A stretch of 64,000 nt of DNA from Actinomycetota bacterium (GTDB taxonomy: Bacteria; Actinomycetota; Humimicrobiia; Humimicrobiales; Humimicrobiaceae), in NCBI GenBank assembly GCA_028717265.1, contig JAQUOE010000004.1, positions 1-64,000 on the forward strand, written 5' to 3'. Both the position numbers and the translations under genes were made by a program. Within the stretch, counting starts at the first letter, position 1. The number at the start of each line of letters is the position of its first letter. Below are positions 1 to 64,000 of the stretch, piece by piece. The notes under the pieces were generated by a model. It saw only the letters and a list, made by a program, of their open reading frames with translations, was not told where the DNA came from and made no database searches.

Positions 1-2340
1 GATGCAAATCAGCCAGTCAATAAAAGGGTGGAGAATCTTTTATCACTAATGACACTGGATGAGAAAATTGCTCAGCTTGGCAGTATCTGGGTGTATGAAA
101 TATTAGAGGAAAAGAAATTTTCAAATGATAAAGCAAAAATCTTAATGGCAAATGGTATTGGACAGATAACACGTCTTGGCGGTGCAAGCAATTTTAGTCC
201 GGACGAATCTGCAAGAACCGCTAATCAGATACAAAAATATCTGACTACAAAGACCCGTCTTGGTATCCCGGCTATTATCCATGAAGAATCATGCAGCGGA
301 TATATGGCCAAAGGAGCCACCTGTTTCCCCCAGACTATAGGAGTAGCCAGTACATGGGAGCCTGAACTGGCAGAGGCAATGGGAGGTGTAATAAAAGAAC
401 AGATGAGAGCAGTGGGTGCCCATCAAGCTCTTGCCCCGGTGCTGGATGTTACACGTGATGCAAGATGGGGAAGGGTAGAAGAAACTTTTGGAGAGGATCC
501 CTACCTTGTTTCAAGAATGGGAGTATCTTATATCAGAGGTATTCAGGACAAAAACTGGAAGGAAGGCATAATGGCAACAGGTAAACACTATATGGGGTAT
601 GGTGTTTCGGAGGGTGGAATGAACTGGGCACCACCGCATATCGCTCGCAGGGAAATGCGTGAGGTATTTATTGTGCCTTTTGAAGCAGCCATTAAAGAAG
701 CCGGAATTGCCTCAATAATGCCGGGTTATCATGAATTGGATGGTATTCCCTGTCATAGTTCAAAAGAGTTGCTAAGAGGAATATTGAGAGATGGATTAAG
801 TTTCGATGGACTTCTGGTATCCGATTATTTCGGGATCAATATGCTGCACGAGTACCATCATGTTGCAAAGGATAAGAATGATGCGGCGAAGCAGGCACTT
901 GAAGCCGGTGTTGACGTTGAACTACCAAGTACCGATTGTTATGGGAAATTATTAAAAGCTGCAGTAGAGAAAGATTTTGTAAAGGAAGCAATGATTGATG
1001 AATCTGTTGCCAGGATTCTTAGAATGAAATTTTTACTGGGGCTTTTTGAAAATCCTTATGTAGATGAGAAAAAAGTTGCCAGTATATTTGATACAACGCA
1101 GCAGAGAACACTTGCACGCAAAATAGCACAAAAATCAATAATACTTCTGAAAAACCAGGAGGATTTGCTTCCCATAAGAAAAGACATTGCATCAATCGCT
1201 GTAATCGGGCCAAATGCAGACACCGTGAGAAATATCATAGGAGATTATGCATACCCATGTCATGTAGAATCACTGCTAGAAATGAGTAAGAATGCAGAAA
1301 TATTTAATACGCCCATACCTGAAAAATTGGAGTTGGTTGACAACTTTGTTCCAATCTCAAGCATATTGGAAGGAATAAAAAATACAGTCAGCGGAGAAAC
1401 CATTGTTCGCTATGCAAAAGGTTGTGATATCAGAAGTGATTCAAGGAATGGTTTTGCCGAAGCTGTTGAGATTGCGGGAAAATCCGAAGTGGCAGTCGTG
1501 GTTGTGGGAGATAAATCCGGACTTGTTGAAGACTGCACGAGCGGGGAGTCCAGAGACAGGGCAGATCTTAATCTACCGGGGATACAGGAGGAACTCGTAA
1601 GGGTTCTTTATGATACCGGCACCCCCATAATTGTTATACTTATAAATGGCAGGCCGCTATCAATTAATCGGATTACTGAGAAAATACCGGCAATAATAGA
1701 AGCATGGCTACCCGGAGAAGAAGGAGCCAATGCGGTTGCCGATACATTATTCGGAATTTATAATCCCGGAGGTAAACTGCCTATATCTTTTCCAAGATCC
1801 GTGGGTCAGATTCCTGTATATTATAATCACAAACCTTCAGGCGGCCGTTCTCACTGGAAAGGCGATTATGTAGAAATAAGCAGCAAACCGCTGTTTCCAT
1901 TTGGTTATGGTTTGAGCTATACAAGTTTTGAATACAGCAATATGATTATGACGCCGGAAATTATATCCATAGACGGTCAGGTTGAAATAAGTGTTGATAT
2001 AAAGAATACAGGATCCCGTACAGGAGATGAAATAGTACAGTTGTATGTTAACGATGTGCAGTCTGAGATAACAAGGCCCGTAAAGGAACTGAAGGGCTTT
2101 AAGAGGATTACCCTGGAACCCGGCCAGAAAAAGACAATTACATTCATTCTATCAACTGCGCAATTAGGTTTCTATGACAGGGATATGAAGTATGTTGTGG
2201 AACCCGGAACCATAAAAATCATGATGGGGAGTTCCTCTGAGGATATCAGGTCAACAGGGGAATTTGAAATAACAGGTGAAAGAATGGAGATAAGCAATAT
2301 CAAGAAGTATTTCACATCCGTAATAGTAAAAAATGGATAA
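1..2340 (+). CDS. GH3 family glycoside hydrolase (beta-glucosidase/beta-xylosidase type), 5'-truncated by window edge
   Basis: The protein would remove terminal beta-linked sugars from oligosaccharides. The reading frame is open from base 1; residues before the track's GTG (DANQPVNKR, then VENLLSLMTLDEKIAQ) match the usual GH3 N-terminus, so that GTG is internal and the true start lies upstream. Counting from the track start, the (alpha/beta)8 domain holds the nucleophile D266 in LLVSDYFG. The second domain carries the likely acid/base E507 in SGESRDRADLNLPG. A fibronectin-III-like domain follows (NTGSRTGDEIVQLYVND). No signal peptide can be judged because the N-terminus is missing. The gene overlaps the next one by 8 bp. 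Substrate specificity cannot be read from sequence. Confidence 0.93.
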   Translation, partial: DANQPVNKRVENLLSLMTLDEKIAQLGSIWVYEILEEKKFSNDKAKILMANGIGQITRLGGASNFSPDESARTANQIQKYLTTKTRLGIPAIIHEESCSGYMAKGATCFPQTIGVASTWEPELAEAMGGVIKEQMRAVGAHQALAPVLDVTRDARWGRVEETFGEDPYLVSRMGVSYIRGIQDKNWKEGIMATGKHYMGYGVSEGGMNWAPPHIARREMREVFIVPFEAAIKEAGIASIMPGYHELDGIPCHSSKELLRGILRDGLSFDGLLVSDYFGINMLHEYHHVAKDKNDAAKQALEAGVDVELPSTDCYGKLLKAAVEKDFVKEAMIDESVARILRMKFLLGLFENPYVDEKKVASIFDTTQQRTLARKIAQKSIILLKNQEDLLPIRKDIASIAVIGPNADTVRNIIGDYAYPCHVESLLEMSKNAEIFNTPIPEKLELVDNFVPISSILEGIKNTVSGETIVRYAKGCDIRSDSRNGFAEAVEIAGKSEVAVVVVGDKSGLVEDCTSGESRDRADLNLPGIQEELVRVLYDTGTPIIVILINGRPLSINRITEKIPAIIEAWLPGEEGANAVADTLFGIYNPGGKLPISFPRSVGQIPVYYNHKPSGGRSHWKGDYVEISSKPLFPFGYGLSYTSFEYSNMIMTPEIISIDGQVEISVDIKNTGSRTGDEIVQLYVNDVQSEITRPVKELKGFKRITLEPGQKKTITFILSTAQLGFYDRDMKYVVEPGTIKIMMGSSSEDIRSTGEFEITGERMEISNIKKYFTSVIVKNG

Positions 2341-2818
2341 AAGAAAATTTAAAAAAGTCATTTTAATCAATATGGGTGCTGCATTTCTATACGGAATAAT
2401 AATTTGTTTTGTGCTTATGACTATTTTTTATGTTATTAGCAGAATAAATTTCATGAGTGCCGAACCGGATTTTATTGAAGGATTATATACGGTTATTAGA
2501 TTTAGTTTAATTGCCGGGGTTTTATCCGGATTTATATTTGCTGTAATTTTAGGGATGATGTACAGACCTTTCAGAAGTATTGTTTTTTTTAGAGATGAAG
2601 ATAATTTCTTATCTGCTTTAAACGGAGCTATGGATAAAATTAATTACGAACTGGACAAAAAGTATAATAATTCTTCATATGTTTTCAGAGAAAAAAGGGA
2701 TAAGCTGGCTGTTATTTCAATCAGAATAGGAGATAATAAAGCAGTCATTTATGGTCATTTCAGTAAAGTCAAAAATTTAAAAGATAATCTTTCCGGTCAA
2801 TCTCCATTAAATATTTAA
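2333..2818 (+). CDS. small two-TM membrane protein, unknown function
   Basis: I do not recognise the family. The 161-residue product has a basic N-terminus (MDKRKFKK) and two hydrophobic segments at about residues 9-35 and 52-75. A mostly soluble C-terminal part of about 85 residues includes KINYELDKKYNNSSYVFREK. The ATG lies inside the last codons of the GH3 gene (8-bp overlap), so the two are probably translationally coupled, although nothing links it to sugar metabolism by sequence. A long AT-only stretch follows the stop. Confidence 0.6.
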   Translation: MDKRKFKKVILINMGAAFLYGIIICFVLMTIFYVISRINFMSAEPDFIEGLYTVIRFSLIAGVLSGFIFAVILGMMYRPFRSIVFFRDEDNFLSALNGAMDKINYELDKKYNNSSYVFREKRDKLAVISIRIGDNKAVIYGHFSKVKNLKDNLSGQSPLNI

Positions 2819-3066
2819 ATTGCATAAATATAATCTAAAAATTCTAAAGAAAAATAAAATTTTTTTTAAATAAATCGAAAAAAATAGAAAAATCAATATT
2901 TTTATATAAATATTATAAATTATTATAATTTTTTAATATATTAACTATATTTTTAATAAATTTTTTAGTATAATCAAAATAATTTTATTTATTTAAAGAA
3001 ATATTGTATTTTTTCTAATCTAAAAGCATTTTTAAAAACTATCTATTGAAAAAATTGGAGAATAAT
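2819..3066. other. very AT-rich intergenic region
   Basis: This 248-base gap is almost entirely A and T, with runs such as a T8 tract and A6 tracts. No ORF or GC-containing hairpin terminator is visible. A TATAAT sequence occurs at 2969-2974, about 95 bp before the pckG start, but no convincing -35 box accompanies it. It probably carries the pckG promoter and the end of the upstream transcript. Confidence 0.5.
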
Positions 3067-4938
3067 ATGAATGAAGATTTAAAAATAATAGAAGAAAGAT
3101 GTGACAGCAAAAATTATAAAAAAATAGCCGAATTAAAAAATGACTATGTTTTTAAATTTATTGCAAAGTTCATAAAACTTCTAAATCCAGGATCAGTATT
3201 TGTTTGCGAAGATTCTCTGAGTGATTTCGATTACATAAGAGAAATAACAATAAGAAACGGTGAGGAAAAGAAGCTTTCAATAAAAGGGCATACGGTTCAT
3301 TTTGATAGCTATTACGACCAGGGAAGAGATAAAGAGCATACAAGGCTTCTGGTTCAAAAGGGATTTTACCTGGATCCGAATCTGGATACAATGGACAAGG
3401 AAAAAGGAATCAAAGAAATCCTGGGCCTTCTGAAAAATATAATGAAGGGAAAAGAATTATATGTGCTTTTTTTCTCTCTGGGGCCGGTCAATTCAAATTT
3501 CTCTATTCCTGCCATTCAATTAACAGATTCAAGCTATGTCGCACACTCGGAAATCATACTTTACAGACCAGGATATCAGGAATTCAAAAGATTGGGGAAC
3601 AATAAAGATTTTTTCCAATTCGTACATTCGGCCGGAGAGATCAAAGATGGCGTAAGCATAAATATCGATAAAAGAAGAATATATATGGATACAGAAGAAG
3701 ACATCGTATATTCTGTAAATACTCAGTATGGTGGAAATACTATCGGGCACAAGAAGCTTGCTATGCGTCTCGGAATAAATAAGGCTTCAAAAGAAAATTG
3801 GCTGACGGAACATATGTTTATTTCCGGAATACATGGACCGGGAGGGAGGGTCACCTATTTTACAGGTGCTTTTCCATCGATGTGCGGAAAGACCTCAACA
3901 GCAATGATCAACGGCGAAACAATTGTCGGGGATGATATCGTTTATATTAAAAATATAAATAATAAGGTATATGCGGTCAATGTGGAAATAGGTATTTTCG
4001 GGATAATAGAGGATATTAATCCAGACGATGATCCTTCCATATGGAAAGTTCTAAACGAACCAAACGAAATAATATTCTCAAATATACTGGTGACTGAAGA
4101 TAAGAATGCTTACTGGGTGGGGAAGCCCGGGAAGGTACCGGAAAAGGGAATAAACCATTCCGGGCAGTGGTACCAGGGCAAGAAGGATGCAAAAGGAAAT
4201 TTAATCCCGCCTTCTCATAAGAATGCGAGATTTACGGTAAATCTCAAAAATATGGATAATCTTGATGTAAATTATAATAATCCCGAGGGTGTCGAGATCA
4301 AAGGGATAATATACGGCGGAAGAGATTCGGATACGCTGGCTCCGCTTCTTGAGGCTTACGACTGGAACCATGGAATAATAAGTATGGGTGCCTCCCTGGA
4401 ATCAGAAACAACTGCAGCTACTCTTGGCAAAACTGGCGTGAGGACATTCAATCCTATGTCGAATCTTGATTTTCTTTCGATTCCGGTAGGGAAGTATATA
4501 GATATCAACCTCAGGTTTGGCCAGTCGCTGCAGAATCCGCCCATGATTTTTAGTGTAAATTATTTTCTTATGGACGGCGATGGTAATTATCTAAATGAAA
4601 GGGCCGATAAGAGGGTATGGCTGAAATGGATGGAGCTTCGTATTCATGAAGATGTGGAAGCAATCGATGTCGGTACGGGCTTTATTCCGATGTATAATGA
4701 CCTTAAAGCTTTATTTAAGGATGTACTTGGTAAGGACTACAGCAAGGATCAATACATAAAACAATTTACTCTAAGAATTCCTGAAAACATTTCAAAAATA
4801 AACAGGATCTTAGAAATTTATAATGGACTGGGTTCGGGAGTTCCGGATATATTGTTCAGGATTCTAAAGGAACAGAGAACAAGACTTGAGATTTTGAAAA
4901 ATAAAAAGGGAGAATACATTTCTCCACTTGCATTTTAA
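3067..4938 (+). CDS. pckG: phosphoenolpyruvate carboxykinase (GTP), divergent
   Basis: The enzyme interconverts oxaloacetate + GTP and PEP + CO2 + GDP in the cytosol, for gluconeogenesis or, in fermenters, anaplerotic CO2 fixation. GTP-type landmarks are present in order: a GRDKEHTRLL segment, YGGNTIGHKKLAMRL followed by WLTEHMFISGIHGPGG, the P-loop region FPSMCGKTSTAM, the metal-binding VGDDI, and YGGRDSDT...GASLESETTAA. The P-loop reads CGKTSTAM where the classical enzyme has CGKTNLAM, so this is a divergent member. The track starts at a TTG (3046). I prefer ATG 3067 because GGAG lies 6 nt upstream, giving 623 residues, near the family norm. It converges on the DUF1015 gene with a 10-bp gap. 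Confidence 0.85.
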   Translation: MNEDLKIIEERCDSKNYKKIAELKNDYVFKFIAKFIKLLNPGSVFVCEDSLSDFDYIREITIRNGEEKKLSIKGHTVHFDSYYDQGRDKEHTRLLVQKGFYLDPNLDTMDKEKGIKEILGLLKNIMKGKELYVLFFSLGPVNSNFSIPAIQLTDSSYVAHSEIILYRPGYQEFKRLGNNKDFFQFVHSAGEIKDGVSINIDKRRIYMDTEEDIVYSVNTQYGGNTIGHKKLAMRLGINKASKENWLTEHMFISGIHGPGGRVTYFTGAFPSMCGKTSTAMINGETIVGDDIVYIKNINNKVYAVNVEIGIFGIIEDINPDDDPSIWKVLNEPNEIIFSNILVTEDKNAYWVGKPGKVPEKGINHSGQWYQGKKDAKGNLIPPSHKNARFTVNLKNMDNLDVNYNNPEGVEIKGIIYGGRDSDTLAPLLEAYDWNHGIISMGASLESETTAATLGKTGVRTFNPMSNLDFLSIPVGKYIDINLRFGQSLQNPPMIFSVNYFLMDGDGNYLNERADKRVWLKWMELRIHEDVEAIDVGTGFIPMYNDLKALFKDVLGKDYSKDQYIKQFTLRIPENISKINRILEIYNGLGSGVPDILFRILKEQRTRLEILKNKKGEYISPLAF

Positions 4939-4948
4939 CTGTTTTTTA

Positions 4949-6253
4949 TCAGTGATCGAACTTATACATTATGAGACCACTCGAAGGTTTTGGGTAAAAG
5001 TAAGTAGACTTTTCCGGCAATATAAATCCTGACATGCAAATCTTTTCCAGCTCTTTTACGGTAATCGCATTCAGAAGGACTCCCATATCTAAACTTCTAC
5101 TATCAATATTCTCTATTAAATTATCTATGGAATGTGTATAATCTATTTTTTCGATTTGAAAAGAATTGCTGATTTTATCTATTAAAAATTCCTTTAGTAT
5201 ATTTACATCTGTGTTTAAATAAATCTCATTGGCTGATTCTGTATGGACGATATTTGCTGCAAATGATTTTTTTAGTGTAATGAAATATAACTTTTTGTTT
5301 TCGCCATAAACAAAGAAACTTTTAAAACCTCTGGACTTCGATTTTAATAGTTTTTTCGTAAGATAGGAGGTGGATTTCAGATTATCCGTTTCAATATCGA
5401 ATGTACCGGCAAGGCTCTTCATTATTTTTTCAATTCCCGGGTAACTTTTGAATTTAATATTTCTATGAGTAGGGAATATAATAAGATCGCTCTGGCTGCT
5501 TTCGACATATAATGTCATTATGAAATCTTCGGGATGGGCCGCAGATGAATTTCGCGCTGTTTTATTATCTGTTTTATTAAATTTTTCTTTATAAGCCAGA
5601 GATGTTTCATAACGATGGTGTCCGTCCGCTATTATTAGTTTCCTGTCTCTCATGATCGTCATAATATTATTAATTTTATCTATATCGGTAATTTTCCATA
5701 CTTTGAATCTCAGAGTGGGATCATATCCTGCAGGTGTGTCCATGATCGGATTTTTCCGTAAAGTATTTTTAAGAATATCCGATATTTTATTTCCACTGTC
5801 ATTATAAAGCATGTATACCGGACCAAAGTTCGTTCTGCAGCTTTCCAGCAGTTTTAATCTGTCATCTTTGATTTTAGAGTAGGTACGTTCATGAGGCAAA
5901 ATCTGAAGCCGGGAGTATGGTTCTAATTTAGTTAAGCCAATAAAACCGGTAATTTTCTTAAGTTTATTATTAAAATAGAAACTTTCTTCGATTACATAAA
6001 AACATCTATAATTATCGAATTTCAGGACTTGCTTCTCAGTCCACTCATCAAGCAACTTTTTCGCTCCGGTGTATTTATCTCCGTTGTTTCCTTCCGGGAG
6101 TATCAGATGGACAACGTTACCGGGATTGGCACACAGAAGTTTTTCTCTAAGTGATTCAGAAATCACATCATAGGGGGGCGAGATTACTCCGGAGATGTTT
6201 ACGATTTTATCTTTATTATAAATAAATCCATTAAAAGGTGAGATATCTACCAT
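4949..6253 (-). CDS. DUF1015 family protein (function unknown)
   Basis: This is a 434-residue DUF1015 protein, the usual size. It begins with the family's N-terminal pattern (PFNGFIYNK, then ISPPYDVIS) and has the conserved central ADGHHRYETSLAYKE and an NPGNVVHLILPEG segment. Members are widespread in anaerobes and sometimes neighbour serine or phosphoglycerate genes, but their reaction is not established. The start is supported by AAGGA about 8 nt upstream. It is divergent from hypB and convergent with pckG, so it is probably monocistronic. Confidence 0.85.
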   Translation of the reverse strand: MVDISPFNGFIYNKDKIVNISGVISPPYDVISESLREKLLCANPGNVVHLILPEGNNGDKYTGAKKLLDEWTEKQVLKFDNYRCFYVIEESFYFNNKLKKITGFIGLTKLEPYSRLQILPHERTYSKIKDDRLKLLESCRTNFGPVYMLYNDSGNKISDILKNTLRKNPIMDTPAGYDPTLRFKVWKITDIDKINNIMTIMRDRKLIIADGHHRYETSLAYKEKFNKTDNKTARNSSAAHPEDFIMTLYVESSQSDLIIFPTHRNIKFKSYPGIEKIMKSLAGTFDIETDNLKSTSYLTKKLLKSKSRGFKSFFVYGENKKLYFITLKKSFAANIVHTESANEIYLNTDVNILKEFLIDKISNSFQIEKIDYTHSIDNLIENIDSRSLDMGVLLNAITVKELEKICMSGFILPEKSTYFYPKPSSGLIMYKFDH

Positions 6254-6371
6254 TTATAAAAGTTCCTTCATGATATCTGTTTTAAATCCTGCTTGAATCA
6301 ATATAAAATTGATTTGAGATTATAGCAATATCAATTTTAATTATCAAATAAAATATTTCATCTGTGATAAA

Positions 6372-6402
6372 TTGACATTGGATTCAGTTGAGGTAATATA
6401 AT
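6372..6402 (+). promoter_or_regulatory. putative sigma-70-type promoter of hypB
   Basis: A perfect TTGACA (6372-6377) is followed by TAATAT at 6394 (16-nt spacing) or TATAAT at 6397 (19-nt spacing), about 55 nt before the hypB ATG. The spacer contains TTG...GAGGTAA, also found in the promoter of the [NiFe] hydrogenase operon at 7193. Prediction from sequence only. Confidence 0.5.
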
Positions 6403-6457
6403 GTAGATTTTGGTTTAATTTTTAGGAATTTATTTATAGAAAACCTGGTATCAAAAT

Positions 6458-7111
6458 ATGAAAATCGAAGTAATCGAAAATGTATTAAAATATAATAAGG
6501 ACCAGGCCGATAAAAACAGGAAGTTATTTAAAGATAGTATGCTGCTTGTTTTGAATCTGCTTTCATCTCCCGGATCCGGGAAGACCTCGCTTATACTCGA
6601 GACTTTAAAAAGACTCAAAGGGAAGAAAAATATAGGAGTAATAGAAGGGGATATATCTTCTACTTATGATGCCGAAAAGATCGGAAAACTTACGGATAAC
6701 GTTATACAAATAAATACCGGGGGTTCCTGCCATTTAAATGCTTCTATGATAGAGAAGGCCATAAGTAAATTGAAAATTAAAAGACTTGATTTGCTAATCA
6801 TAGAAAATGTTGGTAATTTAATCTGCCCATCGGGATTCGATCTGGGAGAGGATCATAAGATTGTGATGTCATCTGTAAGCGAAGGAGATGATAAGCCGGT
6901 AAAATATCCACCGGTATTTATCAAGAGTGATCTCATCATATTAAACAAGATAGATTTGCTTAAAATAAGTGATTTTAATCAAAACTTTTTCGAGAATAAA
7001 GTAAAAGAACTGAATCCTCTGTCCGATATAATAAAATTGTCCTGCAAAACCGGTATCGGTATGGAAGAATGGATAGAATGGGTGCTGAACCGCTGCAAGA
7101 TACGTAATTGA
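6458..7111 (+). CDS. hypB: HypB, hydrogenase nickel-incorporation GTPase
   Basis: HypB is a SIMIBI-class GTPase that delivers nickel to the apo large subunit of [NiFe] hydrogenase, normally with HypA. The 217-residue protein shows the P-loop SSPGSGKT (36-43), the VIEGDI switch segment, C91-H92 in GGSCHLNAS and C123 in NLICPSG, which match the dimer-interface metal site, and NKIDLL for guanine specificity. It lacks both the N-terminal CxxCGC motif and the histidine-rich stretch of some homologues, so it is a minimal nickel-delivery form. It precedes the [NiFe] operon by 182 nt. No hypA is in the window. No strong ribosome-binding site is seen before the ATG. Confidence 0.95.
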   Translation: MKIEVIENVLKYNKDQADKNRKLFKDSMLLVLNLLSSPGSGKTSLILETLKRLKGKKNIGVIEGDISSTYDAEKIGKLTDNVIQINTGGSCHLNASMIEKAISKLKIKRLDLLIIENVGNLICPSGFDLGEDHKIVMSSVSEGDDKPVKYPPVFIKSDLIILNKIDLLKISDFNQNFFENKVKELNPLSDIIKLSCKTGIGMEEWIEWVLNRCKIRN

Positions 7112-7192
7112 TCGATAAGAATATCGACTATCTGGAATTGTTAAATGTCATATCGTAAATGGCAAATTTATAATAAACCTCTTCAGGTTTTA

Positions 7193-7221
7193 TTGACATT
7201 GATAGAGGTAAATGGTATTTT
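7193..7221 (+). promoter_or_regulatory. putative promoter of the [NiFe] hydrogenase operon
   Basis: TTGACA (7193-7198), 17-nt spacer, TATTTT (7216-7221). A small AT-rich hairpin (AATAAACCT / AGGTTTTATT, 7172-7194) lies just upstream and could end hypB transcription. The first 16 bases closely resemble the hypB promoter spacer. Confidence 0.5.
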
Positions 7222-7230
7222 AGTTCACGT

Positions 7231-7247
7231 GTTACAAACCTTTTACA
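7231..7247 (+). promoter_or_regulatory. GTTACA/TTTACA 11-bp direct repeat, possible operator
   Basis: GTTACA (7231) and TTTACA (7242) start exactly 11 bp apart, just downstream of the predicted transcription start of the [NiFe] operon. The same spaced arrangement, with two perfect hexamers each, occurs twice at 13908-13982 next to the [FeFe] operon. The position would suit a repressor. Confidence 0.4.
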
Positions 7248-7293
7248 AATATACTGCGGAAATAGCTTCACAGCAATAAAGAAAGGAGAAATT

Positions 7294-8325
7294 ATGCTAT
7301 ATAAAGTCATGGATAAAAACGTATATCAGGATTTTATAAAAGCTCTTATTTCCAATTATGAATTTATAGGTCCGGCAAGGAAAGATAGGTCAGTGCATGA
7401 CTTTGTTCCGATAAAGAATATCTCGGAATTGGATACTAATTATATGAGGACAACCATTCCTCCGGCAAAAAAATTACTATTTTATCCGACTGAAAAATTG
7501 GTTAATTATGAGGTCGGAAAATCAATTGATGTAAAACCGGTAGTGGAAAGTAAAGAAAGAATACTTTTCGGGATAAATGCCTGGGATATAAATGGCATGA
7601 ATTTTTTAGATGAGTTATTTACTACGGATTTTATCGATGAGAACTATATTTCAAAAAGGAAAAATCTCATGGTGATCGGAATGGATAGTCAGCCGACCGA
7701 AACCAATTTTTCCCCCAGCATGGGTGCGGATTATGCAAAAAGCGGTTTTGATATATATCTTACCGAACTTAAAGATAAATATTTTATAAGGATCGGCACC
7801 GCCAGAGGAAATGAGATTATACAGAAATATGCTGAGGTAAGAAATGCCACAGCCGAAGATTTCAAAGATTACGATAAGTATCTGGATGATTATCGTATGA
7901 AATTTAAACTGAATGTCGATATTAAAAACTTTTATGACAATTTCGAATTGATTTACAATAATGAGGAATTCTGGAAGAAAGTTGCAAAAGACTGCTACAG
8001 CTGCGGATCCTGCAATCTTGTCTGTCCAACCTGCTTTTGTTTCAATATAAAAGATGACATGGAACTTAATTTGAAAGAGGGCAATAAGATCAGAGAATGG
8101 GATTCATGTATGATTCCTGAATATGGACTGGTAGCAGGTGGGCATAATTTCAGGCCCAATAAAGAAAATAGGCTGAAGCAGAGATACAGATGCAAACTTA
8201 AGACTTTTATCGATAAGTTTGGTAAATATTCATGTGTCGGATGCGGAAGATGTATAGAAACATGTCTGGCCAAAATCAATATTGCAGAGGATATCAATTC
8301 AGTAAAGAGAGAGGTGAGCGTATAA
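7294..8325 (+). CDS. shyB: [NiFe] hydrogenase group 3b, beta subunit (4Fe-4S electron-transfer; AsrA/HydB-like)
   Basis: This is the electron-transfer subunit of a cytoplasmic heterotetrameric NADP-linked hydrogenase of the sulfhydrogenase type (equivalent to Pyrococcus HydB). It should wire the diaphorase subunit to the [NiFe] module. The N-terminal ~220 residues resemble the AsrA-like domain. Two 4Fe-4S motifs follow: CYSCGSCNLVC (C234/237/240/244), continuing into PTC, and CVGCGRCIETC (C314/317/320/324). The start is well supported by AAAGGAG 5 nt before the ATG. Gene order beta-gamma-delta-alpha is the same as in archaeal group 3b operons. The downstream gene starts immediately after the stop. 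Confidence 0.92.
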   Translation: MLYKVMDKNVYQDFIKALISNYEFIGPARKDRSVHDFVPIKNISELDTNYMRTTIPPAKKLLFYPTEKLVNYEVGKSIDVKPVVESKERILFGINAWDINGMNFLDELFTTDFIDENYISKRKNLMVIGMDSQPTETNFSPSMGADYAKSGFDIYLTELKDKYFIRIGTARGNEIIQKYAEVRNATAEDFKDYDKYLDDYRMKFKLNVDIKNFYDNFELIYNNEEFWKKVAKDCYSCGSCNLVCPTCFCFNIKDDMELNLKEGNKIREWDSCMIPEYGLVAGGHNFRPNKENRLKQRYRCKLKTFIDKFGKYSCVGCGRCIETCLAKINIAEDINSVKREVSV

Positions 8326-9183
8326 ATGGTTTTAAAAACAAAGAATGAAAATAAAAATTCCATATATGTTCCCGATATTGCGAGAATCAGCCGTATAGAG
8401 AAGTTAAGTCCAACCGAAAAATTATTTAATATTGCTTTTGAGGATGAAGAAAAACAAAATAATTTCAAATTCCTACCCGGTCAATTCATAGAACTCACAA
8501 TATTCGGATTAGGGGAGGCACCTTTCTGCCTCGCATCGAATCCTAATAACAGGGAATTTTTTGAACTCTGTGTAAGAAATGCCGGTAACGTTTCCAGTGC
8601 CCTTCACAGGATGGAAGAGGGTTCAAAGATCGGTATCAGAGGTCCTTTCGGAAAAGGATATTTTCCATTTGAGAAGATGAGAAATCATAATGTCCTTTTA
8701 ATTGCCGGAGGGCTGGGGCTGGTACCGTTGATGTCGCTTATAAAATATATCATGCAGCACAGGGAAGATTACAGGGAAATAATGATAGTGTACGGTGCCG
8801 TTAATCCCGATAGTATTTTATTTAAGAATGATATCGGGTACTGGAGTAACCGTAGCGATATCTCCATCTGTATTTCGGTGGATAACCCTGATGATAAATG
8901 GACCGGAGAAATCGGAGTATGTACCAAGCTTATACCAAGAGTGAATTTTCCACCTGAAGACACTTATGTCGTTGTCTGCGGACCTCCTGTCATGTATAAG
9001 TACGTGATCGTAGAATTGGAAAAGAAAAACTTCAAACCGGAAAATATTTACCTTTCCCTTGAGAGAAGAATGGAATGCGGAGTTGGAAAATGCAACCATT
9101 GCCACATTGGTAATAAACTGGTATGCGTTGATGGTCCGGTATTCAGTCTATGGGAAATAATTAATTTAAAGGAGGCAATATAA
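8326..9183 (+). CDS. shyC: [NiFe] hydrogenase group 3b, gamma subunit (FAD/NAD(P)-binding diaphorase)
   Basis: This flavoprotein (285 residues) moves electrons between NAD(P)H and the iron-sulfur chain. It belongs to the ferredoxin-NADP reductase-like family shared with AsrB and DHOD PyrK. Visible parts are the FAD-binding barrel (LPGQFIELT, PFCLASNP), the glycine-rich nucleotide-binding segment IAGGLGLVPLMSL, CGPPVMYKYV, and a C-terminal 2Fe-2S site C251/C256/C259/C267 in CGVGKCNHCH. A GAGGTGAG ribosome-binding site sits in the end of the upstream gene. It overlaps the next gene by one base (TAATG). NADP versus NAD preference cannot be decided by eye; group 3b enzymes usually prefer NADP(H). 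Confidence 0.92.
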   Translation: MVLKTKNENKNSIYVPDIARISRIEKLSPTEKLFNIAFEDEEKQNNFKFLPGQFIELTIFGLGEAPFCLASNPNNREFFELCVRNAGNVSSALHRMEEGSKIGIRGPFGKGYFPFEKMRNHNVLLIAGGLGLVPLMSLIKYIMQHREDYREIMIVYGAVNPDSILFKNDIGYWSNRSDISICISVDNPDDKWTGEIGVCTKLIPRVNFPPEDTYVVVCGPPVMYKYVIVELEKKNFKPENIYLSLERRMECGVGKCNHCHIGNKLVCVDGPVFSLWEIINLKEAI

Positions 9184-9941
9184 TGAGTAAACCAAAAGTA
9201 GGCGTATTCGGATTTACCGGATGCGGTGGATGCCAACTGGAAATATTGAATCTCGAGGACCAATTGCTGGATCTTATAAGCGCCGTTGATATTGTTCATT
9301 TTACTGAAGCCATTACCGAGCACAGCGATAACTATGAAATAGCCCTGGTAGAAGGTTCCGTATCGACAGAGCATGGTGTTGAAAGAATAAAAAAAATAGG
9401 CAATATTGCTAAGATAATAGTAGCAGTCGGGGCCTGTGCGGTATCCGGAGGACTTAATTGTCTTAAGAATTTATATGGTACTGAAAGAGCCATGGAACTG
9501 GTATATGGGGATAAAAAAGATTGGATAGATTCCATCGAGGTAAAACCTATCGACCAGTATATTAAAGTCGATTACTATGCGAGGGGCTGCCCTCCGAACA
9601 GATTTGAGATTGTGGATATTGTAAGATCTCTTATTGTGGGAAGAAAGCCGGAGATACCAAATTATCCTGTATGTGTAGAATGTAAAAGAAATGGGAATAC
9701 CTGTGTGTATGAATTCGGGATGACATGCATGGGTCCAGTTTCGAGAGCAGGTTGTAACTCCAGATGTCCCAATAGCGGTTCTGGTTGCGAAGCCTGCAGG
9801 GGAGTGATCGATGATCCGAATGTAAATGCTCAGAAAGATTTACTGGCAAGGTATGGACTAACGGTTGAAGATATTATGGAAGGATTTAATCTATATAATG
9901 CATGCAATAAAGTTCCTACAGTGGAAAATAAAAATAATTAA
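9183..9941 (+). CDS. shyD: [NiFe] hydrogenase group 3b, delta (small) subunit
   Basis: The small subunit holds the iron-sulfur relay next to the [NiFe] site. At 252 residues with no Tat signal, it is cytoplasmic. The proximal-cluster cysteines begin at C14xxC17 (TGCGGCQ), continue with GACAVSGG and RGCPPNRFEI, and a cysteine-rich C-terminal region (CVECKRNGNTCVYE, then CMGPVSRAGCNSRCPNSG) supplies medial and distal clusters. This pattern fits group 3b/3d small subunits. It is translationally coupled to the gamma-subunit gene. A GGAGG sequence precedes the next gene. Confidence 0.94.
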   Translation: MSKPKVGVFGFTGCGGCQLEILNLEDQLLDLISAVDIVHFTEAITEHSDNYEIALVEGSVSTEHGVERIKKIGNIAKIIVAVGACAVSGGLNCLKNLYGTERAMELVYGDKKDWIDSIEVKPIDQYIKVDYYARGCPPNRFEIVDIVRSLIVGRKPEIPNYPVCVECKRNGNTCVYEFGMTCMGPVSRAGCNSRCPNSGSGCEACRGVIDDPNVNAQKDLLARYGLTVEDIMEGFNLYNACNKVPTVENKNN

Positions 9942-9962
9942 TAATTCCGGAGGTTTATTATA

Positions 9963-11264
9963 ATGGTAAATAATTTAAACATAGAAGTTTCACCGGTATC
10001 AAGAGTAGAGGGACATGGAGATCTTGTAATAAATATAAAAGATAAAAAGATCGAAGAACTGATATTCAGGATACCTGAATCGCCGAGATTTTTTGAGGCA
10101 ATGCTGGTCGGGAGGAAGTATGATGAACCCTCACATATAACTTCAAGAATATGCGGTATTTGCTCCGTGGCCCACACCTGCGCGTCAATAAAGGCAACTG
10201 AAAGAGCGCTTGATATCAAACCGACCGATCAAACGATTAACTTGAGAAAACTTATATATCATCACGAAAATGTTCAGAGCAATGTTCTTCATGTTTATTT
10301 TTTGGCAGCACCGGATTTCTTTGGGGCGGGGAGCGTAATTCCTCTTGTGGAAACACATCCTGAAGTCGTAAATATCGCTCTGAGAACAAAGAAGATGGCC
10401 AATGATATGGTCAGGATTATAGGGGGTAGAGCGGTTCACCCGATAAGAACCGTGATAGGAGGATTTACAAAACTGCCCACTGAAGAAGAAATGATAATTA
10501 TGCGAAATATGCTCGAGGCTTCATATCCGGATCTAGAAAAATCTCTTGAAGTCTTAAAAACTCTGAATATTCCTGATTTTGAAAGGGAAACAGAATATAT
10601 TTCCATAAGTGATCCTGACGAATATGCTCTCTATGATGGAAATATCAAATCGAGCGATGGTTGGGAAATAGATGACCAGAATTACCTGGATAATATAAAA
10701 GAGAAAGTGGTCGAGTATTCTACAGCCAAACATTGCTGGGCAAAAAGGGATTCATATATGGTTGGCGCTCTGGCAAGATTCAATAATAATTATGAAAGGC
10801 TCACCGATAATGCAAAAAAATATGCTGCCGATCTCGGACTTAAAGCTCCATGCTATAATCCTTTTATGAACAATATCGCTCAATTTGTAGAGATCGTCCA
10901 TAGCGTAGATGACAGTATCAGATTGATTGATAAAATTATTAAAGAAGGCCTGGATGATGACAAAGCTATGGTAGATATAAAACCAGGACCCGGAAGAGGT
11001 GTCGGAGTCGTAGAGGCACCGAGAGGTCTTTTGATTCATGATTATACTTATAATAGCCAGGGTAAAGTAGAGAAAGTAAATTTAATAATACCAACTAATA
11101 TGAACTATGCGAATATAGAAAATGATATGAACGCATTGGTTCCGACCATAATTGATAAAAGCGAGGATGAAATCAGATTAACCTGTGAAATGTTAATAAG
11201 AGCTTATGACCCATGCATATCATGCTCAACACATTTTTTAAATGTTAAATTAGTTAACAAATAA
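9963..11264 (+). CDS. shyA: [NiFe] hydrogenase group 3b, alpha (large, catalytic) subunit
   Basis: The catalytic subunit carries the Ni-Fe(CN)2CO centre. Both metal-binding motifs are intact: RICGICSVAH (C64/C67) and DPCISCSTH (C418/C421/H424). The N-terminal SRVEGHG box (E16) is present. Nine residues follow H424 (FLNVKLVNK), the usual extension removed by a maturation endopeptidase after nickel insertion; a matching protease is encoded at 21040. The length, 433 residues, is normal for group 3b. GGAGG lies just upstream of the ATG region. The gene ends in front of a shared bidirectional terminator. Confidence 0.95.
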   Translation: MVNNLNIEVSPVSRVEGHGDLVINIKDKKIEELIFRIPESPRFFEAMLVGRKYDEPSHITSRICGICSVAHTCASIKATERALDIKPTDQTINLRKLIYHHENVQSNVLHVYFLAAPDFFGAGSVIPLVETHPEVVNIALRTKKMANDMVRIIGGRAVHPIRTVIGGFTKLPTEEEMIIMRNMLEASYPDLEKSLEVLKTLNIPDFERETEYISISDPDEYALYDGNIKSSDGWEIDDQNYLDNIKEKVVEYSTAKHCWAKRDSYMVGALARFNNNYERLTDNAKKYAADLGLKAPCYNPFMNNIAQFVEIVHSVDDSIRLIDKIIKEGLDDDKAMVDIKPGPGRGVGVVEAPRGLLIHDYTYNSQGKVEKVNLIIPTNMNYANIENDMNALVPTIIDKSEDEIRLTCEMLIRAYDPCISCSTHFLNVKLVNK

Positions 11265-11294
11265 AAAGCGTAGTTAGAACAGTATAATCAATAA

Positions 11295-11345
11295 AAAAAT
11301 CCGGGTATTTTAGATTATCTTGTAAAAATATCTCCCGGGATTTTT
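11295..11345. terminator. bidirectional rho-independent terminator between shyA and the ABC operon
   Basis: AAAAATCCGGG (11295-11305) pairs with CCC(G)GGATTTTT (11334-11345) with one bulged G, and an inner TATTTT/AAAATA extends the stem. Flanking A and T tracts let it work on both strands, matching the convergent genes. It touches the stop of the minus-strand ATPase gene. Confidence 0.7.
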
Positions 11346-12051
11346 AAAGATTTTCAGTTAAGCTTTTTTTGATTTTTAGGATATACTTATTATCCCTGCC
11401 TCTCTCTTTTTGAGGAATATCTATATTTAATTCTTTTTTTATATGTACGGGCAATCTGTTGCTTAATATAAAAATCTTATCTCCAATAAAAGCGGCTTCT
11501 TCTATATCATGAGTAATGAATATTACCGTACGCCTATCCGAATCCCAGAGGTTTATAAATGTACTGATTATATTTTTTTTAAGCCTGAAATCAAGGCTTT
11601 TAAAGGGCTCATCCATTAATAAAATATTGGAAGGATAAGCAAAAGCACGCGCTATGGACACTCTTTGCTCCATACCGCCACTAATAGCAGCAGGATAGTA
11701 ATTCTTGAATTTGGTGAGTCCGACAATATCAATATATTTATTACAAATATTTCTGGCTTCCTTACCGGAGTAAAAATCCTTAAGCGCAAAAAGTATATTA
11801 CCGTAAACTGTTTTCCACCTGAGCAGTCTTGGTTCCTGGAAGATGTATGAAAAAGTTTTACAGGAGAAATCAGAAATATCCGCACTGTCTGCAGGGGTAA
11901 TGCCGGTAATAGTGTTCAGAAGTAATGTTTTTCCTATTCCTGAAACACCCAATATGCAGGTAATCTTTTCTTCTTCTATTTCGAGGTTAAAATCATTGAA
12001 AATCTGTATATCGGCATAAACCTTTTTTAAATTTTTTATTTTAAGAGACAT
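11344..12051 (-). CDS. NitT/TauT-family ABC transporter ATP-binding protein
   Basis: This is the ATPase of a small-molecule importer (SsuB/TauB/NrtD-like), 235 residues. The Walker A is GVSGIGKT, the Q-loop region is YIFQEPRLLRWKTVYGN, the signature is ISGGMEQRVSIARA, the Walker B is ILLMDEPFKSLD and the H-loop is FITHDIEEA. It is the last gene of an SBP-permease-ATPase operon and overlaps the permease gene by 11 bp. The family imports sulfonates, nitrate/nitrite, bicarbonate or thiamine precursors; the substrate here is unknown. Confidence 0.9.
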   Translation of the reverse strand: MSLKIKNLKKVYADIQIFNDFNLEIEEEKITCILGVSGIGKTLLLNTITGITPADSADISDFSCKTFSYIFQEPRLLRWKTVYGNILFALKDFYSGKEARNICNKYIDIVGLTKFKNYYPAAISGGMEQRVSIARAFAYPSNILLMDEPFKSLDFRLKKNIISTFINLWDSDRRTVIFITHDIEEAAFIGDKIFILSNRLPVHIKKELNIDIPQKERGRDNKYILKIKKSLTENL

Positions 12052-12829
12052 AATCTTTATTCCATTTAACCAATCTATTACCGATAAGTCTAATAACTCT
12101 TTCGAATATATAGCCTATAAATATAGCAATAATTATCCAGGCGAAAACATCGTTTATGTTTAAATATATTTTTGAAGTCTGGAGGCTTGTTCCAATGGCA
12201 TATTTAGGCTGGCTCAGAACTTCGGCTGCAATAACTACTTTCCACCCTGTACCGACTGCGGTAGATACTGCAGAGATTAAAAATGGAAACAGAGAAGGTA
12301 GATAAATTTCTGTAATGACTCTTAATTTTCTTATATTATAAATCTTTGACATCTGAATCAATTTGATGTCTGTATTTCTGATACCTTCTACAGTATTGAC
12401 ATATATTATCGGGAATGCAATCAGAAAGCTTGCAAATATGGGAACATTGTCTGCTTTAAACCAAATGAGAGCAATGAGTATCAAAGCAATTATTGGAATT
12501 GTTCTTATTACGATCATAAACGGTTCAAAAATTTTACGAAATGTCTTATTAAAGCCTGCTAAAAAACCGAAAATTATTCCCAGGACTAAAGATATTAAAA
12601 ATCCAAAAAAGCCCCTCTTAATGGAAGAAAGAATAACAAGAAAGAATTCACTGCTCTTAAAAAGTTTAAAAACACTGACAAAGGTATCTTCGGGGGACGG
12701 GAATATAATTTCCGATCCCACAAGTAAAGAGATTATTTTCCAGACGAGTACCAGCAGTATAAATGAAAGCGTATTATAAAATCCCTCTTTTTTTAAAAAG
12801 GTCTTAATTTTAATAGTAGAAATTTTCAT
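12041..12829 (-). CDS. NitT/TauT-family ABC transporter permease
   Basis: This inner-membrane permease is of the SsuC/TauC type with about six hydrophobic segments and an EAA-loop region (TEIYLPSLFPFLISAVSTA, then GWKVVIAAEVLSQ). The track start (12850) would overlap the binding-protein gene by 41 bp. I favour ATG 12829 (MKISTIKIKTF, 262 residues) because GGAGG lies 11 nt upstream inside the binding-protein gene. Either way the genes overlap, which implies translational coupling. Confidence 0.87.
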   Translation of the reverse strand: MKISTIKIKTFLKKEGFYNTLSFILLVLVWKIISLLVGSEIIFPSPEDTFVSVFKLFKSSEFFLVILSSIKRGFFGFLISLVLGIIFGFLAGFNKTFRKIFEPFMIVIRTIPIIALILIALIWFKADNVPIFASFLIAFPIIYVNTVEGIRNTDIKLIQMSKIYNIRKLRVITEIYLPSLFPFLISAVSTAVGTGWKVVIAAEVLSQPKYAIGTSLQTSKIYLNINDVFAWIIIAIFIGYIFERVIRLIGNRLVKWNKDYVS

Positions 12830-13826
12830 CCGGCATCTTTCCTCCGACATCTTCAGGAGAAAAATCCAGAATAGTCTGAATATAGTTATTAACCGAATTT
12901 TTTGACTGCTGGGAGCCGGAAAATTTAATATGGCACCTCGGTATGGCTTCGACAGCCGTTTTTGCGTCCATGCCTATTTTGTATTTTTCCACTAATTCAG
13001 AAGCTTTTATTGGATTTTCGTTAACCCACTCGATGCTTTCTTCATATTTTTCAAGGAAAGTATTGACTATATCCGGTTGATTGTCCGTAAGATCAGAACT
13101 TAGAACCACGCAAGACATAGGCAAAGGAAGTCCGTTCTGTAGCTTTTTCCATTCTTCCTCTATATCAAAAGCTATTTTTACATTATCATTATCATTTAAT
13201 ACCATAGTTACAAAAGGTTCCGGAAGAATGGCCAGTTCTGTTATTCCGCTTATAAGCAATTGCGACAATTCAACCTGTTCGACTGAGTAATCAAATTCAA
13301 TATCTGTTTCTGGTTCTATGCCATTTTCTTTAAGAAGGTATCTCAGAATTACGTCAGGAGTGGAACCCCTGGATGTTATATTTATTTTTTTACCTTTAAA
13401 ATCTTCCCATGAGTCAATTTCAAAGTTTTGACAAACAATATACAATACCCCATAGCCTACTATGGCTCCAAGCTTATAATCTATGCCCTTATTGTAAAGC
13501 TTAACCGCAATATTGGTGGGAAGGATGGCGATATCCATATCACCGGCTAAGAGTTTGGATATCATAATATCGGGAGATGGAACTATTTCGTAATCGGTAA
13601 CAACTTCCTCACCCAGAGAAGGCTTTTCCAGGTGGAGCTTAATCATACCAATTGAAGTAGGTCCGTTCAAAGATGCTATCTTTATATTCAATAATGCGCC
13701 ACTGTCTTCGGGGATAGTGGTTGCAGATATCGATTCCTTATCATGGCAGGCAGAAGAAGTTAATAAAAAAATAATAATAAAAACTACTATCGCTGCTATA
13801 AATGTAAGTCTTTTCATAATTTTCAT
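12810..13826 (-). CDS. ABC transporter substrate-binding lipoprotein (NMT1/SsuA-like)
   Basis: This is the binding protein of the importer, 338 residues. The N-terminus has a basic start, a hydrophobic stretch and a probable lipobox ending in SSAC (cysteine near residue 27), so it should be lipid-anchored outside the membrane. The NMT1-like fold is suggested by LNIKIASLNGPTSIGM, the KLLAGDMDIAILPTN repeat region, GYGVLYIVC and INITSRGSTPDV. It is first in its operon and divergent from the histidine kinase gene. The shared upstream region has two GTTACA direct-repeat pairs. The ligand cannot be inferred. Confidence 0.85.
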   Translation of the reverse strand: MKIMKRLTFIAAIVVFIIIFLLTSSACHDKESISATTIPEDSGALLNIKIASLNGPTSIGMIKLHLEKPSLGEEVVTDYEIVPSPDIMISKLLAGDMDIAILPTNIAVKLYNKGIDYKLGAIVGYGVLYIVCQNFEIDSWEDFKGKKINITSRGSTPDVILRYLLKENGIEPETDIEFDYSVEQVELSQLLISGITELAILPEPFVTMVLNDNDNVKIAFDIEEEWKKLQNGLPLPMSCVVLSSDLTDNQPDIVNTFLEKYEESIEWVNENPIKASELVEKYKIGMDAKTAVEAIPRCHIKFSGSQQSKNSVNNYIQTILDFSPEDVGGKMPDENFYY

Positions 13827-13907
13827 GGTTTCTTTTTTTATTTTGATATTTAAAAAATATTTGTTGTAAAAATAAATTTAACGTGTTAAAATACGTTGAT
13901 TTTAAAA

Positions 13908-13982
13908 GTTACAAGTATGTTACAATATAACTCAACCAAATGCAAGAGGGAAAATATTTTAAGAAGTTACATTCATGTTACA
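13908..13982. promoter_or_regulatory. two GTTACA-N5-GTTACA direct-repeat boxes, probable operator region
   Basis: In the 296-bp divergent intergenic region (13827-14122), GTTACA occurs at 13908 and 13919 and again at 13966 and 13977. Each pair is phased at 11 bp, and the two pairs are 58 bp apart. Each pair is followed by ATATA. A small palindrome (AACGT...ACGTT, 13880-13897) lies alongside. Tandem 11-bp-spaced half-sites are how OmpR/PhoB-type regulators commonly bind. The region can serve the ABC importer, the kinase/[FeFe] operon, or both. Confidence 0.55.
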
Positions 13983-14122
13983 ATATATTGAAGTTAAATA
14001 CAAGGAAAAATATATTGATAAAATTGCAAATATATTACATTTCATAGAAAAATAATGCAACCGAAGAGAGATTAATTAACCAATAAGATGAATAATGCAA
14101 CAATAAAAAATTTTATAAAAAA

Positions 14123-14890
14123 ATGAAAACCGGAATGAAAAACGCGAGTTTGAATTTAAAAAGTAAAATAAAAGTAAAAAAACAAATTGAAAGTAATGAC
14201 TATATGAAAAAGAATGAATTGGACATTCTGGAATTTATTTCCCATGAATTAAAAAATATACTTGGTTCTACGATAATGTGCGTATATTCGATAAGGGATG
14301 GTTTTTTTGGTATGTTGAATTTTAAACAAAGGCTAACTGTAGAAGCAGCGATAAGAAACTTAAAAAGACTTGAATGTACGATTTATAACTTTCTGGAGAT
14401 GTCAAGGATCGAAGAAGACAGACTGGAGCCCAAAATTAAAAAAACTAATATAAATAAAGAAATAATAAAAGAACTGGCTGATTCATTTCTTATTGATATT
14501 TATGAAAAAAAGATTTTGTTTGAAAACAATATACCCGAGGATCTGGTTATTGAAACGGATAAGGACCTTATGTTTATAGTCTTTAATAATTTAATTAATA
14601 ATGCGATTAAGTATGGTCCTAACAAAGGGAGAATAGTGCTGAATTTTTATACTGAAAAGGGTAAAAAGATAAAATTTGGAATATATAATGATGGGGAAAT
14701 AATAAAAGATGGCGACAGGAAGAAAATTTTTAATAAATTTTCAAGACTTGAATCAGAAGATAATAAGAAAATCAAGGGTACAGGTCTTGGACTATTTATA
14801 GTAAAAAAGATCATAGAATCTTTTAATGGCAGGATCTGGGTTGAACCAAAAAAAGATGGAAATGAATTTATTTTCGAGATAGAAAGGTAG
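14123..14890 (+). CDS. soluble sensor-less histidine kinase
   Basis: This 255-residue kinase has a phosphoacceptor helix with H41 in EFISHELKN and an HATPase domain with the N-box NNLINNAIKYGP, the G1-like YNDGE, the F-box KIFNKFSRLE and the G2 segment KGTGLGLFIVKKI. There is no transmembrane segment and no PAS, GAF or other input domain. The first ~28 residues are lysine-rich. It sits 6 nt before the [FeFe] hydrogenase flavoprotein gene, and a receiver-only protein ends the same run, so they are a plausible kinase-receiver pair reading hydrogenase or redox state. The start is uncertain; ATG 14204 is an alternative. Confidence 0.88.
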   Translation: MKTGMKNASLNLKSKIKVKKQIESNDYMKKNELDILEFISHELKNILGSTIMCVYSIRDGFFGMLNFKQRLTVEAAIRNLKRLECTIYNFLEMSRIEEDRLEPKIKKTNINKEIIKELADSFLIDIYEKKILFENNIPEDLVIETDKDLMFIVFNNLINNAIKYGPNKGRIVLNFYTEKGKKIKFGIYNDGEIIKDGDRKKIFNKFSRLESEDNKKIKGTGLGLFIVKKIIESFNGRIWVEPKKDGNEFIFEIER

Positions 14891-14896
14891 AATAAT

Positions 14897-17800
14897 ATGG
14901 TAAATGCTCTCAAGAATCTAAAAAAGGTAAAACAGAAAGCATTACAGGAATTGCTGGATGATGGATTGCTTTCGGAAAGTCGAATTTATATTGGTATGTC
15001 AACCTGCGAAATTGCGGCAGGAAGCAAAAAAATATGGGATACTTTTGATAAGAGAATAAAAGAAAAAGGCATAAAAGGAGTGCAGCTAAAGCAAAAAGGT
15101 TGCGAGGGAAGATGCAACGTCGAACCAACCGTAGAAGTTTTACAGGAAGGAAAGGTACCTTTTAAATATATCAATGTCGATATAAAGAGAGCAGAAGAAA
15201 TTATAAAAAAACATCTTATAGAAAATAATGTCGAGTCTGCTCCCAGAACAAAAGAAATCTATACTGATCCTTTCAGACTTACTGATAGATCAAAGTTTGT
15301 ATTTGGAGATGTTGATTTCTTTAAAAAACAAAAAAGAATAACCCTTAGAAATTGTGGCATAATCGATCCTGAAAACATCAATGACTATATGTCGGTAAGA
15401 GGATATGAGGCTCTGGCGAAAGTCCTTACAAGTTATACCAGCGAGCAGGTCATAGAGGAGATTTCAAAATCAGGATTACGGGGCAGAGGAGGAGCCGGAT
15501 TTCCAACAGGACTGAAATGGAAGCTTGTATCGCAGGAAAAAGGAAATGAAAAATATGTAATATGTAACGCAGATGAAGGCGACCCCGGCGCTTTTATGGA
15601 TAGAAGCGCACTGGAAGGGGATCCCCATATCGTACTCGAAGGTATGGCTATTGCGGGATATGCCGTAGGTGCGAACAAGGGGTATATCTATATAAGGGCA
15701 GAATATCCTCTGGCTATAAAAAGATTGAAGAAAGCCATAAATGATGCCAGAGAATTTGATTTTCTTGGTGGAAATATCCTTGGCACTAATTTTAGTTTTG
15801 ACATAGAACTGGTACTTGGTGCCGGAGCTTTTGTTTGTGGCGAAGAAACTGCACTCATTCATTCTATCGAGGGAGGCAGGGGAACACCCAGAATCAAACC
15901 TCCCTATCCATCTGTCAGCGGATTATGGGAAAAACCGACACTTATTAATAACGTTGAGACTCTTGCCAATATTGCGGCTATTATTCTTGACGGCTATAAA
16001 CAATTCGCTTCTATCGGTACAAAGGATAGCAAGGGTACAAAAGTCTTTGCGTTAGCGGGTAAAGTAAACAATACGGGACTTATAGAAGTACCCATGGGAA
16101 TAACATTAAGGGAGATAATTTATGACATAGGCGGTGGCATAAAAGATGGCAAAAAATTTAAAGCTGTGCTGACCGGAGGTCCATCAGGAGGGTGCATCCC
16201 GGAAAAATATCTCGATACTCCCGTGGATTATGATTCACTCAAATCACTCGGTTCAATAATGGGATCGGGAGGCATGATAGTTCTTGATGAAAATGATTGC
16301 ATGATAGACGTTGCACGGTATTTCCTTGAATTTACCCAGAACGAATCATGCGGGAAATGTACACCGTGCAGAGAGGGCACAAAGAGGATGCTTGAAATCC
16401 TTACGAAAATTACTTCCGGAAATGGTGAAGAGGAAGATATAGAAAAACTTGAAAGGTTGGGCAATCTTATTAAAAAGACCGCATTATGCGGTTTAGGGCA
16501 ATCAGCTCCGAATCCGGTTATTACTACCCTAAAGTATTTCAGTGATGAATATACGGCACACGTTAAATATAAAAAATGTCCTGCAGTTGTATGCAAGGGC
16601 ATTATTTCATCGCCCTGCCAGCATGCATGTTTTCTGGGAGGAAGCGGCGCACCTTCATATATTGGACTCATTGCCAGGGGAGAATTTAACGGAGCCGTAG
16701 ATGTCCTGTATAGAGAAAATCCGCTGCCTGTAATTTGCAGCAGGGTATGCCATCACCCATGTGAGAGCAAATGCAGAAGAGGTGCAATAGATAGTCCAAT
16801 TAACATAAGAGGATTAAAAAGATTTCTAACGGATTATGCCAGTAAAAAAGAAATACCAATAAATCATGATATAAAGGCAAGAAAAGATCATAAAGTAGCA
16901 ATTATAGGTTCAGGTCCTGCCGGGCTAACATGTGCATACTATCTGGCTCTTAACGGATATAAAGTTACTATATTCGAAAAACTTTCTGTGGCTGGAGGTA
17001 TGCTTGCGACAGCAATCCCGGAATACAGATTGCCCAAAAAACAGCTGAATAAGGAGATTGAAAATATTAAAAGAATGGGCGTGGAGATAAAATTGAACTC
17101 AGAAATTGGAAAAAGCATAAAACTCAATGATTTAAAAAAGGAGTTCAGAGCAATATTTGTATGCTGCGGTGCCGGTAAAGGTTTAAAACTGGGGATAGAA
17201 GGTGAAGAACAGGAATGTGTTATTGATGCCGTTGATTTTCTAACGAAGGTGAATACGGGAGAAAAAATAAGTATCGGCAAGAAAGTTCTGGTGATAGGTG
17301 GCGGCAATGCAGCTATTGATACTGCAAGAACCATAAAAAGATTAGGCAGGGAAGTTAATGTCCTCTACAGGAGAACAAAAAATGAGATGCCAGCATGGAA
17401 AGAAGAAGTCGAAGAAGCAATTAACGAAGGAATAAATATAGAATTTCTTGTTGCTCCGGTGAGAGTGATTACTGAGAGTGATGGAAGTAAAAAACTGGAG
17501 TGTTCCAGAATGAAACCGGGTGAAATTGATGCAAGCGGACGAAGAAAACCCGTTTCCGTAGAGGGATCGGAATTTACAATAGAATTCGATACTCTGATTC
17601 CAGCTATAAGCCAGAGGCCGGATACTGAATATATAATAAAAGGAAGTGACGATGTTAAGATTACGAAATGGAAAACGATAGAAGTAAATAAAGAAACCCT
17701 GTGTACAGGGTGCGATGGAATATTTGCAGGCGGAGATGTGATTTCGGGACCGGATACTGTGACCGGAGCAATGTCTCATGGAAAAATTGCTGCAGAAATG

Positions 17801-18046
17801 ATAGACAAATATATCCAGGGCAAGGAAATAGCAAGAGAATATAAAGTAACAAGGCCTGCTCTTGATGTCGGTTTGGTAGAAATGACAGAGGGGGAAATTG
17901 AAAATTTAGAGAGATTCAAAATGCCTATGCTTGAGATTTCCGAGAGAGAAAACAATTTCAATGTAACCGAATTGGGTTTCTCAGAATATCAGGCAGTTTG
18001 CGAGGCAAAACATTGCCTGAGATGTGATAAGGAGGAAAGAGAATAA
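14897..18046 (+). CDS. hydB: NuoF-GltD fusion: flavoprotein subunit of multimeric [FeFe] hydrogenase / electron-bifurcating (Bfu-type) complex
   Basis: This 1049-residue fusion joins two redox modules. Residues ~1-120 form a thioredoxin-like 2Fe-2S domain (STCEIAAGS...KGCEGRCNVEP). Residues ~150-560 form a NuoF/HydB unit: the FMN/NADH segment GLRGRGGAGFPTG (~193), NADEGDPGAFMDR, the SLBB region, and the 4Fe-4S ligands CGKCTPCREG (~484). Residues ~560-655 form a cysteine-rich Fer4_20-type linker (CPAVVC..., CSRVCHHPCESKC). Residues ~660-1010 form a GltD/NfnB-like reductase with FAD motif GSGPAG (~670), NADPH motif GGGNAAIDTA (~800) and IFAGGDVISGPDTV. The usual HydB C-terminal 2x[4Fe-4S] ferredoxin domain is replaced by the GltD unit. 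It could link NADH, NADPH and ferredoxin. Confidence 0.93.
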   Translation: MVNALKNLKKVKQKALQELLDDGLLSESRIYIGMSTCEIAAGSKKIWDTFDKRIKEKGIKGVQLKQKGCEGRCNVEPTVEVLQEGKVPFKYINVDIKRAEEIIKKHLIENNVESAPRTKEIYTDPFRLTDRSKFVFGDVDFFKKQKRITLRNCGIIDPENINDYMSVRGYEALAKVLTSYTSEQVIEEISKSGLRGRGGAGFPTGLKWKLVSQEKGNEKYVICNADEGDPGAFMDRSALEGDPHIVLEGMAIAGYAVGANKGYIYIRAEYPLAIKRLKKAINDAREFDFLGGNILGTNFSFDIELVLGAGAFVCGEETALIHSIEGGRGTPRIKPPYPSVSGLWEKPTLINNVETLANIAAIILDGYKQFASIGTKDSKGTKVFALAGKVNNTGLIEVPMGITLREIIYDIGGGIKDGKKFKAVLTGGPSGGCIPEKYLDTPVDYDSLKSLGSIMGSGGMIVLDENDCMIDVARYFLEFTQNESCGKCTPCREGTKRMLEILTKITSGNGEEEDIEKLERLGNLIKKTALCGLGQSAPNPVITTLKYFSDEYTAHVKYKKCPAVVCKGIISSPCQHACFLGGSGAPSYIGLIARGEFNGAVDVLYRENPLPVICSRVCHHPCESKCRRGAIDSPINIRGLKRFLTDYASKKEIPINHDIKARKDHKVAIIGSGPAGLTCAYYLALNGYKVTIFEKLSVAGGMLATAIPEYRLPKKQLNKEIENIKRMGVEIKLNSEIGKSIKLNDLKKEFRAIFVCCGAGKGLKLGIEGEEQECVIDAVDFLTKVNTGEKISIGKKVLVIGGGNAAIDTARTIKRLGREVNVLYRRTKNEMPAWKEEVEEAINEGINIEFLVAPVRVITESDGSKKLECSRMKPGEIDASGRRKPVSVEGSEFTIEFDTLIPAISQRPDTEYIIKGSDDVKITKWKTIEVNKETLCTGCDGIFAGGDVISGPDTVTGAMSHGKIAAEMIDKYIQGKEIAREYKVTRPALDVGLVEMTEGEIENLERFKMPMLEISERENNFNVTELGFSEYQAVCEAKHCLRCDKEERE

Positions 18047-19816
18047 ATGGGAAATACTATAACAATTATTGTAAATAATAAACCCTACCCGGTTGAAGAT
18101 GGACAAACGATAATGCAGGCTCTCGACAAAATAGGGTTTCATTTGCCACGGTTGTGCTATCATCCTAAACTTTCAGTGGAAGGCGCATGCAGGATGTGTA
18201 TTGTCGAGGTTGAAGGTTCTAATAATTATGTGACAAGTTGTACCGCCAAGGTTGCCGAAGGTATGAAAATAAGTACGAATACTGCCGAATTAAGAAAGGC
18301 AAGAAGAGATATACTGGAGCTACTTCTGGACAGTCATCCGGTTGACTGCAATACCTGCGAGAGGAACGGAAACTGCGAGCTTCAGGATTTAGCCCGTTCA
18401 ATAGGTGTAAAAATCAGACAATTCGAAGGAGAAAAAAAACAATATGAAATTGACCTTTCTTCACCCGCTATTACAAGGGACCCTAACAAATGTATCTTAT
18501 GCGGTAGATGTATCAGAATGTGCAGTGAAATACAGGGAGTCAATGCAATAGATTTTACAAATAGAGGTTTTGACAGCACAGTGGTTACTGCTTTTAATTC
18601 GCCTATAAATTCTTCCGTGTGCATAAATTGTGGGCAGTGTATAAATGTATGTCCCACTGCAGCATTATCCGAAAAGTATTATACGGTGGAGTTGTTCAGG
18701 GAACTATCGGACAGTAAAAAAATAAAAATAGTTCAGATTGCTCCGGCTGTAAGGGCAGCAATAGGCGAAGCTTTCGGAATGGAGCCGGGGACTAATATGG
18801 AAAAGCAAACAGTCGCCACACTCAGAAAGCTTGGATTTGATAAGGTATTTGATACACAATTCAGTGCAGATTTAACCATTATGGAAGAAGGTTACGAATT
18901 CCTGAACAGGCTTACCAATAACGGGATTTTACCTATGATAACATCATGCTCGCCGGCATGGATAAAATATGCAGAACAGTTTCATGATGAGATATTACCA
19001 AATATATCAACCTGTAAATCGCCAATGAGTATGATGAGTTCGATACTCAAGACATATTATGCCAAAAAAATCGGAGCCGATCCCTTAAATATTCTGAGTG
19101 TTGCAGTAATGCCATGTGTTGCAAAAAAATATGAGGCGCAGAGAGAAGAATTAAAGATCGATGGTATCGGATTGACAGATATTGTTATAACCACAAGAGA
19201 GTTGGCGTGGATGATCAAATCTGCCGGTATAGATTTGGTTAGCACAAAGGGTGAAGAATTTGACAATATATTCGGATTTTCAAGCGGTGCCGCTACAATA
19301 TTTGGCGTAACCGGTGGTGTTATGGAGGCTGCGCTCAGAAGTGCATATGAGCTATATGTAGGAGAAACTGTAGTAGATATAGAGTTTAATGAATTAAGAG
19401 GTTTTAAAGGAATTAAAGAAGCGGAAATAAAAATGGGCGATAAAAATATCAGAGTAGCTGTTGCCCATGGTATTGGTAATGCTAATGCTATCCTGGAAAT
19501 AGTCAAGGAAGACCCTTCCAGATACCAATTCATAGAAATAATGTCATGTCCAGGAGGATGCATTAATGGAGGGGGCCAGCCTTACGCAGGTTCAGAATAC
19601 ATCGCTCTTAATGAAAATCTTCTGGAAAAAAGAGCAAGCGTACTTTATCAGATTGACAGATCCAAAACAATCAGAAGAAGTCATGAAAATCCGGAGATAC
19701 AAAGGTTATACAAAGAATATCTTGAAAGACCCAATGGACCGAAATCTCATAAAATATTGCATACCCGTTATGCTAAAAAGTCTCCACGGGGCGTAGTTTA
19801 TAACGGAAAAATGTAA
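18047..19816 (+). CDS. hydA: [FeFe] hydrogenase catalytic subunit (M3/HydA type) with NuoG-like N-terminus
   Basis: This is the hydrogen-evolving or -consuming subunit, 589 residues. In order it has a plant-type 2Fe-2S domain (CYHPKLSVEGACRMC), a His-ligated 4Fe-4S motif (HPVDCNTCERNGNC), two 4Fe-4S motifs (CILCGRCIRMC, CINCGQCINVC), and the H-domain with L1 TSCSPAW (residues 299-305), L2 MPCVAKKYE and L3 MSCPGGCINGGGQP. A small-subunit-like tail follows. L1 has Ser where many enzymes have the second Cys of TSCCP; [CS] is tolerated in the published P1 signature as I recall it. There is no signal peptide, so it is cytoplasmic. It starts right after the flavoprotein stop, downstream of GGAGG. 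HydE/F/G maturases are not in the window. Confidence 0.93.
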   Translation: MGNTITIIVNNKPYPVEDGQTIMQALDKIGFHLPRLCYHPKLSVEGACRMCIVEVEGSNNYVTSCTAKVAEGMKISTNTAELRKARRDILELLLDSHPVDCNTCERNGNCELQDLARSIGVKIRQFEGEKKQYEIDLSSPAITRDPNKCILCGRCIRMCSEIQGVNAIDFTNRGFDSTVVTAFNSPINSSVCINCGQCINVCPTAALSEKYYTVELFRELSDSKKIKIVQIAPAVRAAIGEAFGMEPGTNMEKQTVATLRKLGFDKVFDTQFSADLTIMEEGYEFLNRLTNNGILPMITSCSPAWIKYAEQFHDEILPNISTCKSPMSMMSSILKTYYAKKIGADPLNILSVAVMPCVAKKYEAQREELKIDGIGLTDIVITTRELAWMIKSAGIDLVSTKGEEFDNIFGFSSGAATIFGVTGGVMEAALRSAYELYVGETVVDIEFNELRGFKGIKEAEIKMGDKNIRVAVAHGIGNANAILEIVKEDPSRYQFIEIMSCPGGCINGGGQPYAGSEYIALNENLLEKRASVLYQIDRSKTIRRSHENPEIQRLYKEYLERPNGPKSHKILHTRYAKKSPRGVVYNGKM

Positions 19817-19852
19817 CGCTATATTAAATTTTTTTGATATTAAGGAGATAAG

Positions 19853-20383
19853 ATGAATAACAATCTGAAAATAAGGGAAGATATAGACGACAGAAAAGAA
19901 AAATTAGTGAAGTTCATTGATGAAAAACGCGGAAAGGGTTACAATAAATCAGCGTTGATGTCTGTTCTTCATAAGGCGCAGGAAATTTACGGTTTTATAA
20001 GCACAGAAGTTATTGAAGAAATAAGTATGTGTCTGGGTATTCCGACTGCCAGTATATGGGGTGTAGTGACTTTTTACCACTTTTTTACAACAAAACCGAG
20101 AGGTAAATATATCATTTCTGTTTGTCTTGGCACAGCGTGTTACGTCAGGGGTTCGAAAAGGATACTTAACAAATTAAAAGAAGTACTGGGCATAGGATTA
20201 AACGAAACCACCAAAGATAGGCTTTTTACTCTTGAAGCTAAATATTGTCTGGGGTGTTGCGGACTTTCACCGGTAATGATGATAAATGATGAAGTATACG
20301 AAAAATTAACTACAAAAAAAGTAGTTGAAATAATTAAGAATTTAAAAGCCGAAAGTGAAGTTCATTATAGCGAAATAAATTAG
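19853..20383 (+). CDS. hydC: NuoE-like 2Fe-2S subunit of the [FeFe] hydrogenase complex
   Basis: This 176-residue NuoE/HydC homologue is a thioredoxin-fold 2Fe-2S protein that docks onto NuoF-type flavoproteins. The N-terminal helical region (YNKSALMSVLHKAQEIYG, then IWGVVTFYHFF) and the cluster ligands C..C (SVCLGTACYVRG) and CLGCC (YCLGCCGLSPVM) are present. AAGGAG lies 6 nt before the ATG. In many hydABC loci this gene comes first; here it follows the catalytic subunit. With the two upstream genes it makes a complete three-subunit complex. Confidence 0.94.
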   Translation: MNNNLKIREDIDDRKEKLVKFIDEKRGKGYNKSALMSVLHKAQEIYGFISTEVIEEISMCLGIPTASIWGVVTFYHFFTTKPRGKYIISVCLGTACYVRGSKRILNKLKEVLGIGLNETTKDRLFTLEAKYCLGCCGLSPVMMINDEVYEKLTTKKVVEIIKNLKAESEVHYSEIN

Positions 20384-20463
20384 TGCAAAAATATTATTTT
20401 AGCAATTGGCAGATTAGGGAATTTTGCATTTTTAAAAAAGAAGGATTTTGGAGGCAAACAAAA

Positions 20464-20850
20464 ATGAATGGAAAAAAGATTTTAATCATTGATGATGACC
20501 CGGATTTTGTAGAATCTGTAGAAAGAATTCTGGAAGCGAGAGGATACAGCGTAGACACTGCTATCAATGGAACAGAAGGTGTAAAAAAAGCAAAAGAAAT
20601 AACACCGGATCTCATTCTGCTTGATGTCATGATGACAAGAAAAACCGAAGGTTTCGAATTAAGCAGAGAATTACCAAAAGATAAAGATCTGAAATCAATA
20701 CCGGTAATCATAATAACAGGTATAAGAGAAAAAATGAATCTTCCCTTTGGATTTGAACCCGATGAAACCTGGCTTCCGGTTAAAGCGGTGCTCGAAAAAA
20801 CAGTAAAACCGGACCAATTGCTGGGAAAAATAGAGGAATTCATAAAATAA
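20464..20850 (+). CDS. stand-alone CheY-like receiver protein
   Basis: The track extends this ORF to a GTG at 20383. The real start is ATG 20464, with GGAGG (20450-20454) 9 nt upstream, giving 128 residues. Receiver landmarks are the acidic pocket D10-D12 (IIDDDPD), phosphoacceptor D54 (ILLDVMM), the switch Thr (IIITGI) and the lysine in EKTVKPDQL. No DNA-binding or enzymatic output domain follows. It ends the kinase-hydB-hydA-hydC run, so it is the likely partner of the kinase at 14123. It would act by protein-protein contact or as a phosphate sink. Confidence 0.88.
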   Translation: MNGKKILIIDDDPDFVESVERILEARGYSVDTAINGTEGVKKAKEITPDLILLDVMMTRKTEGFELSRELPKDKDLKSIPVIIITGIREKMNLPFGFEPDETWLPVKAVLEKTVKPDQLLGKIEEFIK

Positions 20851-20974
20851 TCCTGAATTTAAGAATATATTTTCATGTTTAAGAACGTATGTTGTACAGA
20901 AAAACACAGTACGATTATATATCAATAAGATTATTATATTTGCATATCTTGCTCCGGGAGTTTCGTAAAATATA

Positions 20975-21007
20975 GAATTTAAAAAGAAATTATCTATTTT
21001 TAAATTC
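20975..21007. repeat. perfect 11-bp inverted repeat in an intergenic region
   Basis: GAATTTAAAAA (20975-20985) and TTTTTAAATTC (20997-21007) are exact reverse complements separated by 11 nt. The arms are nearly all A/T, so it is weak as a terminator but could end the hydABC-receiver transcript or be a protein site. The rest of the 189-bp gap shows nothing else I can name. Confidence 0.4.
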
Positions 21008-21039
21008 AATGATATTAAGAGTATTTAATATTATAAAAC

Positions 21040-21522
21040 ATGGTTCATAAAAATAATATCGTAAGAACTGGTGTGAAAATTGTCGGTTTCGGAAATAAAT
21101 TCAGATCTGACGACGGAATAGGTATCAGAATAATAAAAGAACTGGAAAAATTAGAGTTTTTTAAAGACATAGAGATAATCGATGGGGGGACTTCCGGAAC
21201 AGATCTTATTTTTTGGATAAAAGAATACGGGAAAATAATAATAATAGATGCTGTAGATACCGGAGGGAAAATCGGAGACGTTGTAAACATAAAGGTTGAC
21301 GATATCGAAGAATTTGTAAAAAAGGATTGCAGAAGTCTTTCTCTTCATGACCTTAATCTCGGGGATATATTAAAACTTATAAAAGCGCTGGGGATAAAGA
21401 CCGATATATCAATAATAGGCATTAAACCGAAAAATATAGATTTTGGTGACAGGCTGTCTCCTGAAATAGAAAAAAAAATTCCTGTGATTATATCGGAGAT
21501 TAAAAAAGAGACTTGCAGGTAG
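21040..21522 (+). CDS. [NiFe] hydrogenase maturation endopeptidase (HycI/HybD/HoxW family)
   Basis: The protease trims the C-terminal extension of the [NiFe] large subunit once nickel is inserted. The 160-residue protein has the family start VGFGNKFRSDDGIG, the acidic residue in IIIDAVDTG, and a conserved His in SLSLHDLNLGDIL, which together form the nickel-sensing site. The only [NiFe] large subunit in the window (9963) has a matching nine-residue tail. No strong ribosome-binding site precedes ATG 21040; GTG 21073 is an alternative start giving 149 residues. [FeFe] enzymes do not need this protease, so its placement beside hydABC reflects island organisation. Confidence 0.9.
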   Translation: MVHKNNIVRTGVKIVGFGNKFRSDDGIGIRIIKELEKLEFFKDIEIIDGGTSGTDLIFWIKEYGKIIIIDAVDTGGKIGDVVNIKVDDIEEFVKKDCRSLSLHDLNLGDILKLIKALGIKTDISIIGIKPKNIDFGDRLSPEIEKKIPVIISEIKKETCR

Positions 21523-21571
21523 TCCGATAATGAATTATAAAAAATTCCTTTCAGGGATCAACATATTTATA

Positions 21572-21600
21572 TTGTAACAATTGACGCATATCGTTATAAT
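21572..21600 (+). promoter_or_regulatory. putative promoter of the small helical protein gene
   Basis: TTGTAA (21572-21577), 17-nt spacer, TATAAT (21595-21600). Its predicted start point falls near 21607, which rules out the track's ATG at 21601 and supports the downstream ATG at 21640. Confidence 0.5.
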
Positions 21601-21639
21601 ATGAATAAAAAATCTAGCAGTTTTTTAAGGAGGATCAGC

Positions 21640-21903
21640 ATGTTCAAAGAAATCGAAGATTTTAGAGTGACCTGTGAAAACATAATCAAAAAATCCGATA
21701 ATATAAAAAATCTGGCAAAAGATATGGTAAATCTTATAGACGAAATAAAAACCGGAATAAAGCAGGAAGATGCCGTAGAAATGACACTTTCGGTAAGAAA
21801 AGAACTGGCAAATATATTTATTTTAAACTCCAATATAGAAGATAACTTTAAAATACTTCAAAAAATCTTTCATTCAATAAAAAATCTGAATAGTACCCTA
21901 TAA
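21640..21903 (+). CDS. small helical protein, unknown function
   Basis: I do not recognise this 87-residue product. The track begins at 21601, but AAGGAGG (21627-21633) sits 6 nt before ATG 21640, and a promoter TATAAT ends at 21600, so the shorter form is right. The sequence is charged and predicted all-helical (KIIKKSDNIKNLAKDMVNL style heptads), with no cysteines beyond one in RVTCENI and no membrane segment. It lies between the hydrogenase protease and the MutS-like gene. Confidence 0.65.
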   Translation: MFKEIEDFRVTCENIIKKSDNIKNLAKDMVNLIDEIKTGIKQEDAVEMTLSVRKELANIFILNSNIEDNFKILQKIFHSIKNLNSTL

Positions 21904-22048
21904 AAATTTTTTTAATTGCCAGGAATCTTTCTTTAAAAAAAATCTTTTATAACTCTAATATCATTCATATACAGAATAATATTATTACTGGGACAAAAAA
22001 TGTCAAAGTATTATAATTTAAGATTATTCATAGATAAAGAAATAAATT

Positions 22049-23824
22049 ATGGGAAAGACCAGATTTAAATATTTTAATGAAGATGCTTTGGAACTGTTCA
22101 CGATAATTATAGTAATAGCAGGAATCCTTCTCGGATTCAAGGTCAATTATCTTTTTTTTATCATGCCGGCCGCTGCCATTATTCTTATTGTATTTTATAT
22201 AAGAATTATAAGAATCAAGACGATCAAAAAGCAAAAAGAAAAAATTAGAGATTTTTGGGGCAAAAAATATATTCAGGATAGATCATTTCCGGATATAATA
22301 AAATTTTTTTTATTTATTAAAGAATCAAAAAATAATCGTATATATACGATAGATGATACCACCTGGAATGATCTTGATATGGACATTGTATTCAAAGAGG
22401 TTGATCACACAGTTTCAATCACAGGTTCTCAATATTTATATTATCTTTTAAGGACACCTGTTTTTAATGATAAATTGTTATCTGAAAGAGCGCATATAAT
22501 AAATAAATTATTGAAAAATAAAAAGACCTCTCAAATACTCCAGTATAATTTACAGAATATTGGTGAGGCAACAGATGTTTCTTTCAAATTTTTAAGGAAG
22601 GGGTTGGAAGCTAATAGGAAATTATTAATAATATACAGAATATTAGGTTATATTATTCTTCCCGAAATAATAATAATTTTCTTTTATCCGTTGATGGGAA
22701 TTATCATTCTTACCATATCATTATTTATAAATATAATTATCCATACTTTTAATAAATACAGAATATTTGAAGAGATTTCGGAATTTAAATATTTTAGCAG
22801 ACTGATTAATTGTGCCAGAGAAATAGTAAAAGTAGATACCGAAGATATAGAAATAAATAAAGAAGAAATAGAGTGTTTAATCCAAAAATTAAAAAAAATA
22901 TCAAGAAATCTTTCATTTATAAATTTTGGTACGGGAATTACAAAAACTGAAATAGAAACATTCGCGGAAATCTTAAGTGCATTGTTTTTGATAGAACCTA
23001 TAATTTTTTACAATACAATAAATCTCATAAATAAATATAAAAATGAATTAGTAGAATTGCACACTCTGATAGGGAGAATCGATGCATTAATAGCAATAGC
23101 CTCTTATAAAAAAAGCCTGGACTATTATTCAGAACCGGTCTTAGAATTTGATAGCAACCATAAGAAACTGAGATATTATATAGAAACGAAAAATATTTAT
23201 CATCCTTTGCTTAAAGAGCCCGTATCTAATTCTTTTAAATTGAAAAAAGGAGGAGCGATCATAACTGGCTCCAATGCTTCAGGAAAATCCACTTTTCTAA
23301 AAACGGTAGGTGTAAATACAATTTTTGCTCAGAGTGTATTTTTTACATTTTCTGAATTTTATCGTTCCAGTTATCATAAAATTTTTACTTCAATTGGAAC
23401 CACGGATAATCTTATTGAAGGTGAAAGCTATTTTATGGTTGAGGCCAGGTTATTGAAAAGAATCATAGAGGAAGAAGATAAAAATATTCCTGTATTATGT
23501 ATATTGGATGAGATATTCAGGGGTACAAATACTATTGAGAGGATAAGCGCAGGAATTGAAGTTTTAAAATATTTTACAGGTAGAAATTTCTGTGTCATTG
23601 CTGCTACGCACGATTTAGAATTGGCAAATTTTTCAAAAGATTTTTGTGAAAATTATCATTTTAGAGAAGAAATAATTGGAAGAGATATCATATTTAGTTA
23701 TGTGCTTCATAATGGAGTTTGCAAGACAAAAAATGCATTAAAAATATTAAAGAATATGGGATATCCCGAAGAAATTTATAAGGGCGCAATTAATTTTGGG
23801 AAAGTTGATAATCAAAAATATTAA
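22049..23824 (+). CDS. membrane-associated MutS-like ATPase
   Basis: The C-terminal ~230 residues are a MutS domain V ABC-type ATPase: Walker A GSNASGKST (~405-413), IGTTDNLIEGESYFMVEARL, Walker B CILDEIFRGTNTIERI and the ATHDLELA switch. The N-terminus has two adjacent hydrophobic segments (~12-50) and another pair occurs at ~190-235, so the protein is membrane-bound. It lacks the mismatch-recognition domain and the C-terminal Smr domain. Such transmembrane MutS relatives are known in anaerobes but have no established role. Length 591. Its stop is 1 bp from that of the convergent hypE. Confidence 0.85.
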   Translation: MGKTRFKYFNEDALELFTIIIVIAGILLGFKVNYLFFIMPAAAIILIVFYIRIIRIKTIKKQKEKIRDFWGKKYIQDRSFPDIIKFFLFIKESKNNRIYTIDDTTWNDLDMDIVFKEVDHTVSITGSQYLYYLLRTPVFNDKLLSERAHIINKLLKNKKTSQILQYNLQNIGEATDVSFKFLRKGLEANRKLLIIYRILGYIILPEIIIIFFYPLMGIIILTISLFINIIIHTFNKYRIFEEISEFKYFSRLINCAREIVKVDTEDIEINKEEIECLIQKLKKISRNLSFINFGTGITKTEIETFAEILSALFLIEPIIFYNTINLINKYKNELVELHTLIGRIDALIAIASYKKSLDYYSEPVLEFDSNHKKLRYYIETKNIYHPLLKEPVSNSFKLKKGGAIITGSNASGKSTFLKTVGVNTIFAQSVFFTFSEFYRSSYHKIFTSIGTTDNLIEGESYFMVEARLLKRIIEEEDKNIPVLCILDEIFRGTNTIERISAGIEVLKYFTGRNFCVIAATHDLELANFSKDFCENYHFREEIIGRDIIFSYVLHNGVCKTKNALKILKNMGYPEEIYKGAINFGKVDNQKY

Positions 23825-23825
23825 T

Positions 23826-24911
23826 CTAACATATCCTCGGAAGCTGTTCGCAGTATTGCAGGTCAAGCGTTCTTATGGTACCCAATCTGGTAATTAAAAT
23901 GACATTACCTTTATCACTTTTTTTACCGGTATCGCTCTTTTCATATTTTTCAGTTACTTCTCCTATGATCCGGCTGTCTTTTCCATATTCATTCTTTTTC
24001 ATAGCAAGAAGCACTCTATCGGTATCCTTATTATCAACAAAAACAACCATCTTCCCCTCGTTAGCGATGTAAAGTGGATCCAATCCGAGAAACTGGCAGA
24101 TTCCAAGTACTTCTTTTTTGATTGGAATTTCATTCTCATATATATTGATACTGTGTCCGGATGCTCCGGACATTTCGAACAGTATCGATGCGAGTCCTCC
24201 TCTTGTGACATCTCTCAGGGCATGGATTTTTTTTGATACCGAAAGCATATCAGTGACAAGTGAGGAAAGGGGAGCACAGTCGCTTTTAATGCTGCTTTTG
24301 AAGTTAAATTCTTTTCTGCTGCCGAGAATTGCGATCCCATGTTCGGCAATTCCTCCGTTAATCAATATTTTATCTCCTGCTTTGATTCTGCGGGGAGAAA
24401 GTTCTATATTTTTATTGATGATTCCTATACCCGATGTATTTATAAAAATTTTATCTGCACTTCCTTTTCCCACAACCTTGGTATCACCGGTAACTATTCT
24501 CAGTTCATTATCATTTATTGTATTTTTTATTGAAGAAAGTATCTTTTTAAAATCCGGGACCGTAAAACCTTCTTCAATGATAAAAGAGAGACTAAGGGCA
24601 GTAGGAACACATCCGGTGGTTACAAGATCATTTATGGTGCCACATATGCTTAATTTACCAATATCGCCACCCGGAAAAAATATAGGGTCCACAACAAAAC
24701 TGTCAGTAGTATAGGCAATCTTATGGCCACTGCAGCTGATTACCGCACTATCCTCAAGTTTATTTAAGACCTCATTTCCGAAGTACCCGAGAAGAAGGTT
24801 GGTTATGAGTTCTCCGGTCTTTATCCCGCCATCGCCATGTGAGAGCTGGATGATTTTATCATCGAATCTTTTATTTATCTTTTTATTCTGGCTGTTTTTA
24901 TATATTGTCAT
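23826..24911 (-). CDS. hypE: HypE, hydrogenase maturation (CN ligand synthesis)
   Basis: HypE dehydrates a carbamoylated C-terminal cysteine to a thiocyanate that supplies CN- to the Fe of [NiFe] hydrogenase. The 361-residue protein has LSHGDGGIKTGELI near the N-terminus, the PurM-like ATPase features (ITGDTKVVGKG, RDVTRGGLASILFEMS) and the diagnostic C-terminus ending in LPRIC. It is last in the hypFCDE operon, 15 nt after hypD. No strong ribosome-binding site is visible. Confidence 0.96.
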   Translation of the reverse strand: MTIYKNSQNKKINKRFDDKIIQLSHGDGGIKTGELITNLLLGYFGNEVLNKLEDSAVISCSGHKIAYTTDSFVVDPIFFPGGDIGKLSICGTINDLVTTGCVPTALSLSFIIEEGFTVPDFKKILSSIKNTINDNELRIVTGDTKVVGKGSADKIFINTSGIGIINKNIELSPRRIKAGDKILINGGIAEHGIAILGSRKEFNFKSSIKSDCAPLSSLVTDMLSVSKKIHALRDVTRGGLASILFEMSGASGHSINIYENEIPIKKEVLGICQFLGLDPLYIANEGKMVVFVDNKDTDRVLLAMKKNEYGKDSRIIGEVTEKYEKSDTGKKSDKGNVILITRLGTIRTLDLQYCEQLPRIC

Positions 24912-24926
24912 ATGAATTTTTAAATG

Positions 24927-26009
24927 TCAGATTTTGATATTTTTTAATTCTCTTTCATATTTATAATAAGCCGCACACGATCCTTCGCTTGATACCATAC
25001 ATGGCCCCACAGGACTCTCAGGTCTGCAGGTTTTTGAGAATAACCTGCATTCAAAAGGTTTCTTTATCCCCTTAAGGACATTTCCGCACTCACAGCCTGC
25101 CGGTTCCGCGGATTTAATTTTTTTTACGGGGAACCGGATCCTGGCATCGAATCCTGAAAATTTTTCTTTTAATTTTAAACCGCTTCCGGGAATACTTCCC
25201 AGTCCTCTCCATGTCGAATCGGATTTATCGAATATTTCATAAATAAGTTTTACTGCTGAAGGATTTCCTTCTTCCCTTACGACTCTTTTATATTGAATTT
25301 CTATTTCAGGAGTTTCTTTTTTGATCTGTTCCAGTATCATTACCAGGGACTGAAGTATGTCCTCCGGTTCAAAACCGCTTATTACGCAGGGTATTTTATA
25401 TCTATCGGCTAAAAATCTATAGGGCTCGCTTCCAATGATAGCGGAGACGTGTCCGGGGCAAAGAAAGGCATTTATTTTAATTTCTTTATCGTTAGCCAAT
25501 AGCTCGAGTGCTTCGGGTATAAGTTTATGGGTATTGAAAATATAAAAATTGTTTATTTTTTCAAGATATGCCCTTTTTACAATTACCGCCGTAAGCGGTA
25601 TAGTGGTCTCAAATCCGATTGCCAAAAATATAACTTTTCTGTCAGGATTTTCTCTTGCATAATCAAGAGCATCCAGCGGCGAATAACATATATTTATATC
25701 TCTGCCTTCCGCTTTTTTTAAATAAAGGCTGGACTCCGTTCCCGGCACCCTCAGCATGTCTCCAAAAGTAAAGAGAGAGACTTCATATTGTTTAGTTATT
25801 TCCAGTATCAGGTCTATATCCACGGCAGGGGTGACACAGACGGGACATCCCGGTCCGCTTATGAGATTTATGGTTTCAGGGATGAGTTGTCTGAGTCCAT
25901 ATCTGGATATGGCCATGGTATGGGTCCCGCAGACTTCCATAATATTTATCCTTCGTCCGAGTTTATTACCTGTTAAGGATAAGGTCAACTCTTCAATGCT
26001 GCTTTTCAT
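24927..26009 (-). CDS. hypD: HypD, hydrogenase maturation iron-sulfur scaffold
   Basis: HypD, with HypC, is the scaffold on which the Fe(CN)2CO unit is built. Motifs are EVCGTHTMAISRYGLR, SGPGCPVCVTP, FLAIGFETT, CPGHVSAIIG and SGFEPEDIL, and a C-terminal cysteine set (GCECGNVL, CRLFSKTCRP, GPCMVSSEGSC) for the 4Fe-4S cluster. The track start (26084) would overlap hypC by 92 bp. ATG 26009 (MKSSIEELTLSL, 360 residues) has GGAAGG about 9 nt upstream and overlaps hypC by 17 bp. I use that. Confidence 0.95.
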   Translation of the reverse strand: MKSSIEELTLSLTGNKLGRRINIMEVCGTHTMAISRYGLRQLIPETINLISGPGCPVCVTPAVDIDLILEITKQYEVSLFTFGDMLRVPGTESSLYLKKAEGRDINICYSPLDALDYARENPDRKVIFLAIGFETTIPLTAVIVKRAYLEKINNFYIFNTHKLIPEALELLANDKEIKINAFLCPGHVSAIIGSEPYRFLADRYKIPCVISGFEPEDILQSLVMILEQIKKETPEIEIQYKRVVREEGNPSAVKLIYEIFDKSDSTWRGLGSIPGSGLKLKEKFSGFDARIRFPVKKIKSAEPAGCECGNVLKGIKKPFECRLFSKTCRPESPVGPCMVSSEGSCAAYYKYERELKNIKI

Positions 26010-26217
26010 CCAGATATTCCTTCCAATAATTTTGTATTGATACTGCATCTTCTTTCTCAATGATCTGTATTGCAAATCCGGCATGGATTATAACAAAATC
26101 TCCAATTCTGACTGCCGGGACCAGAGAGATGTCGATTTCTTTTTTTACTCCAAGGGTCTCTGCCATAGCTGTTCTTTTATTTATCTTAATTATCTTTGCC
26201 GGTATCGCCAGGCACAT
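25993..26217 (-). CDS. hypC: HypC, hydrogenase maturation chaperone
   Basis: This 74-residue chaperone shuttles the Fe(CN)2CO moiety from HypD to the large-subunit precursor. It starts with the invariant MCLAIPAKI, whose Cys2 is essential, and has GDFVIIHAGFAIQII typical of the OB-like fold. GAGGT in the last codons of hypF acts as ribosome-binding site, 3 nt after the hypF stop. Only one hypC copy is seen, in keeping with a single [NiFe] enzyme here. Confidence 0.96.
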   Translation of the reverse strand: MCLAIPAKIIKINKRTAMAETLGVKKEIDISLVPAVRIGDFVIIHAGFAIQIIEKEDAVSIQNYWKEYLDEKQH

Positions 26218-26220
26218 GGT

Positions 26221-28587
26221 TTACCTCTTTTTCTTTAGAGTTAGGATTCTCAGGGCCGATATATAGCTTTGCCCCAGAGAAATACCCCCGTCATTTACAG
26301 GAACATTGAAATTTGAGTATACCTCAAAACCATCTTGCTTTAATATATCAAAACATCTTTTCAGGAGAAAGTTATTTTGAAAAACTCCGCCGCTCAGGCC
26401 AACCCTGCAAATTCCGCTTTTTTTTCTTATAGCATCACTGATTTCGAGCACAGCTGATGCCAGTGTATTATGGAATCTGGAAGATATTTTATCTTTTGGA
26501 ATCTTTTTACGCAAATCCTCGAATATTCGTAAAAAAATATGGTGATCGTCTATCAAGTATGTTCCATTTCTATAATCTATTTTTAAAGGATATTTTTCTC
26601 TGACTTTATAGCTGTTGGTCATCATTTCAAGATGTATTGCGGCCTCACCTTCAAAACTTGATACATGAGTGCAATCAAGAATGGAACTAACGGCATCAAA
26701 TAGTCTTCCCATGCTGGTAGTGACGGGGCTGTTGAATCCGGACTCCATCTGTTTTTCGATGGCTTCGATTTCGAGTTTAGATATTATTTTTTTATAAAAA
26801 GGTAGATTTTCATATAAAAACACGTAAAATTTATTTTCGCTGTACCTGCTGTTCTTCCATAGATGATACAGATAAGAAACAGCCATCCGGTATGGTTTTT
26901 TTATTGATATTTCTCCTCCGGGAAGAATCTTTTCTTTCAAATGGCCCACTCTTATAAAGTTTAAATTATGGTTTACCTCAAATATTTCGCTGCCCCAGAT
27001 CTTTCCATCATCTCCAAATCCGGTTCCATCCCAGGCAAAACCTATTAAATTTCCATTTATATTATTTTCGGCCATCACGCTTGCAATATGTGCCTTATGG
27101 TGTTGGACTTCGATCCCTGTTTCTATATTTTTTAATTTTGAGACAAAATTCGTAGAAGCATAAGCAGGGTGTTTATCATATGCTGCTGCATCTATTTTCT
27201 TGATATTAAAAAGTTTCCGATAATGCTTGAATATGGAGTTATAAAACTCAATGGACCGTGCATCATCGAGATCCCCGATATGCTGGCTCAAGATTGCATA
27301 ATTCTTTATAAGGAAGCAGAAGGTGCTTTTCTCATGGGCACCTGCTGCAAAAATAATCTGTCTTCCGATATCTTTTCCAAGCTTTATCGGATAGGGAGAG
27401 TATCCTCTGGCTCTTCTTATCATCATCTCTCTTCCGTCAAATATTTTTATTACCGAATCGTCGAACCTGCAGTAAATATCCCGGTCATGAAATAAAAAAT
27501 AATCACAGATGTCTTTCAATTTCTCAAGTGCCTCCGAATTTTCAGCCGATATGGGCTCTTCGGATACATTTCCGCTGGTCATAACAAGAGGTATGCCTAT
27601 ATGGTCGAAAATCAAATGATGCAGCGGAGTGTAGGGGAGCATGACTCCTTCATACCGGTTATATAAAGATACATAACGGGATACCGGATAATTTTTAGTA
27701 TTTTTTTCCAGTAAGACGATAGGAGCCCTGGGAGAAATGAGGCTCTCTATTTCTTTTTCATTTGACCTGTAATTTTTTTTAATATATTCGATATCTCTGA
27801 TCATTATGGCAAATGGTTTTGCAGGTCTTTTTTTTCTTTTCCTGAGCTCCATGACAGTATTATCCGATAGGGCACTGCAGGCGATCTGAAATCCTCCAAG
27901 ACTCTTTAAAGCAATGATCTTTCCACGTAACAGCAGTTCCGAGGAAGTGTCGATGATATTTTCGCAGTCTATCTTTTTCCCGTTTTTATCAGTGAGAAAT
28001 AATTTAGGACCGCATTTTTTACAGGCATTGGGCTGAGCATGGAATCTCCTGTTCCCGGGATCACTGTATTCGGCGGAGCAGTCTTTACACATCTGAAATT
28101 CCTGCATAGTGGTATGTGGCCTGTCATAGGGCATTTCCTTTATTATGGTAAATCTGGGTCCGCAATTGGTGCAGTTTGTAAATGGATAATCGTACCGGCG
28201 AGTGTCCTTATTATTTTTTATATCATCAATACAAAGACCACATGTGGCAATATCTGGAGAAACCAGCTGGAACCTTTCTTCGGTCTTCAGGCTTTTTCTT
28301 ATTTCAAAATTTTCAAATTCCCGGAAAGGGGCTTCTTCTGTCTTTATACATTCGATAACTGCAGCGGGAGGTTTACAAAATCTGATATCCGAAGAGAATT
28401 TTTCGGCTGTATCTTTATCCGGAACATTGATTAAGACGGTAACGCCTTCCGTGGTATTGGTTACAGTTCCATTTAAACTGTATTGCTGTGCAAGCCTATA
28501 TATAAAAGGCCTGAAGCCCACTCCCTGGACGATACCGGATATATTTATGCTAAAAGTCTTTAAATTGTTATATTTGTTGCCTGGCAT
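26221..28587 (-). CDS. hypF: HypF, carbamoyltransferase for hydrogenase maturation
   Basis: HypF uses carbamoyl phosphate and ATP to carbamoylate HypE. The 788-residue protein has the full domain chain: an acylphosphatase domain (GIVQGVGFRPFIYRLA), two zinc-finger-like repeats (CGLCIDD, CTNCGPRFT, CKDCSAEY, CKKCGPKL), a YrdC-like domain (KSLGGFQIACSA, IVLLEK) and a Kae1-like domain (VQHHKAHIASVMAE, FAWDGTGFGDDG, GLSGGVFQN). Length is normal. It is first in the hypFCDE operon, whose promoter must lie in the 175-bp divergent gap shared with the UbiA gene. Confidence 0.96.
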   Translation of the reverse strand: MPGNKYNNLKTFSINISGIVQGVGFRPFIYRLAQQYSLNGTVTNTTEGVTVLINVPDKDTAEKFSSDIRFCKPPAAVIECIKTEEAPFREFENFEIRKSLKTEERFQLVSPDIATCGLCIDDIKNNKDTRRYDYPFTNCTNCGPRFTIIKEMPYDRPHTTMQEFQMCKDCSAEYSDPGNRRFHAQPNACKKCGPKLFLTDKNGKKIDCENIIDTSSELLLRGKIIALKSLGGFQIACSALSDNTVMELRKRKKRPAKPFAIMIRDIEYIKKNYRSNEKEIESLISPRAPIVLLEKNTKNYPVSRYVSLYNRYEGVMLPYTPLHHLIFDHIGIPLVMTSGNVSEEPISAENSEALEKLKDICDYFLFHDRDIYCRFDDSVIKIFDGREMMIRRARGYSPYPIKLGKDIGRQIIFAAGAHEKSTFCFLIKNYAILSQHIGDLDDARSIEFYNSIFKHYRKLFNIKKIDAAAYDKHPAYASTNFVSKLKNIETGIEVQHHKAHIASVMAENNINGNLIGFAWDGTGFGDDGKIWGSEIFEVNHNLNFIRVGHLKEKILPGGEISIKKPYRMAVSYLYHLWKNSRYSENKFYVFLYENLPFYKKIISKLEIEAIEKQMESGFNSPVTTSMGRLFDAVSSILDCTHVSSFEGEAAIHLEMMTNSYKVREKYPLKIDYRNGTYLIDDHHIFLRIFEDLRKKIPKDKISSRFHNTLASAVLEISDAIRKKSGICRVGLSGGVFQNNFLLKRCFDILKQDGFEVYSNFNVPVNDGGISLGQSYISALRILTLKKKR

Positions 28588-28646
28588 ATTTAAAATCGTT
28601 GATATTTTAGCAGTAATATTAAAGTAAAGCCAATTGAACTGAAAGT

Positions 28647-28676
28647 TTGGTTTTTAATCCCGTTAGAAGATATAAT
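28647..28676 (+). promoter_or_regulatory. putative promoter of the UbiA-family gene
   Basis: TTGGTT (28647-28652), 18-nt spacer, TATAAT (28671-28676), 86 nt before the TTG start. One GTTACA half-site occurs downstream at 28711 but without an 11-bp partner. Confidence 0.35.
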
Positions 28677-28762
28677 ATAACAAAAGACCGGATTAAATCC
28701 TGGATACTTAGTTACAAGAATTATTTGGATAATATCGTAAATATCAATATTTCTTAACTTAT

Positions 28763-29692
28763 TTGTTAAAAAAAATAATAAAATTAGGCCGTTTTCAGTT
28801 TACGCTTCCGGTATTTATGGTTTTTTCCTGTGGGGCACTGCAGGCAGTGCTTTCAAGTGACGGACTTTTTAATGCAGCCAGATTTATATTCGGATATCTT
28901 ATTTTCTTTTCTGCACAACTTTCGGTTCAATATAGCAATGAGTATTTTGATTTTGATTCCGACAGATTGACCATTCCTACTTTGTTTTCAGGTGGAAGTA
29001 AAGTCCTGAGGAATAATGAGAATTTAAAGATTTTTTCAAAGTGGATATCGATTTTATTGGCTATAGTATCAATAATACTTTCAGTCTTATTTGTTTTAGT
29101 TTTTAAAGTATCTGTCAGGATAATCATTCTAGCTATATCTGCGAACTTACTGGGCTGGTTCTATACTGCACCGCCATTAAAATTTTCATATAGAAGATTG
29201 GGCGAGATAACGATTATATTGATCATAGGGATAATCTTACCTGCAGCTGGATCTGTCACAGTCAGTGATTCCTTAAACAAAGAAATAATTGTAATAATGA
29301 TGCCATTATTGCTATATACAGCAATGCTGTCGATTGCGGTTGAAATTCCTGACTATGAAGCTGACAGGATTTCCTGTAAGAATAATCTTGTTTCGGTATT
29401 TGGCAGAAAGACAGGGTATTTAATATTATCTGTCCTTTCTTCGACAGCTTCTATTTATTTTATAATTATGTCTGTGTTAAATATGATACATGGATTTTAT
29501 AGATATGATATAAATTTTATAATGCTCGGATTGGCCTCAATACCTTCCTTAGTGACTTCGTTTTATGGAAATGTGGCAAATCCTTCCGAAAGAAGAAAAA
29601 TAACATTATTTATAAATGTGATTATTTTTTCTTTGTTCTTCATATTGCTTGTTTTCAGTATTCATTTGATTATCCTGGTTTTGTCGGGGTAA
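28763..29692 (+). CDS. UbiA-family prenyltransferase
   Basis: This integral membrane prenyltransferase has 309 residues with about eight or nine hydrophobic segments. Both aspartate-rich motifs are visible: NEYFDFDSD (family NxxxDxxxD) and the second, DYEAD in VEIPDYEADR. These bind the Mg-diphosphate of a prenyl donor. The FYTAPPLKFSYRRLGE segment is typical of the MenA/UbiA group. The acceptor could be a quinone precursor, but no other quinone gene is present. The start is a TTG with no clear ribosome-binding site; it is the only candidate after an in-frame stop. Confidence 0.85.
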   Translation: MLKKIIKLGRFQFTLPVFMVFSCGALQAVLSSDGLFNAARFIFGYLIFFSAQLSVQYSNEYFDFDSDRLTIPTLFSGGSKVLRNNENLKIFSKWISILLAIVSIILSVLFVLVFKVSVRIIILAISANLLGWFYTAPPLKFSYRRLGEITIILIIGIILPAAGSVTVSDSLNKEIIVIMMPLLLYTAMLSIAVEIPDYEADRISCKNNLVSVFGRKTGYLILSVLSSTASIYFIIMSVLNMIHGFYRYDINFIMLGLASIPSLVTSFYGNVANPSERRKITLFINVIIFSLFFILLVFSIHLIILVLSG

Positions 29693-29793
29693 GAATATTT
29701 TTTAAAAGATTCTTTCTGTAAATAATCAGTTCAAATATTTTATAAATTCATTATAATTTTACTTATAATAATTTTTTTAAGAAGAAGGTCAAA

Positions 29794-30120
29794 ATGAGTT
29801 TTTATGAAATCGCAAAAGCTGACGATATACCGGAGGGAACAATGAAAGCCGTTTCGATTCAGGATAAAGAATTGATTGTAATAAATTATGAAGGCAATTA
29901 TTACGCCATAAACAGGATGTGCACTCATATGAGCGGCGACCTTTCAAAAGGAAAGCTTGAGGGAAAGATAATAATATGCCCGAGACATGGTTCCAGATTT
30001 GATGTTACCACAGGGAAAAGCATTTCGGGGCCCAGAATAGGTTTCCTTAAGCTCAAGACAAAAGATGAACCGAACTATCAGATAAAAATCGAAAATGACG
30101 TCATCAAAATTGATATTTAA
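29794..30120 (+). CDS. Rieske-type 2Fe-2S ferredoxin
   Basis: This is a soluble 108-residue single-domain Rieske protein. The ligands are C43-x-H45 (MCTHMSG) and C62-x2-H65 (CPRHGSRFD), and the domain has the usual DVTTGKSISGP loop. There is no signal or membrane anchor. It resembles ferredoxin partners of oxygenases and nitrite-reductase small subunits (NirD-like), but no such enzyme is nearby, so the partner is unknown. AAGAAGG precedes the ATG. It follows the UbiA gene by 101 bp and converges on the CBM9-like gene. Confidence 0.92.
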   Translation: MSFYEIAKADDIPEGTMKAVSIQDKELIVINYEGNYYAINRMCTHMSGDLSKGKLEGKIIICPRHGSRFDVTTGKSISGPRIGFLKLKTKDEPNYQIKIENDVIKIDI

Positions 30121-30195
30121 TGCAATGCTTATTTTTGCAGGCTGAATAATTTGTTTGCGATAGTGTGCTCGATTTGTAAATATTTATTATTGCAA

Positions 30196-31452
30196 TTATT
30201 GATTTTTTTCTTCTACAGTGTCCTCATCAGCAGGTTCTTCTTCGGTACTCTGTATATCTCCGGCATCTATCAGAGCAATTGCACCCAGCATGGAGACATT
30301 ATTGAAATCAAATACTTTTGATGATGAAATTACAAGTTCTGTCGTTGGCATTTCCAATGGCAATTGATCCGTATCAAATATAGACACGGTAAATCCAAGC
30401 ACATCCAGATCTTCAGGTATATAATTGGTAAAGTTATACCAGGGGATGCTGGCCTCTATTATATATCCGCCTGCTATTCTGGTTGAAGCCGTATCTACTC
30501 CTCTGGGGGGTGCATTTGATGGCCAGTTCATAAAAGATTCCGCAATTATTCCCGTGAAATTACCGGGAGAGAAATCTATACGGTAATCGTCACTGTTATA
30601 AAAGGAAATCTGCATATCATCCGCGAGCTCGGTATCGAATACAATCATTATACTGTCGCCCTTATTTATCTGATTACCGGTATAATTCTGGCTGAACACA
30701 TCATCCATAACCCGGATAGCAAAATAAAATTTTTCATTATCCCAGCAGGAAAAAAATGTACCCGAAATATCAGTATGGGAAGTATAATGTTCTTTTAATA
30801 TGGTTGGTGTAAAGGCTGAAAAGCTCTCAAATTTATCCCATTCGTCTATACTGCCATCTATAACCGGAGCAGTATAGCATTTGTACGAAAATATAGGAAC
30901 TCCGGTAGTGGTATTCTGAATCCTCGGAATGGCCTGGTCAAGAACCTGGTTTTTCTTTTCTTCGATATCGACACTAGTAACATTGTCTCCTTCGGGTTCT
31001 ATCTCATACTGAACCGTAAAATTTACCGTATTTGATGTGGCTATTATATTACCGGTATTATCTATAAGCTGTGCTGTCATTTCATATTCGCCTGAACTGC
31101 CGGGATTCCAGTTATATTCGTAAGGTGGAGAAGTAAATGATTTTATTTCATTATCATTTACAAGGACTTTTATGATGTAATCTGTATTTTCTACTTCCGG
31201 TGCCCTGATCTCTATCGGGACCTGTTCGCTTTCATTGATGAAACTAAAAGGTTTATCATTTGTAGGAGAAGATATGAAAAGCGTATATTCGATCTCTTCT
31301 TCGGTTTCTTCTTCTACCCCGGAAAAGAAATTCAACGGCATACAGCTTCTGATTGAGAAAAATATTATCACTGCCATTATAAGGATCACTCCCAACAGGA
31401 TGTAGGGGACCTTGTCCATTATAGGATTATGTTTTTTATGGATCTTTTTCAT
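30196..31452 (-). CDS. membrane-anchored protein with Ig-like and CBM9/DOMON-like domains
   Basis: The 418-residue product has one N-terminal transmembrane segment (~14-32), then an acidic linker. A bacterial Ig-like domain follows (FINESEQVPIEI ... YEYNWNPGSSGEYEM), then a CBM9-like beta-sandwich (APVIDGSIDEWDKFESF ... YIIEASIPWYNF) and an acidic tail (EEEPADEDTVEE). CBM9-like domains bind sugars or occur as extracytoplasmic sensors. The bulk should be outside the cell. Its ATG overlaps the stop of the EF-G-like gene (ATGA), so it is translated from the same message as a GTPase, an unexpected partner. Confidence 0.75.
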   Translation of the reverse strand: MKKIHKKHNPIMDKVPYILLGVILIMAVIIFFSIRSCMPLNFFSGVEEETEEEIEYTLFISSPTNDKPFSFINESEQVPIEIRAPEVENTDYIIKVLVNDNEIKSFTSPPYEYNWNPGSSGEYEMTAQLIDNTGNIIATSNTVNFTVQYEIEPEGDNVTSVDIEEKKNQVLDQAIPRIQNTTTGVPIFSYKCYTAPVIDGSIDEWDKFESFSAFTPTILKEHYTSHTDISGTFFSCWDNEKFYFAIRVMDDVFSQNYTGNQINKGDSIMIVFDTELADDMQISFYNSDDYRIDFSPGNFTGIIAESFMNWPSNAPPRGVDTASTRIAGGYIIEASIPWYNFTNYIPEDLDVLGFTVSIFDTDQLPLEMPTTELVISSSKVFDFNNVSMLGAIALIDAGDIQSTEEEPADEDTVEEKNQ

Positions 31453-33530
31453 TCCTTCTGTTTGTTCCTTTCTTCGGTTATTTTCTGAGCCAGCATTGGC
31501 GGAACTTCTTCATAATGTGAAAATTTTTGAATGAAGCGCCCTCTTCCCTGGGTAAGTGAAGTCAGATCAATAGTATAATTAAAAGTCTCGGATTGGGGCA
31601 AAGAAGCCCTGATTAGCTGTTTTTTATTTTCAATAGGGTTTATTGATATGATTTTTCCTCTCTTTGAATTTATATCCCCGATTATATCTCCCATATATTT
31701 CTCAGGCACAGTGATTTCAAGCTCATTGATGGGTTCAAGAATAACGGGAGAAGCTTCCTGCATTCCCTTCTTAAATGCCATGGATGCTGCAATCTTAAAG
31801 GCCATCTCGGAAGAATCGACAGTATGATATGATCCGTCATATAAATCTACACTTACATCAACTACAGGGGATTCCGCAAGAACACCTTTCAGAAGCGCTT
31901 CCCTGATACCTTTTTCCACACCGGGTATATATCCCTTTGGTATGGCACCGCCAAAAATACTATTCTTGAACTCAAAACCTCCGCCGCTTGGCAGTGGTTT
32001 TATCTCGATTAGAACATGCCCGTATTGCCCTCTTCCTCCGGATTGTTTTTTATATTTGTATTCCGCTTTAGCATCTTTTCTTATCGTCTCTTTATATGCA
32101 ACCAGAGGTGTCAATATATCTATATCGATATCGAATTTCTCTTTCAGCTTCTCTTTAGCGATGGAAATGTGAAGTTCTCCCATGCCCCAGATTATGTTTT
32201 GATGCACCTCAAGGTTTAGCTCCTGTTTGATTGTCGGATCTTCCTGAATCAATTTGGAAAGTCCGTTACTTATTTTTTCTTCATCGCCTTTGCTCCTGGG
32301 GATGACAGCTCTGGGCAGTGTGGGGGAATAATATTCCGTTTCAGGTATTTTTAACGGCTGGTCCTGACCGGAGATAGTGTCATCATTTAAAATATCCATA
32401 ATCTTTGAAACGGCCACAATTTCTCCGCAGGAAGCTTCATCTGTATCAATTTGATTTTTACCCTGGAGCTTGAACAAATTGGTGAATTTATAAGTTTTTC
32501 CGGAACTTGAAACATAATAACTTTCATTGATCCTTATAGTTCCCGAAAAAATTCTGAATATCGATAATTTACCTATATAAGGATCTGCCATTGTTTTAAA
32601 AACATATGCCAGCACAGGCTTATCAGGTGTGGGTTTAATTTCTATTTCTGATTTCTTATTCAAATCCTGTGCCTTTAAGGGCGGTATATCAAGTGCGGAA
32701 GGAAGTAGGGAATTTATATAGTCCATTAATATATCTATGCCGGAATTTTTTCCGGAGGAAATTGCGAATACCGGGATAACCTTGCCTTCCATTACAGCTT
32801 TTTTAAGGTTTTCATTTATTACGGCTTCATCGATCTTTTCACCTTCCAGATATTTATTAAGTAGTTCGTCATTCGTTTCCACTATGGTTTCGATAAGTTC
32901 ATTATGGTGACGTTCGATCTGATTTTTAATTTTTTCATCTATCGGAATCTTATTACCGGTAAAATTCTTCTCTTTGTATTCATATGCCTGATTTTGAAGT
33001 ATATCGACGACTTTCGAAAAATTTTCACCGCTGTTTAGCGGAACTGTTACAGGAACAAGTTTTAACCTGTATTCATTTTTTATATCTTCAATGACTTTAG
33101 AATAATCTATATTTTCAAGATCCATTTTATTTAATACGAGAAATGCAGGTTTGGGATTTTTGCCAAGCAATTCTATGACTAATTCGGTTGGAGCCTGTAT
33201 TCCTGATTTTATATCAATAACCAGAAGTGCGCTGTCTATTACTTTGATTGCGGCCTGTGTTTGTCCTATGAAATCCATATATCCCGGACAGTCTATAAGG
33301 TTTATGTTAAAATCTTTCCATTTATAATTAAGTATGCTTGAGTTTATACTGAAACCTTTTTTGGTTTCCAGCGGACTGAAATCAGAAGTCGTATTTTTTG
33401 TTTCTATGGTTCCAGGCCTATCGATTGATTTGGAATTGAATAAAATGCATTCTGCAAGTGTAGTTTTCCCGGTCCCATTTCCAGAGATAAGCCCAATAAC
33501 TTTATTGTTAGAGCAACTTTTACCATTCAT
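31449..33530 (-). CDS. elongation factor G-like translational GTPase
   Basis: This is an EF-G paralogue with all five EF-G domains (693 residues). The track adds 47 residues; ATG 33530 has GGGGAGG 6 nt upstream and is the true start (MNGKSCSNNKVIGL). The G1 motif is GNGTGKTT, G3 is DCPGYMDF and G4 is NKMD. Standard EF-G has DTPGHVDF in G3; here His is Tyr, as in the EF-G-like class known from Actinobacteria and Firmicutes. Domain IV (GGRGQYGHVLIEIKPL) and domain V (PEKYMGDIIGDINSKRGKI) are intact. It may be a specialised or back-up translocase rather than the main EF-G. No tufA or rps genes accompany it. Confidence 0.88.
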   Translation of the reverse strand: MNGKSCSNNKVIGLISGNGTGKTTLAECILFNSKSIDRPGTIETKNTTSDFSPLETKKGFSINSSILNYKWKDFNINLIDCPGYMDFIGQTQAAIKVIDSALLVIDIKSGIQAPTELVIELLGKNPKPAFLVLNKMDLENIDYSKVIEDIKNEYRLKLVPVTVPLNSGENFSKVVDILQNQAYEYKEKNFTGNKIPIDEKIKNQIERHHNELIETIVETNDELLNKYLEGEKIDEAVINENLKKAVMEGKVIPVFAISSGKNSGIDILMDYINSLLPSALDIPPLKAQDLNKKSEIEIKPTPDKPVLAYVFKTMADPYIGKLSIFRIFSGTIRINESYYVSSSGKTYKFTNLFKLQGKNQIDTDEASCGEIVAVSKIMDILNDDTISGQDQPLKIPETEYYSPTLPRAVIPRSKGDEEKISNGLSKLIQEDPTIKQELNLEVHQNIIWGMGELHISIAKEKLKEKFDIDIDILTPLVAYKETIRKDAKAEYKYKKQSGGRGQYGHVLIEIKPLPSGGGFEFKNSIFGGAIPKGYIPGVEKGIREALLKGVLAESPVVDVSVDLYDGSYHTVDSSEMAFKIAASMAFKKGMQEASPVILEPINELEITVPEKYMGDIIGDINSKRGKIISINPIENKKQLIRASLPQSETFNYTIDLTSLTQGRGRFIQKFSHYEEVPPMLAQKITEERNKQKE

Positions 33531-33696
33531 TAGCATCCTCCCCGAGAGTGTCAGATTTTTTAGATAGTACTTAAGCCGCAATAAGGTAATAGAAGAAATA
33601 TACCATAAAAATTTTTTTGTGTAAAAACAATATTGATATGCCCGGGGAGCCTGAAATTGACCATGGCTCATGATTATATTTTTGCAATTGGTTATA

Positions 33697-33705
33697 TGAT
33701 ATAAT
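33697..33705 (+). promoter_or_regulatory. extended -10 promoter element of lemA-htpX
   Basis: TGATATAAT (TG-N-TATAAT) lies about 80 nt before the lemA ATG. There is no good -35 hexamer, consistent with an extended -10 promoter. Confidence 0.4.
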
Positions 33706-33786
33706 CTAAAGTTGTTTATTTTTAATGTGGAAAAATGTAAAATATTTTATTTTAAATGGTTAAAATAAAGCAGTCAGGAGGTTAGT

Positions 33787-34356
33787 ATGCTGCCAGGTGT
33801 AATTGCTGCAATAGCAGTGATATTTGGAATAATAATAGTGCTGGTTGTGATCGCGATTGGCGTATATAATTCCATAGTATCATTAAGAAACAAGGTAGAT
33901 AATTCATGGCACCAGATCGATGTACAGTTACGTAAAAGATATGATCTGATACCAAATCTGGTCGAAACAGTCAAAGGTTATGCAAAACATGAGATGGAAA
34001 CCCTCGAGAAAGTAATAAGCGCCAGAAACATGGGAATTGATGCTAAAACAGTAAAAGATCAGGCTAAAGCCGAAAATATGATAACTGAGACCTTAAAGTC
34101 ATTATTTGCATTATCTGAAAATTATCCCAATCTTAAGGCTGACCAGCATTTTTCAAGATTAATGGAGCAGTTGAATGGTATTGAAAGTAATATTGCATAT
34201 GCCAGACAGTTTTATAATGATATGGTCATGAAGCTTAATACCAGAATACAAACTTTTCCGGGGAATATATTCGCTCGTATGTTTAATTTCACTACCCGGG
34301 ATTATTTTGAAATAGAAGAAGCTGCAGCCAGAGAACCGGTAAAGGTCCAGTTCTAA
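33787..34356 (+). CDS. lemA: LemA family membrane protein
   Basis: This 189-residue protein has one N-terminal membrane segment (~5-27) and a long helical cytoplasmic domain. It carries the family signature NSIVSLRNKVDNSWHQIDVQLRKR followed by YDLIPNLVETVKGYA (quoted in two parts). CAGGAGG precedes the ATG. LemA proteins have no settled function but very often sit directly before htpX, as here (31-bp gap), suggesting a role in membrane-protein quality control. Confidence 0.93.
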   Translation: MLPGVIAAIAVIFGIIIVLVVIAIGVYNSIVSLRNKVDNSWHQIDVQLRKRYDLIPNLVETVKGYAKHEMETLEKVISARNMGIDAKTVKDQAKAENMITETLKSLFALSENYPNLKADQHFSRLMEQLNGIESNIAYARQFYNDMVMKLNTRIQTFPGNIFARMFNFTTRDYFEIEEAAAREPVKVQF

Positions 34357-34387
34357 AAAATAGTCCTAAAAAGGCGTGATTTAAGTA

Positions 34388-35329
34388 ATGTATGAACAAA
34401 TTGCCAGCAACAGGGCAAAAACTGTATTTATAATAATAGGATTCATCGTTTTTATAACTGCTGTAGGATTTGCAGTGGGTTATTATGTGGACTATCGTTA
34501 TGGTATCAACAGGAGTAATTCCATACTGTTTATGGCATTAGCTTTAATACTGGCCATTATTATGAGTTTTTCCAGTTATTATTACAGCGATAAAATAGTG
34601 CTCGGCCTTACACAGGCAAGACCTATATCCAGAGAGGAAAATCCAAGGATATATTATATGGTGGAAGGGCTCACAATAGCAGCGGGACTCCCTATGCCCG
34701 GAATATATATGATAGAAGATGAAGGAATGAACGCATTCGCCACGGGTCGAAATCCTCAGAACAGTGTAGTAGTTTTTACCAGCGGACTGCTTAATAATTT
34801 GAATGATGAGGAACTTAAAGGAGTGATTTCTCATGAACTTTCTCACATAAAGAATTATGACATACTGCTGGGAACAATAGTGGTCATTCTGGTAGGAATG
34901 GTGACTATAATAAGTAATATTACATTGCGCAGTTTTATTTTCGGCGGCAGGGGAAGGAAATCCAGCAGAAATTCCGGTGGAAATCTAATAACCGTTATCT
35001 TTCTTGTAGTGGGAATAGCGCTCTTGATATTGTCGCCGATAATCGCAACGATTATAAGACTGGCAATAAGCAGAAACAGAGAATTTTTAGCTGATTCGAC
35101 CGGAGCCATGGTTTCAAGATATCCGGCAGGACTGGCGAGTGCACTGAGAAAAATAAGCAGTCACAGTGCAGTTAAAACAGCAAATAGTGCGACCGCACAT
35201 CTTTTTATAGCCAATCCGATTGCAGGTAAATCAAAAGCATTATTTAGTAATTTATTCAACACGCATCCTCCTACCGAGGAAAGGATCAGAAGGCTGGAAA
35301 GCATGTCTTTGGGAGTGGGTGTAAAATAA
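34388..35329 (+). CDS. htpX: HtpX-like M48 zinc metalloprotease
   Basis: This is a membrane protease that degrades damaged membrane proteins. It has 313 residues with two N-terminal membrane segments and two more around residues 155-235. The zinc site is HELSH (~150) in [13 protein letters not shown], and the third ligand is Glu in [11 protein letters not shown]. The C-terminal [14 protein letters not shown] is typical of HtpX. It forms an operon with lemA and is followed 19 bp later by pdxS, preceded by AGGAGG. Confidence 0.94.
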
Positions 35330-35348
35330 TAGGAGGTGTTTTAATAAT

Positions 35349-36230
35349 ATGGAAAAAGGAACATTAAAAATAAAGTCAGGACTTGCCCGGATGCTTAAAG
35401 GCGGGGTGATAATGGATGTCACTTCTGTGGAACAGGCAAAAATTGCAGAGGAAGCAGGGGCAGTATCGGTAATGGCACTGGAAAGGATACCTGCGGATAT
35501 AAGAGCTACCGGCGGCGTAGCAAGGATGACAGATCCTGAAATAATATCAAAGATCATGGAGGCCGTTTCTATTCCCGTAATGGCAAAAGCAAGAATAGGG
35601 CATTTTGCGGAGGCACAGATCCTGGAGTCCATTGGTATAGATTATATAGATGAGAGCGAAGTGCTGACTCCGGCAGATGAGAAGTATCATATAAACAAGT
35701 GGAACTTTAAGGTTCCTTTTGTATGCGGTGCCACGAATCTGGGAGAAGCTTTAAGAAGAATAGGTGAAGGTGCCGCAATGATAAGAACAAAAGGGGAAGC
35801 CGGTACCGGAGACGTCATAGAAGCAGTGAAACATATGAGGAGTATAAAAGACGAGATTGTAAAAGTTGCTTCACTGCCAGGGGAAGAGCTTATGACGATA
35901 TCAAAAGAAATGGGTGCTCCTTACGATCTTGTGGTATATGTCCACGAGAACAAGAATTTACCGGTAGTCAATTTTTCTGCCGGTGGAATATCCACTCCTG
36001 CAGATGCCGCGATGATTATGCAGCTTGGCGCGGACGGTATCTTCGTAGGTTCGGGGATTTTTAAATCAGAAAATCCTTCAAAGATGGCTCAGGCTATTGT
36101 CGAAGCTACTACCCATTATAATAACCCCGAAGTTCTTGCAAGAGTTTCCAGAGGGCTGGGAAATCCGATGAGAGGAACTGCCGTATCGGCACTTTCAAAA
36201 GAGGAAGTTATCTCGAATAGAGGATGGTAA
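35349..36230 (+). CDS. pdxS: pyridoxal 5'-phosphate synthase, PdxS subunit
   Basis: PdxS condenses ribose 5-phosphate, glyceraldehyde 3-phosphate and ammonia to PLP in the DXP-independent vitamin B6 pathway. The 293-residue protein is highly conserved: [38 protein letters not shown], the catalytic lysine in [21 protein letters not shown]-like [11 protein letters not shown] and [17 protein letters not shown] precedes it. It is the ammonia-accepting partner of PdxT, encoded immediately downstream. Confidence 0.98.
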
Positions 36231-36236
36231 AAAGAA

Positions 36237-36836
36237 GTGGGTAGTATTGTAGCCGGGGTTCTTTCCCTCCAGGGAGCTTTCGAAGAACATGTAAATAAAT
36301 TGAAAGAATGCGGGATATCCGCAGTGGAAGTAAGATTTCCGGAACAGCTTGAAAAAATCGATGGACTTATTATTCCGGGTGGTGAGAGCACGACTATAAA
36401 TAAATTGCTCGAAAAATACAAATTCAAAGATAATCTTGATAAGTTCAACAGGAAACATAAACCAATATTCGGAACCTGTGCCGGTTTGATTCTTCTGGCA
36501 AAAAACATCGAAGGTGAAGATAAGGGTCTGGGTTATATAGATATCGAAGTACGGAGAAATGCATATGGACGTCAGGCAGATAGTTTTGAGGAACCGCTTG
36601 ATTTAAGTCTTGACAGAGGTGAGAACGGCGGTAAATTCGAATCAGTTTTTATAAGAGCACCAAAAATTATAAGTGCAGGCAAAGGAGTCGCCATTTTAGC
36701 AAGATATAATGAGGATATGGTACTGGCAAGAGAAAATAATGTTATGGTTTGCGCTTTTCATCCCGAACTCACGGATGATCTCAGGATACATAAATATTTT
36801 ATAAATATGATGAAAAATTATAAAGGAGAGAATTGA
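36237..36836 (+). CDS. pdxT: pyridoxal 5'-phosphate synthase, glutaminase PdxT
   Basis: PdxT hydrolyses glutamine and channels ammonia to PdxS. The 199-residue class-I-like glutaminase has GVLSLQGAFEEHV, IIPGGESTTI, the nucleophile Cys in FGTCAGLILLA, and the His-Glu pair in AFHPELTDD. The start is GTG, 6 nt after pdxS. Its stop overlaps the yebC ATG by one base (TGATG). Confidence 0.97.
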   Translation: MGSIVAGVLSLQGAFEEHVNKLKECGISAVEVRFPEQLEKIDGLIIPGGESTTINKLLEKYKFKDNLDKFNRKHKPIFGTCAGLILLAKNIEGEDKGLGYIDIEVRRNAYGRQADSFEEPLDLSLDRGENGGKFESVFIRAPKIISAGKGVAILARYNEDMVLARENNVMVCAFHPELTDDLRIHKYFINMMKNYKGEN

Positions 36837-37585
36837 TGTCCGGTCATTCAAAGTGGCATTCAATCAAACATAAAAAAGCTAAGGAAGATGCGAAAAGGGG
36901 CAATATGTTCGGTAAACTTAGCAGAAATATAATTGTGGCGGTAAAAGAAGGAGGAGGAAGCGATCCCAGAGACAATATAGCTCTTGGCAATGCAATTGCA
37001 AAAGCCAAAGAATATAATATGCCCCAGAGCAATATAGAAAGGGCGGTCAAAAAAGGAACCGGTGAAATAGAGGGAGGAAATTTCGAGAGTATTCTTTACG
37101 AAGGTTATGGCCCCGGTGGGATAGCTATAATAGTAGAAGTGATGACAGAGAACAAAAACAGAACCGCTTCGGATGTGAGAAATATTTTAAGCAGATACAA
37201 TGGAACCCTTGGCGAGAGTGGAAGTGTGAGCTGGCAATTCGAAAGAAAAGGTATAATTGTAGTGGAGCGGAGCGAAGTCCAAAATGAAGAAGAATTTATG
37301 CTCAGTATGATTGACAGTGGAGCCGAAGACATAGATGAAGATGATGATGTATATGAAATTAAAACTCCTCCCGTTGAATTTATAAAAGTCAGGGAAACTC
37401 TCGAAAAAAATAAAATAAATATAAAATCCAGCGAACTGGGGCTCATGCCCAAATCAACCATTAAATTGCCCAAGGAAGAAAGCGTCAAAGTACTTAAACT
37501 GCTAAACGCACTTGATGAACACGATGATGTCCAGAATGTAACCTCCAATCTCGAAATCTCGGATGAGATATTAAGCGAAGTATAA
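36836..37585 (+). CDS. yebC: YebC/TACO1 family protein
   Basis: This 249-residue protein is of the YebC/PmpR family, often called a transcriptional regulator; recent work links the family to relief of ribosome stalling at proline-rich stretches. It begins SGHSKWHSIKHKKAKED and has NIERAVKKGTGE and YEGYGPGGIAIIVEV. The track starts one codon early at TTG 36833. ATG 36836 has GGAG 7 nt upstream and fuses with the pdxT stop. It precedes ruvCAB, the usual arrangement. Confidence 0.96.
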   Translation: MSGHSKWHSIKHKKAKEDAKRGNMFGKLSRNIIVAVKEGGGSDPRDNIALGNAIAKAKEYNMPQSNIERAVKKGTGEIEGGNFESILYEGYGPGGIAIIVEVMTENKNRTASDVRNILSRYNGTLGESGSVSWQFERKGIIVVERSEVQNEEEFMLSMIDSGAEDIDEDDDVYEIKTPPVEFIKVRETLEKNKINIKSSELGLMPKSTIKLPKEESVKVLKLLNALDEHDDVQNVTSNLEISDEILSEV

Positions 37586-37595
37586 ATATTTAAAA

Positions 37596-38120
37596 ATGAC
37601 GGATGATAGAATAAGAATATTAGGAATAGACCCGGGACTGGAGACTACAGGAATAAGTATACTGGATATAAAAAAAGGAGATTACTGCCCCGTATATTCT
37701 GATTGCATCATTACAAAAAAAGCCAGGCCCATCTGCGAAAGATTAGAGGAAATCTACACAATAATCAATCAGTTAATCAAAAAATATTGTCCTGATTGTA
37801 TGGCAATAGAAGAAATTTTTTTCAATATGAATGTCAAATCGGCCATGGATGTTGGCCAGGCAAGGGGCGTATCCATTCTTGCAGGAAGTGTCAACAATCT
37901 GAAGATATACGAGTATACACCGCTTGAAGTGAAACAGGCCATTGTTGGTTATGGTAAAGCAACGAAGAAGCAGATAAAATATATGTTAAAAATTATTTTA
38001 AAAATTGAAGATGATTTCTTTCCCAAAAAAGATGATGCGTGGGATGCGATGGCTATATCGGTATGTCATGCCAACAATAGAAAGTTTCAAGATAAGGTTA
38101 AAACTATTAAAAATTACTGA
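37596..38120 (+). CDS. ruvC: RuvC Holliday junction endonuclease
   Basis: RuvC cuts Holliday junctions during recombination. The 174-residue protein has the catalytic acidic residues in RILGIDPGLETTGI, MAIEEIFFN and DDAWDAMAISVCH. It is first of the ruvC-ruvA-ruvB trio, 10 bp after yebC. Confidence 0.97.
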   Translation: MTDDRIRILGIDPGLETTGISILDIKKGDYCPVYSDCIITKKARPICERLEEIYTIINQLIKKYCPDCMAIEEIFFNMNVKSAMDVGQARGVSILAGSVNNLKIYEYTPLEVKQAIVGYGKATKKQIKYMLKIILKIEDDFFPKKDDAWDAMAISVCHANNRKFQDKVKTIKNY

Positions 38121-38128
38121 CTGATTAT

Positions 38129-38719
38129 ATGATTGCAAAGATATTCGGTAAGATAATAAAAAAATCTCCATCCAGTATTCTGGTATTGACCGGAGGAATA
38201 GGATTCGAGATATTGATTTCAAGCAGAACTTTCGAAAAGATACCGGAAGCAGGTTCGGAAGTGGAACTTGATATATATACTCATGTAAGAGAAGATGAAT
38301 TAAAACTGATAGGTTTTCTTGACCTCTCGGATAAGAAGTTCTTTTTAAAACTTATAAACGTTTCCGGCATATCGATTAAAATAGCATTGAGTGCCCTGTC
38401 CATATACAGCGGAGAGGAAATTGGAAGGATAATTGCAACAAGAGAAGTTGATCTTTTAAGAAGAATTCCTGGAATTGGTCTTAGACTTGCCGAAAGGATG
38501 ATCGTGGAACTAAAAGATAAGCTTGAAGATGTAAAGATGGCTGGAGAAATTCGTTCAGGTCTGGAAGAAAATGAAAAAATATATGAAGTGAAACAGGCCC
38601 TTAAGACCCTGGGGTATAATTCCAGAGAGATAGGGAAAGCCGTATCAAGGTTGGATGTTGATATTATAGAAAAAGAAAAAATTGAAGTTATACTTAAAAT
38701 GGCCCTTAAGGAAGTATAA
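38129..38719 (+). CDS. ruvA: RuvA Holliday junction DNA-binding subunit
   Basis: RuvA binds four-way junctions and loads RuvB. The 196-residue protein has the N-terminal OB-fold ([16 protein letters not shown]), the helix-hairpin-helix part ([13 protein letters not shown]-type [26 protein letters not shown]) and a C-terminal RuvB-binding domain ([19 protein letters not shown]). It starts 8 bp after the ruvC stop. Confidence 0.97.
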
Positions 38720-38742
38720 AAAATAATAATCAGGTAAATAAA

Positions 38743-39795
38743 ATGACTGAAGAGAATGAAGAAAATAACGATATTAATCCCAAACATATAAAGGTTGATA
38801 TCGAGCTGGACAAGAGTCTTCGTCCAGGATCCATATCGGAATTTATAGGTCAGCAAAAAATAGTGGAAAATCTTCTGGTATTCATCAAATCTGCCAGAAA
38901 GAGAAAAGAGCCATTGGACCATGTTATTTTATCCGGTCCTCCGGGCCTTGGCAAAACCTGTCTGGGAGAAATAATTGCAAATGAGCTGGGGGTCGGTTTC
39001 AGGATCACTTCCGGTCCGGCTATTGAAAGAGCAGGAGATCTGGCCGCGATCCTTACCAATCTGGAGAAATTCGATGTACTGTTTATTGATGAGATACACA
39101 GATTGAACAGGAGCGTGGAAGAGATTTTATATCCGGCAATGGAGGATTATAAACTGGATATAATAATAGGTAAGGGCCCATCAGCAAAATCCATAAGAAT
39201 CGATATTGCACCTTTTACAATTATTGGTGCGACAACAAGAATAGGACTTGTGGCTTCACCTTTAAGGGACAGATTTGGAGTGAACATTAGATTGGACTAT
39301 TATGATAAGAGAAGTATCATCAAAATTATCAAAAGGTCCGCAGCAATACTTGGTATAGAAATAACAGAAGATGGTGCCGGGGCCATAGCCGGAAGGAGCA
39401 GGGGAACACCAAGGATTGCAAACAGATTACTTCGTAGGGTCAGAGACTATGCTCTGATGTCCAATGATAGTGTAATAGACGAAGGCATAGCTGAAAAAGC
39501 GCTGGCCAGGCTTGATATAGATAAACTGGGTCTGGATGTAGTGGATAAAAAAATTTTACATACGCTTGTCTTAAAATTCGATGGCGGGCCCGTAGGGGTA
39601 GGAACAATAGCAGCTTCAATAGGTGAAGAAACGGATACCGTCGAAGATGTTTATGAACCATATCTTTTACAACTTGGATTTGTTAAGAGGACCTCAAAAG
39701 GCAGGGTTGCAACCGGCCTGGCTTTTAAGTACATGGGAGTAAAAAAAGAAACCAGCCCAGCTCTTTTTGATAGCTTACCCGAAAATGAAGATTGA
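38743..39795 (+). CDS. ruvB: RuvB branch-migration helicase
   Basis: RuvB is the AAA+ motor of branch migration. The 350-residue protein shows [12 protein letters not shown], Walker A GPPGLGKT, Walker [10 protein letters not shown], sensor [11 protein letters not shown] with the arginine finger segment LRDRFG, and a winged-helix C-terminus ([17 protein letters not shown]). Its last 11 bases overlap the start of queA. Confidence 0.98.
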
Positions 39796-40801
39796 ATTAT
39801 TCGATTACGAACTTCCCCGAAAATTTATAGCTCAAGAACCTCTTTCCCAAAGAGATGAATCAAAGCTCCTGATACTGGATCGAAAAACAGGCAATATAAA
39901 ACATGATATTTTTTATAATACCCCGGACTATTTTGATAAAGGAGATGTACTTGTAATAAATGAAAGCAAAGTATTACGCTGCAGGATCATGGGGAAAAAA
40001 GAAGGAACCGGTGCAAATATTGAATGCTTTGTCCTGAGCAGGATCAAGGATAATCAGTACATGGTACTAATAAAGCCTTCTAAAAGGGTTCAACCTCCGG
40101 ACAAAATAATAATAAGCGGCAAATATTTTTTTACCGTAAAGATAAAATTAGACTACGGCCGCGCAATAGTTGAATTCAATCACCCTGTTGGTCCTATTTT
40201 TAAACAATATGGCAGGATACCGCTTCCTCCTTATATAAAAAACGATAATATAGACGAATCACGTTATCAGACCATATACGCAGGGAGGGAAGGTTCTTGC
40301 GCTGCTCCTACTGCGGGCCTTCATTTTTCGGATGAATTGATAAAGAGATTAAAAATCAGAGGAGTCATAATAGCAAAACTTGGTCTTGATATAGGCCTGG
40401 ACACGTTCAGACCAATAACGGAAGATGAAATAGAAAAACATAGAATGCACAGTGAACATTATTATATTAATCAGGCAGAAGTGCGAAAGATCAGACATGC
40501 AAAGGAGAAAGGGAAAAGGTCGATTGCGGTAGGCACAACTTCGGTCAGAGTTCTGGAAACTCTGATGGCAAGATACGGTAAGATAACAGGAGACAGCGGA
40601 GTAACCGATATTTTTATATATCCAGGATATGAATTCAAAGCGATAGATTGTATGATCACCAATTTTCACCTTCCCCGATCAACTCTTCTGGTAATGGTAT
40701 CCGCTTTTGCAGGGAGAGAGAATGTTTTAAATGCATACGAGGAAGCAAAACAAAAAGATTATAGATTTTATAGTTTTGGGGACTGCATGTTAATAAAATG
40801 A
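39785..40801 (+). CDS. queA: QueA, tRNA preQ1(34) S-adenosylmethionine ribosyltransferase-isomerase
   Basis: QueA transfers the ribosyl group of SAM to preQ1 in tRNA, making epoxyqueuosine. The track starts at TTG 39767; ATG 39785 ([11 protein letters not shown], 338 residues) matches family N-termini and overlaps ruvB by 11 bp. Conserved parts are [44 protein letters not shown] and [21 protein letters not shown] (quoted in part). With tgt at 46589 it provides queuosine steps; no epoxyqueuosine reductase is in the window. Confidence 0.97.
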
Positions 40802-40807
40802 AACTGC

Positions 40808-42652
40808 TCAGTCGTTGAAGGAGAACTTTTTATTAGTTATGACTTTCAGGCAGGCTTCAGCTATTTTAGGATCATAAAGTTTTCCTTTGTTTTTCTTTAT
40901 TTCTTCAATAGCCATTCCAATCCCAAGAGCGGGTCTGTATGGTCTATGTGAAGACATTGCTTCCACCACATCCGCTATACCGATAATTTTTGCTTCAAGA
41001 GTTATATCTTTGCCTTTAAGACTGTTTGGATAGCCGGAACCATCTTCCCTTTCGTGATGCTGTAAAATAATTTGAGCTATTGGATAATGAAAATTTATTT
41101 TTTTAATGATATTAAATCCAGTGATTGGATGGGTTCTTATAAGTTTAAACTCTATGTCTGTTAATTGGCCTGGCTTAGAAAGAATAGAAGTTGGTATACT
41201 TATTTTTCCTATATCATGGATTGCCGCAGAGGTTCTTATAAGTTTAATTTTTTCATCGCTGAGATTTAATTTTTTAGAAATCTTTTCAGCAAGCATAGTT
41301 ACTCTTTTCTGATGTCCTGCTGTATAAGGATCTCTCGTTTCCACTATCATAGCAAGAGTATTTATAGTATCGTCTAATGTTCTTTCCAGTTCTTCGTATG
41401 CTTTTTTTCTTTCTGTGATATCTGTAAAATTAACCAACAGATATTTTAATTTTCCATTATTTATTAGAGGCGAAGCCCTGAGTTCTACCCAGAATATTTG
41501 GCCTCTTTTATTTAAAAATGGCAATTCAGGAATAATGATATCATTTTGCATGGCAGAATTTAATTTTGCCATGCAGCTATGCATCATTTCTTTTGGCCAG
41601 TATGGATAAGGAGGTTTAATACCAATAGTATCTTTTAAGGAAAAGCCGGTAATTTTCTCAAGCGCAGGATTGATATACCTGATTGATTTATCCGGATTTA
41701 TAACAAGAGTAGGGCTGGGGGAATTTTCAAGGATGGTTTTGTTGAACTCTCCGCTTTCCCTGAGCTTATCTTCGATCTTCATACGCTCGGTTATATCTGT
41801 TATTATCCCCTGAATTCCCAGGATTCTTTTATTTTTTTTAATTACGGATATGCGAACTTCCCCGGTAAATAATCTTTTATCCTTATGCCTCCAGTTGATA
41901 AGCAAAGGTTTTATTTTTTTGCCAAGCAAGAGTCTCGTAAATATCCTGACGTATTGAGGTACATCTTTAATTAAAAGAAATTTTAAATTTTTAAAGTGAC
42001 TTCCCAGAAGATACTGTTTTTTAAAACCCGTAAAGTGCAGTACCGCATCGTTTATATTTGTAATAAATCCTCTATCATTCAGAATAGCAATCCCAACCGG
42101 AGATGTTTCAAAAAGAAGTCTGTATTTTTCCTCACTTTCTTTCAGGGCTTCTTCTGCCTGTTCCTTATCTGTTATATCCATTATGAAACCTTCAAGTAAT
42201 TGAAGATCATAATCAGGCAATGGAAGAAATCGTCCAATTTCTGAGACCCATTTTATTCTATTGTTGGCAGTAATTATCCGGTATTTCAGGTGGAATTGTT
42301 TTAATTCTTTTAAGGATTTTTTAACATCATCCCTGACCATTTTTCTATCTTCGGGGTGGATGATTTTTTCATAAGAGATTTTATTGTTCAATATTAATTC
42401 TTCAGGTCTGTAACCGGTTAACCGGAAGCAGCCTTTACTAATAAATTCCATGGTCCAGTTATGATCGTTCCTGCAACAATAAACAATTCCTGGAAGCTCG
42501 TTTGTTATCGAGGAGTGAAAAAGCTGGTTTTTTCTTATAATTTCTTTTATATATTTATCTTTGTCCTTTATTTTTTCCAGAGTTAATAGATCTTCATGTA
42601 GTTTTACATGTAATTTTAAGAATTCCTCTGACAATTTTATGTCTGCTGTCAT
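40808..42652 (-). CDS. three-PAS HD-GYP domain protein (predicted c-di-GMP phosphodiesterase)
   Basis: This soluble 614-residue signalling protein has an N-terminal helical region, three PAS domains at roughly 50-165 (GIVYCCRNDHNWTMEFISKG), 175-290 (LFETSPVGIAILNDRG) and 300-415 (ILENSPSPTLVINPD), and an HD-GYP domain (~425-610). The HD-GYP markers are HDIGKISIP, HP in RTHPITGF, HHEREDGSGYP and IADVVEAMSSHRPYRPALG. The family hydrolyses c-di-GMP to pGpG or GMP. With no membrane anchor, the PAS domains would sense cytosolic redox or ligands. It is monocistronic and convergent with queA. Confidence 0.93.
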   Translation of the reverse strand: MTADIKLSEEFLKLHVKLHEDLLTLEKIKDKDKYIKEIIRKNQLFHSSITNELPGIVYCCRNDHNWTMEFISKGCFRLTGYRPEELILNNKISYEKIIHPEDRKMVRDDVKKSLKELKQFHLKYRIITANNRIKWVSEIGRFLPLPDYDLQLLEGFIMDITDKEQAEEALKESEEKYRLLFETSPVGIAILNDRGFITNINDAVLHFTGFKKQYLLGSHFKNLKFLLIKDVPQYVRIFTRLLLGKKIKPLLINWRHKDKRLFTGEVRISVIKKNKRILGIQGIITDITERMKIEDKLRESGEFNKTILENSPSPTLVINPDKSIRYINPALEKITGFSLKDTIGIKPPYPYWPKEMMHSCMAKLNSAMQNDIIIPELPFLNKRGQIFWVELRASPLINNGKLKYLLVNFTDITERKKAYEELERTLDDTINTLAMIVETRDPYTAGHQKRVTMLAEKISKKLNLSDEKIKLIRTSAAIHDIGKISIPTSILSKPGQLTDIEFKLIRTHPITGFNIIKKINFHYPIAQIILQHHEREDGSGYPNSLKGKDITLEAKIIGIADVVEAMSSHRPYRPALGIGMAIEEIKKNKGKLYDPKIAEACLKVITNKKFSFND

Positions 42653-42889
42653 TTCATTATAATAATTTATGAATTTTTAAAAATTATATTGTTCATATTA
42701 ATATATTAATAATACTTTTAATATATATAAATACATTATACTACAACTTTAAAATTAATAAAGAGTGCAGAAATTTAATCTACCTTTTATAATAATTCGC
42801 GGGGCTGATATAATGTAATTTTTAGGAAAATACTGAATATGCGGTTATTTGAATTGAATAAATAAACACCAGCATCTGGAGAAGAAATT

Positions 42890-42925
42890 ATGAATATAAA
42901 AAAAAATCGATACGACCGGAGGTAA
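42890..42925 (+). CDS. possible 11-codon leader peptide upstream of the DUF2179 gene
   Basis: ATG 42890 has GGAGAAG 5 nt upstream and encodes MNIKKNRYDRR before TAA at 42923, just 3 nt before the TTG start of the next gene. Its last codons (CGG AGG) form the Shine-Dalgarno of that gene, so translating ribosomes would influence downstream initiation. It is too short for the ORF track and is supported only by this arrangement. Confidence 0.3.
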   Translation: MNIKKNRYDRR

Positions 42926-42928
42926 AAT

Positions 42929-43453
42929 TTGGTTAATACAATAATATGGACCCTGATAATATTTGTTGCGAGAATTGTCGATGTAAGTCTTGGAACCATA
43001 AGAGTAAATATGATAGTAAGAAGAAAGAAAGCCATTGCCGCCATGATAGGTTTTGTCGAGGTTACCATATTTATATCAGTAATAGTAAGATTGATTAAAA
43101 ATATCGATAATATTTATGGGATACTTGCTTATGGGGCCGGCTTTGCGGTGGGAACAGTTGTAGGTATATTGATATCCGAAAAATTATCCCGTGATTTAGT
43201 AAGCACGAATATCATTTCCAGAAAGCATAATGAGGAAATAAAGGAATTACTTTTAAAAGAGGATTTTGGATTTACCTGCTATAAAGGTGCCGGCAGAGAG
43301 GGAGAGGTGGAGATCATTAATGTGGTTTGCAGCAGTGCCAGTCTTCAAAGATTGAACAAGTTAATACATAACAGGGATTCGGGTGCTTTCGTAGTCAGCT
43401 ATATGCTTGACAGGATACGTGGAGGATTTATCAGGGGATTAAAGAAAAAGTAA
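42929..43453 (+). CDS. DUF2179/UPF0316 family membrane protein
   Basis: This 174-residue protein has about three N-terminal membrane segments (residues ~3-17, 37-56, 66-85) and a cytoplasmic DUF2179 domain (GREGEVEIINVVCSS ... SGAFVVSYMLDRIRGGF). The pattern FVARIVDVSLGTIRV is typical of UPF0316/YebE-like proteins. The start is TTG with GGAGG 6 nt upstream. The function of the family is not established. Confidence 0.88.
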   Translation: MVNTIIWTLIIFVARIVDVSLGTIRVNMIVRRKKAIAAMIGFVEVTIFISVIVRLIKNIDNIYGILAYGAGFAVGTVVGILISEKLSRDLVSTNIISRKHNEEIKELLLKEDFGFTCYKGAGREGEVEIINVVCSSASLQRLNKLIHNRDSGAFVVSYMLDRIRGGFIRGLKKK

Positions 43454-43628
43454 TAGATAATATGAAATCATTTGATTTTAAGCTTTTATTATTCAAAAAA
43501 AGATATACCTTGAAAAGTAAGCGTAAATAGAGAGCCTATATAAATTCCAGTTTACAAATGAAATGAAAGTATTAAGATAATAAAAAGTTAAAATAAAACA
43601 TTGATCTTAAAAAGGGGTGCATTAAAAT

Positions 43629-45599
43629 ATGAAAGGAGATTCCACGAATTGCGAACCTCCTCAAAAGAGTATCAATTCAAATTCCTGCAAGAAGACCATA
43701 GGGCCGATAGCAAATCTGGAAGAGCATCTGAAGCCCGACTGGTGGAAAAATATTTTTAACTCGACTTATTTAAAGACCGATGGTGACGTTGTAGACGATA
43801 AACTAATCACCAGAAAAGAAATAGATTTATTTATAAGAATTCTAAATTTATCCCCTGAAGACAAAATACTGGATCTTTGTTGCGGGCAGGGAAGGCATTG
43901 TATAGAACTTGCAAACAGAGGTTTCAAGCATGTCGAAGGGCTTGATCGGTCGCATTATCTTATCCAGAGAGCAAAAAAGGAAAGCACTACGATCAAATTC
44001 AGGGAAGGTGACGCAAGGAAGCTGCCTTATGCTCCGGATACATTTGATGCAGTTATGATTCTGGGAAATAGTTTTGGCTATTTCGAAACTTCCAAGGAAG
44101 ACATGATGGTGCTAAAAGAAGTTCTGAGGGTACTAAAACCCTGGGGGAAATTTCTAATTGATTTATCCGACGGAGAATATTTAAAAGAAAATATGAAATC
44201 GAGATCATGGGAGTGGATAGATAAAAAATCTTTTGTATGTCGTGAACGGTCACTTTCTTTTGACAAAACCCGTTTGATCTCAAGGGAAATAATAAATGAT
44301 GTTGATAATGGAGTCGTAACAGATCAATTTTATGCCGAGAGGCTCTATACACAGGAAGAAATAATCGAATTTTTAAAACAGGCAGGATTCAGCAATATTA
44401 CGTCAAATGGAACAATAACACCTGATTCAAAAAGAAATCAGGATCTGGGGATGACCGAAAGAAGAATCATCATATCTGCCATTGCTAAAAAGAACTGGTC
44501 ACCGATAAAGATAAAAAAGTCCCATTTAAAAAATGTTGCCGTTTTACTGGGTGACCCGAATAGAATAGATATTTTGAAGCCATTATATATGTTTGATGAT
44601 GATGACCTTTATACTATAGATCAACTAAAAGATTCTCTGAGAGATATCGAAAAAAACTATAACTACAGATTTCATTACCTTGATAACCATGAGACCATGA
44701 TCAAGGATCTCATTAAGCTACAGGAAAAAGGCAGAATTGATTTTGCATTCAATCTTTGCGACGAAGGATATTACAACGATGCAAGAAAGGAACTTCATGT
44801 ACCTGCCCTACTGGATATTCTGGGAATTCCATACACCGGCTCCGAACCCCAGTGTCTTGCCCATTGCTATGACAAATCACTGGTAAGGGGTATTGCAGAA
44901 GAAATGGGTATTCCTACTCCGCAGGCTTTCTTTATAAAATCCGGGGATACTTCATTCGAAGTACCCTTTGATTTTCCTATGTTTATCAAGCCCAATTTCG
45001 GTGACTCAAGTTTCGGCATAACTCAGAGGAATGTGGTTTATAATATCGAAAAGACTCTGTATGTGATTTCTGAGATCAGGGATAAACTCGGATATGACAA
45101 ACCGATTCTGATCGAGGAATTCCTATCAGGTAAAGATCTAAGTGTGGGGATAATCGGTAACTTTCCTGATTCTTATACGGTTCTGCCGATAATCGAAGAG
45201 GATTACTCGGAACTGCCTGCTGATCTTCCCAGGATCTGTGGTTATGAAGCAAAATGGCTTCAGGACTCGCCTTATTGGAAAATAAAGTCAATACCTGCAG
45301 AATTACCGGCAGAAACCGAAAGATTTATCATAGATTGTTCACTGAGATTATTCGAAAGACTTGGTTGCAGGGATTATACGCGTCTTGACTGGAGGTTGAC
45401 CGATAAAGGGAAACCAAAATTATTGGAGGTTAATCCAAATCCGGGATGGTGCTGGGATGGTCATCTGGCTAAAATGTCAAAGATAAAAGATATACCATAC
45501 AGCGGGATGCTTCTGATGATTTTAAAAGAAGCTGAGAAAAGGTTCAAATTAATGGAAAAGACTGACTTATCGAATTCAATAAATTCAATAGTAAAATAA
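43629..45599 (+). CDS. SAM methyltransferase / D-Ala-D-Ala-ligase-like ATP-grasp fusion protein
   Basis: Two enzymes are joined in one 656-residue chain. Residues ~75-290 form a class I methyltransferase with the SAM motif LDLCCGQGRH (~82), the GDARKLPYAPDTFD motif and LKEVLRVLKPWGKFLIDLSD. Residues ~295-645 form an ATP-grasp ligase of the Ddl type (PFIGSxP-like PYTGSEP, FIKPNFGDSSFGIT, ILIEEFLSGKDLSVGI, LLEVNPNPGW). There is no stop or frameshift between them. AAAAGGGG lies 12 nt before the ATG. The gene stands alone. Products could be a methylated dipeptide or peptide-like small molecule; this is inference. Confidence 0.85.
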   Translation: MKGDSTNCEPPQKSINSNSCKKTIGPIANLEEHLKPDWWKNIFNSTYLKTDGDVVDDKLITRKEIDLFIRILNLSPEDKILDLCCGQGRHCIELANRGFKHVEGLDRSHYLIQRAKKESTTIKFREGDARKLPYAPDTFDAVMILGNSFGYFETSKEDMMVLKEVLRVLKPWGKFLIDLSDGEYLKENMKSRSWEWIDKKSFVCRERSLSFDKTRLISREIINDVDNGVVTDQFYAERLYTQEEIIEFLKQAGFSNITSNGTITPDSKRNQDLGMTERRIIISAIAKKNWSPIKIKKSHLKNVAVLLGDPNRIDILKPLYMFDDDDLYTIDQLKDSLRDIEKNYNYRFHYLDNHETMIKDLIKLQEKGRIDFAFNLCDEGYYNDARKELHVPALLDILGIPYTGSEPQCLAHCYDKSLVRGIAEEMGIPTPQAFFIKSGDTSFEVPFDFPMFIKPNFGDSSFGITQRNVVYNIEKTLYVISEIRDKLGYDKPILIEEFLSGKDLSVGIIGNFPDSYTVLPIIEEDYSELPADLPRICGYEAKWLQDSPYWKIKSIPAELPAETERFIIDCSLRLFERLGCRDYTRLDWRLTDKGKPKLLEVNPNPGWCWDGHLAKMSKIKDIPYSGMLLMILKEAEKRFKLMEKTDLSNSINSIVK

Positions 45600-45813
45600 A
45601 TAAAAGTACGTTATCCCGCTAATGATATGACTGATAAAAACACCGCTTAATCCTTAAAGATTACTTTCTCAAATGGAATACTGATACTACTAAATTTAGA
45701 AAATACAATATATCATATAGCATATCAAGAAGAATTTGTGATAATATCCAAAAAAATATGTTTGTAATAAGAATATATAAAGAAAGAAAAAATTTTTAAA
45801 AAGGAGCAGTGGG

Positions 45814-46518
45814 GTGGAAAATCAAGAAAAAAATAAAATTTGCCAATTATGTAAAAAACACAAGAAAAAAAGCGAATTACTTCCTCTTGAGCTGATAGAT
45901 TCTGAATTATTTGATTTCATTAAAGAGAAATATCCGGAATGCTCTGATGAAGGGTATATATGCAGAAATGATCTCAGCAATATAAGACTTAAATATGTTG
46001 AAGAAGTTTTAAGGAAGGAAAAAGGTGAGCTTTCGACTCTTGAAAAGGGGGTATTCGACAGCATAAAGGAGCAGGAAACGATTGCCAGAAATATTAATAC
46101 CGAATTTGAGGAACAATTGACACTGGGACAGAAATTATCAGATAAAATCGCAGCATTTGGCGGAAGCTGGAAGTTTATAATGATCTTTTTTGTAATTATC
46201 ATCGTCTGGATGATAATAAATTCAGTGAGTCTTGCCGGGAAAAATTTTGACCCTTATCCTTTTATACTCCTGAATCTCGTACTTTCCTGTCTGGCTGCAG
46301 TACAGGCCCCTGTAATACTTATGAGCCAGAACAGACAGGAATCCAAAGACAGATTGAGATCCAGGAACGATTATATCGTAAATCTGAAGGCTGAACTTGA
46401 GATAAGAAGTCTGAATGAAAAGATGGAGAATTTATTGGTTTATCAGTGGCAGAGGTTAATGGAAATACAAAAAATACAGACTGATATAATGAATGAGTTA
46501 TCCGAAAAAAGCAGATGA
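45814..46518 (+). CDS. DUF1003 family membrane protein
   Basis: This 234-residue protein has a short N-terminal cysteine-containing region (CQLC, then PEC and YIC), a helical linker, two membrane segments (~118-138 and ~149-174) and a coiled C-terminal tail. GGSWKFIMIFFVIIIVWM and NLVLSCLAAVQAPVILMSQNR (quoted in part) match DUF1003. The start is GTG with AAGGAG 8 nt upstream. Function unknown. The upstream 214-bp gap shows no clear element. Confidence 0.88.
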   Translation: MENQEKNKICQLCKKHKKKSELLPLELIDSELFDFIKEKYPECSDEGYICRNDLSNIRLKYVEEVLRKEKGELSTLEKGVFDSIKEQETIARNINTEFEEQLTLGQKLSDKIAAFGGSWKFIMIFFVIIIVWMIINSVSLAGKNFDPYPFILLNLVLSCLAAVQAPVILMSQNRQESKDRLRSRNDYIVNLKAELEIRSLNEKMENLLVYQWQRLMEIQKIQTDIMNELSEKSR

Positions 46519-46573
46519 AGAAATCCTCAGGATGAGATAGTAAAAATAATATTTTAAGTGTTCATATAAATAA

Positions 46574-47707
<1,134 letters not shown>

Positions 47708-47786
47708 ATATATATTTGCAAAATTTTAAAAAAAGTTAATAATGGTGATATTTGATTTTAAAAAGATTATTTTAAAAGGAGCGATT

Positions 47787-48224
47787 ATGAAATTATCAAA
47801 GCAGATTATTAGTATATTAATTATCAGCATGCTGGTAATAGCAATAGGTTCTTTATCTGTTGCTTGTCTTCCGACAACGACAACCGGAGACGGAACAACA
47901 ACTGAAGGCACGACTGCCGGAGGAACCGAAACTCAGGAAGTGACCGGATGGCAGGCAATATTTGCAAACTATGGAACATGGATCTGGCTGGCAATTTTAG
48001 TGGTAGCATTTTATTTTTTACTTATAAGACCTCAAAGGGTAAGAACCAAAAAAGCTCAGGAAATGATGTCCAGCCTTCAGAGAGGCGATGAAGTCGTTAC
48101 TATCGGAGGGTTTCATGGAAGAATCAAAGATATAAGAGAAGATGTTCTTATAATAACCATTGCAAGTGGTATTGATGTAAAGGTAAATAAAAGTGCCGTT
48201 TCGAAAAAGGCAGTTCAACAGTAA
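47787..48224 (+). CDS. yajC: YajC, Sec-associated protein, with extra lipoprotein-like N-terminus
   Basis: YajC is an accessory of the SecDF complex. The C-terminal ~90 residues are classical: one membrane segment (WIWLAILVVAFYFLLIRPQR) and the GDEVVTIGGFHGRI domain. The start is ATG 47787, with AAGGAG 6 nt upstream; the track's 47742 start adds 15 residues. Before the YajC part is an unusual ~50-residue extension: a signal-peptide-like stretch (ISMLVIAIGSLSVAC, a lipobox-like end) and a Thr/Gly-rich linker (TTTTGDGTTTEGTTAGGTET). Ordinary YajC is about 85-110 residues; this is 145. Confidence 0.93.
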   Translation: MKLSKQIISILIISMLVIAIGSLSVACLPTTTTGDGTTTEGTTAGGTETQEVTGWQAIFANYGTWIWLAILVVAFYFLLIRPQRVRTKKAQEMMSSLQRGDEVVTIGGFHGRIKDIREDVLIITIASGIDVKVNKSAVSKKAVQQ

Positions 48225-48227
48225 AGT

Positions 48228-49850
48228 ATGAGAAATAAGAAAGTTCACATAACTATTATTATAATCTTTATAATAATAATCGGTGTAAGTTTTTATTATA
48301 TATTTAAGGATTCAATTGCTAATTCTATAAATCTGGGTCTCGACCTTAAGGGCGGAACCCAGATAATCTTAATGCCCATTAAAAAAGGCACTGAAGAAAT
48401 AACTTCCGGAGATCTGGATGAAATTATAAAGATTATCGGGGATAGAATAAATAAACTGGGTGTTTCTGAACCTCTTATTACTAAAGACTCAACTGATAAT
48501 ATTATAGTTCAACTTCCAGGCGTAAAAGACCCTGAAAGAGCAAAAGAATTAATAGGAAAGACAGCACAGCTTGAATTCAGGCTGGTTACAGGAACCTTTA
48601 TTACCATAAAAGATCAAAACTGGGATCTCGTAAAATTTGATCCGGAAGAAGGGGAACTGATAATAGATCCTACTGCTGAAGAGATCCTGTTGGTTGATGA
48701 TATAAATAGTCTTATCAATAAATATCCTTATACGATAGTTGGCAAACTGCTTGATGATCCTGAAAGCGGAGAAAAATTACTTATTGAATACAACGGAGAA
48801 GACAGCCAGGAGGAGGATGCAGATACAGAAGGTGATACCGGCATTATAGATACGGAAAAAATCATAGGAAAGATAATATATGATTCAGAAACCGGGGAAC
48901 TTCTTCTGACAGATTATAATGACGGCAGTGAAATCGGAGAAATACTGGTTGATTCCAGAACAAGTGCCGCAACATTAGTAGGACCTGTTCTTCTTAAAGG
49001 AAATAACCTGGCAAGGGCAGCAGCCGGATATGACAGTAGCGGTAAAATAAGAGTTGCTTTAAGTGTTAAAGATGAGGCAGTAGGGATATTCGAAGAAATC
49101 ACTACGGAAAATATTGGCAAACCGCTTGCGATAGTACTGGATGAAGAAATTAAAAGTGCTCCATATTTAAGAGTTCCTATAACTAATGGAGAGGCAGAGA
49201 TTACAGGTATCGATGACCTGGAGGAAGCAAAAAACATCGAGATTGTCCTTCAGTTCGGAGCATTTCCCGTAGATTTAAAAATAGAGGAAAGCAGCACGGT
49301 GGGTCCTACCCTGGGAATGGATTCTTTGAATAGAGGTCTGTATGCTGGGATAATTGGCTTTGTTTTAATCATTATATTTATGTTCTTTTTTTATAAGGGC
49401 CTTGGATTATACTCTGCTATGGGTCTGATAATCTATGTTGTATTATTCTGGGGTATAATATCGGCCATGGGTGCTGCTCTGACACTTCCGGGGATAGCGG
49501 GACTCATATTGACAATAGGTATGGCCGTGGATGCCAATGTCATCATTTTTGCCAGAATAAGGGAAGAAGCGCTTAAAAATAAGTCCACAAGAGTCGCAAT
49601 CGGATATGGTTTTAAAAATGCACTGAGAACTATAATCGATTCCAATATAACTACTTTGATTACTGCATTAGCGCTATATAGATTTGGTACGGGTCCGATA
49701 AGGGGCTTTGCTGTTACATTGAGCCTTGGAGTGGTCATAAGTATGGTAGTAAGTCTCTTATTTACAAGATCTTTCATGTTCCTTATGTCAGGATTTCCCA
49801 GATTCGCAACACCGGGATTTTTAGGAATTAAAAGAGAAAGCAGTGAATAG
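48228..49850 (+). CDS. secD: protein translocase subunit SecD
   Basis: SecD works with SecF in late stages of protein export, driven by ion flow. The 540-residue protein has an N-terminal membrane segment, the GLDLKGGTQI motif, the periplasmic P1 region with an acidic insert of about 100 residues (GEDSQEEDADTEGDTG), and five C-terminal membrane segments with GMAVDANVIIFARIREE. The ATG is 3 nt after the yajC stop. Confidence 0.96.
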   Translation: MRNKKVHITIIIIFIIIIGVSFYYIFKDSIANSINLGLDLKGGTQIILMPIKKGTEEITSGDLDEIIKIIGDRINKLGVSEPLITKDSTDNIIVQLPGVKDPERAKELIGKTAQLEFRLVTGTFITIKDQNWDLVKFDPEEGELIIDPTAEEILLVDDINSLINKYPYTIVGKLLDDPESGEKLLIEYNGEDSQEEDADTEGDTGIIDTEKIIGKIIYDSETGELLLTDYNDGSEIGEILVDSRTSAATLVGPVLLKGNNLARAAAGYDSSGKIRVALSVKDEAVGIFEEITTENIGKPLAIVLDEEIKSAPYLRVPITNGEAEITGIDDLEEAKNIEIVLQFGAFPVDLKIEESSTVGPTLGMDSLNRGLYAGIIGFVLIIIFMFFFYKGLGLYSAMGLIIYVVLFWGIISAMGAALTLPGIAGLILTIGMAVDANVIIFARIREEALKNKSTRVAIGYGFKNALRTIIDSNITTLITALALYRFGTGPIRGFAVTLSLGVVISMVVSLLFTRSFMFLMSGFPRFATPGFLGIKRESSE

Positions 49851-49852
49851 TA

Positions 49853-50755
49853 TTGAAGTTTAGAAATTTTTATTTTGACTTTGTTGGTAAAAGAAAAATA
49901 TGGTTCATAATTTCTCTGGTTGTAATACTTGCAGGTCTAGCAGGTTTTCTTATCAGAGGAGCGAGTTTAAATCTGGGAATTGATTTTCTCGGCGGATCGC
50001 TTATCGAAGTTGAATTTTCAAGAGACACAAATACTTCTGAGATCCGAAATGTGATCAGCGAAGTCGGACTGGAAAACGCAATAATACAACAAAACGAATT
50101 CCAGTTGGGCGAATCAAACAGATTTATTATCAGAACCACACCCATAAATTCAGAAACCAAAGAAAGAATGATTAATCTGCTGGATGAAGAAATAGGTCTG
50201 ACAGGATCACCGCTTCAGGATAGGATGGTGGATCCCGGATTCAGCAAACAGATAACAAAATATGCCCTGATAGCCATTGGCATAAGTATAATCGGAATCT
50301 TGGTCTACGTATGGATAAGATTCGAGTTCAGATTAGGAGCTGCGGCAATTCTGGCTCTGATCCACGATGTGCTTGTGACTATCGGAATATATGCCATCTT
50401 AAACCGTGAGGTTAATACTTCGACAATAGCTGCCATACTGACCATTATCGGATATTCGATAAACGATACCATAGTCGTATTCGATAGAATAAGAGAAAAT
50501 ACCCCTCTGAGCGGCAAATTTGGTTACAGTAAAATCATAAATGATTCCATAAATACTACCTTGACAAGATCGCTGAATACTGCCCTTACCACATTGATTC
50601 CAATCCTTTTACTTCTTATTCTGGGAACCAGCGCGTTAAGAGATTTTGCAATGGCACTTTCAATCGGAATAATAGCGGGGACATATTCTTCCATATGTAT
50701 TGCCAGTCCTATTCTAATAGTATGGAACAATAGGTTTCCAAGATATAAGAAATAA
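49853..50755 (+). CDS. secF: protein translocase subunit SecF
   Basis: SecF partner of SecD, 300 residues with six membrane segments. Motifs are LGIDFLGGSLIEVEF and the TM region YSINDTIVVFDRIRENTP. It begins at TTG, 2 nt after the secD stop. The next gene, recJ, follows after 2 nt. Confidence 0.96.
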   Translation: MKFRNFYFDFVGKRKIWFIISLVVILAGLAGFLIRGASLNLGIDFLGGSLIEVEFSRDTNTSEIRNVISEVGLENAIIQQNEFQLGESNRFIIRTTPINSETKERMINLLDEEIGLTGSPLQDRMVDPGFSKQITKYALIAIGISIIGILVYVWIRFEFRLGAAAILALIHDVLVTIGIYAILNREVNTSTIAAILTIIGYSINDTIVVFDRIRENTPLSGKFGYSKIINDSINTTLTRSLNTALTTLIPILLLLILGTSALRDFAMALSIGIIAGTYSSICIASPILIVWNNRFPRYKK

Positions 50756-50757
50756 CA

Positions 50758-52488
50758 ATGACAAGTTTTCCTGCTAAGTGGCAGGGCAGAAAGATCGGAA
50801 AAACAAATAAAAAACTATCAAATAAACTTAAGTTCAGCCAGTTCCTGATCGATATTCTTGCCGGAAGAAATATATCAAGTGAAGTAGAAGTAATGTCTTT
50901 TCTTAATCCGACCCTTAAAAATCTGCATGATTGCATGATGCTTCCGGGAATAGAAAAAGGCATTAAAAGAATAAAGGAAGCAATCGCAAGTAATGAGAAT
51001 ATTTTAATTTTTGGGGATTATGATGCAGATGGGATAATAAGTTCTGTGATCTTATATAAATTCTTAAGGGAACTGGGACTAAACACCGAAGTTTATATTC
51101 CGGATAGGTTCAATGAAGGCTATGATCTAAATCTTGATTTTTTTAAGAAGATATTTTCTCAGAGTAAGTATAATCTGATGATATGTGTGGATTGCGGAAC
51201 AAATAGCCTGGAAGTTCAAAAATTCATCCGTGGTAAAAGAGAATTGGATGTAATAATCTGTGATCATCACATTCAATCCGTTGATTTAGATGTAAGACAG
51301 GAAAATTATATTATAATAAATCCCAGAATTAAATGTTCAAACTATCCTTTCAAACATTTAAGCGGAGCAGGTGTTACTTTAAAATTTATTATAGGTATCC
51401 TGAGAGGGCTGGAAGACGCCCGCAAGAAAAAATTCAGCAGAGATTATCTGACAACCCTGCTTGATCTTGTTGCAATATCAACTATTGCGGATCTTATGCC
51501 TCTGGTTGATGAAAACAGGATAATAGTCAAAAAAGGACTGGAATTACTTAAAAGAACAATAAATCCGGGACTAAAAAAGATGATCAATGCTGTTGTAAAG
51601 GATAAAGAGTGCATAGATGAATATGATATAGGATATATTATAGCTCCGAGACTTAATGCAGCCGGCAGGATTAAAAATGCCAGGAGCAGTTTCGATTTAT
51701 TGACCGCCGGGGGCAAGGTCCTGGATGAATTACTTAATGATTTAAACTCATTTAATGAAGAAAGGCAGAATATACAAAAAAAAATATTCGACGAAATAAT
51801 AAAGAGTAATGATTTCGATGAGATCATAAAGGAAAAGAGAATATTCATAGAAAAATCAAAAGAATGGAACGAAGGAGTGCTCGGAATAGTAGCTTCGGAT
51901 ATCGTAAAAAAATTCAATATCCCAGCCATACTGTTCAGGGAATCGGAAGGCAAACTCAAAGGTTCCGGAAGAAGTACGGATAAATTCGATTTATACGGAA
52001 ACCTCTTATCCTGCAGCGGTCTGTTTGATAATTTCGGTGGGCACCGAACCGCATGCGGTATAAGCATGGATATTTTGAGCTTCGAAACTTTTTATAATAA
52101 TATGATAGAAATTGCATTAAAAAAAATTGAAATCCGCGATATTGAAAAAAAGTCTTTCTATGACCTCGAACTGGATTTCAAAGATATAAATGACGAATTA
52201 TTGAAGGAAATAGATTTGCTTAAACCCTATGGAATAAGCAACCCTCAACCCACTTTCGTAACCGGAGATTGTGAAATAGTGAGCTTTTGCTATTTAAGTG
52301 AAGAAAAACATGTAAAGTTTAAACTCAGGAGTGCCGGAACAGAAGTAGCTGCCATAATGTTCAAAATAGACAAAAATGTAAAAGAGAAGATAAAAGCAGG
52401 AAAAAAGATCAATATTTTATATAAAATCGAGGAGAATATATGGGGTTATCGTAAAGAGATACAACTGGTCATACAGGACTTATTTTAG
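50758..52488 (+). CDS. recJ: RecJ single-stranded-DNA exonuclease
   Basis: RecJ is a 5'-3' ssDNA exonuclease of the DHH superfamily used in recombination and repair. The 576-residue protein shows FGDYDADGIIS, VDCGTNS, the DHH motif in IICDHHIQS, the DHHA1 domain (LGIVASDIVKKF, GSGRSTDKFDL, FGGHRTACG) and an OB-like C-terminus. It follows secF, as in many bacteria. Confidence 0.95.
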   Translation: MTSFPAKWQGRKIGKTNKKLSNKLKFSQFLIDILAGRNISSEVEVMSFLNPTLKNLHDCMMLPGIEKGIKRIKEAIASNENILIFGDYDADGIISSVILYKFLRELGLNTEVYIPDRFNEGYDLNLDFFKKIFSQSKYNLMICVDCGTNSLEVQKFIRGKRELDVIICDHHIQSVDLDVRQENYIIINPRIKCSNYPFKHLSGAGVTLKFIIGILRGLEDARKKKFSRDYLTTLLDLVAISTIADLMPLVDENRIIVKKGLELLKRTINPGLKKMINAVVKDKECIDEYDIGYIIAPRLNAAGRIKNARSSFDLLTAGGKVLDELLNDLNSFNEERQNIQKKIFDEIIKSNDFDEIIKEKRIFIEKSKEWNEGVLGIVASDIVKKFNIPAILFRESEGKLKGSGRSTDKFDLYGNLLSCSGLFDNFGGHRTACGISMDILSFETFYNNMIEIALKKIEIRDIEKKSFYDLELDFKDINDELLKEIDLLKPYGISNPQPTFVTGDCEIVSFCYLSEEKHVKFKLRSAGTEVAAIMFKIDKNVKEKIKAGKKINILYKIEENIWGYRKEIQLVIQDLF

Positions 52489-52542
52489 AGAAGTTGAAAA
52501 TGTTCTATAATGGTATTGATTTTTTATTAAGAGTGAAAAAAG

Positions 52543-54744
52543 ATGAATCTGGAACTGAACAAAAAAATAAACACGGATCTTATATACAGCAAGCTAATAA
52601 AAAAAATAAAATCATATAATCCGGATGTAGATGAGCAGCTTGTAGAAAAAGCCTACGAGACTTCGAAAAAATACCATCAAAATCAATACAGAAAATCAGG
52701 GGGACCATTTATTGTCCACCCTCTGGAAGTAGCGGGAATTCTGGCGGGCCTTGAGCTGGATCAGGTATCCATAGTATCGGCCATTTTACATGATGTAATA
52801 GAGGATACGGACTATAGCCTGGAAGCAGCTAAAAAAGATTTCGGACCAAATATTGCAAATATCATAGACGGCGTTACGAAATTGGACAAAATAGTTTTTA
52901 CCAGCAAAGAAGAGCAGCAGGTAAACAACATAAGAAAAATGATAATCGCAATGTCAGAAGATGTGAGGATAATACTGGTAAAACTTGGCGACAGACTTCA
53001 TAATATGCGGACCTTATTTCCACTGGATGAAGAGAAAAGACGTATTATTTCAACTGAAACTCTCGAAGTTTATGCACCTATTGCACACAGGCTGGGGATT
53101 TATCAGATAAAATCAGAATTGGAAGATTTAAGTTTCAAATATCTTTACCCCAAAGAGTACGAGAAAATAAAAAATATGATTGACGAGAAACTTGAAGAAA
53201 GGAAATCTTTAATTGATGAAGCAGTAAAAATAATAAGCAAGAAATTGAAAGAAGTAAAAATTTCCGCTGATATCAGCGGCAGGATTAAAACTTATTATAG
53301 TGTTTATAATAAAATCATCAAACAAAACAGAAAATTTGAGGATATTTATGACATAATTGCAATAAGGATAATAGTAAATGATGTAAAAAGCTGTTATGCG
53401 GTCCTCGGGATAATACATTCTTTATGGAAGCCCGTACCGGGAAGGTTCAGGGATTTCATAGCAAATCCCAAATTCAATATGTATCAATCTCTCCATACCA
53501 CGGTTATCGGGGTAAAAGGTAAGCCAGTTGAAATACAGATAAGGACATATGAAATGCATAAATTTGCAGAGTATGGTATTGCTGCACATTACAAATATAA
53601 AGAAGGCGGCTTTAAAAAACTCAGCGAATTCGATAAAAGAGTTGCATGGATAAGACAGATACTTGACTGGCAGAAAGAGCTAAAGGATCCGCAGGAATAT
53701 ATGGAATCATTGAAGCTGGACCTGTTCGAGGAAGAAGTATTTGTATTTACTCCAAAAGGTAAAGTTTTAAATCTGCCCAGAGGAGCCACAACTATTGATT
53801 TTGCCTATCAAATACATACGGATGTGGGCCATAATATAATAGGTTCAAAAATAAACGGTATCATGGCTCCCATAGAGACAGTACTGGAAAATGGCGATAT
53901 TGTAGAAATAATAGTATCTAAAACCAATAAAGGTCCAAGCAGGGATTGGCTTAACGTAGTTAAAACTTCAAGTGCGCGCAATAAGATCAAACAATGGTTC
54001 AGCAAAGAGCAGCGGCAGGAAACGTATAACGTAGGCAGAGATATAATGTTAAAAGTACTGAGGAAAAACGGTCTTTCTTTTAAAAGCGTACCTGCGGAAA
54101 TATTTGATGAAGTGACAAAAGATATGAATCTGGGAAAAGTGGATGCTCTTTTCAGAAATATCGGGTCCCATAAGATATCTGCACATCAGGTCTTTACAAA
54201 AATAATAAAAAAATTAAGCCAGCAAGAATCTGCAAAAGAGCTGACCATTGAGGATATACACAGAAAAGAAATCGAGAAAAAAGAAAGCAGCGGTATTAAA
54301 GTAAAAGGCATGGAAGATGTACTGGTGACTATTGCAAGGTGCTGTAATCCGGTTCCGGGAGATAATATAGTAGGTTATATCACGAGAGGTAAAGGGATAT
54401 CCGTTCACAGGATCGATTGCAACAACGTTAATGCTTCAATGAGTTCCGAAAAACAAAGATTTATAGATGTTGAATGGGATAAAAGAGCTCCTTATAAATT
54501 TAATACCGAAATACAAATAGATGCTCTGGACAGGACAAAATTGCTGAGGGATATTACGAATATAATAAGCGAATATGATCTGAATATAGTGAGCGCAAAC
54601 TCTCTAAGAACAGATAAAAGCGGTTATATTAAATTCAGATTCCTGATAGAGATTAGCAATAAATATATTCTGAAAGATGTCATAAACAATATAAAGCAAA
54701 TAGACTCGGTTTATGATGCTTACAGAATATTACCCAGAAAGTAA
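52543..54744 (+). CDS. rel: bifunctional (p)ppGpp synthetase/hydrolase RelA/SpoT family
   Basis: Rel makes and degrades the stringent-response alarmone. The 733-residue protein has the hydrolase HD domain (ILHDVIEDTDYS, KLGDRLHNMRTL), the synthetase domain (RIKTYYSVYNKI, FRDFIANPKFNMYQSLHTTV), a TGS domain (VFTPKGKVLNLPRGATTIDFAY), a zinc-finger-like segment (ARCCNPVPGD) and a C-terminal ACT domain. The intact HD motif argues for a dual-function Rel. Confidence 0.96.
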   Translation: MNLELNKKINTDLIYSKLIKKIKSYNPDVDEQLVEKAYETSKKYHQNQYRKSGGPFIVHPLEVAGILAGLELDQVSIVSAILHDVIEDTDYSLEAAKKDFGPNIANIIDGVTKLDKIVFTSKEEQQVNNIRKMIIAMSEDVRIILVKLGDRLHNMRTLFPLDEEKRRIISTETLEVYAPIAHRLGIYQIKSELEDLSFKYLYPKEYEKIKNMIDEKLEERKSLIDEAVKIISKKLKEVKISADISGRIKTYYSVYNKIIKQNRKFEDIYDIIAIRIIVNDVKSCYAVLGIIHSLWKPVPGRFRDFIANPKFNMYQSLHTTVIGVKGKPVEIQIRTYEMHKFAEYGIAAHYKYKEGGFKKLSEFDKRVAWIRQILDWQKELKDPQEYMESLKLDLFEEEVFVFTPKGKVLNLPRGATTIDFAYQIHTDVGHNIIGSKINGIMAPIETVLENGDIVEIIVSKTNKGPSRDWLNVVKTSSARNKIKQWFSKEQRQETYNVGRDIMLKVLRKNGLSFKSVPAEIFDEVTKDMNLGKVDALFRNIGSHKISAHQVFTKIIKKLSQQESAKELTIEDIHRKEIEKKESSGIKVKGMEDVLVTIARCCNPVPGDNIVGYITRGKGISVHRIDCNNVNASMSSEKQRFIDVEWDKRAPYKFNTEIQIDALDRTKLLRDITNIISEYDLNIVSANSLRTDKSGYIKFRFLIEISNKYILKDVINNIKQIDSVYDAYRILPRK

Positions 54745-54750
54745 GCCAAA

Positions 54751-55386
54751 TTGAATATAAAAAGATTAGAACTGGGATTCTTTAAAGTCAATTGTTATAT
54801 ATTATCTCTGGAAAATGTGAATATAATAATAGACCCGGGTGCGGATTTTGATATTATTAAAAACAGTATTGAAGAGAATCATACAAAACCGGACTTCATA
54901 TTGAATACACACGGGCATTACGATCATATAGGTGCTGTCCGGGATATAGTTTCAAGTTATAAAATTCCGTTTTATATTCATGAATTTGAGGAACCGATCA
55001 TCACTGATCCGTATAAGAATATTTCTTCATTTTTAGGAGAAAATGAATTATCATTAAAAACTTATGATTTAATAAAAAACGGAGATTATGAATTTTTTGA
55101 CGATCTCGGCATTGATATTATAAATGTTCCGGGGCATACTCCAGGCAGTATAGTGATTAAAACAGGAAGGTCTCTTTTCACCGGTGATCTGCTGTTTAAA
55201 GGCGCTATAGGACGTACCGATTTACCGGGAGGTGATCCGGAGGAGATAAAGAGATCACTTGAAAGAATAAAGAAAATGGATAAGAGATCAATTATTTACC
55301 CGGGTCATGGCGAGGTCACCAATCTTGAATATGAATTGAAATCAAATTATTATTTAGGTAATCATTTTTTAAAGGAAGACAGTTAG
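54751..55386 (+). CDS. MBL-fold metallo-hydrolase (glyoxalase II-like)
   Basis: This 211-residue metallo-beta-lactamase-fold protein has THGHYDHIGA (HxHxDH), the NVPGHTPGSIV histidine, LFTGDLLFKGAIGRTDLP and the C-terminal YPGHGEVT. It resembles the YcbL/GloB group often encoded between rel and hisS. The start is TTG, 6 nt after the rel stop. The substrate is not known; thioester hydrolysis is plausible. Confidence 0.92.
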   Translation: MNIKRLELGFFKVNCYILSLENVNIIIDPGADFDIIKNSIEENHTKPDFILNTHGHYDHIGAVRDIVSSYKIPFYIHEFEEPIITDPYKNISSFLGENELSLKTYDLIKNGDYEFFDDLGIDIINVPGHTPGSIVIKTGRSLFTGDLLFKGAIGRTDLPGGDPEEIKRSLERIKKMDKRSIIYPGHGEVTNLEYELKSNYYLGNHFLKEDS

Positions 55387-55406
55387 AAAGAAACAGGTGA
55401 TTTATT

Positions 55407-56690
55407 TTGGATCTGAGTTCTCCCAGAGGTACAATAGATATTTATGGTGAAGATATAGATTATAGAAATTATATTATAAATACTGCGCGGGAAATTCTTG
55501 AAATATTCAATTATGCGGAGATAATAACTCCTGCGTTTGAATATACACAGGTCTTCAGCAGAAGTATCGGTGAAAATACCGATATAGTTTCAAAACAGAT
55601 GTATACCTTTCCCGATAAGAAAGGCAGGTTACTTACCCTTCGGCCCGAGGGTACAGCATCAATCGTAAGGGCAATCTTAGAGAATAAAATGTACTCCGAA
55701 AAACTTCCACTCAAGCTTTTTTACATCGGGAATATGTTCAGGTATGAAAAGCCCCAGAAAGGCAGAATGAGGGAGTTCTGGCAACTGGGAATAGAATCTA
55801 TCGGTTCTGATAATCCGATTATAGATGCAGAAGCCATCTGGATACTGAATTTATTTTTTGAAAAGCTTGGATTCAAAAAGCTGGCACTTAAGGTAAATAA
55901 TATCGGCTGCCGCAAGTGCCGCAAGAAATTTCTGGAAGAATTTAAGAAATATTTGAGACCTGAGAAAAATAAATTATGCAGTGATTGCCGTAAAAGGTTT
56001 AAAGAGAATCCCCTGAGGATTTTTGACTGCAAGAAGATCGACTGTACTGAAGTTTTAAAAGGATCACCTGATATATCCTATTACTTGTGTTCCGAATGCA
56101 AAAAAAACTTTGAAGAAGTTTTAAAATGTTTAAAAATTCTTGATATAAAGTACAGGATAGATAAAAACCTGGTAAGAGGATTTGATTATTACACAGGGAC
56201 AATATTCGAGATAATATCGGAGGACCTTGAGAGCGCACAGAATGCTCTGGGAGGTGGAGGAAGATATGATAATCTTATTAGTGATATGGGAGGTGCTGAT
56301 ATTCCGGCGACAGGATTTGCTGTGGGAATTGATAGGACGATAATACTCATGAAGCAGTTAAATATCGACCTTAAGAAATCCGATAAAAAGTCGAAAGTAT
56401 ATCTTATTGCTATGGATAAAATTTCTCAGATTTATTCTACCCTTATCCTGAAGTATCTCAGGGAAAAAGAAGTAGTATGTGACATGAATTTCAATATCAG
56501 GAGTTTGAAAAAAGAGATTACATGGGCGAGAGATAATGGTTATAATTTCATTATAATAGTCGGTGAAGATGAAATGAAAACAGGAAATCTTACGATGAAA
56601 GATATTAATAAATTCAAACAATATAAGGTTGACTGGAAAAACGATAAAGAAAAAATTATAGAAATCATAGGAGCGCAGAACATTGATTGA
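55407..56690 (+). CDS. hisS: histidyl-tRNA synthetase
   Basis: HisRS, class II, 427 residues. It starts DLSSPRGTIDIYGED and has motif 2 LRPEGTASIVRA, the HisA-type signature VRGFDYYTGTIFEI, motif 3 GGGGRYDNL and an anticodon-binding C-terminal domain. The start is TTG with a modest CAGGTGA ribosome-binding site. Its last 8 bp overlap the aspS start. Confidence 0.97.
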   Translation: MDLSSPRGTIDIYGEDIDYRNYIINTAREILEIFNYAEIITPAFEYTQVFSRSIGENTDIVSKQMYTFPDKKGRLLTLRPEGTASIVRAILENKMYSEKLPLKLFYIGNMFRYEKPQKGRMREFWQLGIESIGSDNPIIDAEAIWILNLFFEKLGFKKLALKVNNIGCRKCRKKFLEEFKKYLRPEKNKLCSDCRKRFKENPLRIFDCKKIDCTEVLKGSPDISYYLCSECKKNFEEVLKCLKILDIKYRIDKNLVRGFDYYTGTIFEIISEDLESAQNALGGGGRYDNLISDMGGADIPATGFAVGIDRTIILMKQLNIDLKKSDKKSKVYLIAMDKISQIYSTLILKYLREKEVVCDMNFNIRSLKKEITWARDNGYNFIIIVGEDEMKTGNLTMKDINKFKQYKVDWKNDKEKIIEIIGAQNID

Positions 56691-58482
56691 TTCTGTTTAT
56701 AAAACCGCGATGAGGACTGATTTATGCGGAGAGATAAGTAAAGATTTAAAAGGCATGGAAGTTACACTGGCAGGCTGGGTCAACAAGAGGAGAGATCATG
56801 GTAAGTTAATCTTTTTGGATCTGAGAGATTTTTCCGGTATCGTTCAGTTGATTTTTAGTCCTGATAAATATAAAAATTCTTATGAGACAGCCAGGAATAT
56901 AAGAAGCGAATATGTCATCAGCATAAATGGGAAAGTCAGGATGAGGTCGAAAGAGACCATTAATCCTTCCATTCCAACAGGTGAAATAGAAATAGTAGTA
57001 AAAGAAATTAAAATACTGAGTATTTCCAAAACGCCTCCTTTTTTACTCGAAGACGGAAATAAAGTCGATGAAAACACGAGATTAAAATACAGATATATCG
57101 ATTTAAGAACTCCAGAAATGCAAAGAAACATCAGGTTGAGGCATGAAATAGCTGCAGCTGCAAGGGAGTATTTTAATTCTAAAGGTTTTATTGAAATAGA
57201 AACTCCTATAATGGCAAAAAGCACCCCGGAAGGTGCCAGGGACTTTCTTGTACCATCGAGATTGAATCCCGGTAAATTTTACGCTCTTCCGCAATCACCT
57301 CAACTTTTTAAACAGATCCTGATGATATCGGGATTCGATAGATGTTACCAGATTGCGAGATGTTTCAGGGATGAAGACCTTAGAGCGGATAGACAACCGG
57401 AATTTACACAAATAGATCTGGAAATGTCTTTTGTAGAGGTAGATGATGTAATAGGAATAATAGAAGGATTATTTTCTTATATTTTTAAGGAGGTATTTAA
57501 TAAAAAGATAAAGTTACCTATTAGACGAATCAAGTGGAAAGATAGTATGGAAACCTATGGTACGGACAAGCCTGATTTAAGATATGGTCTCAATATTAAA
57601 GATATTTCGAGTGTATTTGGAAAAAGTGAAATTAAAATTTTTAATGATATCCTTAAAAATAATAACGGATGTATAAAAAGTATAGTAATTGACGATTCAT
57701 CAAATCTTACCAGAAAAGAACTGGATGACCTTGTAGAGATGGCAAAAAATAATGGTGCAGGGGGGCTGGTTTGGATTAAGGTTGATGAGAATATGGATCT
57801 TCAATCGCCAATAGCAAAATATATGTCTAATAATGAAAAAAGAGATTTAATTGAAAATTTAAACTTGAAGAAAAAAAATTTAATATTAATTGTTGCCGAT
57901 AAATTTATAGTAACATGTCAGGTTCTGGGTATCATAAGGAAATACCTTGCAGAAAAATTAAAATTAATAAATCAAGACGAATTCAATTTCGTATGGGTAT
58001 GTGAATTTCCCTTATTTGAATGGAATGAAAATGAAAAAAGGATAACTTCGGTTAATCATCCCTTTACAAAACCTGATGAAAATACAGCCAGCTACCTGGG
58101 TACCGACCCCTTGAAAGTAAATTCAAAGACGTATGACATTATATTGAATGGCGTAGAATTAGGAGGTGGTTCTTTAAGAATTAATGATGCCAGTCTACAG
58201 AAAAAGATATTTAAGATACTTGGTTTAGATGAAAAAAGAATTGAAGAAAATTTCGGATTCTTTATAAAAGCGATGGAATATGGTGTTCCACCTCATGGAG
58301 GTTTAGGTATGGGATTTGATAGATTGGTAATGCTTTTAGGCAAATTGAACAATATCAGAGAAGTAATAGCTTTTCCAAAAACACAATCAGCCGTGTGTAT
58401 GCTTACTGGTTCACCTTCAAATGTAACTGAAGAACAGTTAAAAGAAGTCTCCATTAAAATAGTCGAAGAAGAAAGTAAATAA
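56683..58482 (+). CDS. aspS: aspartyl-tRNA synthetase, bacterial type
   Basis: AspRS, 599 residues, with the N-terminal OB anticodon domain (GWVNKRRDHGKLIFLDLRD), motif 2 (CFRDEDLRADRQPEFTQIDLE, quoted in part), the bacterial GAD insertion, and motif 3 (GLGMGFDRLVMLLG). AGGAG sits upstream of TTG 56683 inside hisS; ATG 56710 is possible but lacks one. The long bacterial form may be discriminating or not; no gatCAB genes are present to hint. Confidence 0.97.
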   Translation: MIDSVYKTAMRTDLCGEISKDLKGMEVTLAGWVNKRRDHGKLIFLDLRDFSGIVQLIFSPDKYKNSYETARNIRSEYVISINGKVRMRSKETINPSIPTGEIEIVVKEIKILSISKTPPFLLEDGNKVDENTRLKYRYIDLRTPEMQRNIRLRHEIAAAAREYFNSKGFIEIETPIMAKSTPEGARDFLVPSRLNPGKFYALPQSPQLFKQILMISGFDRCYQIARCFRDEDLRADRQPEFTQIDLEMSFVEVDDVIGIIEGLFSYIFKEVFNKKIKLPIRRIKWKDSMETYGTDKPDLRYGLNIKDISSVFGKSEIKIFNDILKNNNGCIKSIVIDDSSNLTRKELDDLVEMAKNNGAGGLVWIKVDENMDLQSPIAKYMSNNEKRDLIENLNLKKKNLILIVADKFIVTCQVLGIIRKYLAEKLKLINQDEFNFVWVCEFPLFEWNENEKRITSVNHPFTKPDENTASYLGTDPLKVNSKTYDIILNGVELGGGSLRINDASLQKKIFKILGLDEKRIEENFGFFIKAMEYGVPPHGGLGMGFDRLVMLLGKLNNIREVIAFPKTQSAVCMLTGSPSNVTEEQLKEVSIKIVEEESK

Positions 58483-58517
58483 TAATTTTAGGCAGTCAAT
58501 ATTAAATATTCTATCCA

Positions 58518-58540
58518 CAGGAAAGCCTGCTTTTAATTTT
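58518..58540 (+). terminator. weak rho-independent terminator after aspS
   Basis: CAGG-AAAG-CCTG forms a four-pair stem followed by CTTTTAATTTTT, 35 nt after the aspS stop. The stem is short, so termination may be partial. Confidence 0.4.
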
Positions 58541-58826
58541 TACCGATAGTGAGTTTACCGAATACCGGCTAAAATCTGGTAAAATCCAGCTTTATTGAAT
58601 AAACTATTCAATTATGATAACATCACTATCGGGTACTCTATTTATATCGTAACTAAAGTTAAATTTTTGTGCCAACAAAGTTACATTGGAAGCTTAAACT
58701 CTGACTGCAGCATAAATGCCCATATTTTATTAGTGGGACTTATAAAACAGACAGGAGAGCATCCACCTGCTAAGAGCAGGGCGCAAAAAACTTCCTCTAG
58801 TTACGACTAAATGGAGTATCCATTTT
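58541..58826 (+). ncRNA. structured intergenic region between aspS and alaS, possible small RNA (6S-like by position)
   Basis: The 374-bp gap has no credible gene; the 71-codon track ORF at 58595 resembles nothing. It is dense in pairing. TACCGATAGTGA (58541) pairs with TCACTATCGGGTA (58623, one bulge), enclosing CTGG/CCAG and ATTGAAT/ATTCAAT hairpins. TCGTAACTA (58647) pairs exactly with TAGTTACGA (58798), enclosing CCTGC-TAAGA-GCAGG, CCCA/TGGG and GGAAG/CTTCC pairings. A hairpin (AAATGGA-GTA-TCCATTT) ends it. In Bacillus the 6S RNA gene lies downstream of aspS. I find no T-box sequence, so an alanyl T-box is unlikely. Identity is not proven; it may be two RNA elements. Confidence 0.4.
58809..58826 (+). 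terminator. hairpin before alaS
   Basis: AAATGGA-GTA-TCCATTT is a perfect seven-pair stem with a three-base loop, followed by TATTATC, 31 nt before the alaS ATG. It could terminate an upstream small RNA or act on alaS translation. The T-tract is poor. Confidence 0.4.
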
Positions 58827-58856
58827 ATTATCAAAGATCAATCTATAATTAATTAT

Positions 58857-61562
58857 ATGGACATAAGAGAAGTATTTCTGGATTATTTTAAGAAACACGA
58901 CCATATGATACTTCCTTCATCCGGTCTTATACCGCAGAATGACCCGAGTGTGCTTTTGACGACTGCAGGGATGCAGCAATTCAGACCGTACTATCTGGGA
59001 ATAAAAAAACCTCCGGCAAAGAGGATTGCAACGGTACAAAAGTGTTTCAGAACAAGTGATATAGATAATGTAGGTTATACTGATAGACATCTTACATTTT
59101 TCGAAATGCTGGGAAATTTTTCATTCGGAGATTATTTTAAAAGAGAAGCCATAGAATATGCACTCGACTTTATTGTAAATACTCTTAAAATTTCCATACA
59201 AAATTTAAGTGTGGCCGTATTTAATGGAGACGAGTATATATCTCCGGATCTGGAATCCATAGAATACTGGGAAGATAACGGAATAAGCTCTGATAAAATA
59301 TATAAGTTTGGAAAGAAAGAAAATTTCTGGGGTCCTGCGGGGGAGACGGGTCCCTGTGGTCCGTGTTCCGAAATATACTATGATTTTGGGAAAGAACAAG
59401 GATGCGGCAAAAAAGATTGCGACCCTAATTGTGACTGCGGCAGATTTCTTGAAATATGGAACCTCGTTTTCACGCAGTATAATTTCAATGGCGAAAAGTA
59501 TGATGAATTACCTCAAAAGAATATAGATACCGGGATGGGCCTTGAGCGAATAATGGCAGTTCTTAACGGACAACCTTCGGTTTTTAGGACATCTTTATTT
59601 GAAATAATAATGAAAGAAATAGGGAAAATATCAGGGAAAGAAGATTATTTTAGCCGAAGCGGTAATCCTGATGCAATATTTAGAAAGAGTGCGAGGATAA
59701 TAGCGGATCATACAAGAGCTATTTACTTTTTGATTTCAGATGGAGTGACACCTTCCAATCTGGGAAGAGGCTATATCTTAAGAAGAATAATCAGGAGAGC
59801 GATAAGATTTGGCAGATCCATTGGAATCGAAAATTATTTTTTAAATGATATTGGACAGCTGATAATAAGAGAATATTCAAAAATATATCCCGAGCTGCTG
59901 GAGAAAAAAGATTTCGCATTTAAATTGGTAAGGGATGAAGAAAAGAGATTCACGGAAACACTAAAGGAAGGAAGTAAGGTTCTGGCAGGTAAAATCGGTA
60001 ATATCAAAAAGAATAAAGGAAAATTCCTTGATCCGGAAGATGCTTTCCGGCTTTATGATACGTATGGTTTTCCTGTTGAACTGACTATTGAAATATTGAA
60101 TGAAAATGATTTAAAGCTGGATGTTGAAAAGTTTTATTATTATTTGATGAAACATACTGAAAAATCAAGGGAAAGAATCTCTTTCGATAAAAAAATAGAT
60201 AAAAACCTGGGACTGTATAACAAAATAAATAAAAACATTGACGTAACATTTGACGGGTATCAAAAGAATGTATTGAAAACAACGATTGAAAATATCATAA
60301 AAATAAGTGATTCAGGCAAAAGAGAGCTGGTATCCGGACTATCGGAAGAAGAAAAAGGCGAATTGATTTTAAGGGAAACTCCGTTTTACGGTGAAAAAGG
60401 CGGTCAGATAGGAGATAGGGGTATCATTAAAAAAGGAGATAATAAATTTGTAGTAGAAGACACAAAGGTCCCGGTTGAAGGCATCTATACTCATAAAGGG
60501 ATTTTAAAGAAAGGCCAACTGAAAATAGGTGATGAGGTAAATGCCGAAGTCGATCATATTTATAGAAAAAATATAAGCAGAAACCACACAGCGACACATC
60601 TTCTTCACTGGGCGCTGAGGAACGTATTTGGCACTGAAGTAAAGCAGGCCGGTTCTTTTGTGGGAGAGGATAGATTCAGATTTGATTATTCTATTTATAA
60701 TGCGCCGTCTAAAGAAAATCTTAAAAAAGTAGAAAGAATGGTAAATGAAAAAATCCAGTCCAATGATACGGTTCGCTGTTTTGAAACCACAAGAGAATTT
60801 GCGAAGGAAATAGGTGCGGTGTCTTTATTCGAAGAGAAGTATGGCAAATTCGTGAGGGTAGTAGAAATAAACAATTATAGCAGGGAATTATGCGGTGGTG
60901 TCCATGTTATAAGAACAGGGGATATAGGTATATTTAAGATTACGTCAGAAACCAGCATTGGAGCCAATTTAAGAAGAATAGAAGCGGTAACGGGTATGTA
61001 TGCATATAATTATCTGGAAGAAAAAGAAGAGATATTGCGTAAAGTCTCTTCCAGCCTGGAAGTTGAAGATAATAAAGTACCGGATACCTTGGAAGATGTT
61101 AAAAATAATTTAAATAGAAAAGAAGAAGAACTCGTGATGCTGAAAGTAAGAATTGCTAAAAAGGAAATCATGGATAAATACGCCTGCAATTCTTCAGCAG
61201 AGGAATTAAAAATAATTGACTTTGATTTTTCGAAATCTGAAATTACAACCAGGATAGATGTTAATAAAATGGGGATAGTGGCTGATGAGATCAGGGATTA
61301 TTTCAAAGGAACAAATACTTTTATTGTTTTTGGAAATATTTTAAATAGTAAGCCGGTAATGATCCTGCAGGCGACAGAAGATCTGGTAAAAAAAGGCATA
61401 GATTGCAGTAAGATTGCCGTAGAAGTAAGGCGAAAATTAAAAGGAGGAGGCGGAGGAAAATCCACCTTTGCTCAGATAGGTGGTTCGGATGCCCGTTCTC
61501 TTGGCAGTGCGATAGATTTTGTAAAGTCCGCTGTTTTGGACATCCTTAAAAAAGAAAAATGA
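58857..61562 (+). CDS. alaS: alanyl-tRNA synthetase
   Basis: AlaRS, 901 residues, with a class II core (LLTTAGMQQFRPYYLG, FEMLGNFSFGDYF), WGPAGETGPCGPCSEIYYDFG (quoted in part), a cysteine-rich insert GCGKKDCDPNCDCGRFLEIW, an editing domain with the zinc HTATH motif (RNHTATHLLHWAL) and CGGVHV, and a C-Ala domain ending GGGGGKSTFAQIGG. The last four bases overlap ruvX (ATGA). Confidence 0.97.
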   Translation: MDIREVFLDYFKKHDHMILPSSGLIPQNDPSVLLTTAGMQQFRPYYLGIKKPPAKRIATVQKCFRTSDIDNVGYTDRHLTFFEMLGNFSFGDYFKREAIEYALDFIVNTLKISIQNLSVAVFNGDEYISPDLESIEYWEDNGISSDKIYKFGKKENFWGPAGETGPCGPCSEIYYDFGKEQGCGKKDCDPNCDCGRFLEIWNLVFTQYNFNGEKYDELPQKNIDTGMGLERIMAVLNGQPSVFRTSLFEIIMKEIGKISGKEDYFSRSGNPDAIFRKSARIIADHTRAIYFLISDGVTPSNLGRGYILRRIIRRAIRFGRSIGIENYFLNDIGQLIIREYSKIYPELLEKKDFAFKLVRDEEKRFTETLKEGSKVLAGKIGNIKKNKGKFLDPEDAFRLYDTYGFPVELTIEILNENDLKLDVEKFYYYLMKHTEKSRERISFDKKIDKNLGLYNKINKNIDVTFDGYQKNVLKTTIENIIKISDSGKRELVSGLSEEEKGELILRETPFYGEKGGQIGDRGIIKKGDNKFVVEDTKVPVEGIYTHKGILKKGQLKIGDEVNAEVDHIYRKNISRNHTATHLLHWALRNVFGTEVKQAGSFVGEDRFRFDYSIYNAPSKENLKKVERMVNEKIQSNDTVRCFETTREFAKEIGAVSLFEEKYGKFVRVVEINNYSRELCGGVHVIRTGDIGIFKITSETSIGANLRRIEAVTGMYAYNYLEEKEEILRKVSSSLEVEDNKVPDTLEDVKNNLNRKEEELVMLKVRIAKKEIMDKYACNSSAEELKIIDFDFSKSEITTRIDVNKMGIVADEIRDYFKGTNTFIVFGNILNSKPVMILQATEDLVKKGIDCSKIAVEVRRKLKGGGGGKSTFAQIGGSDARSLGSAIDFVKSAVLDILKKEK

Positions 61563-61972
61563 AAATTCTGGGATTGGATATAGGAGATAAGAGAATAGGA
61601 ATTGCGGTTTCCGATGAACTTGAGATCATATCTGCACCATTCGGAGTAATCGAAAATGATGAAAAAGCTGATGAGAAAATCAGGGAAATAATAAACAAAC
61701 ATAGTATAAAAAAAGTAGTTGTGGGAATACCTTATACCCTTAAGGGGACAGTGGGCGATCAGGCAAGAAAGACCATTGGTTTTGTAGAAAGTACGATTAA
61801 AAATATGAATGTAGAGGTTGATTATATAGATGAAAGATATACCACAAAAATCCCATTAAAGCTTTTCGCCAAATATTCCAAAAAGAGGGTGCTCGATAAG
61901 TTTTCAGCAAGTATAATTCTGGAAGATTATTTAAGAAGAAAAAAAGGAAAAATTAAAAATGCAAAAAAGTAA
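61559..61972 (+). CDS. ruvX: YqgF/RuvX pre-16S rRNA processing nuclease-like protein
   Basis: This 137-residue RNase H-fold protein is implicated in 16S rRNA 5' maturation and proposed as a Holliday-junction resolvase. It carries KILGLDIGDKRIGIAVSD, VVGIPYTLKGT and the DERYTT motif near the C-terminus, plus a lysine-rich tail. It is translationally coupled to alaS and overlaps mltG by 14 bp. Confidence 0.95.
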   Translation: MKILGLDIGDKRIGIAVSDELEIISAPFGVIENDEKADEKIREIINKHSIKKVVVGIPYTLKGTVGDQARKTIGFVESTIKNMNVEVDYIDERYTTKIPLKLFAKYSKKRVLDKFSASIILEDYLRRKKGKIKNAKK

Positions 61973-62978
61973 ATTTAAGACCGTTAGCAAACTTGTGGTT
62001 CCGATTATATTATTGTCTATGTTTTTCTTCTGCCTGACTTCATGTAATATTTTTGATGAAGAAGACGGGAATACTGTTCCCTCCGGAACAAAGATAGAAT
62101 TTGAAATAACGGAAGGAATGACCCTGAGCCAGGTAGCCGAACTTTTAGAGGAAAAAGGGATAATAGATAGTGCGTTCCTTTTTAAATTGTTTGTACAGCA
62201 AAGAGACAAAGAAGGAAATTTGATACCGGGTATATATACACTTGAAGCGGGTTCGGAGTATGAAGAGATTCTTGCTATAATAACAGCGGTTCCTACAGTG
62301 GTGACCTATAAATTTACAATTCCTGAAGGTTTTACCGTAAAAGAAATCATAGAAAGGGTAATCCGTGATATACCTTTTATTGAACAGGAGGATATGAAGC
62401 AGGCTGTGAATATAAATAATTATAATTATGATTACTTAAAGGATGCTGAAAGTCTTGAGGGATTTTTATTCCCGAAGACATATGAAATTACGATAGATTA
62501 TTCTGCTGGGGATATAGTTGAAATGATGCTTGCACAGTATCAATTCGAAACCGGGAGCCTCGATTATTCACTTGCAGATAATAAAGTTCTCAGCCATTAT
62601 GACATACTGAAGATTGCATCAATGATAGAAAGAGAGGCTTATATAGCAGAAGAAAGGGCATTGATTTCAGCAGTGATACATAACAGGTTAGATATTGAAA
62701 TGAGTCTGGGCATAGACGCTACCCTGAGCTACTATTTAGAAAAAGGGGAAGAAGAGCTGACCGAGAGTGATTTACAGATTGACACGGAGTATAATACCAG
62801 GCTATATGCCGGATTGCCGCCAACTCCTATTTGTAATCCCGGGCTGGCCTGTATCGAAGCAGCTCTAAATCCTGAACCGGACATAGATTATTTATATTTT
62901 AAGATTACGGATACCGAGAATCACAGGCATTCATTTTTTAATACTTATCAGGAATTCCTGGATGCAGAAGTTAAATAA
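61959..62978 (+). CDS. mltG: MltG endolytic murein transglycosylase (YceG), lipobox-like N-terminus
   Basis: MltG cleaves nascent glycan strands and helps set their length. The 339-residue protein has a hydrophobic N-terminus ending MFFFCLTSC, which looks like a lipobox, so it may be lipid-anchored rather than held by a classical transmembrane helix. A LysM-like part (ITEGMTLSQVAELL) precedes the YceG domain with EGFLFPKTYEI, the catalytic Glu in ASMIEREA, SAVIHNRL and YAGLPPTPICNPG. It implies a peptidoglycan cell wall. Confidence 0.94.
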   Translation: MQKSKFKTVSKLVVPIILLSMFFFCLTSCNIFDEEDGNTVPSGTKIEFEITEGMTLSQVAELLEEKGIIDSAFLFKLFVQQRDKEGNLIPGIYTLEAGSEYEEILAIITAVPTVVTYKFTIPEGFTVKEIIERVIRDIPFIEQEDMKQAVNINNYNYDYLKDAESLEGFLFPKTYEITIDYSAGDIVEMMLAQYQFETGSLDYSLADNKVLSHYDILKIASMIEREAYIAEERALISAVIHNRLDIEMSLGIDATLSYYLEKGEEELTESDLQIDTEYNTRLYAGLPPTPICNPGLACIEAALNPEPDIDYLYFKITDTENHRHSFFNTYQEFLDAEVK

Positions 62979-63609
62979 CAATACAGCAATAAAAATTTTA
63001 ATAGAAGAAAAGAAATTATTACACAGGTTGCAGAAGAAAGCAGACCTGGAAAAAGTACCAATAATTGATATAAATGCTGGTAGATTTCTTGAAATGATCT
63101 GTCTTTTTATCCAACCAAAAAGTATCCTGGAGATCGGATGCGGAACGGGTTTTTCATCTTATTTTCTCATAAAAAATCTAAAAGAAAGTTCCTACACGGG
63201 AATAGATTTAAACAGAGATAGAATCAGGGAAGCGAAAAAATTTATTGTAAATGAATTTGCGGAGAAAAAAATACGTTTTCTTGAGGGTAATGCTTTGAAT
63301 ATAATACCCGGTCTTAAAGGAAAATTTGATCTTGTATTTATAGATGCGGCAAAATATGAATATCCTCTCTATTTAAAAACTGTCAGAAATAAATTAGAAC
63401 CGGGAGCGATGATAATTGCGGATAATATATTTTATGGTGGTAAGATCTTTAAAAAAGAAATAAACCGGCATGATCTAAAAAGTGTAAAAGGGATAAAGGA
63501 ATATATTGATCACATAAGTAATTCCAAAAGCTTCAGCAGTCATTTTATCGACATCGGTGATGGTATATCAATAACGGAATTTCTTAAAAAACAAACCATA
63601 ATATCATGA
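62962..63609 (+). CDS. trmR: TrmR-like O-methyltransferase (tRNA 5-hydroxyuridine methyltransferase)
   Basis: This 215-residue class I methyltransferase of the O-methyltransferase family 3 type has SILEIGCGTGFSSYFL (SAM site), YTGIDLN, the catalytic-metal region FDLVFIDAAKYEYP and IADNIFYGG. In Bacillus, TrmR makes 5-methoxyuridine at tRNA position 34 and sits between mltG and the U32 peptidase genes trhP; the same order here supports the call. It starts inside the end of mltG (17-bp overlap) and its stop overlaps the next ATG. Confidence 0.85.
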   Translation: MQKLNNNTAIKILIEEKKLLHRLQKKADLEKVPIIDINAGRFLEMICLFIQPKSILEIGCGTGFSSYFLIKNLKESSYTGIDLNRDRIREAKKFIVNEFAEKKIRFLEGNALNIIPGLKGKFDLVFIDAAKYEYPLYLKTVRNKLEPGAMIIADNIFYGGKIFKKEINRHDLKSVKGIKEYIDHISNSKSFSSHFIDIGDGISITEFLKKQTIIS

Positions 63610-64000
63610 TAAAAAATAAAAAAATACCAGAACTTCTTGTACCTGCAAATAATCTGAATATTTTAAAATATGCAGTAAGCTACGGTGCAGACGCGGTATA
63701 TGTGGGAGGAAAAGAATTTAATTTAAGGAGCATCAGGGGAAATTTTACACTTCCCGAACTTGAAGAAGGAGTGGAATACGCGCATAAAAATAGTGTTAAG
63801 ATCTATTTTACCCTTAACTCGATAGTCTATGAAAAAGAACTTCCAAGGTTAAAGAGGTATGTTAAAAAATTAAGAGATATAAATATAGATGCGATTATAG
63901 TATCCGATCCTGGGGTTCTGCAATTAATAAAAGAATTAATTCCTGAGATGAAAATACATATAAGCACACAATCAAACATAAACAATCACCTTGCAGTAAA
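63606..64000 (+). CDS. U32 family peptidase/tRNA hydroxylation protein (TrhP-like), 3'-truncated by window edge
   Basis: The track omits this because it has no stop in the window. ATG 63606 (ATGA overlap with trmR) opens a frame to the end: IPELLVPANNLNILKYAV, GADAVYVGGKEFNLR, then YFTLNSIVYEKE, AIIVSDPGVLQLIKE and HISTQSNINN. This is the U32 N-terminal beta-barrel. TrhP proteins help form 5-hydroxyuridine in tRNA, the substrate of TrmR, so the two genes form a pathway pair. About 131 residues are visible. Confidence 0.9.
   Translation, partial: MIKNKKIPELLVPANNLNILKYAVSYGADAVYVGGKEFNLRSIRGNFTLPELEEGVEYAHKNSVKIYFTLNSIVYEKELPRLKRYVKKLRDINIDAIIVSDPGVLQLIKELIPEMKIHISTQSNINNHLAV

What the first reader, a model, noticed from the sequence alone, without database searches (positions are those of the whole stretch)
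43629..45599. Methyltransferase fused to a D-Ala-D-Ala-ligase-like ATP-grasp enzyme
A full class I methyltransferase and a full Ddl-like ATP-grasp domain share one chain in a stand-alone gene. Ddl-like ligases outside cell-wall loci often make dipeptides or modify small molecules; fusion with a methyltransferase suggests successive steps on one unknown substrate.
Basis: partly seen in the sequence, partly recalled or inferred. Interest (0 to 1): 0.6.

Follow-up and report, generated by a model that had tools for sequence, protein, structure and literature searches.

The report
Conserved methyltransferase–amino-acid-ligase fusion enzyme
A single gene that joins a small-molecule methyltransferase to an amino-acid ligase is real, nearly unchanged across mostly uncultured, apparently anaerobic bacteria and archaea, and probably makes an unknown methylated small molecule on its own.

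Summary
43629-45599 (+) is one intact 656-aa ORF: a class I methyltransferase (MT, ~22-288), a variable linker (~289-299) and a Ddl-type ATP-grasp ligase (~300-640). It is not a frameshift or assembly join. The same full-length fusion occurs in relatives at 68-89% identity, and about 490 candidate loci in many bacterial and archaeal phyla encode a relative; the 80 inspected match over nearly the whole length at 61-89%. No intact split pair was found. Bacteria and archaea interleave in the tree, and sister genera have queA-tgt without it, so it moves as a lone gene; no operon partner is shared.

The ligase half keeps every ATP/Mg/oxyanion residue of DdlB in 55/55 sequences, but the D-Ala recognition positions are replaced by other conserved residues. 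The host has two ordinary Ddls, and archaeal carriers are not expected to make peptidoglycan, so this is not cell-wall Ddl. The MT half's closest solved homologue is NmbA, an N-methyltransferase of bacillithiol, yet 31 of 40 carriers, including all 12 archaea tested, have no detectable BshC. Most likely it is a self-contained two-step enzyme (N-methylation plus ATP-dependent amide ligation) for an unidentified small metabolite. Substrates are unknown. I found no published description.

The parts
43629..45599 (+). Fusion gene, 656 aa: N-terminal class I SAM methyltransferase + C-terminal Ddl-like ATP-grasp ligase
   Evidence: ORF; Pfam; same fusion in relatives
43692..44492 (+). Methyltransferase half (~residues 22-288); closest solved homologue bacillithiol N-methyltransferase NmbA (9RI2)
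   Evidence: models
43869..43898 (+). SAM-binding motif I, LDLCCGQGRH (residues 81-90); D82, C85, G86, G88, R89 invariant in 55/55
44493..44525 (+). Variable linker (residues 289-299), mean pairwise identity 44% against 71-72% for both domains
44526..45548 (+). Ddl-like ATP-grasp half (~residues 300-640)
44988..44990 (+). K454, equivalent of DdlB K144 (ATP binding), 55/55
45252..45257 (+). K542-W543: ATP lysine kept (DdlB K215); DdlB Y216 position is Trp in 55/55
45381..45434 (+). R585, D587, E600, N602: oxyanion-hole and Mg2+ ligands (DdlB R255, D257, E270, N272), 55/55
45435..45464 (+). PNPGWCWDGH loop (residues 603-612); G611/H612 replace the D-Ala2-binding S281/L282 of DdlB
42929..43453 (+). 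Upstream neighbour, DUF5698/DUF2179 membrane protein (same position in sister species; not shown to be functionally linked)
45814..46518 (+). Downstream neighbour, DUF1003 protein (not conserved as neighbour)

Best explanation
The gene encodes a self-contained bifunctional biosynthetic enzyme. The C-terminal half activates the carboxylate of one amino-acid-like substrate with ATP as an acyl phosphate and couples it to the amine of a second (Ddl/L-amino-acid-ligase chemistry); it is not a D-Ala-D-Ala ligase. The N-terminal half transfers methyl from SAM, most likely to an amine of the same molecule or of one building block, as NmbA does. The product would be a small N-methylated dipeptide-like amide made from common precursors, which explains why the gene needs no operon partner and can spread alone between anaerobic bacteria and archaea. 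SHOWN (by sequence): one chain, both cofactor/ATP sites conserved, altered ligase substrate positions, lone-gene transfer. INFERRED: N- rather than O- or C-methylation, the peptide-like product, successive action on one molecule. UNKNOWN: substrates, order, physiological role.
For: Both halves equally conserved (mean pairwise identity 71% and 72%; linker 44%), 54 and 70 invariant positions. DdlB ATP/Mg/oxyanion residues K97, K144, E180, K215, R255, D257, E270, N272 kept 55/55 (E187 is Asp 55/55); substrate positions H63, Y216, S281, L282 replaced by E379, W543, G611, H612 in 55/55. MT motif I and NSxGYF loop invariant. MT half aligns with NmbA 9RI2 over N-terminus, core and cap (100.7 bits, 5.4e-28; next best 78.8 bits over the core only); other fold matches include CypM, TylM1, CalS10 and glycine sarcosine N-MT. 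No shared partner in 121 distinct loci. No intact split pair in about 1,400 genomes of six phyla.
Against: No substrate, product or phenotype is known. Foldseek also lists C-methyltransferases for the MT half, so N-methylation is not certain. Two active sites in one chain need not act on one molecule; domain orientation is not predicted with confidence (pTM 0.54). A lone gene could also encode a modifier of a protein or RNA.
Confidence: 0.6

Rival explanations
1. The enzyme modifies a macromolecule: the ATP-grasp half adds an amino acid to a protein or carrier and the MT half methylates it.
For: ATP-grasp enzymes of the RimK and graspetide types modify proteins (own knowledge); very strong conservation and no pathway neighbours.
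Against: Ligase half is closest in sequence and fold to Ddl/Van, which act on free amino acids; MT half is closest to small-molecule methyltransferases; patchy distribution and decayed copies argue against a core macromolecular function.
Confidence: 0.15
2. It N-methylates bacillithiol (an NmbA stand-in), with the ligase half improving or extending that thiol.
For: MT half closest to NmbA among solved structures; window genome and four other carriers of its family have BshC.
Against: 31 of 40 carriers, including all 12 archaeal genomes tested, have no detectable BshC; NmbA is only about 31% identical and other uncharacterised stand-alone MTs are as near or nearer to the fusion's MT half.
Confidence: 0.05
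3. It is an ordinary D-Ala-D-Ala ligase carrying an extra domain.
For: Database names (PF07478, NCBIfam Ddl families).
Against: D-Ala recognition residues are gone; the host has two separate canonical Ddls with E15/H63/S281/L282 retained; it occurs in many archaea; scores are about half the Ddl cut-offs or less.
Confidence: 0.02
4. Frameshift or assembly artefact joining two genes.
For: None.
Against: Identical architecture in seven related genomes and in dozens of phyla.
Confidence: 0.005
5. The enzyme makes an osmolyte or metal-binding solute, linked to ion transport (a special case of the best explanation).
For: Several unrelated lineages have CitMHS-type permeases, CorA or MgtE next to it; its nearest stand-alone ligase relatives include lysine 2,3-aminomutase operons, which may make beta-lysine peptides.
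Against: Neighbour recurrence was not tested against a background and most neighbours are unrelated housekeeping genes; hosts include freshwater and groundwater organisms by record title.
Confidence: 0.12

Closest known systems
D-alanine-D-alanine ligase / VanA family (E. coli DdlB, 1IOV/2DLN; VanA 1E4E)
   Same: Same fold (TM to target about 0.8), same ATP, Mg2+ and oxyanion residues
   Different: Substrate positions replaced (H63->E, Y216->W, S281->G, L282->H; E15->F with less certain alignment); fused to an MT; found in many archaea; separate clade
Bacillithiol N-methyltransferase NmbA (Chlorobaculum tepidum, 9RI2; PMC12719100, PMC6282198)
   Same: Closest solved homologue of the MT half, aligned through core and cap
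   Different: About 31% identity; NmbA is stand-alone and needs bacillithiol, which most carriers do not appear able to make
Ddl-like ATP-grasp pairs in lysine 2,3-aminomutase (KamA) operons
   Same: Among the nearest stand-alone relatives of the ligase half (about 30-37%), mostly sharing the W543 and E379 positions
   Different: No MT; different C-terminal substrate loop; often two paralogous ligases per operon; relation to the fusion clade weakly supported
Glycine/sarcosine N-methyltransferase (5GWX) and CypM (7WZG)
   Same: Fold of the MT half
   Different: Low identity (about 20%), weaker sequence match, no ligase domain

Membership tests
D-alanine-D-alanine ligase (Ddl) | ATP-grasp catalytic residues (DdlB K97, K144, E180, K215, R255, D257, E270, N272) | tested here: met
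   Kept 55/55 (E187 is Asp)
D-alanine-D-alanine ligase (Ddl) | D-Ala recognition residues E15, H63, Y216, S281, L282 | tested here: not met
   F322, E379, W543, G611, H612; E15 alignment less certain
D-alanine-D-alanine ligase (Ddl) | Supplies the host's cell wall; host lacks another Ddl | tested here: not met
   Two canonical Ddls elsewhere in the genome
D-alanine-D-alanine ligase (Ddl) | Passes curated Ddl score cut-offs | tested here: not met
   119.6 and 115.4 bits against 243 and 245.65
Class I SAM methyltransferase | Rossmann core with motif I and acidic residue after strand 2 | tested here: met
NmbA bacillithiol methyltransferase | Clearly closest homologue over core and cap | tested here: inconclusive
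   Best solved match, but uncharacterised stand-alone MTs L014 and L015 score higher against the fusion
NmbA bacillithiol methyltransferase | Co-occurs with bshA-C | tested here: not met
   BshC found in 9 of 40 carriers and in 0 of 12 archaeal ones; bshA and bshB not tested
L-amino-acid / dipeptide ligase (ATP-grasp) | Ligation of two free amino acids | not testable with these tools
   Needs biochemistry
Anti-phage defence system | Known defence model over the whole protein, or defence neighbourhood | tested here: not met
   Only the MT core matches part of PADLOC mad2; neighbours are housekeeping genes

The most novel reading that the evidence does not exclude
A previously undescribed N-methylated small metabolite (a dipeptide-like amide, possibly a cysteine-containing low-molecular-weight thiol in organisms without glutathione or bacillithiol) is made by this one enzyme in Asgard archaea, methanogens, ANME-1 and many uncultured anaerobic bacteria.
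Probability: 0.35. Interest if true: 0.8.

Novelty: new variant of a known kind. Interest (0 to 1): 0.55.

Why it matters
A lone gene kept at about 60% identity or more between Asgard archaea, methanogens and many bacterial phyla, with two intact active sites and no named product, points to a small molecule that biochemistry has missed. Some carriers appear to be complete methanogen genomes, so the question is testable. It also warns that the database label 'D-alanine-D-alanine ligase' on such archaeal genes is probably wrong.

Tried and rejected
Frameshift or assembly artefact: rejected. Ordinary Ddl: rejected. Operon partner: none shared among 121 distinct loci; local synteny only. Riboswitch near the gene: no Rfam hit in 19 loci. 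Mobile carriers: no relatives in plasmids, phages or viral contigs. Bacillithiol as general substrate: rejected. Literature: no description of this fusion in six searches; the archaeal fusion survey PMC11237513 does not mention it in the passages found (supplements not read). Ion-transporter neighbourhood (CitMHS, CorA, MgtE): noted but not statistically established. Searches failed on wrong input; on a term format.

Full report
OBSERVATION. The ORF 43629-45599 (+) is intact, 656 aa, ATG start with an AAGGGG-type ribosome site about 11 nt upstream. Pfam places Methyltransf_25 at residues 80-173 and Dala_Dala_lig_C at 445-628; Ddl models of NCBIfam cover 346-636 but reach about half their curated cut-offs or less. 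AlphaFold with 55 homologues gives two well-folded domains separated by a low-confidence joint at 292-298 (mean pLDDT 83.7; pTM 0.54, so relative orientation is not determined).

THE FUSION IS REAL AND OLD. Seven other genomes (four of the same genus, two of another genus of the family, one of another family of the class) carry the same complete frame at 68-89% identity. A scan of 84,980 species genomes found 492 candidate loci that encode a relative; the best 80 match over nearly the full length at 61-89% identity and come from Actinomycetota, Planctomycetota, Atribacteria, Aminicenantes, Zixibacteria, Deltaproteobacteria, Thermotogota, Chloroflexota, ANME-1 (Methanophagales), Altiarchaeota, Lokiarchaeota, Jordarchaeia, Freyarchaeota and others (record titles). 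Sampling whole genomes by phylum at the thresholds used: 9 of 397 in the window's phylum, 6 of 119 in the phylum of an Aminicenantes genome, 24 full-length plus contig-split and damaged copies of 197 in the phylum of a Methanophagales genome, several on single large contigs that look like complete methanogen chromosomes, 8 of 247 (phylum of a Deltaproteobacteria genome), 6 of 246 (Planctomycetota) and 22 of 119 (phylum of a Lokiarchaeota genome). Incomplete copies lie at contig ends or are broken; I saw no intact pair of separate genes. Apart from pieces of broken or contig-split fusions, the nearest stand-alone ligase relatives reach only about 30-41% and stand-alone MTs about 36%.

EVOLUTION. 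In a tree of 118 fusion proteins archaeal and bacterial sequences interleave (for example ANME-1, Asgard and Actinomycetota inside one supported set of 41 rows), which implies inter-domain transfer, though MAG contamination can blur single cases. In the window's family, five sister genera have queA directly followed by tgt, while the window's genus and genus g3 have DUF5698 and the fusion between them: a gain at this site, or loss elsewhere. It decays too: G646 has lost the middle of the gene, and G528, G530 and G818 have broken frames. It is absent from the plasmid, phage and viral-contig collections. One copy per genome is usual; G1268 has two.

NEIGHBOURHOOD. In 121 distinct loci no gene accompanies the fusion consistently; neighbours are housekeeping genes of all kinds and repeats reflect local synteny. 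A few membrane-transport families recur in unrelated lineages (CitMHS-type permease in Methanosarcina-like, Asgard, Altiarchaeota and ANME-1 loci; CorA; MgtE; DUF5698). I did not test this against a background and treat it as a lead only. No Rfam element lies near the gene in 19 loci.

LIGASE HALF. Mapped on E. coli DdlB (identity of the reference sequence checked against 1IOV), K97, K144, E180, K215, R255, D257, E270 and N272 are present in 55 of 55 sequences (E187 is Asp 55/55), so the ATP-grasp chemistry is expected to work. DdlB residues that contact D-Ala (own knowledge of the Ddl structures) are changed: H63 to E379, Y216 to W543, S281 to G611, L282 to H612 in 55/55, and E15 to F322 in 54/55 (the N-terminal alignment is less certain). 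The host has two other Ddls (about 40% and 39% identical to DdlB) that retain E15, H63, S281 and L282. The ligase halves form one clade with a single stand-alone protein (L137) at 100% SH-aLRT, separate from Ddl. Other near relatives are ATP-grasp pairs in operons with lysine 2,3-aminomutase and sometimes an acetyltransferase; their exact relation to the fusion clade is weakly supported.

METHYLTRANSFERASE HALF. SAM motif I and the NSxGYF loop are invariant. The best solved homologue is 9RI2, NmbA, which methylates the cysteine nitrogen of bacillithiol (PMC12719100, PMC6282198); the profile match covers N-terminus, core and cap (100.7 bits, next best 78.8 over the core only). Fold search also lists CypM, TylM1, CalS10 and glycine sarcosine N-MT, mostly N-methyltransferases, but C-methyltransferases as well. 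Bacillithiol is not the general substrate: BshC is found in 9 of 40 carriers and in none of 12 archaeal ones, although the window genome has it; and stand-alone MTs L014 and L015 of unknown function score higher than NmbA against the fusion. So 'NmbA-like' is a statement about kinship, not a membership.

MECHANISM. The simplest reading is a one-gene, two-step pathway: ATP-dependent amide-bond formation between two small amino-acid-like molecules and methylation, probably of an amine. Equal constraint on both halves (71% and 72% mean pairwise identity, linker 44%) says both activities are needed. The invariant aromatic residues in the ligase substrate loop (W543, W607, W609) could suit a methylated amine by cation-pi contact; this is speculation. 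Order, substrates and role are unknown.

NOVELTY. Both folds are known, and Ddl-like ligases and natural-product N-methyltransferases are known kinds. The fixed fusion, its altered ligase pocket and its spread over two domains of life are, as far as six full-text searches show, undescribed (the library lacks most subscription papers). Hosts look mostly anaerobic from their titles; that was not tested.

Noticed in passing
L130-L136, L138-L144 (e.g. L132:6478-10257, L131:5884-8999): Operons with lysine 2,3-aminomutase next to one or two diverged Ddl-like ATP-grasp ligases, sometimes with a GNAT acetyltransferase (in L132 a GNAT-like domain is fused to a ligase, in L131 the aminomutase is fused to a ligase): a probable beta-lysine peptide or amide pathway in Halobacteriota-type archaea and Aminicenantes-phylum bacteria.
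   Followed up: partly
L142:2979-9320: A KamA/GNAT/ATP-grasp cassette lies between two remnants of the fusion gene (MT part 55.7% identical, C-terminal end 65%), as if it had replaced or been inserted into the fusion; a chimeric contig is not excluded.
   Followed up: no
L127:8418-9500: A fusion copy that lost the middle of its ATP-grasp domain, apparently a pseudogene, suggesting that the gene is dispensable.
   Followed up: no
L148 and L149 (G1268): One Asgard-phylum genome carries two different full-length copies of the fusion.
   Followed up: no
L192 (G000:C26:3294-4463): The window's own genome has a BshC homologue (bacillithiol synthesis) although it is an Actinomycetota MAG; several relatives do too.
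   Followed up: no
window 40808-42652: PAS-PAS-PAS-HD-GYP type signalling gene on the opposite strand between queA and the DUF5698 gene (identification by eye); a related gene sits at the same place in L028 but not in L029 or L030.
   Followed up: no
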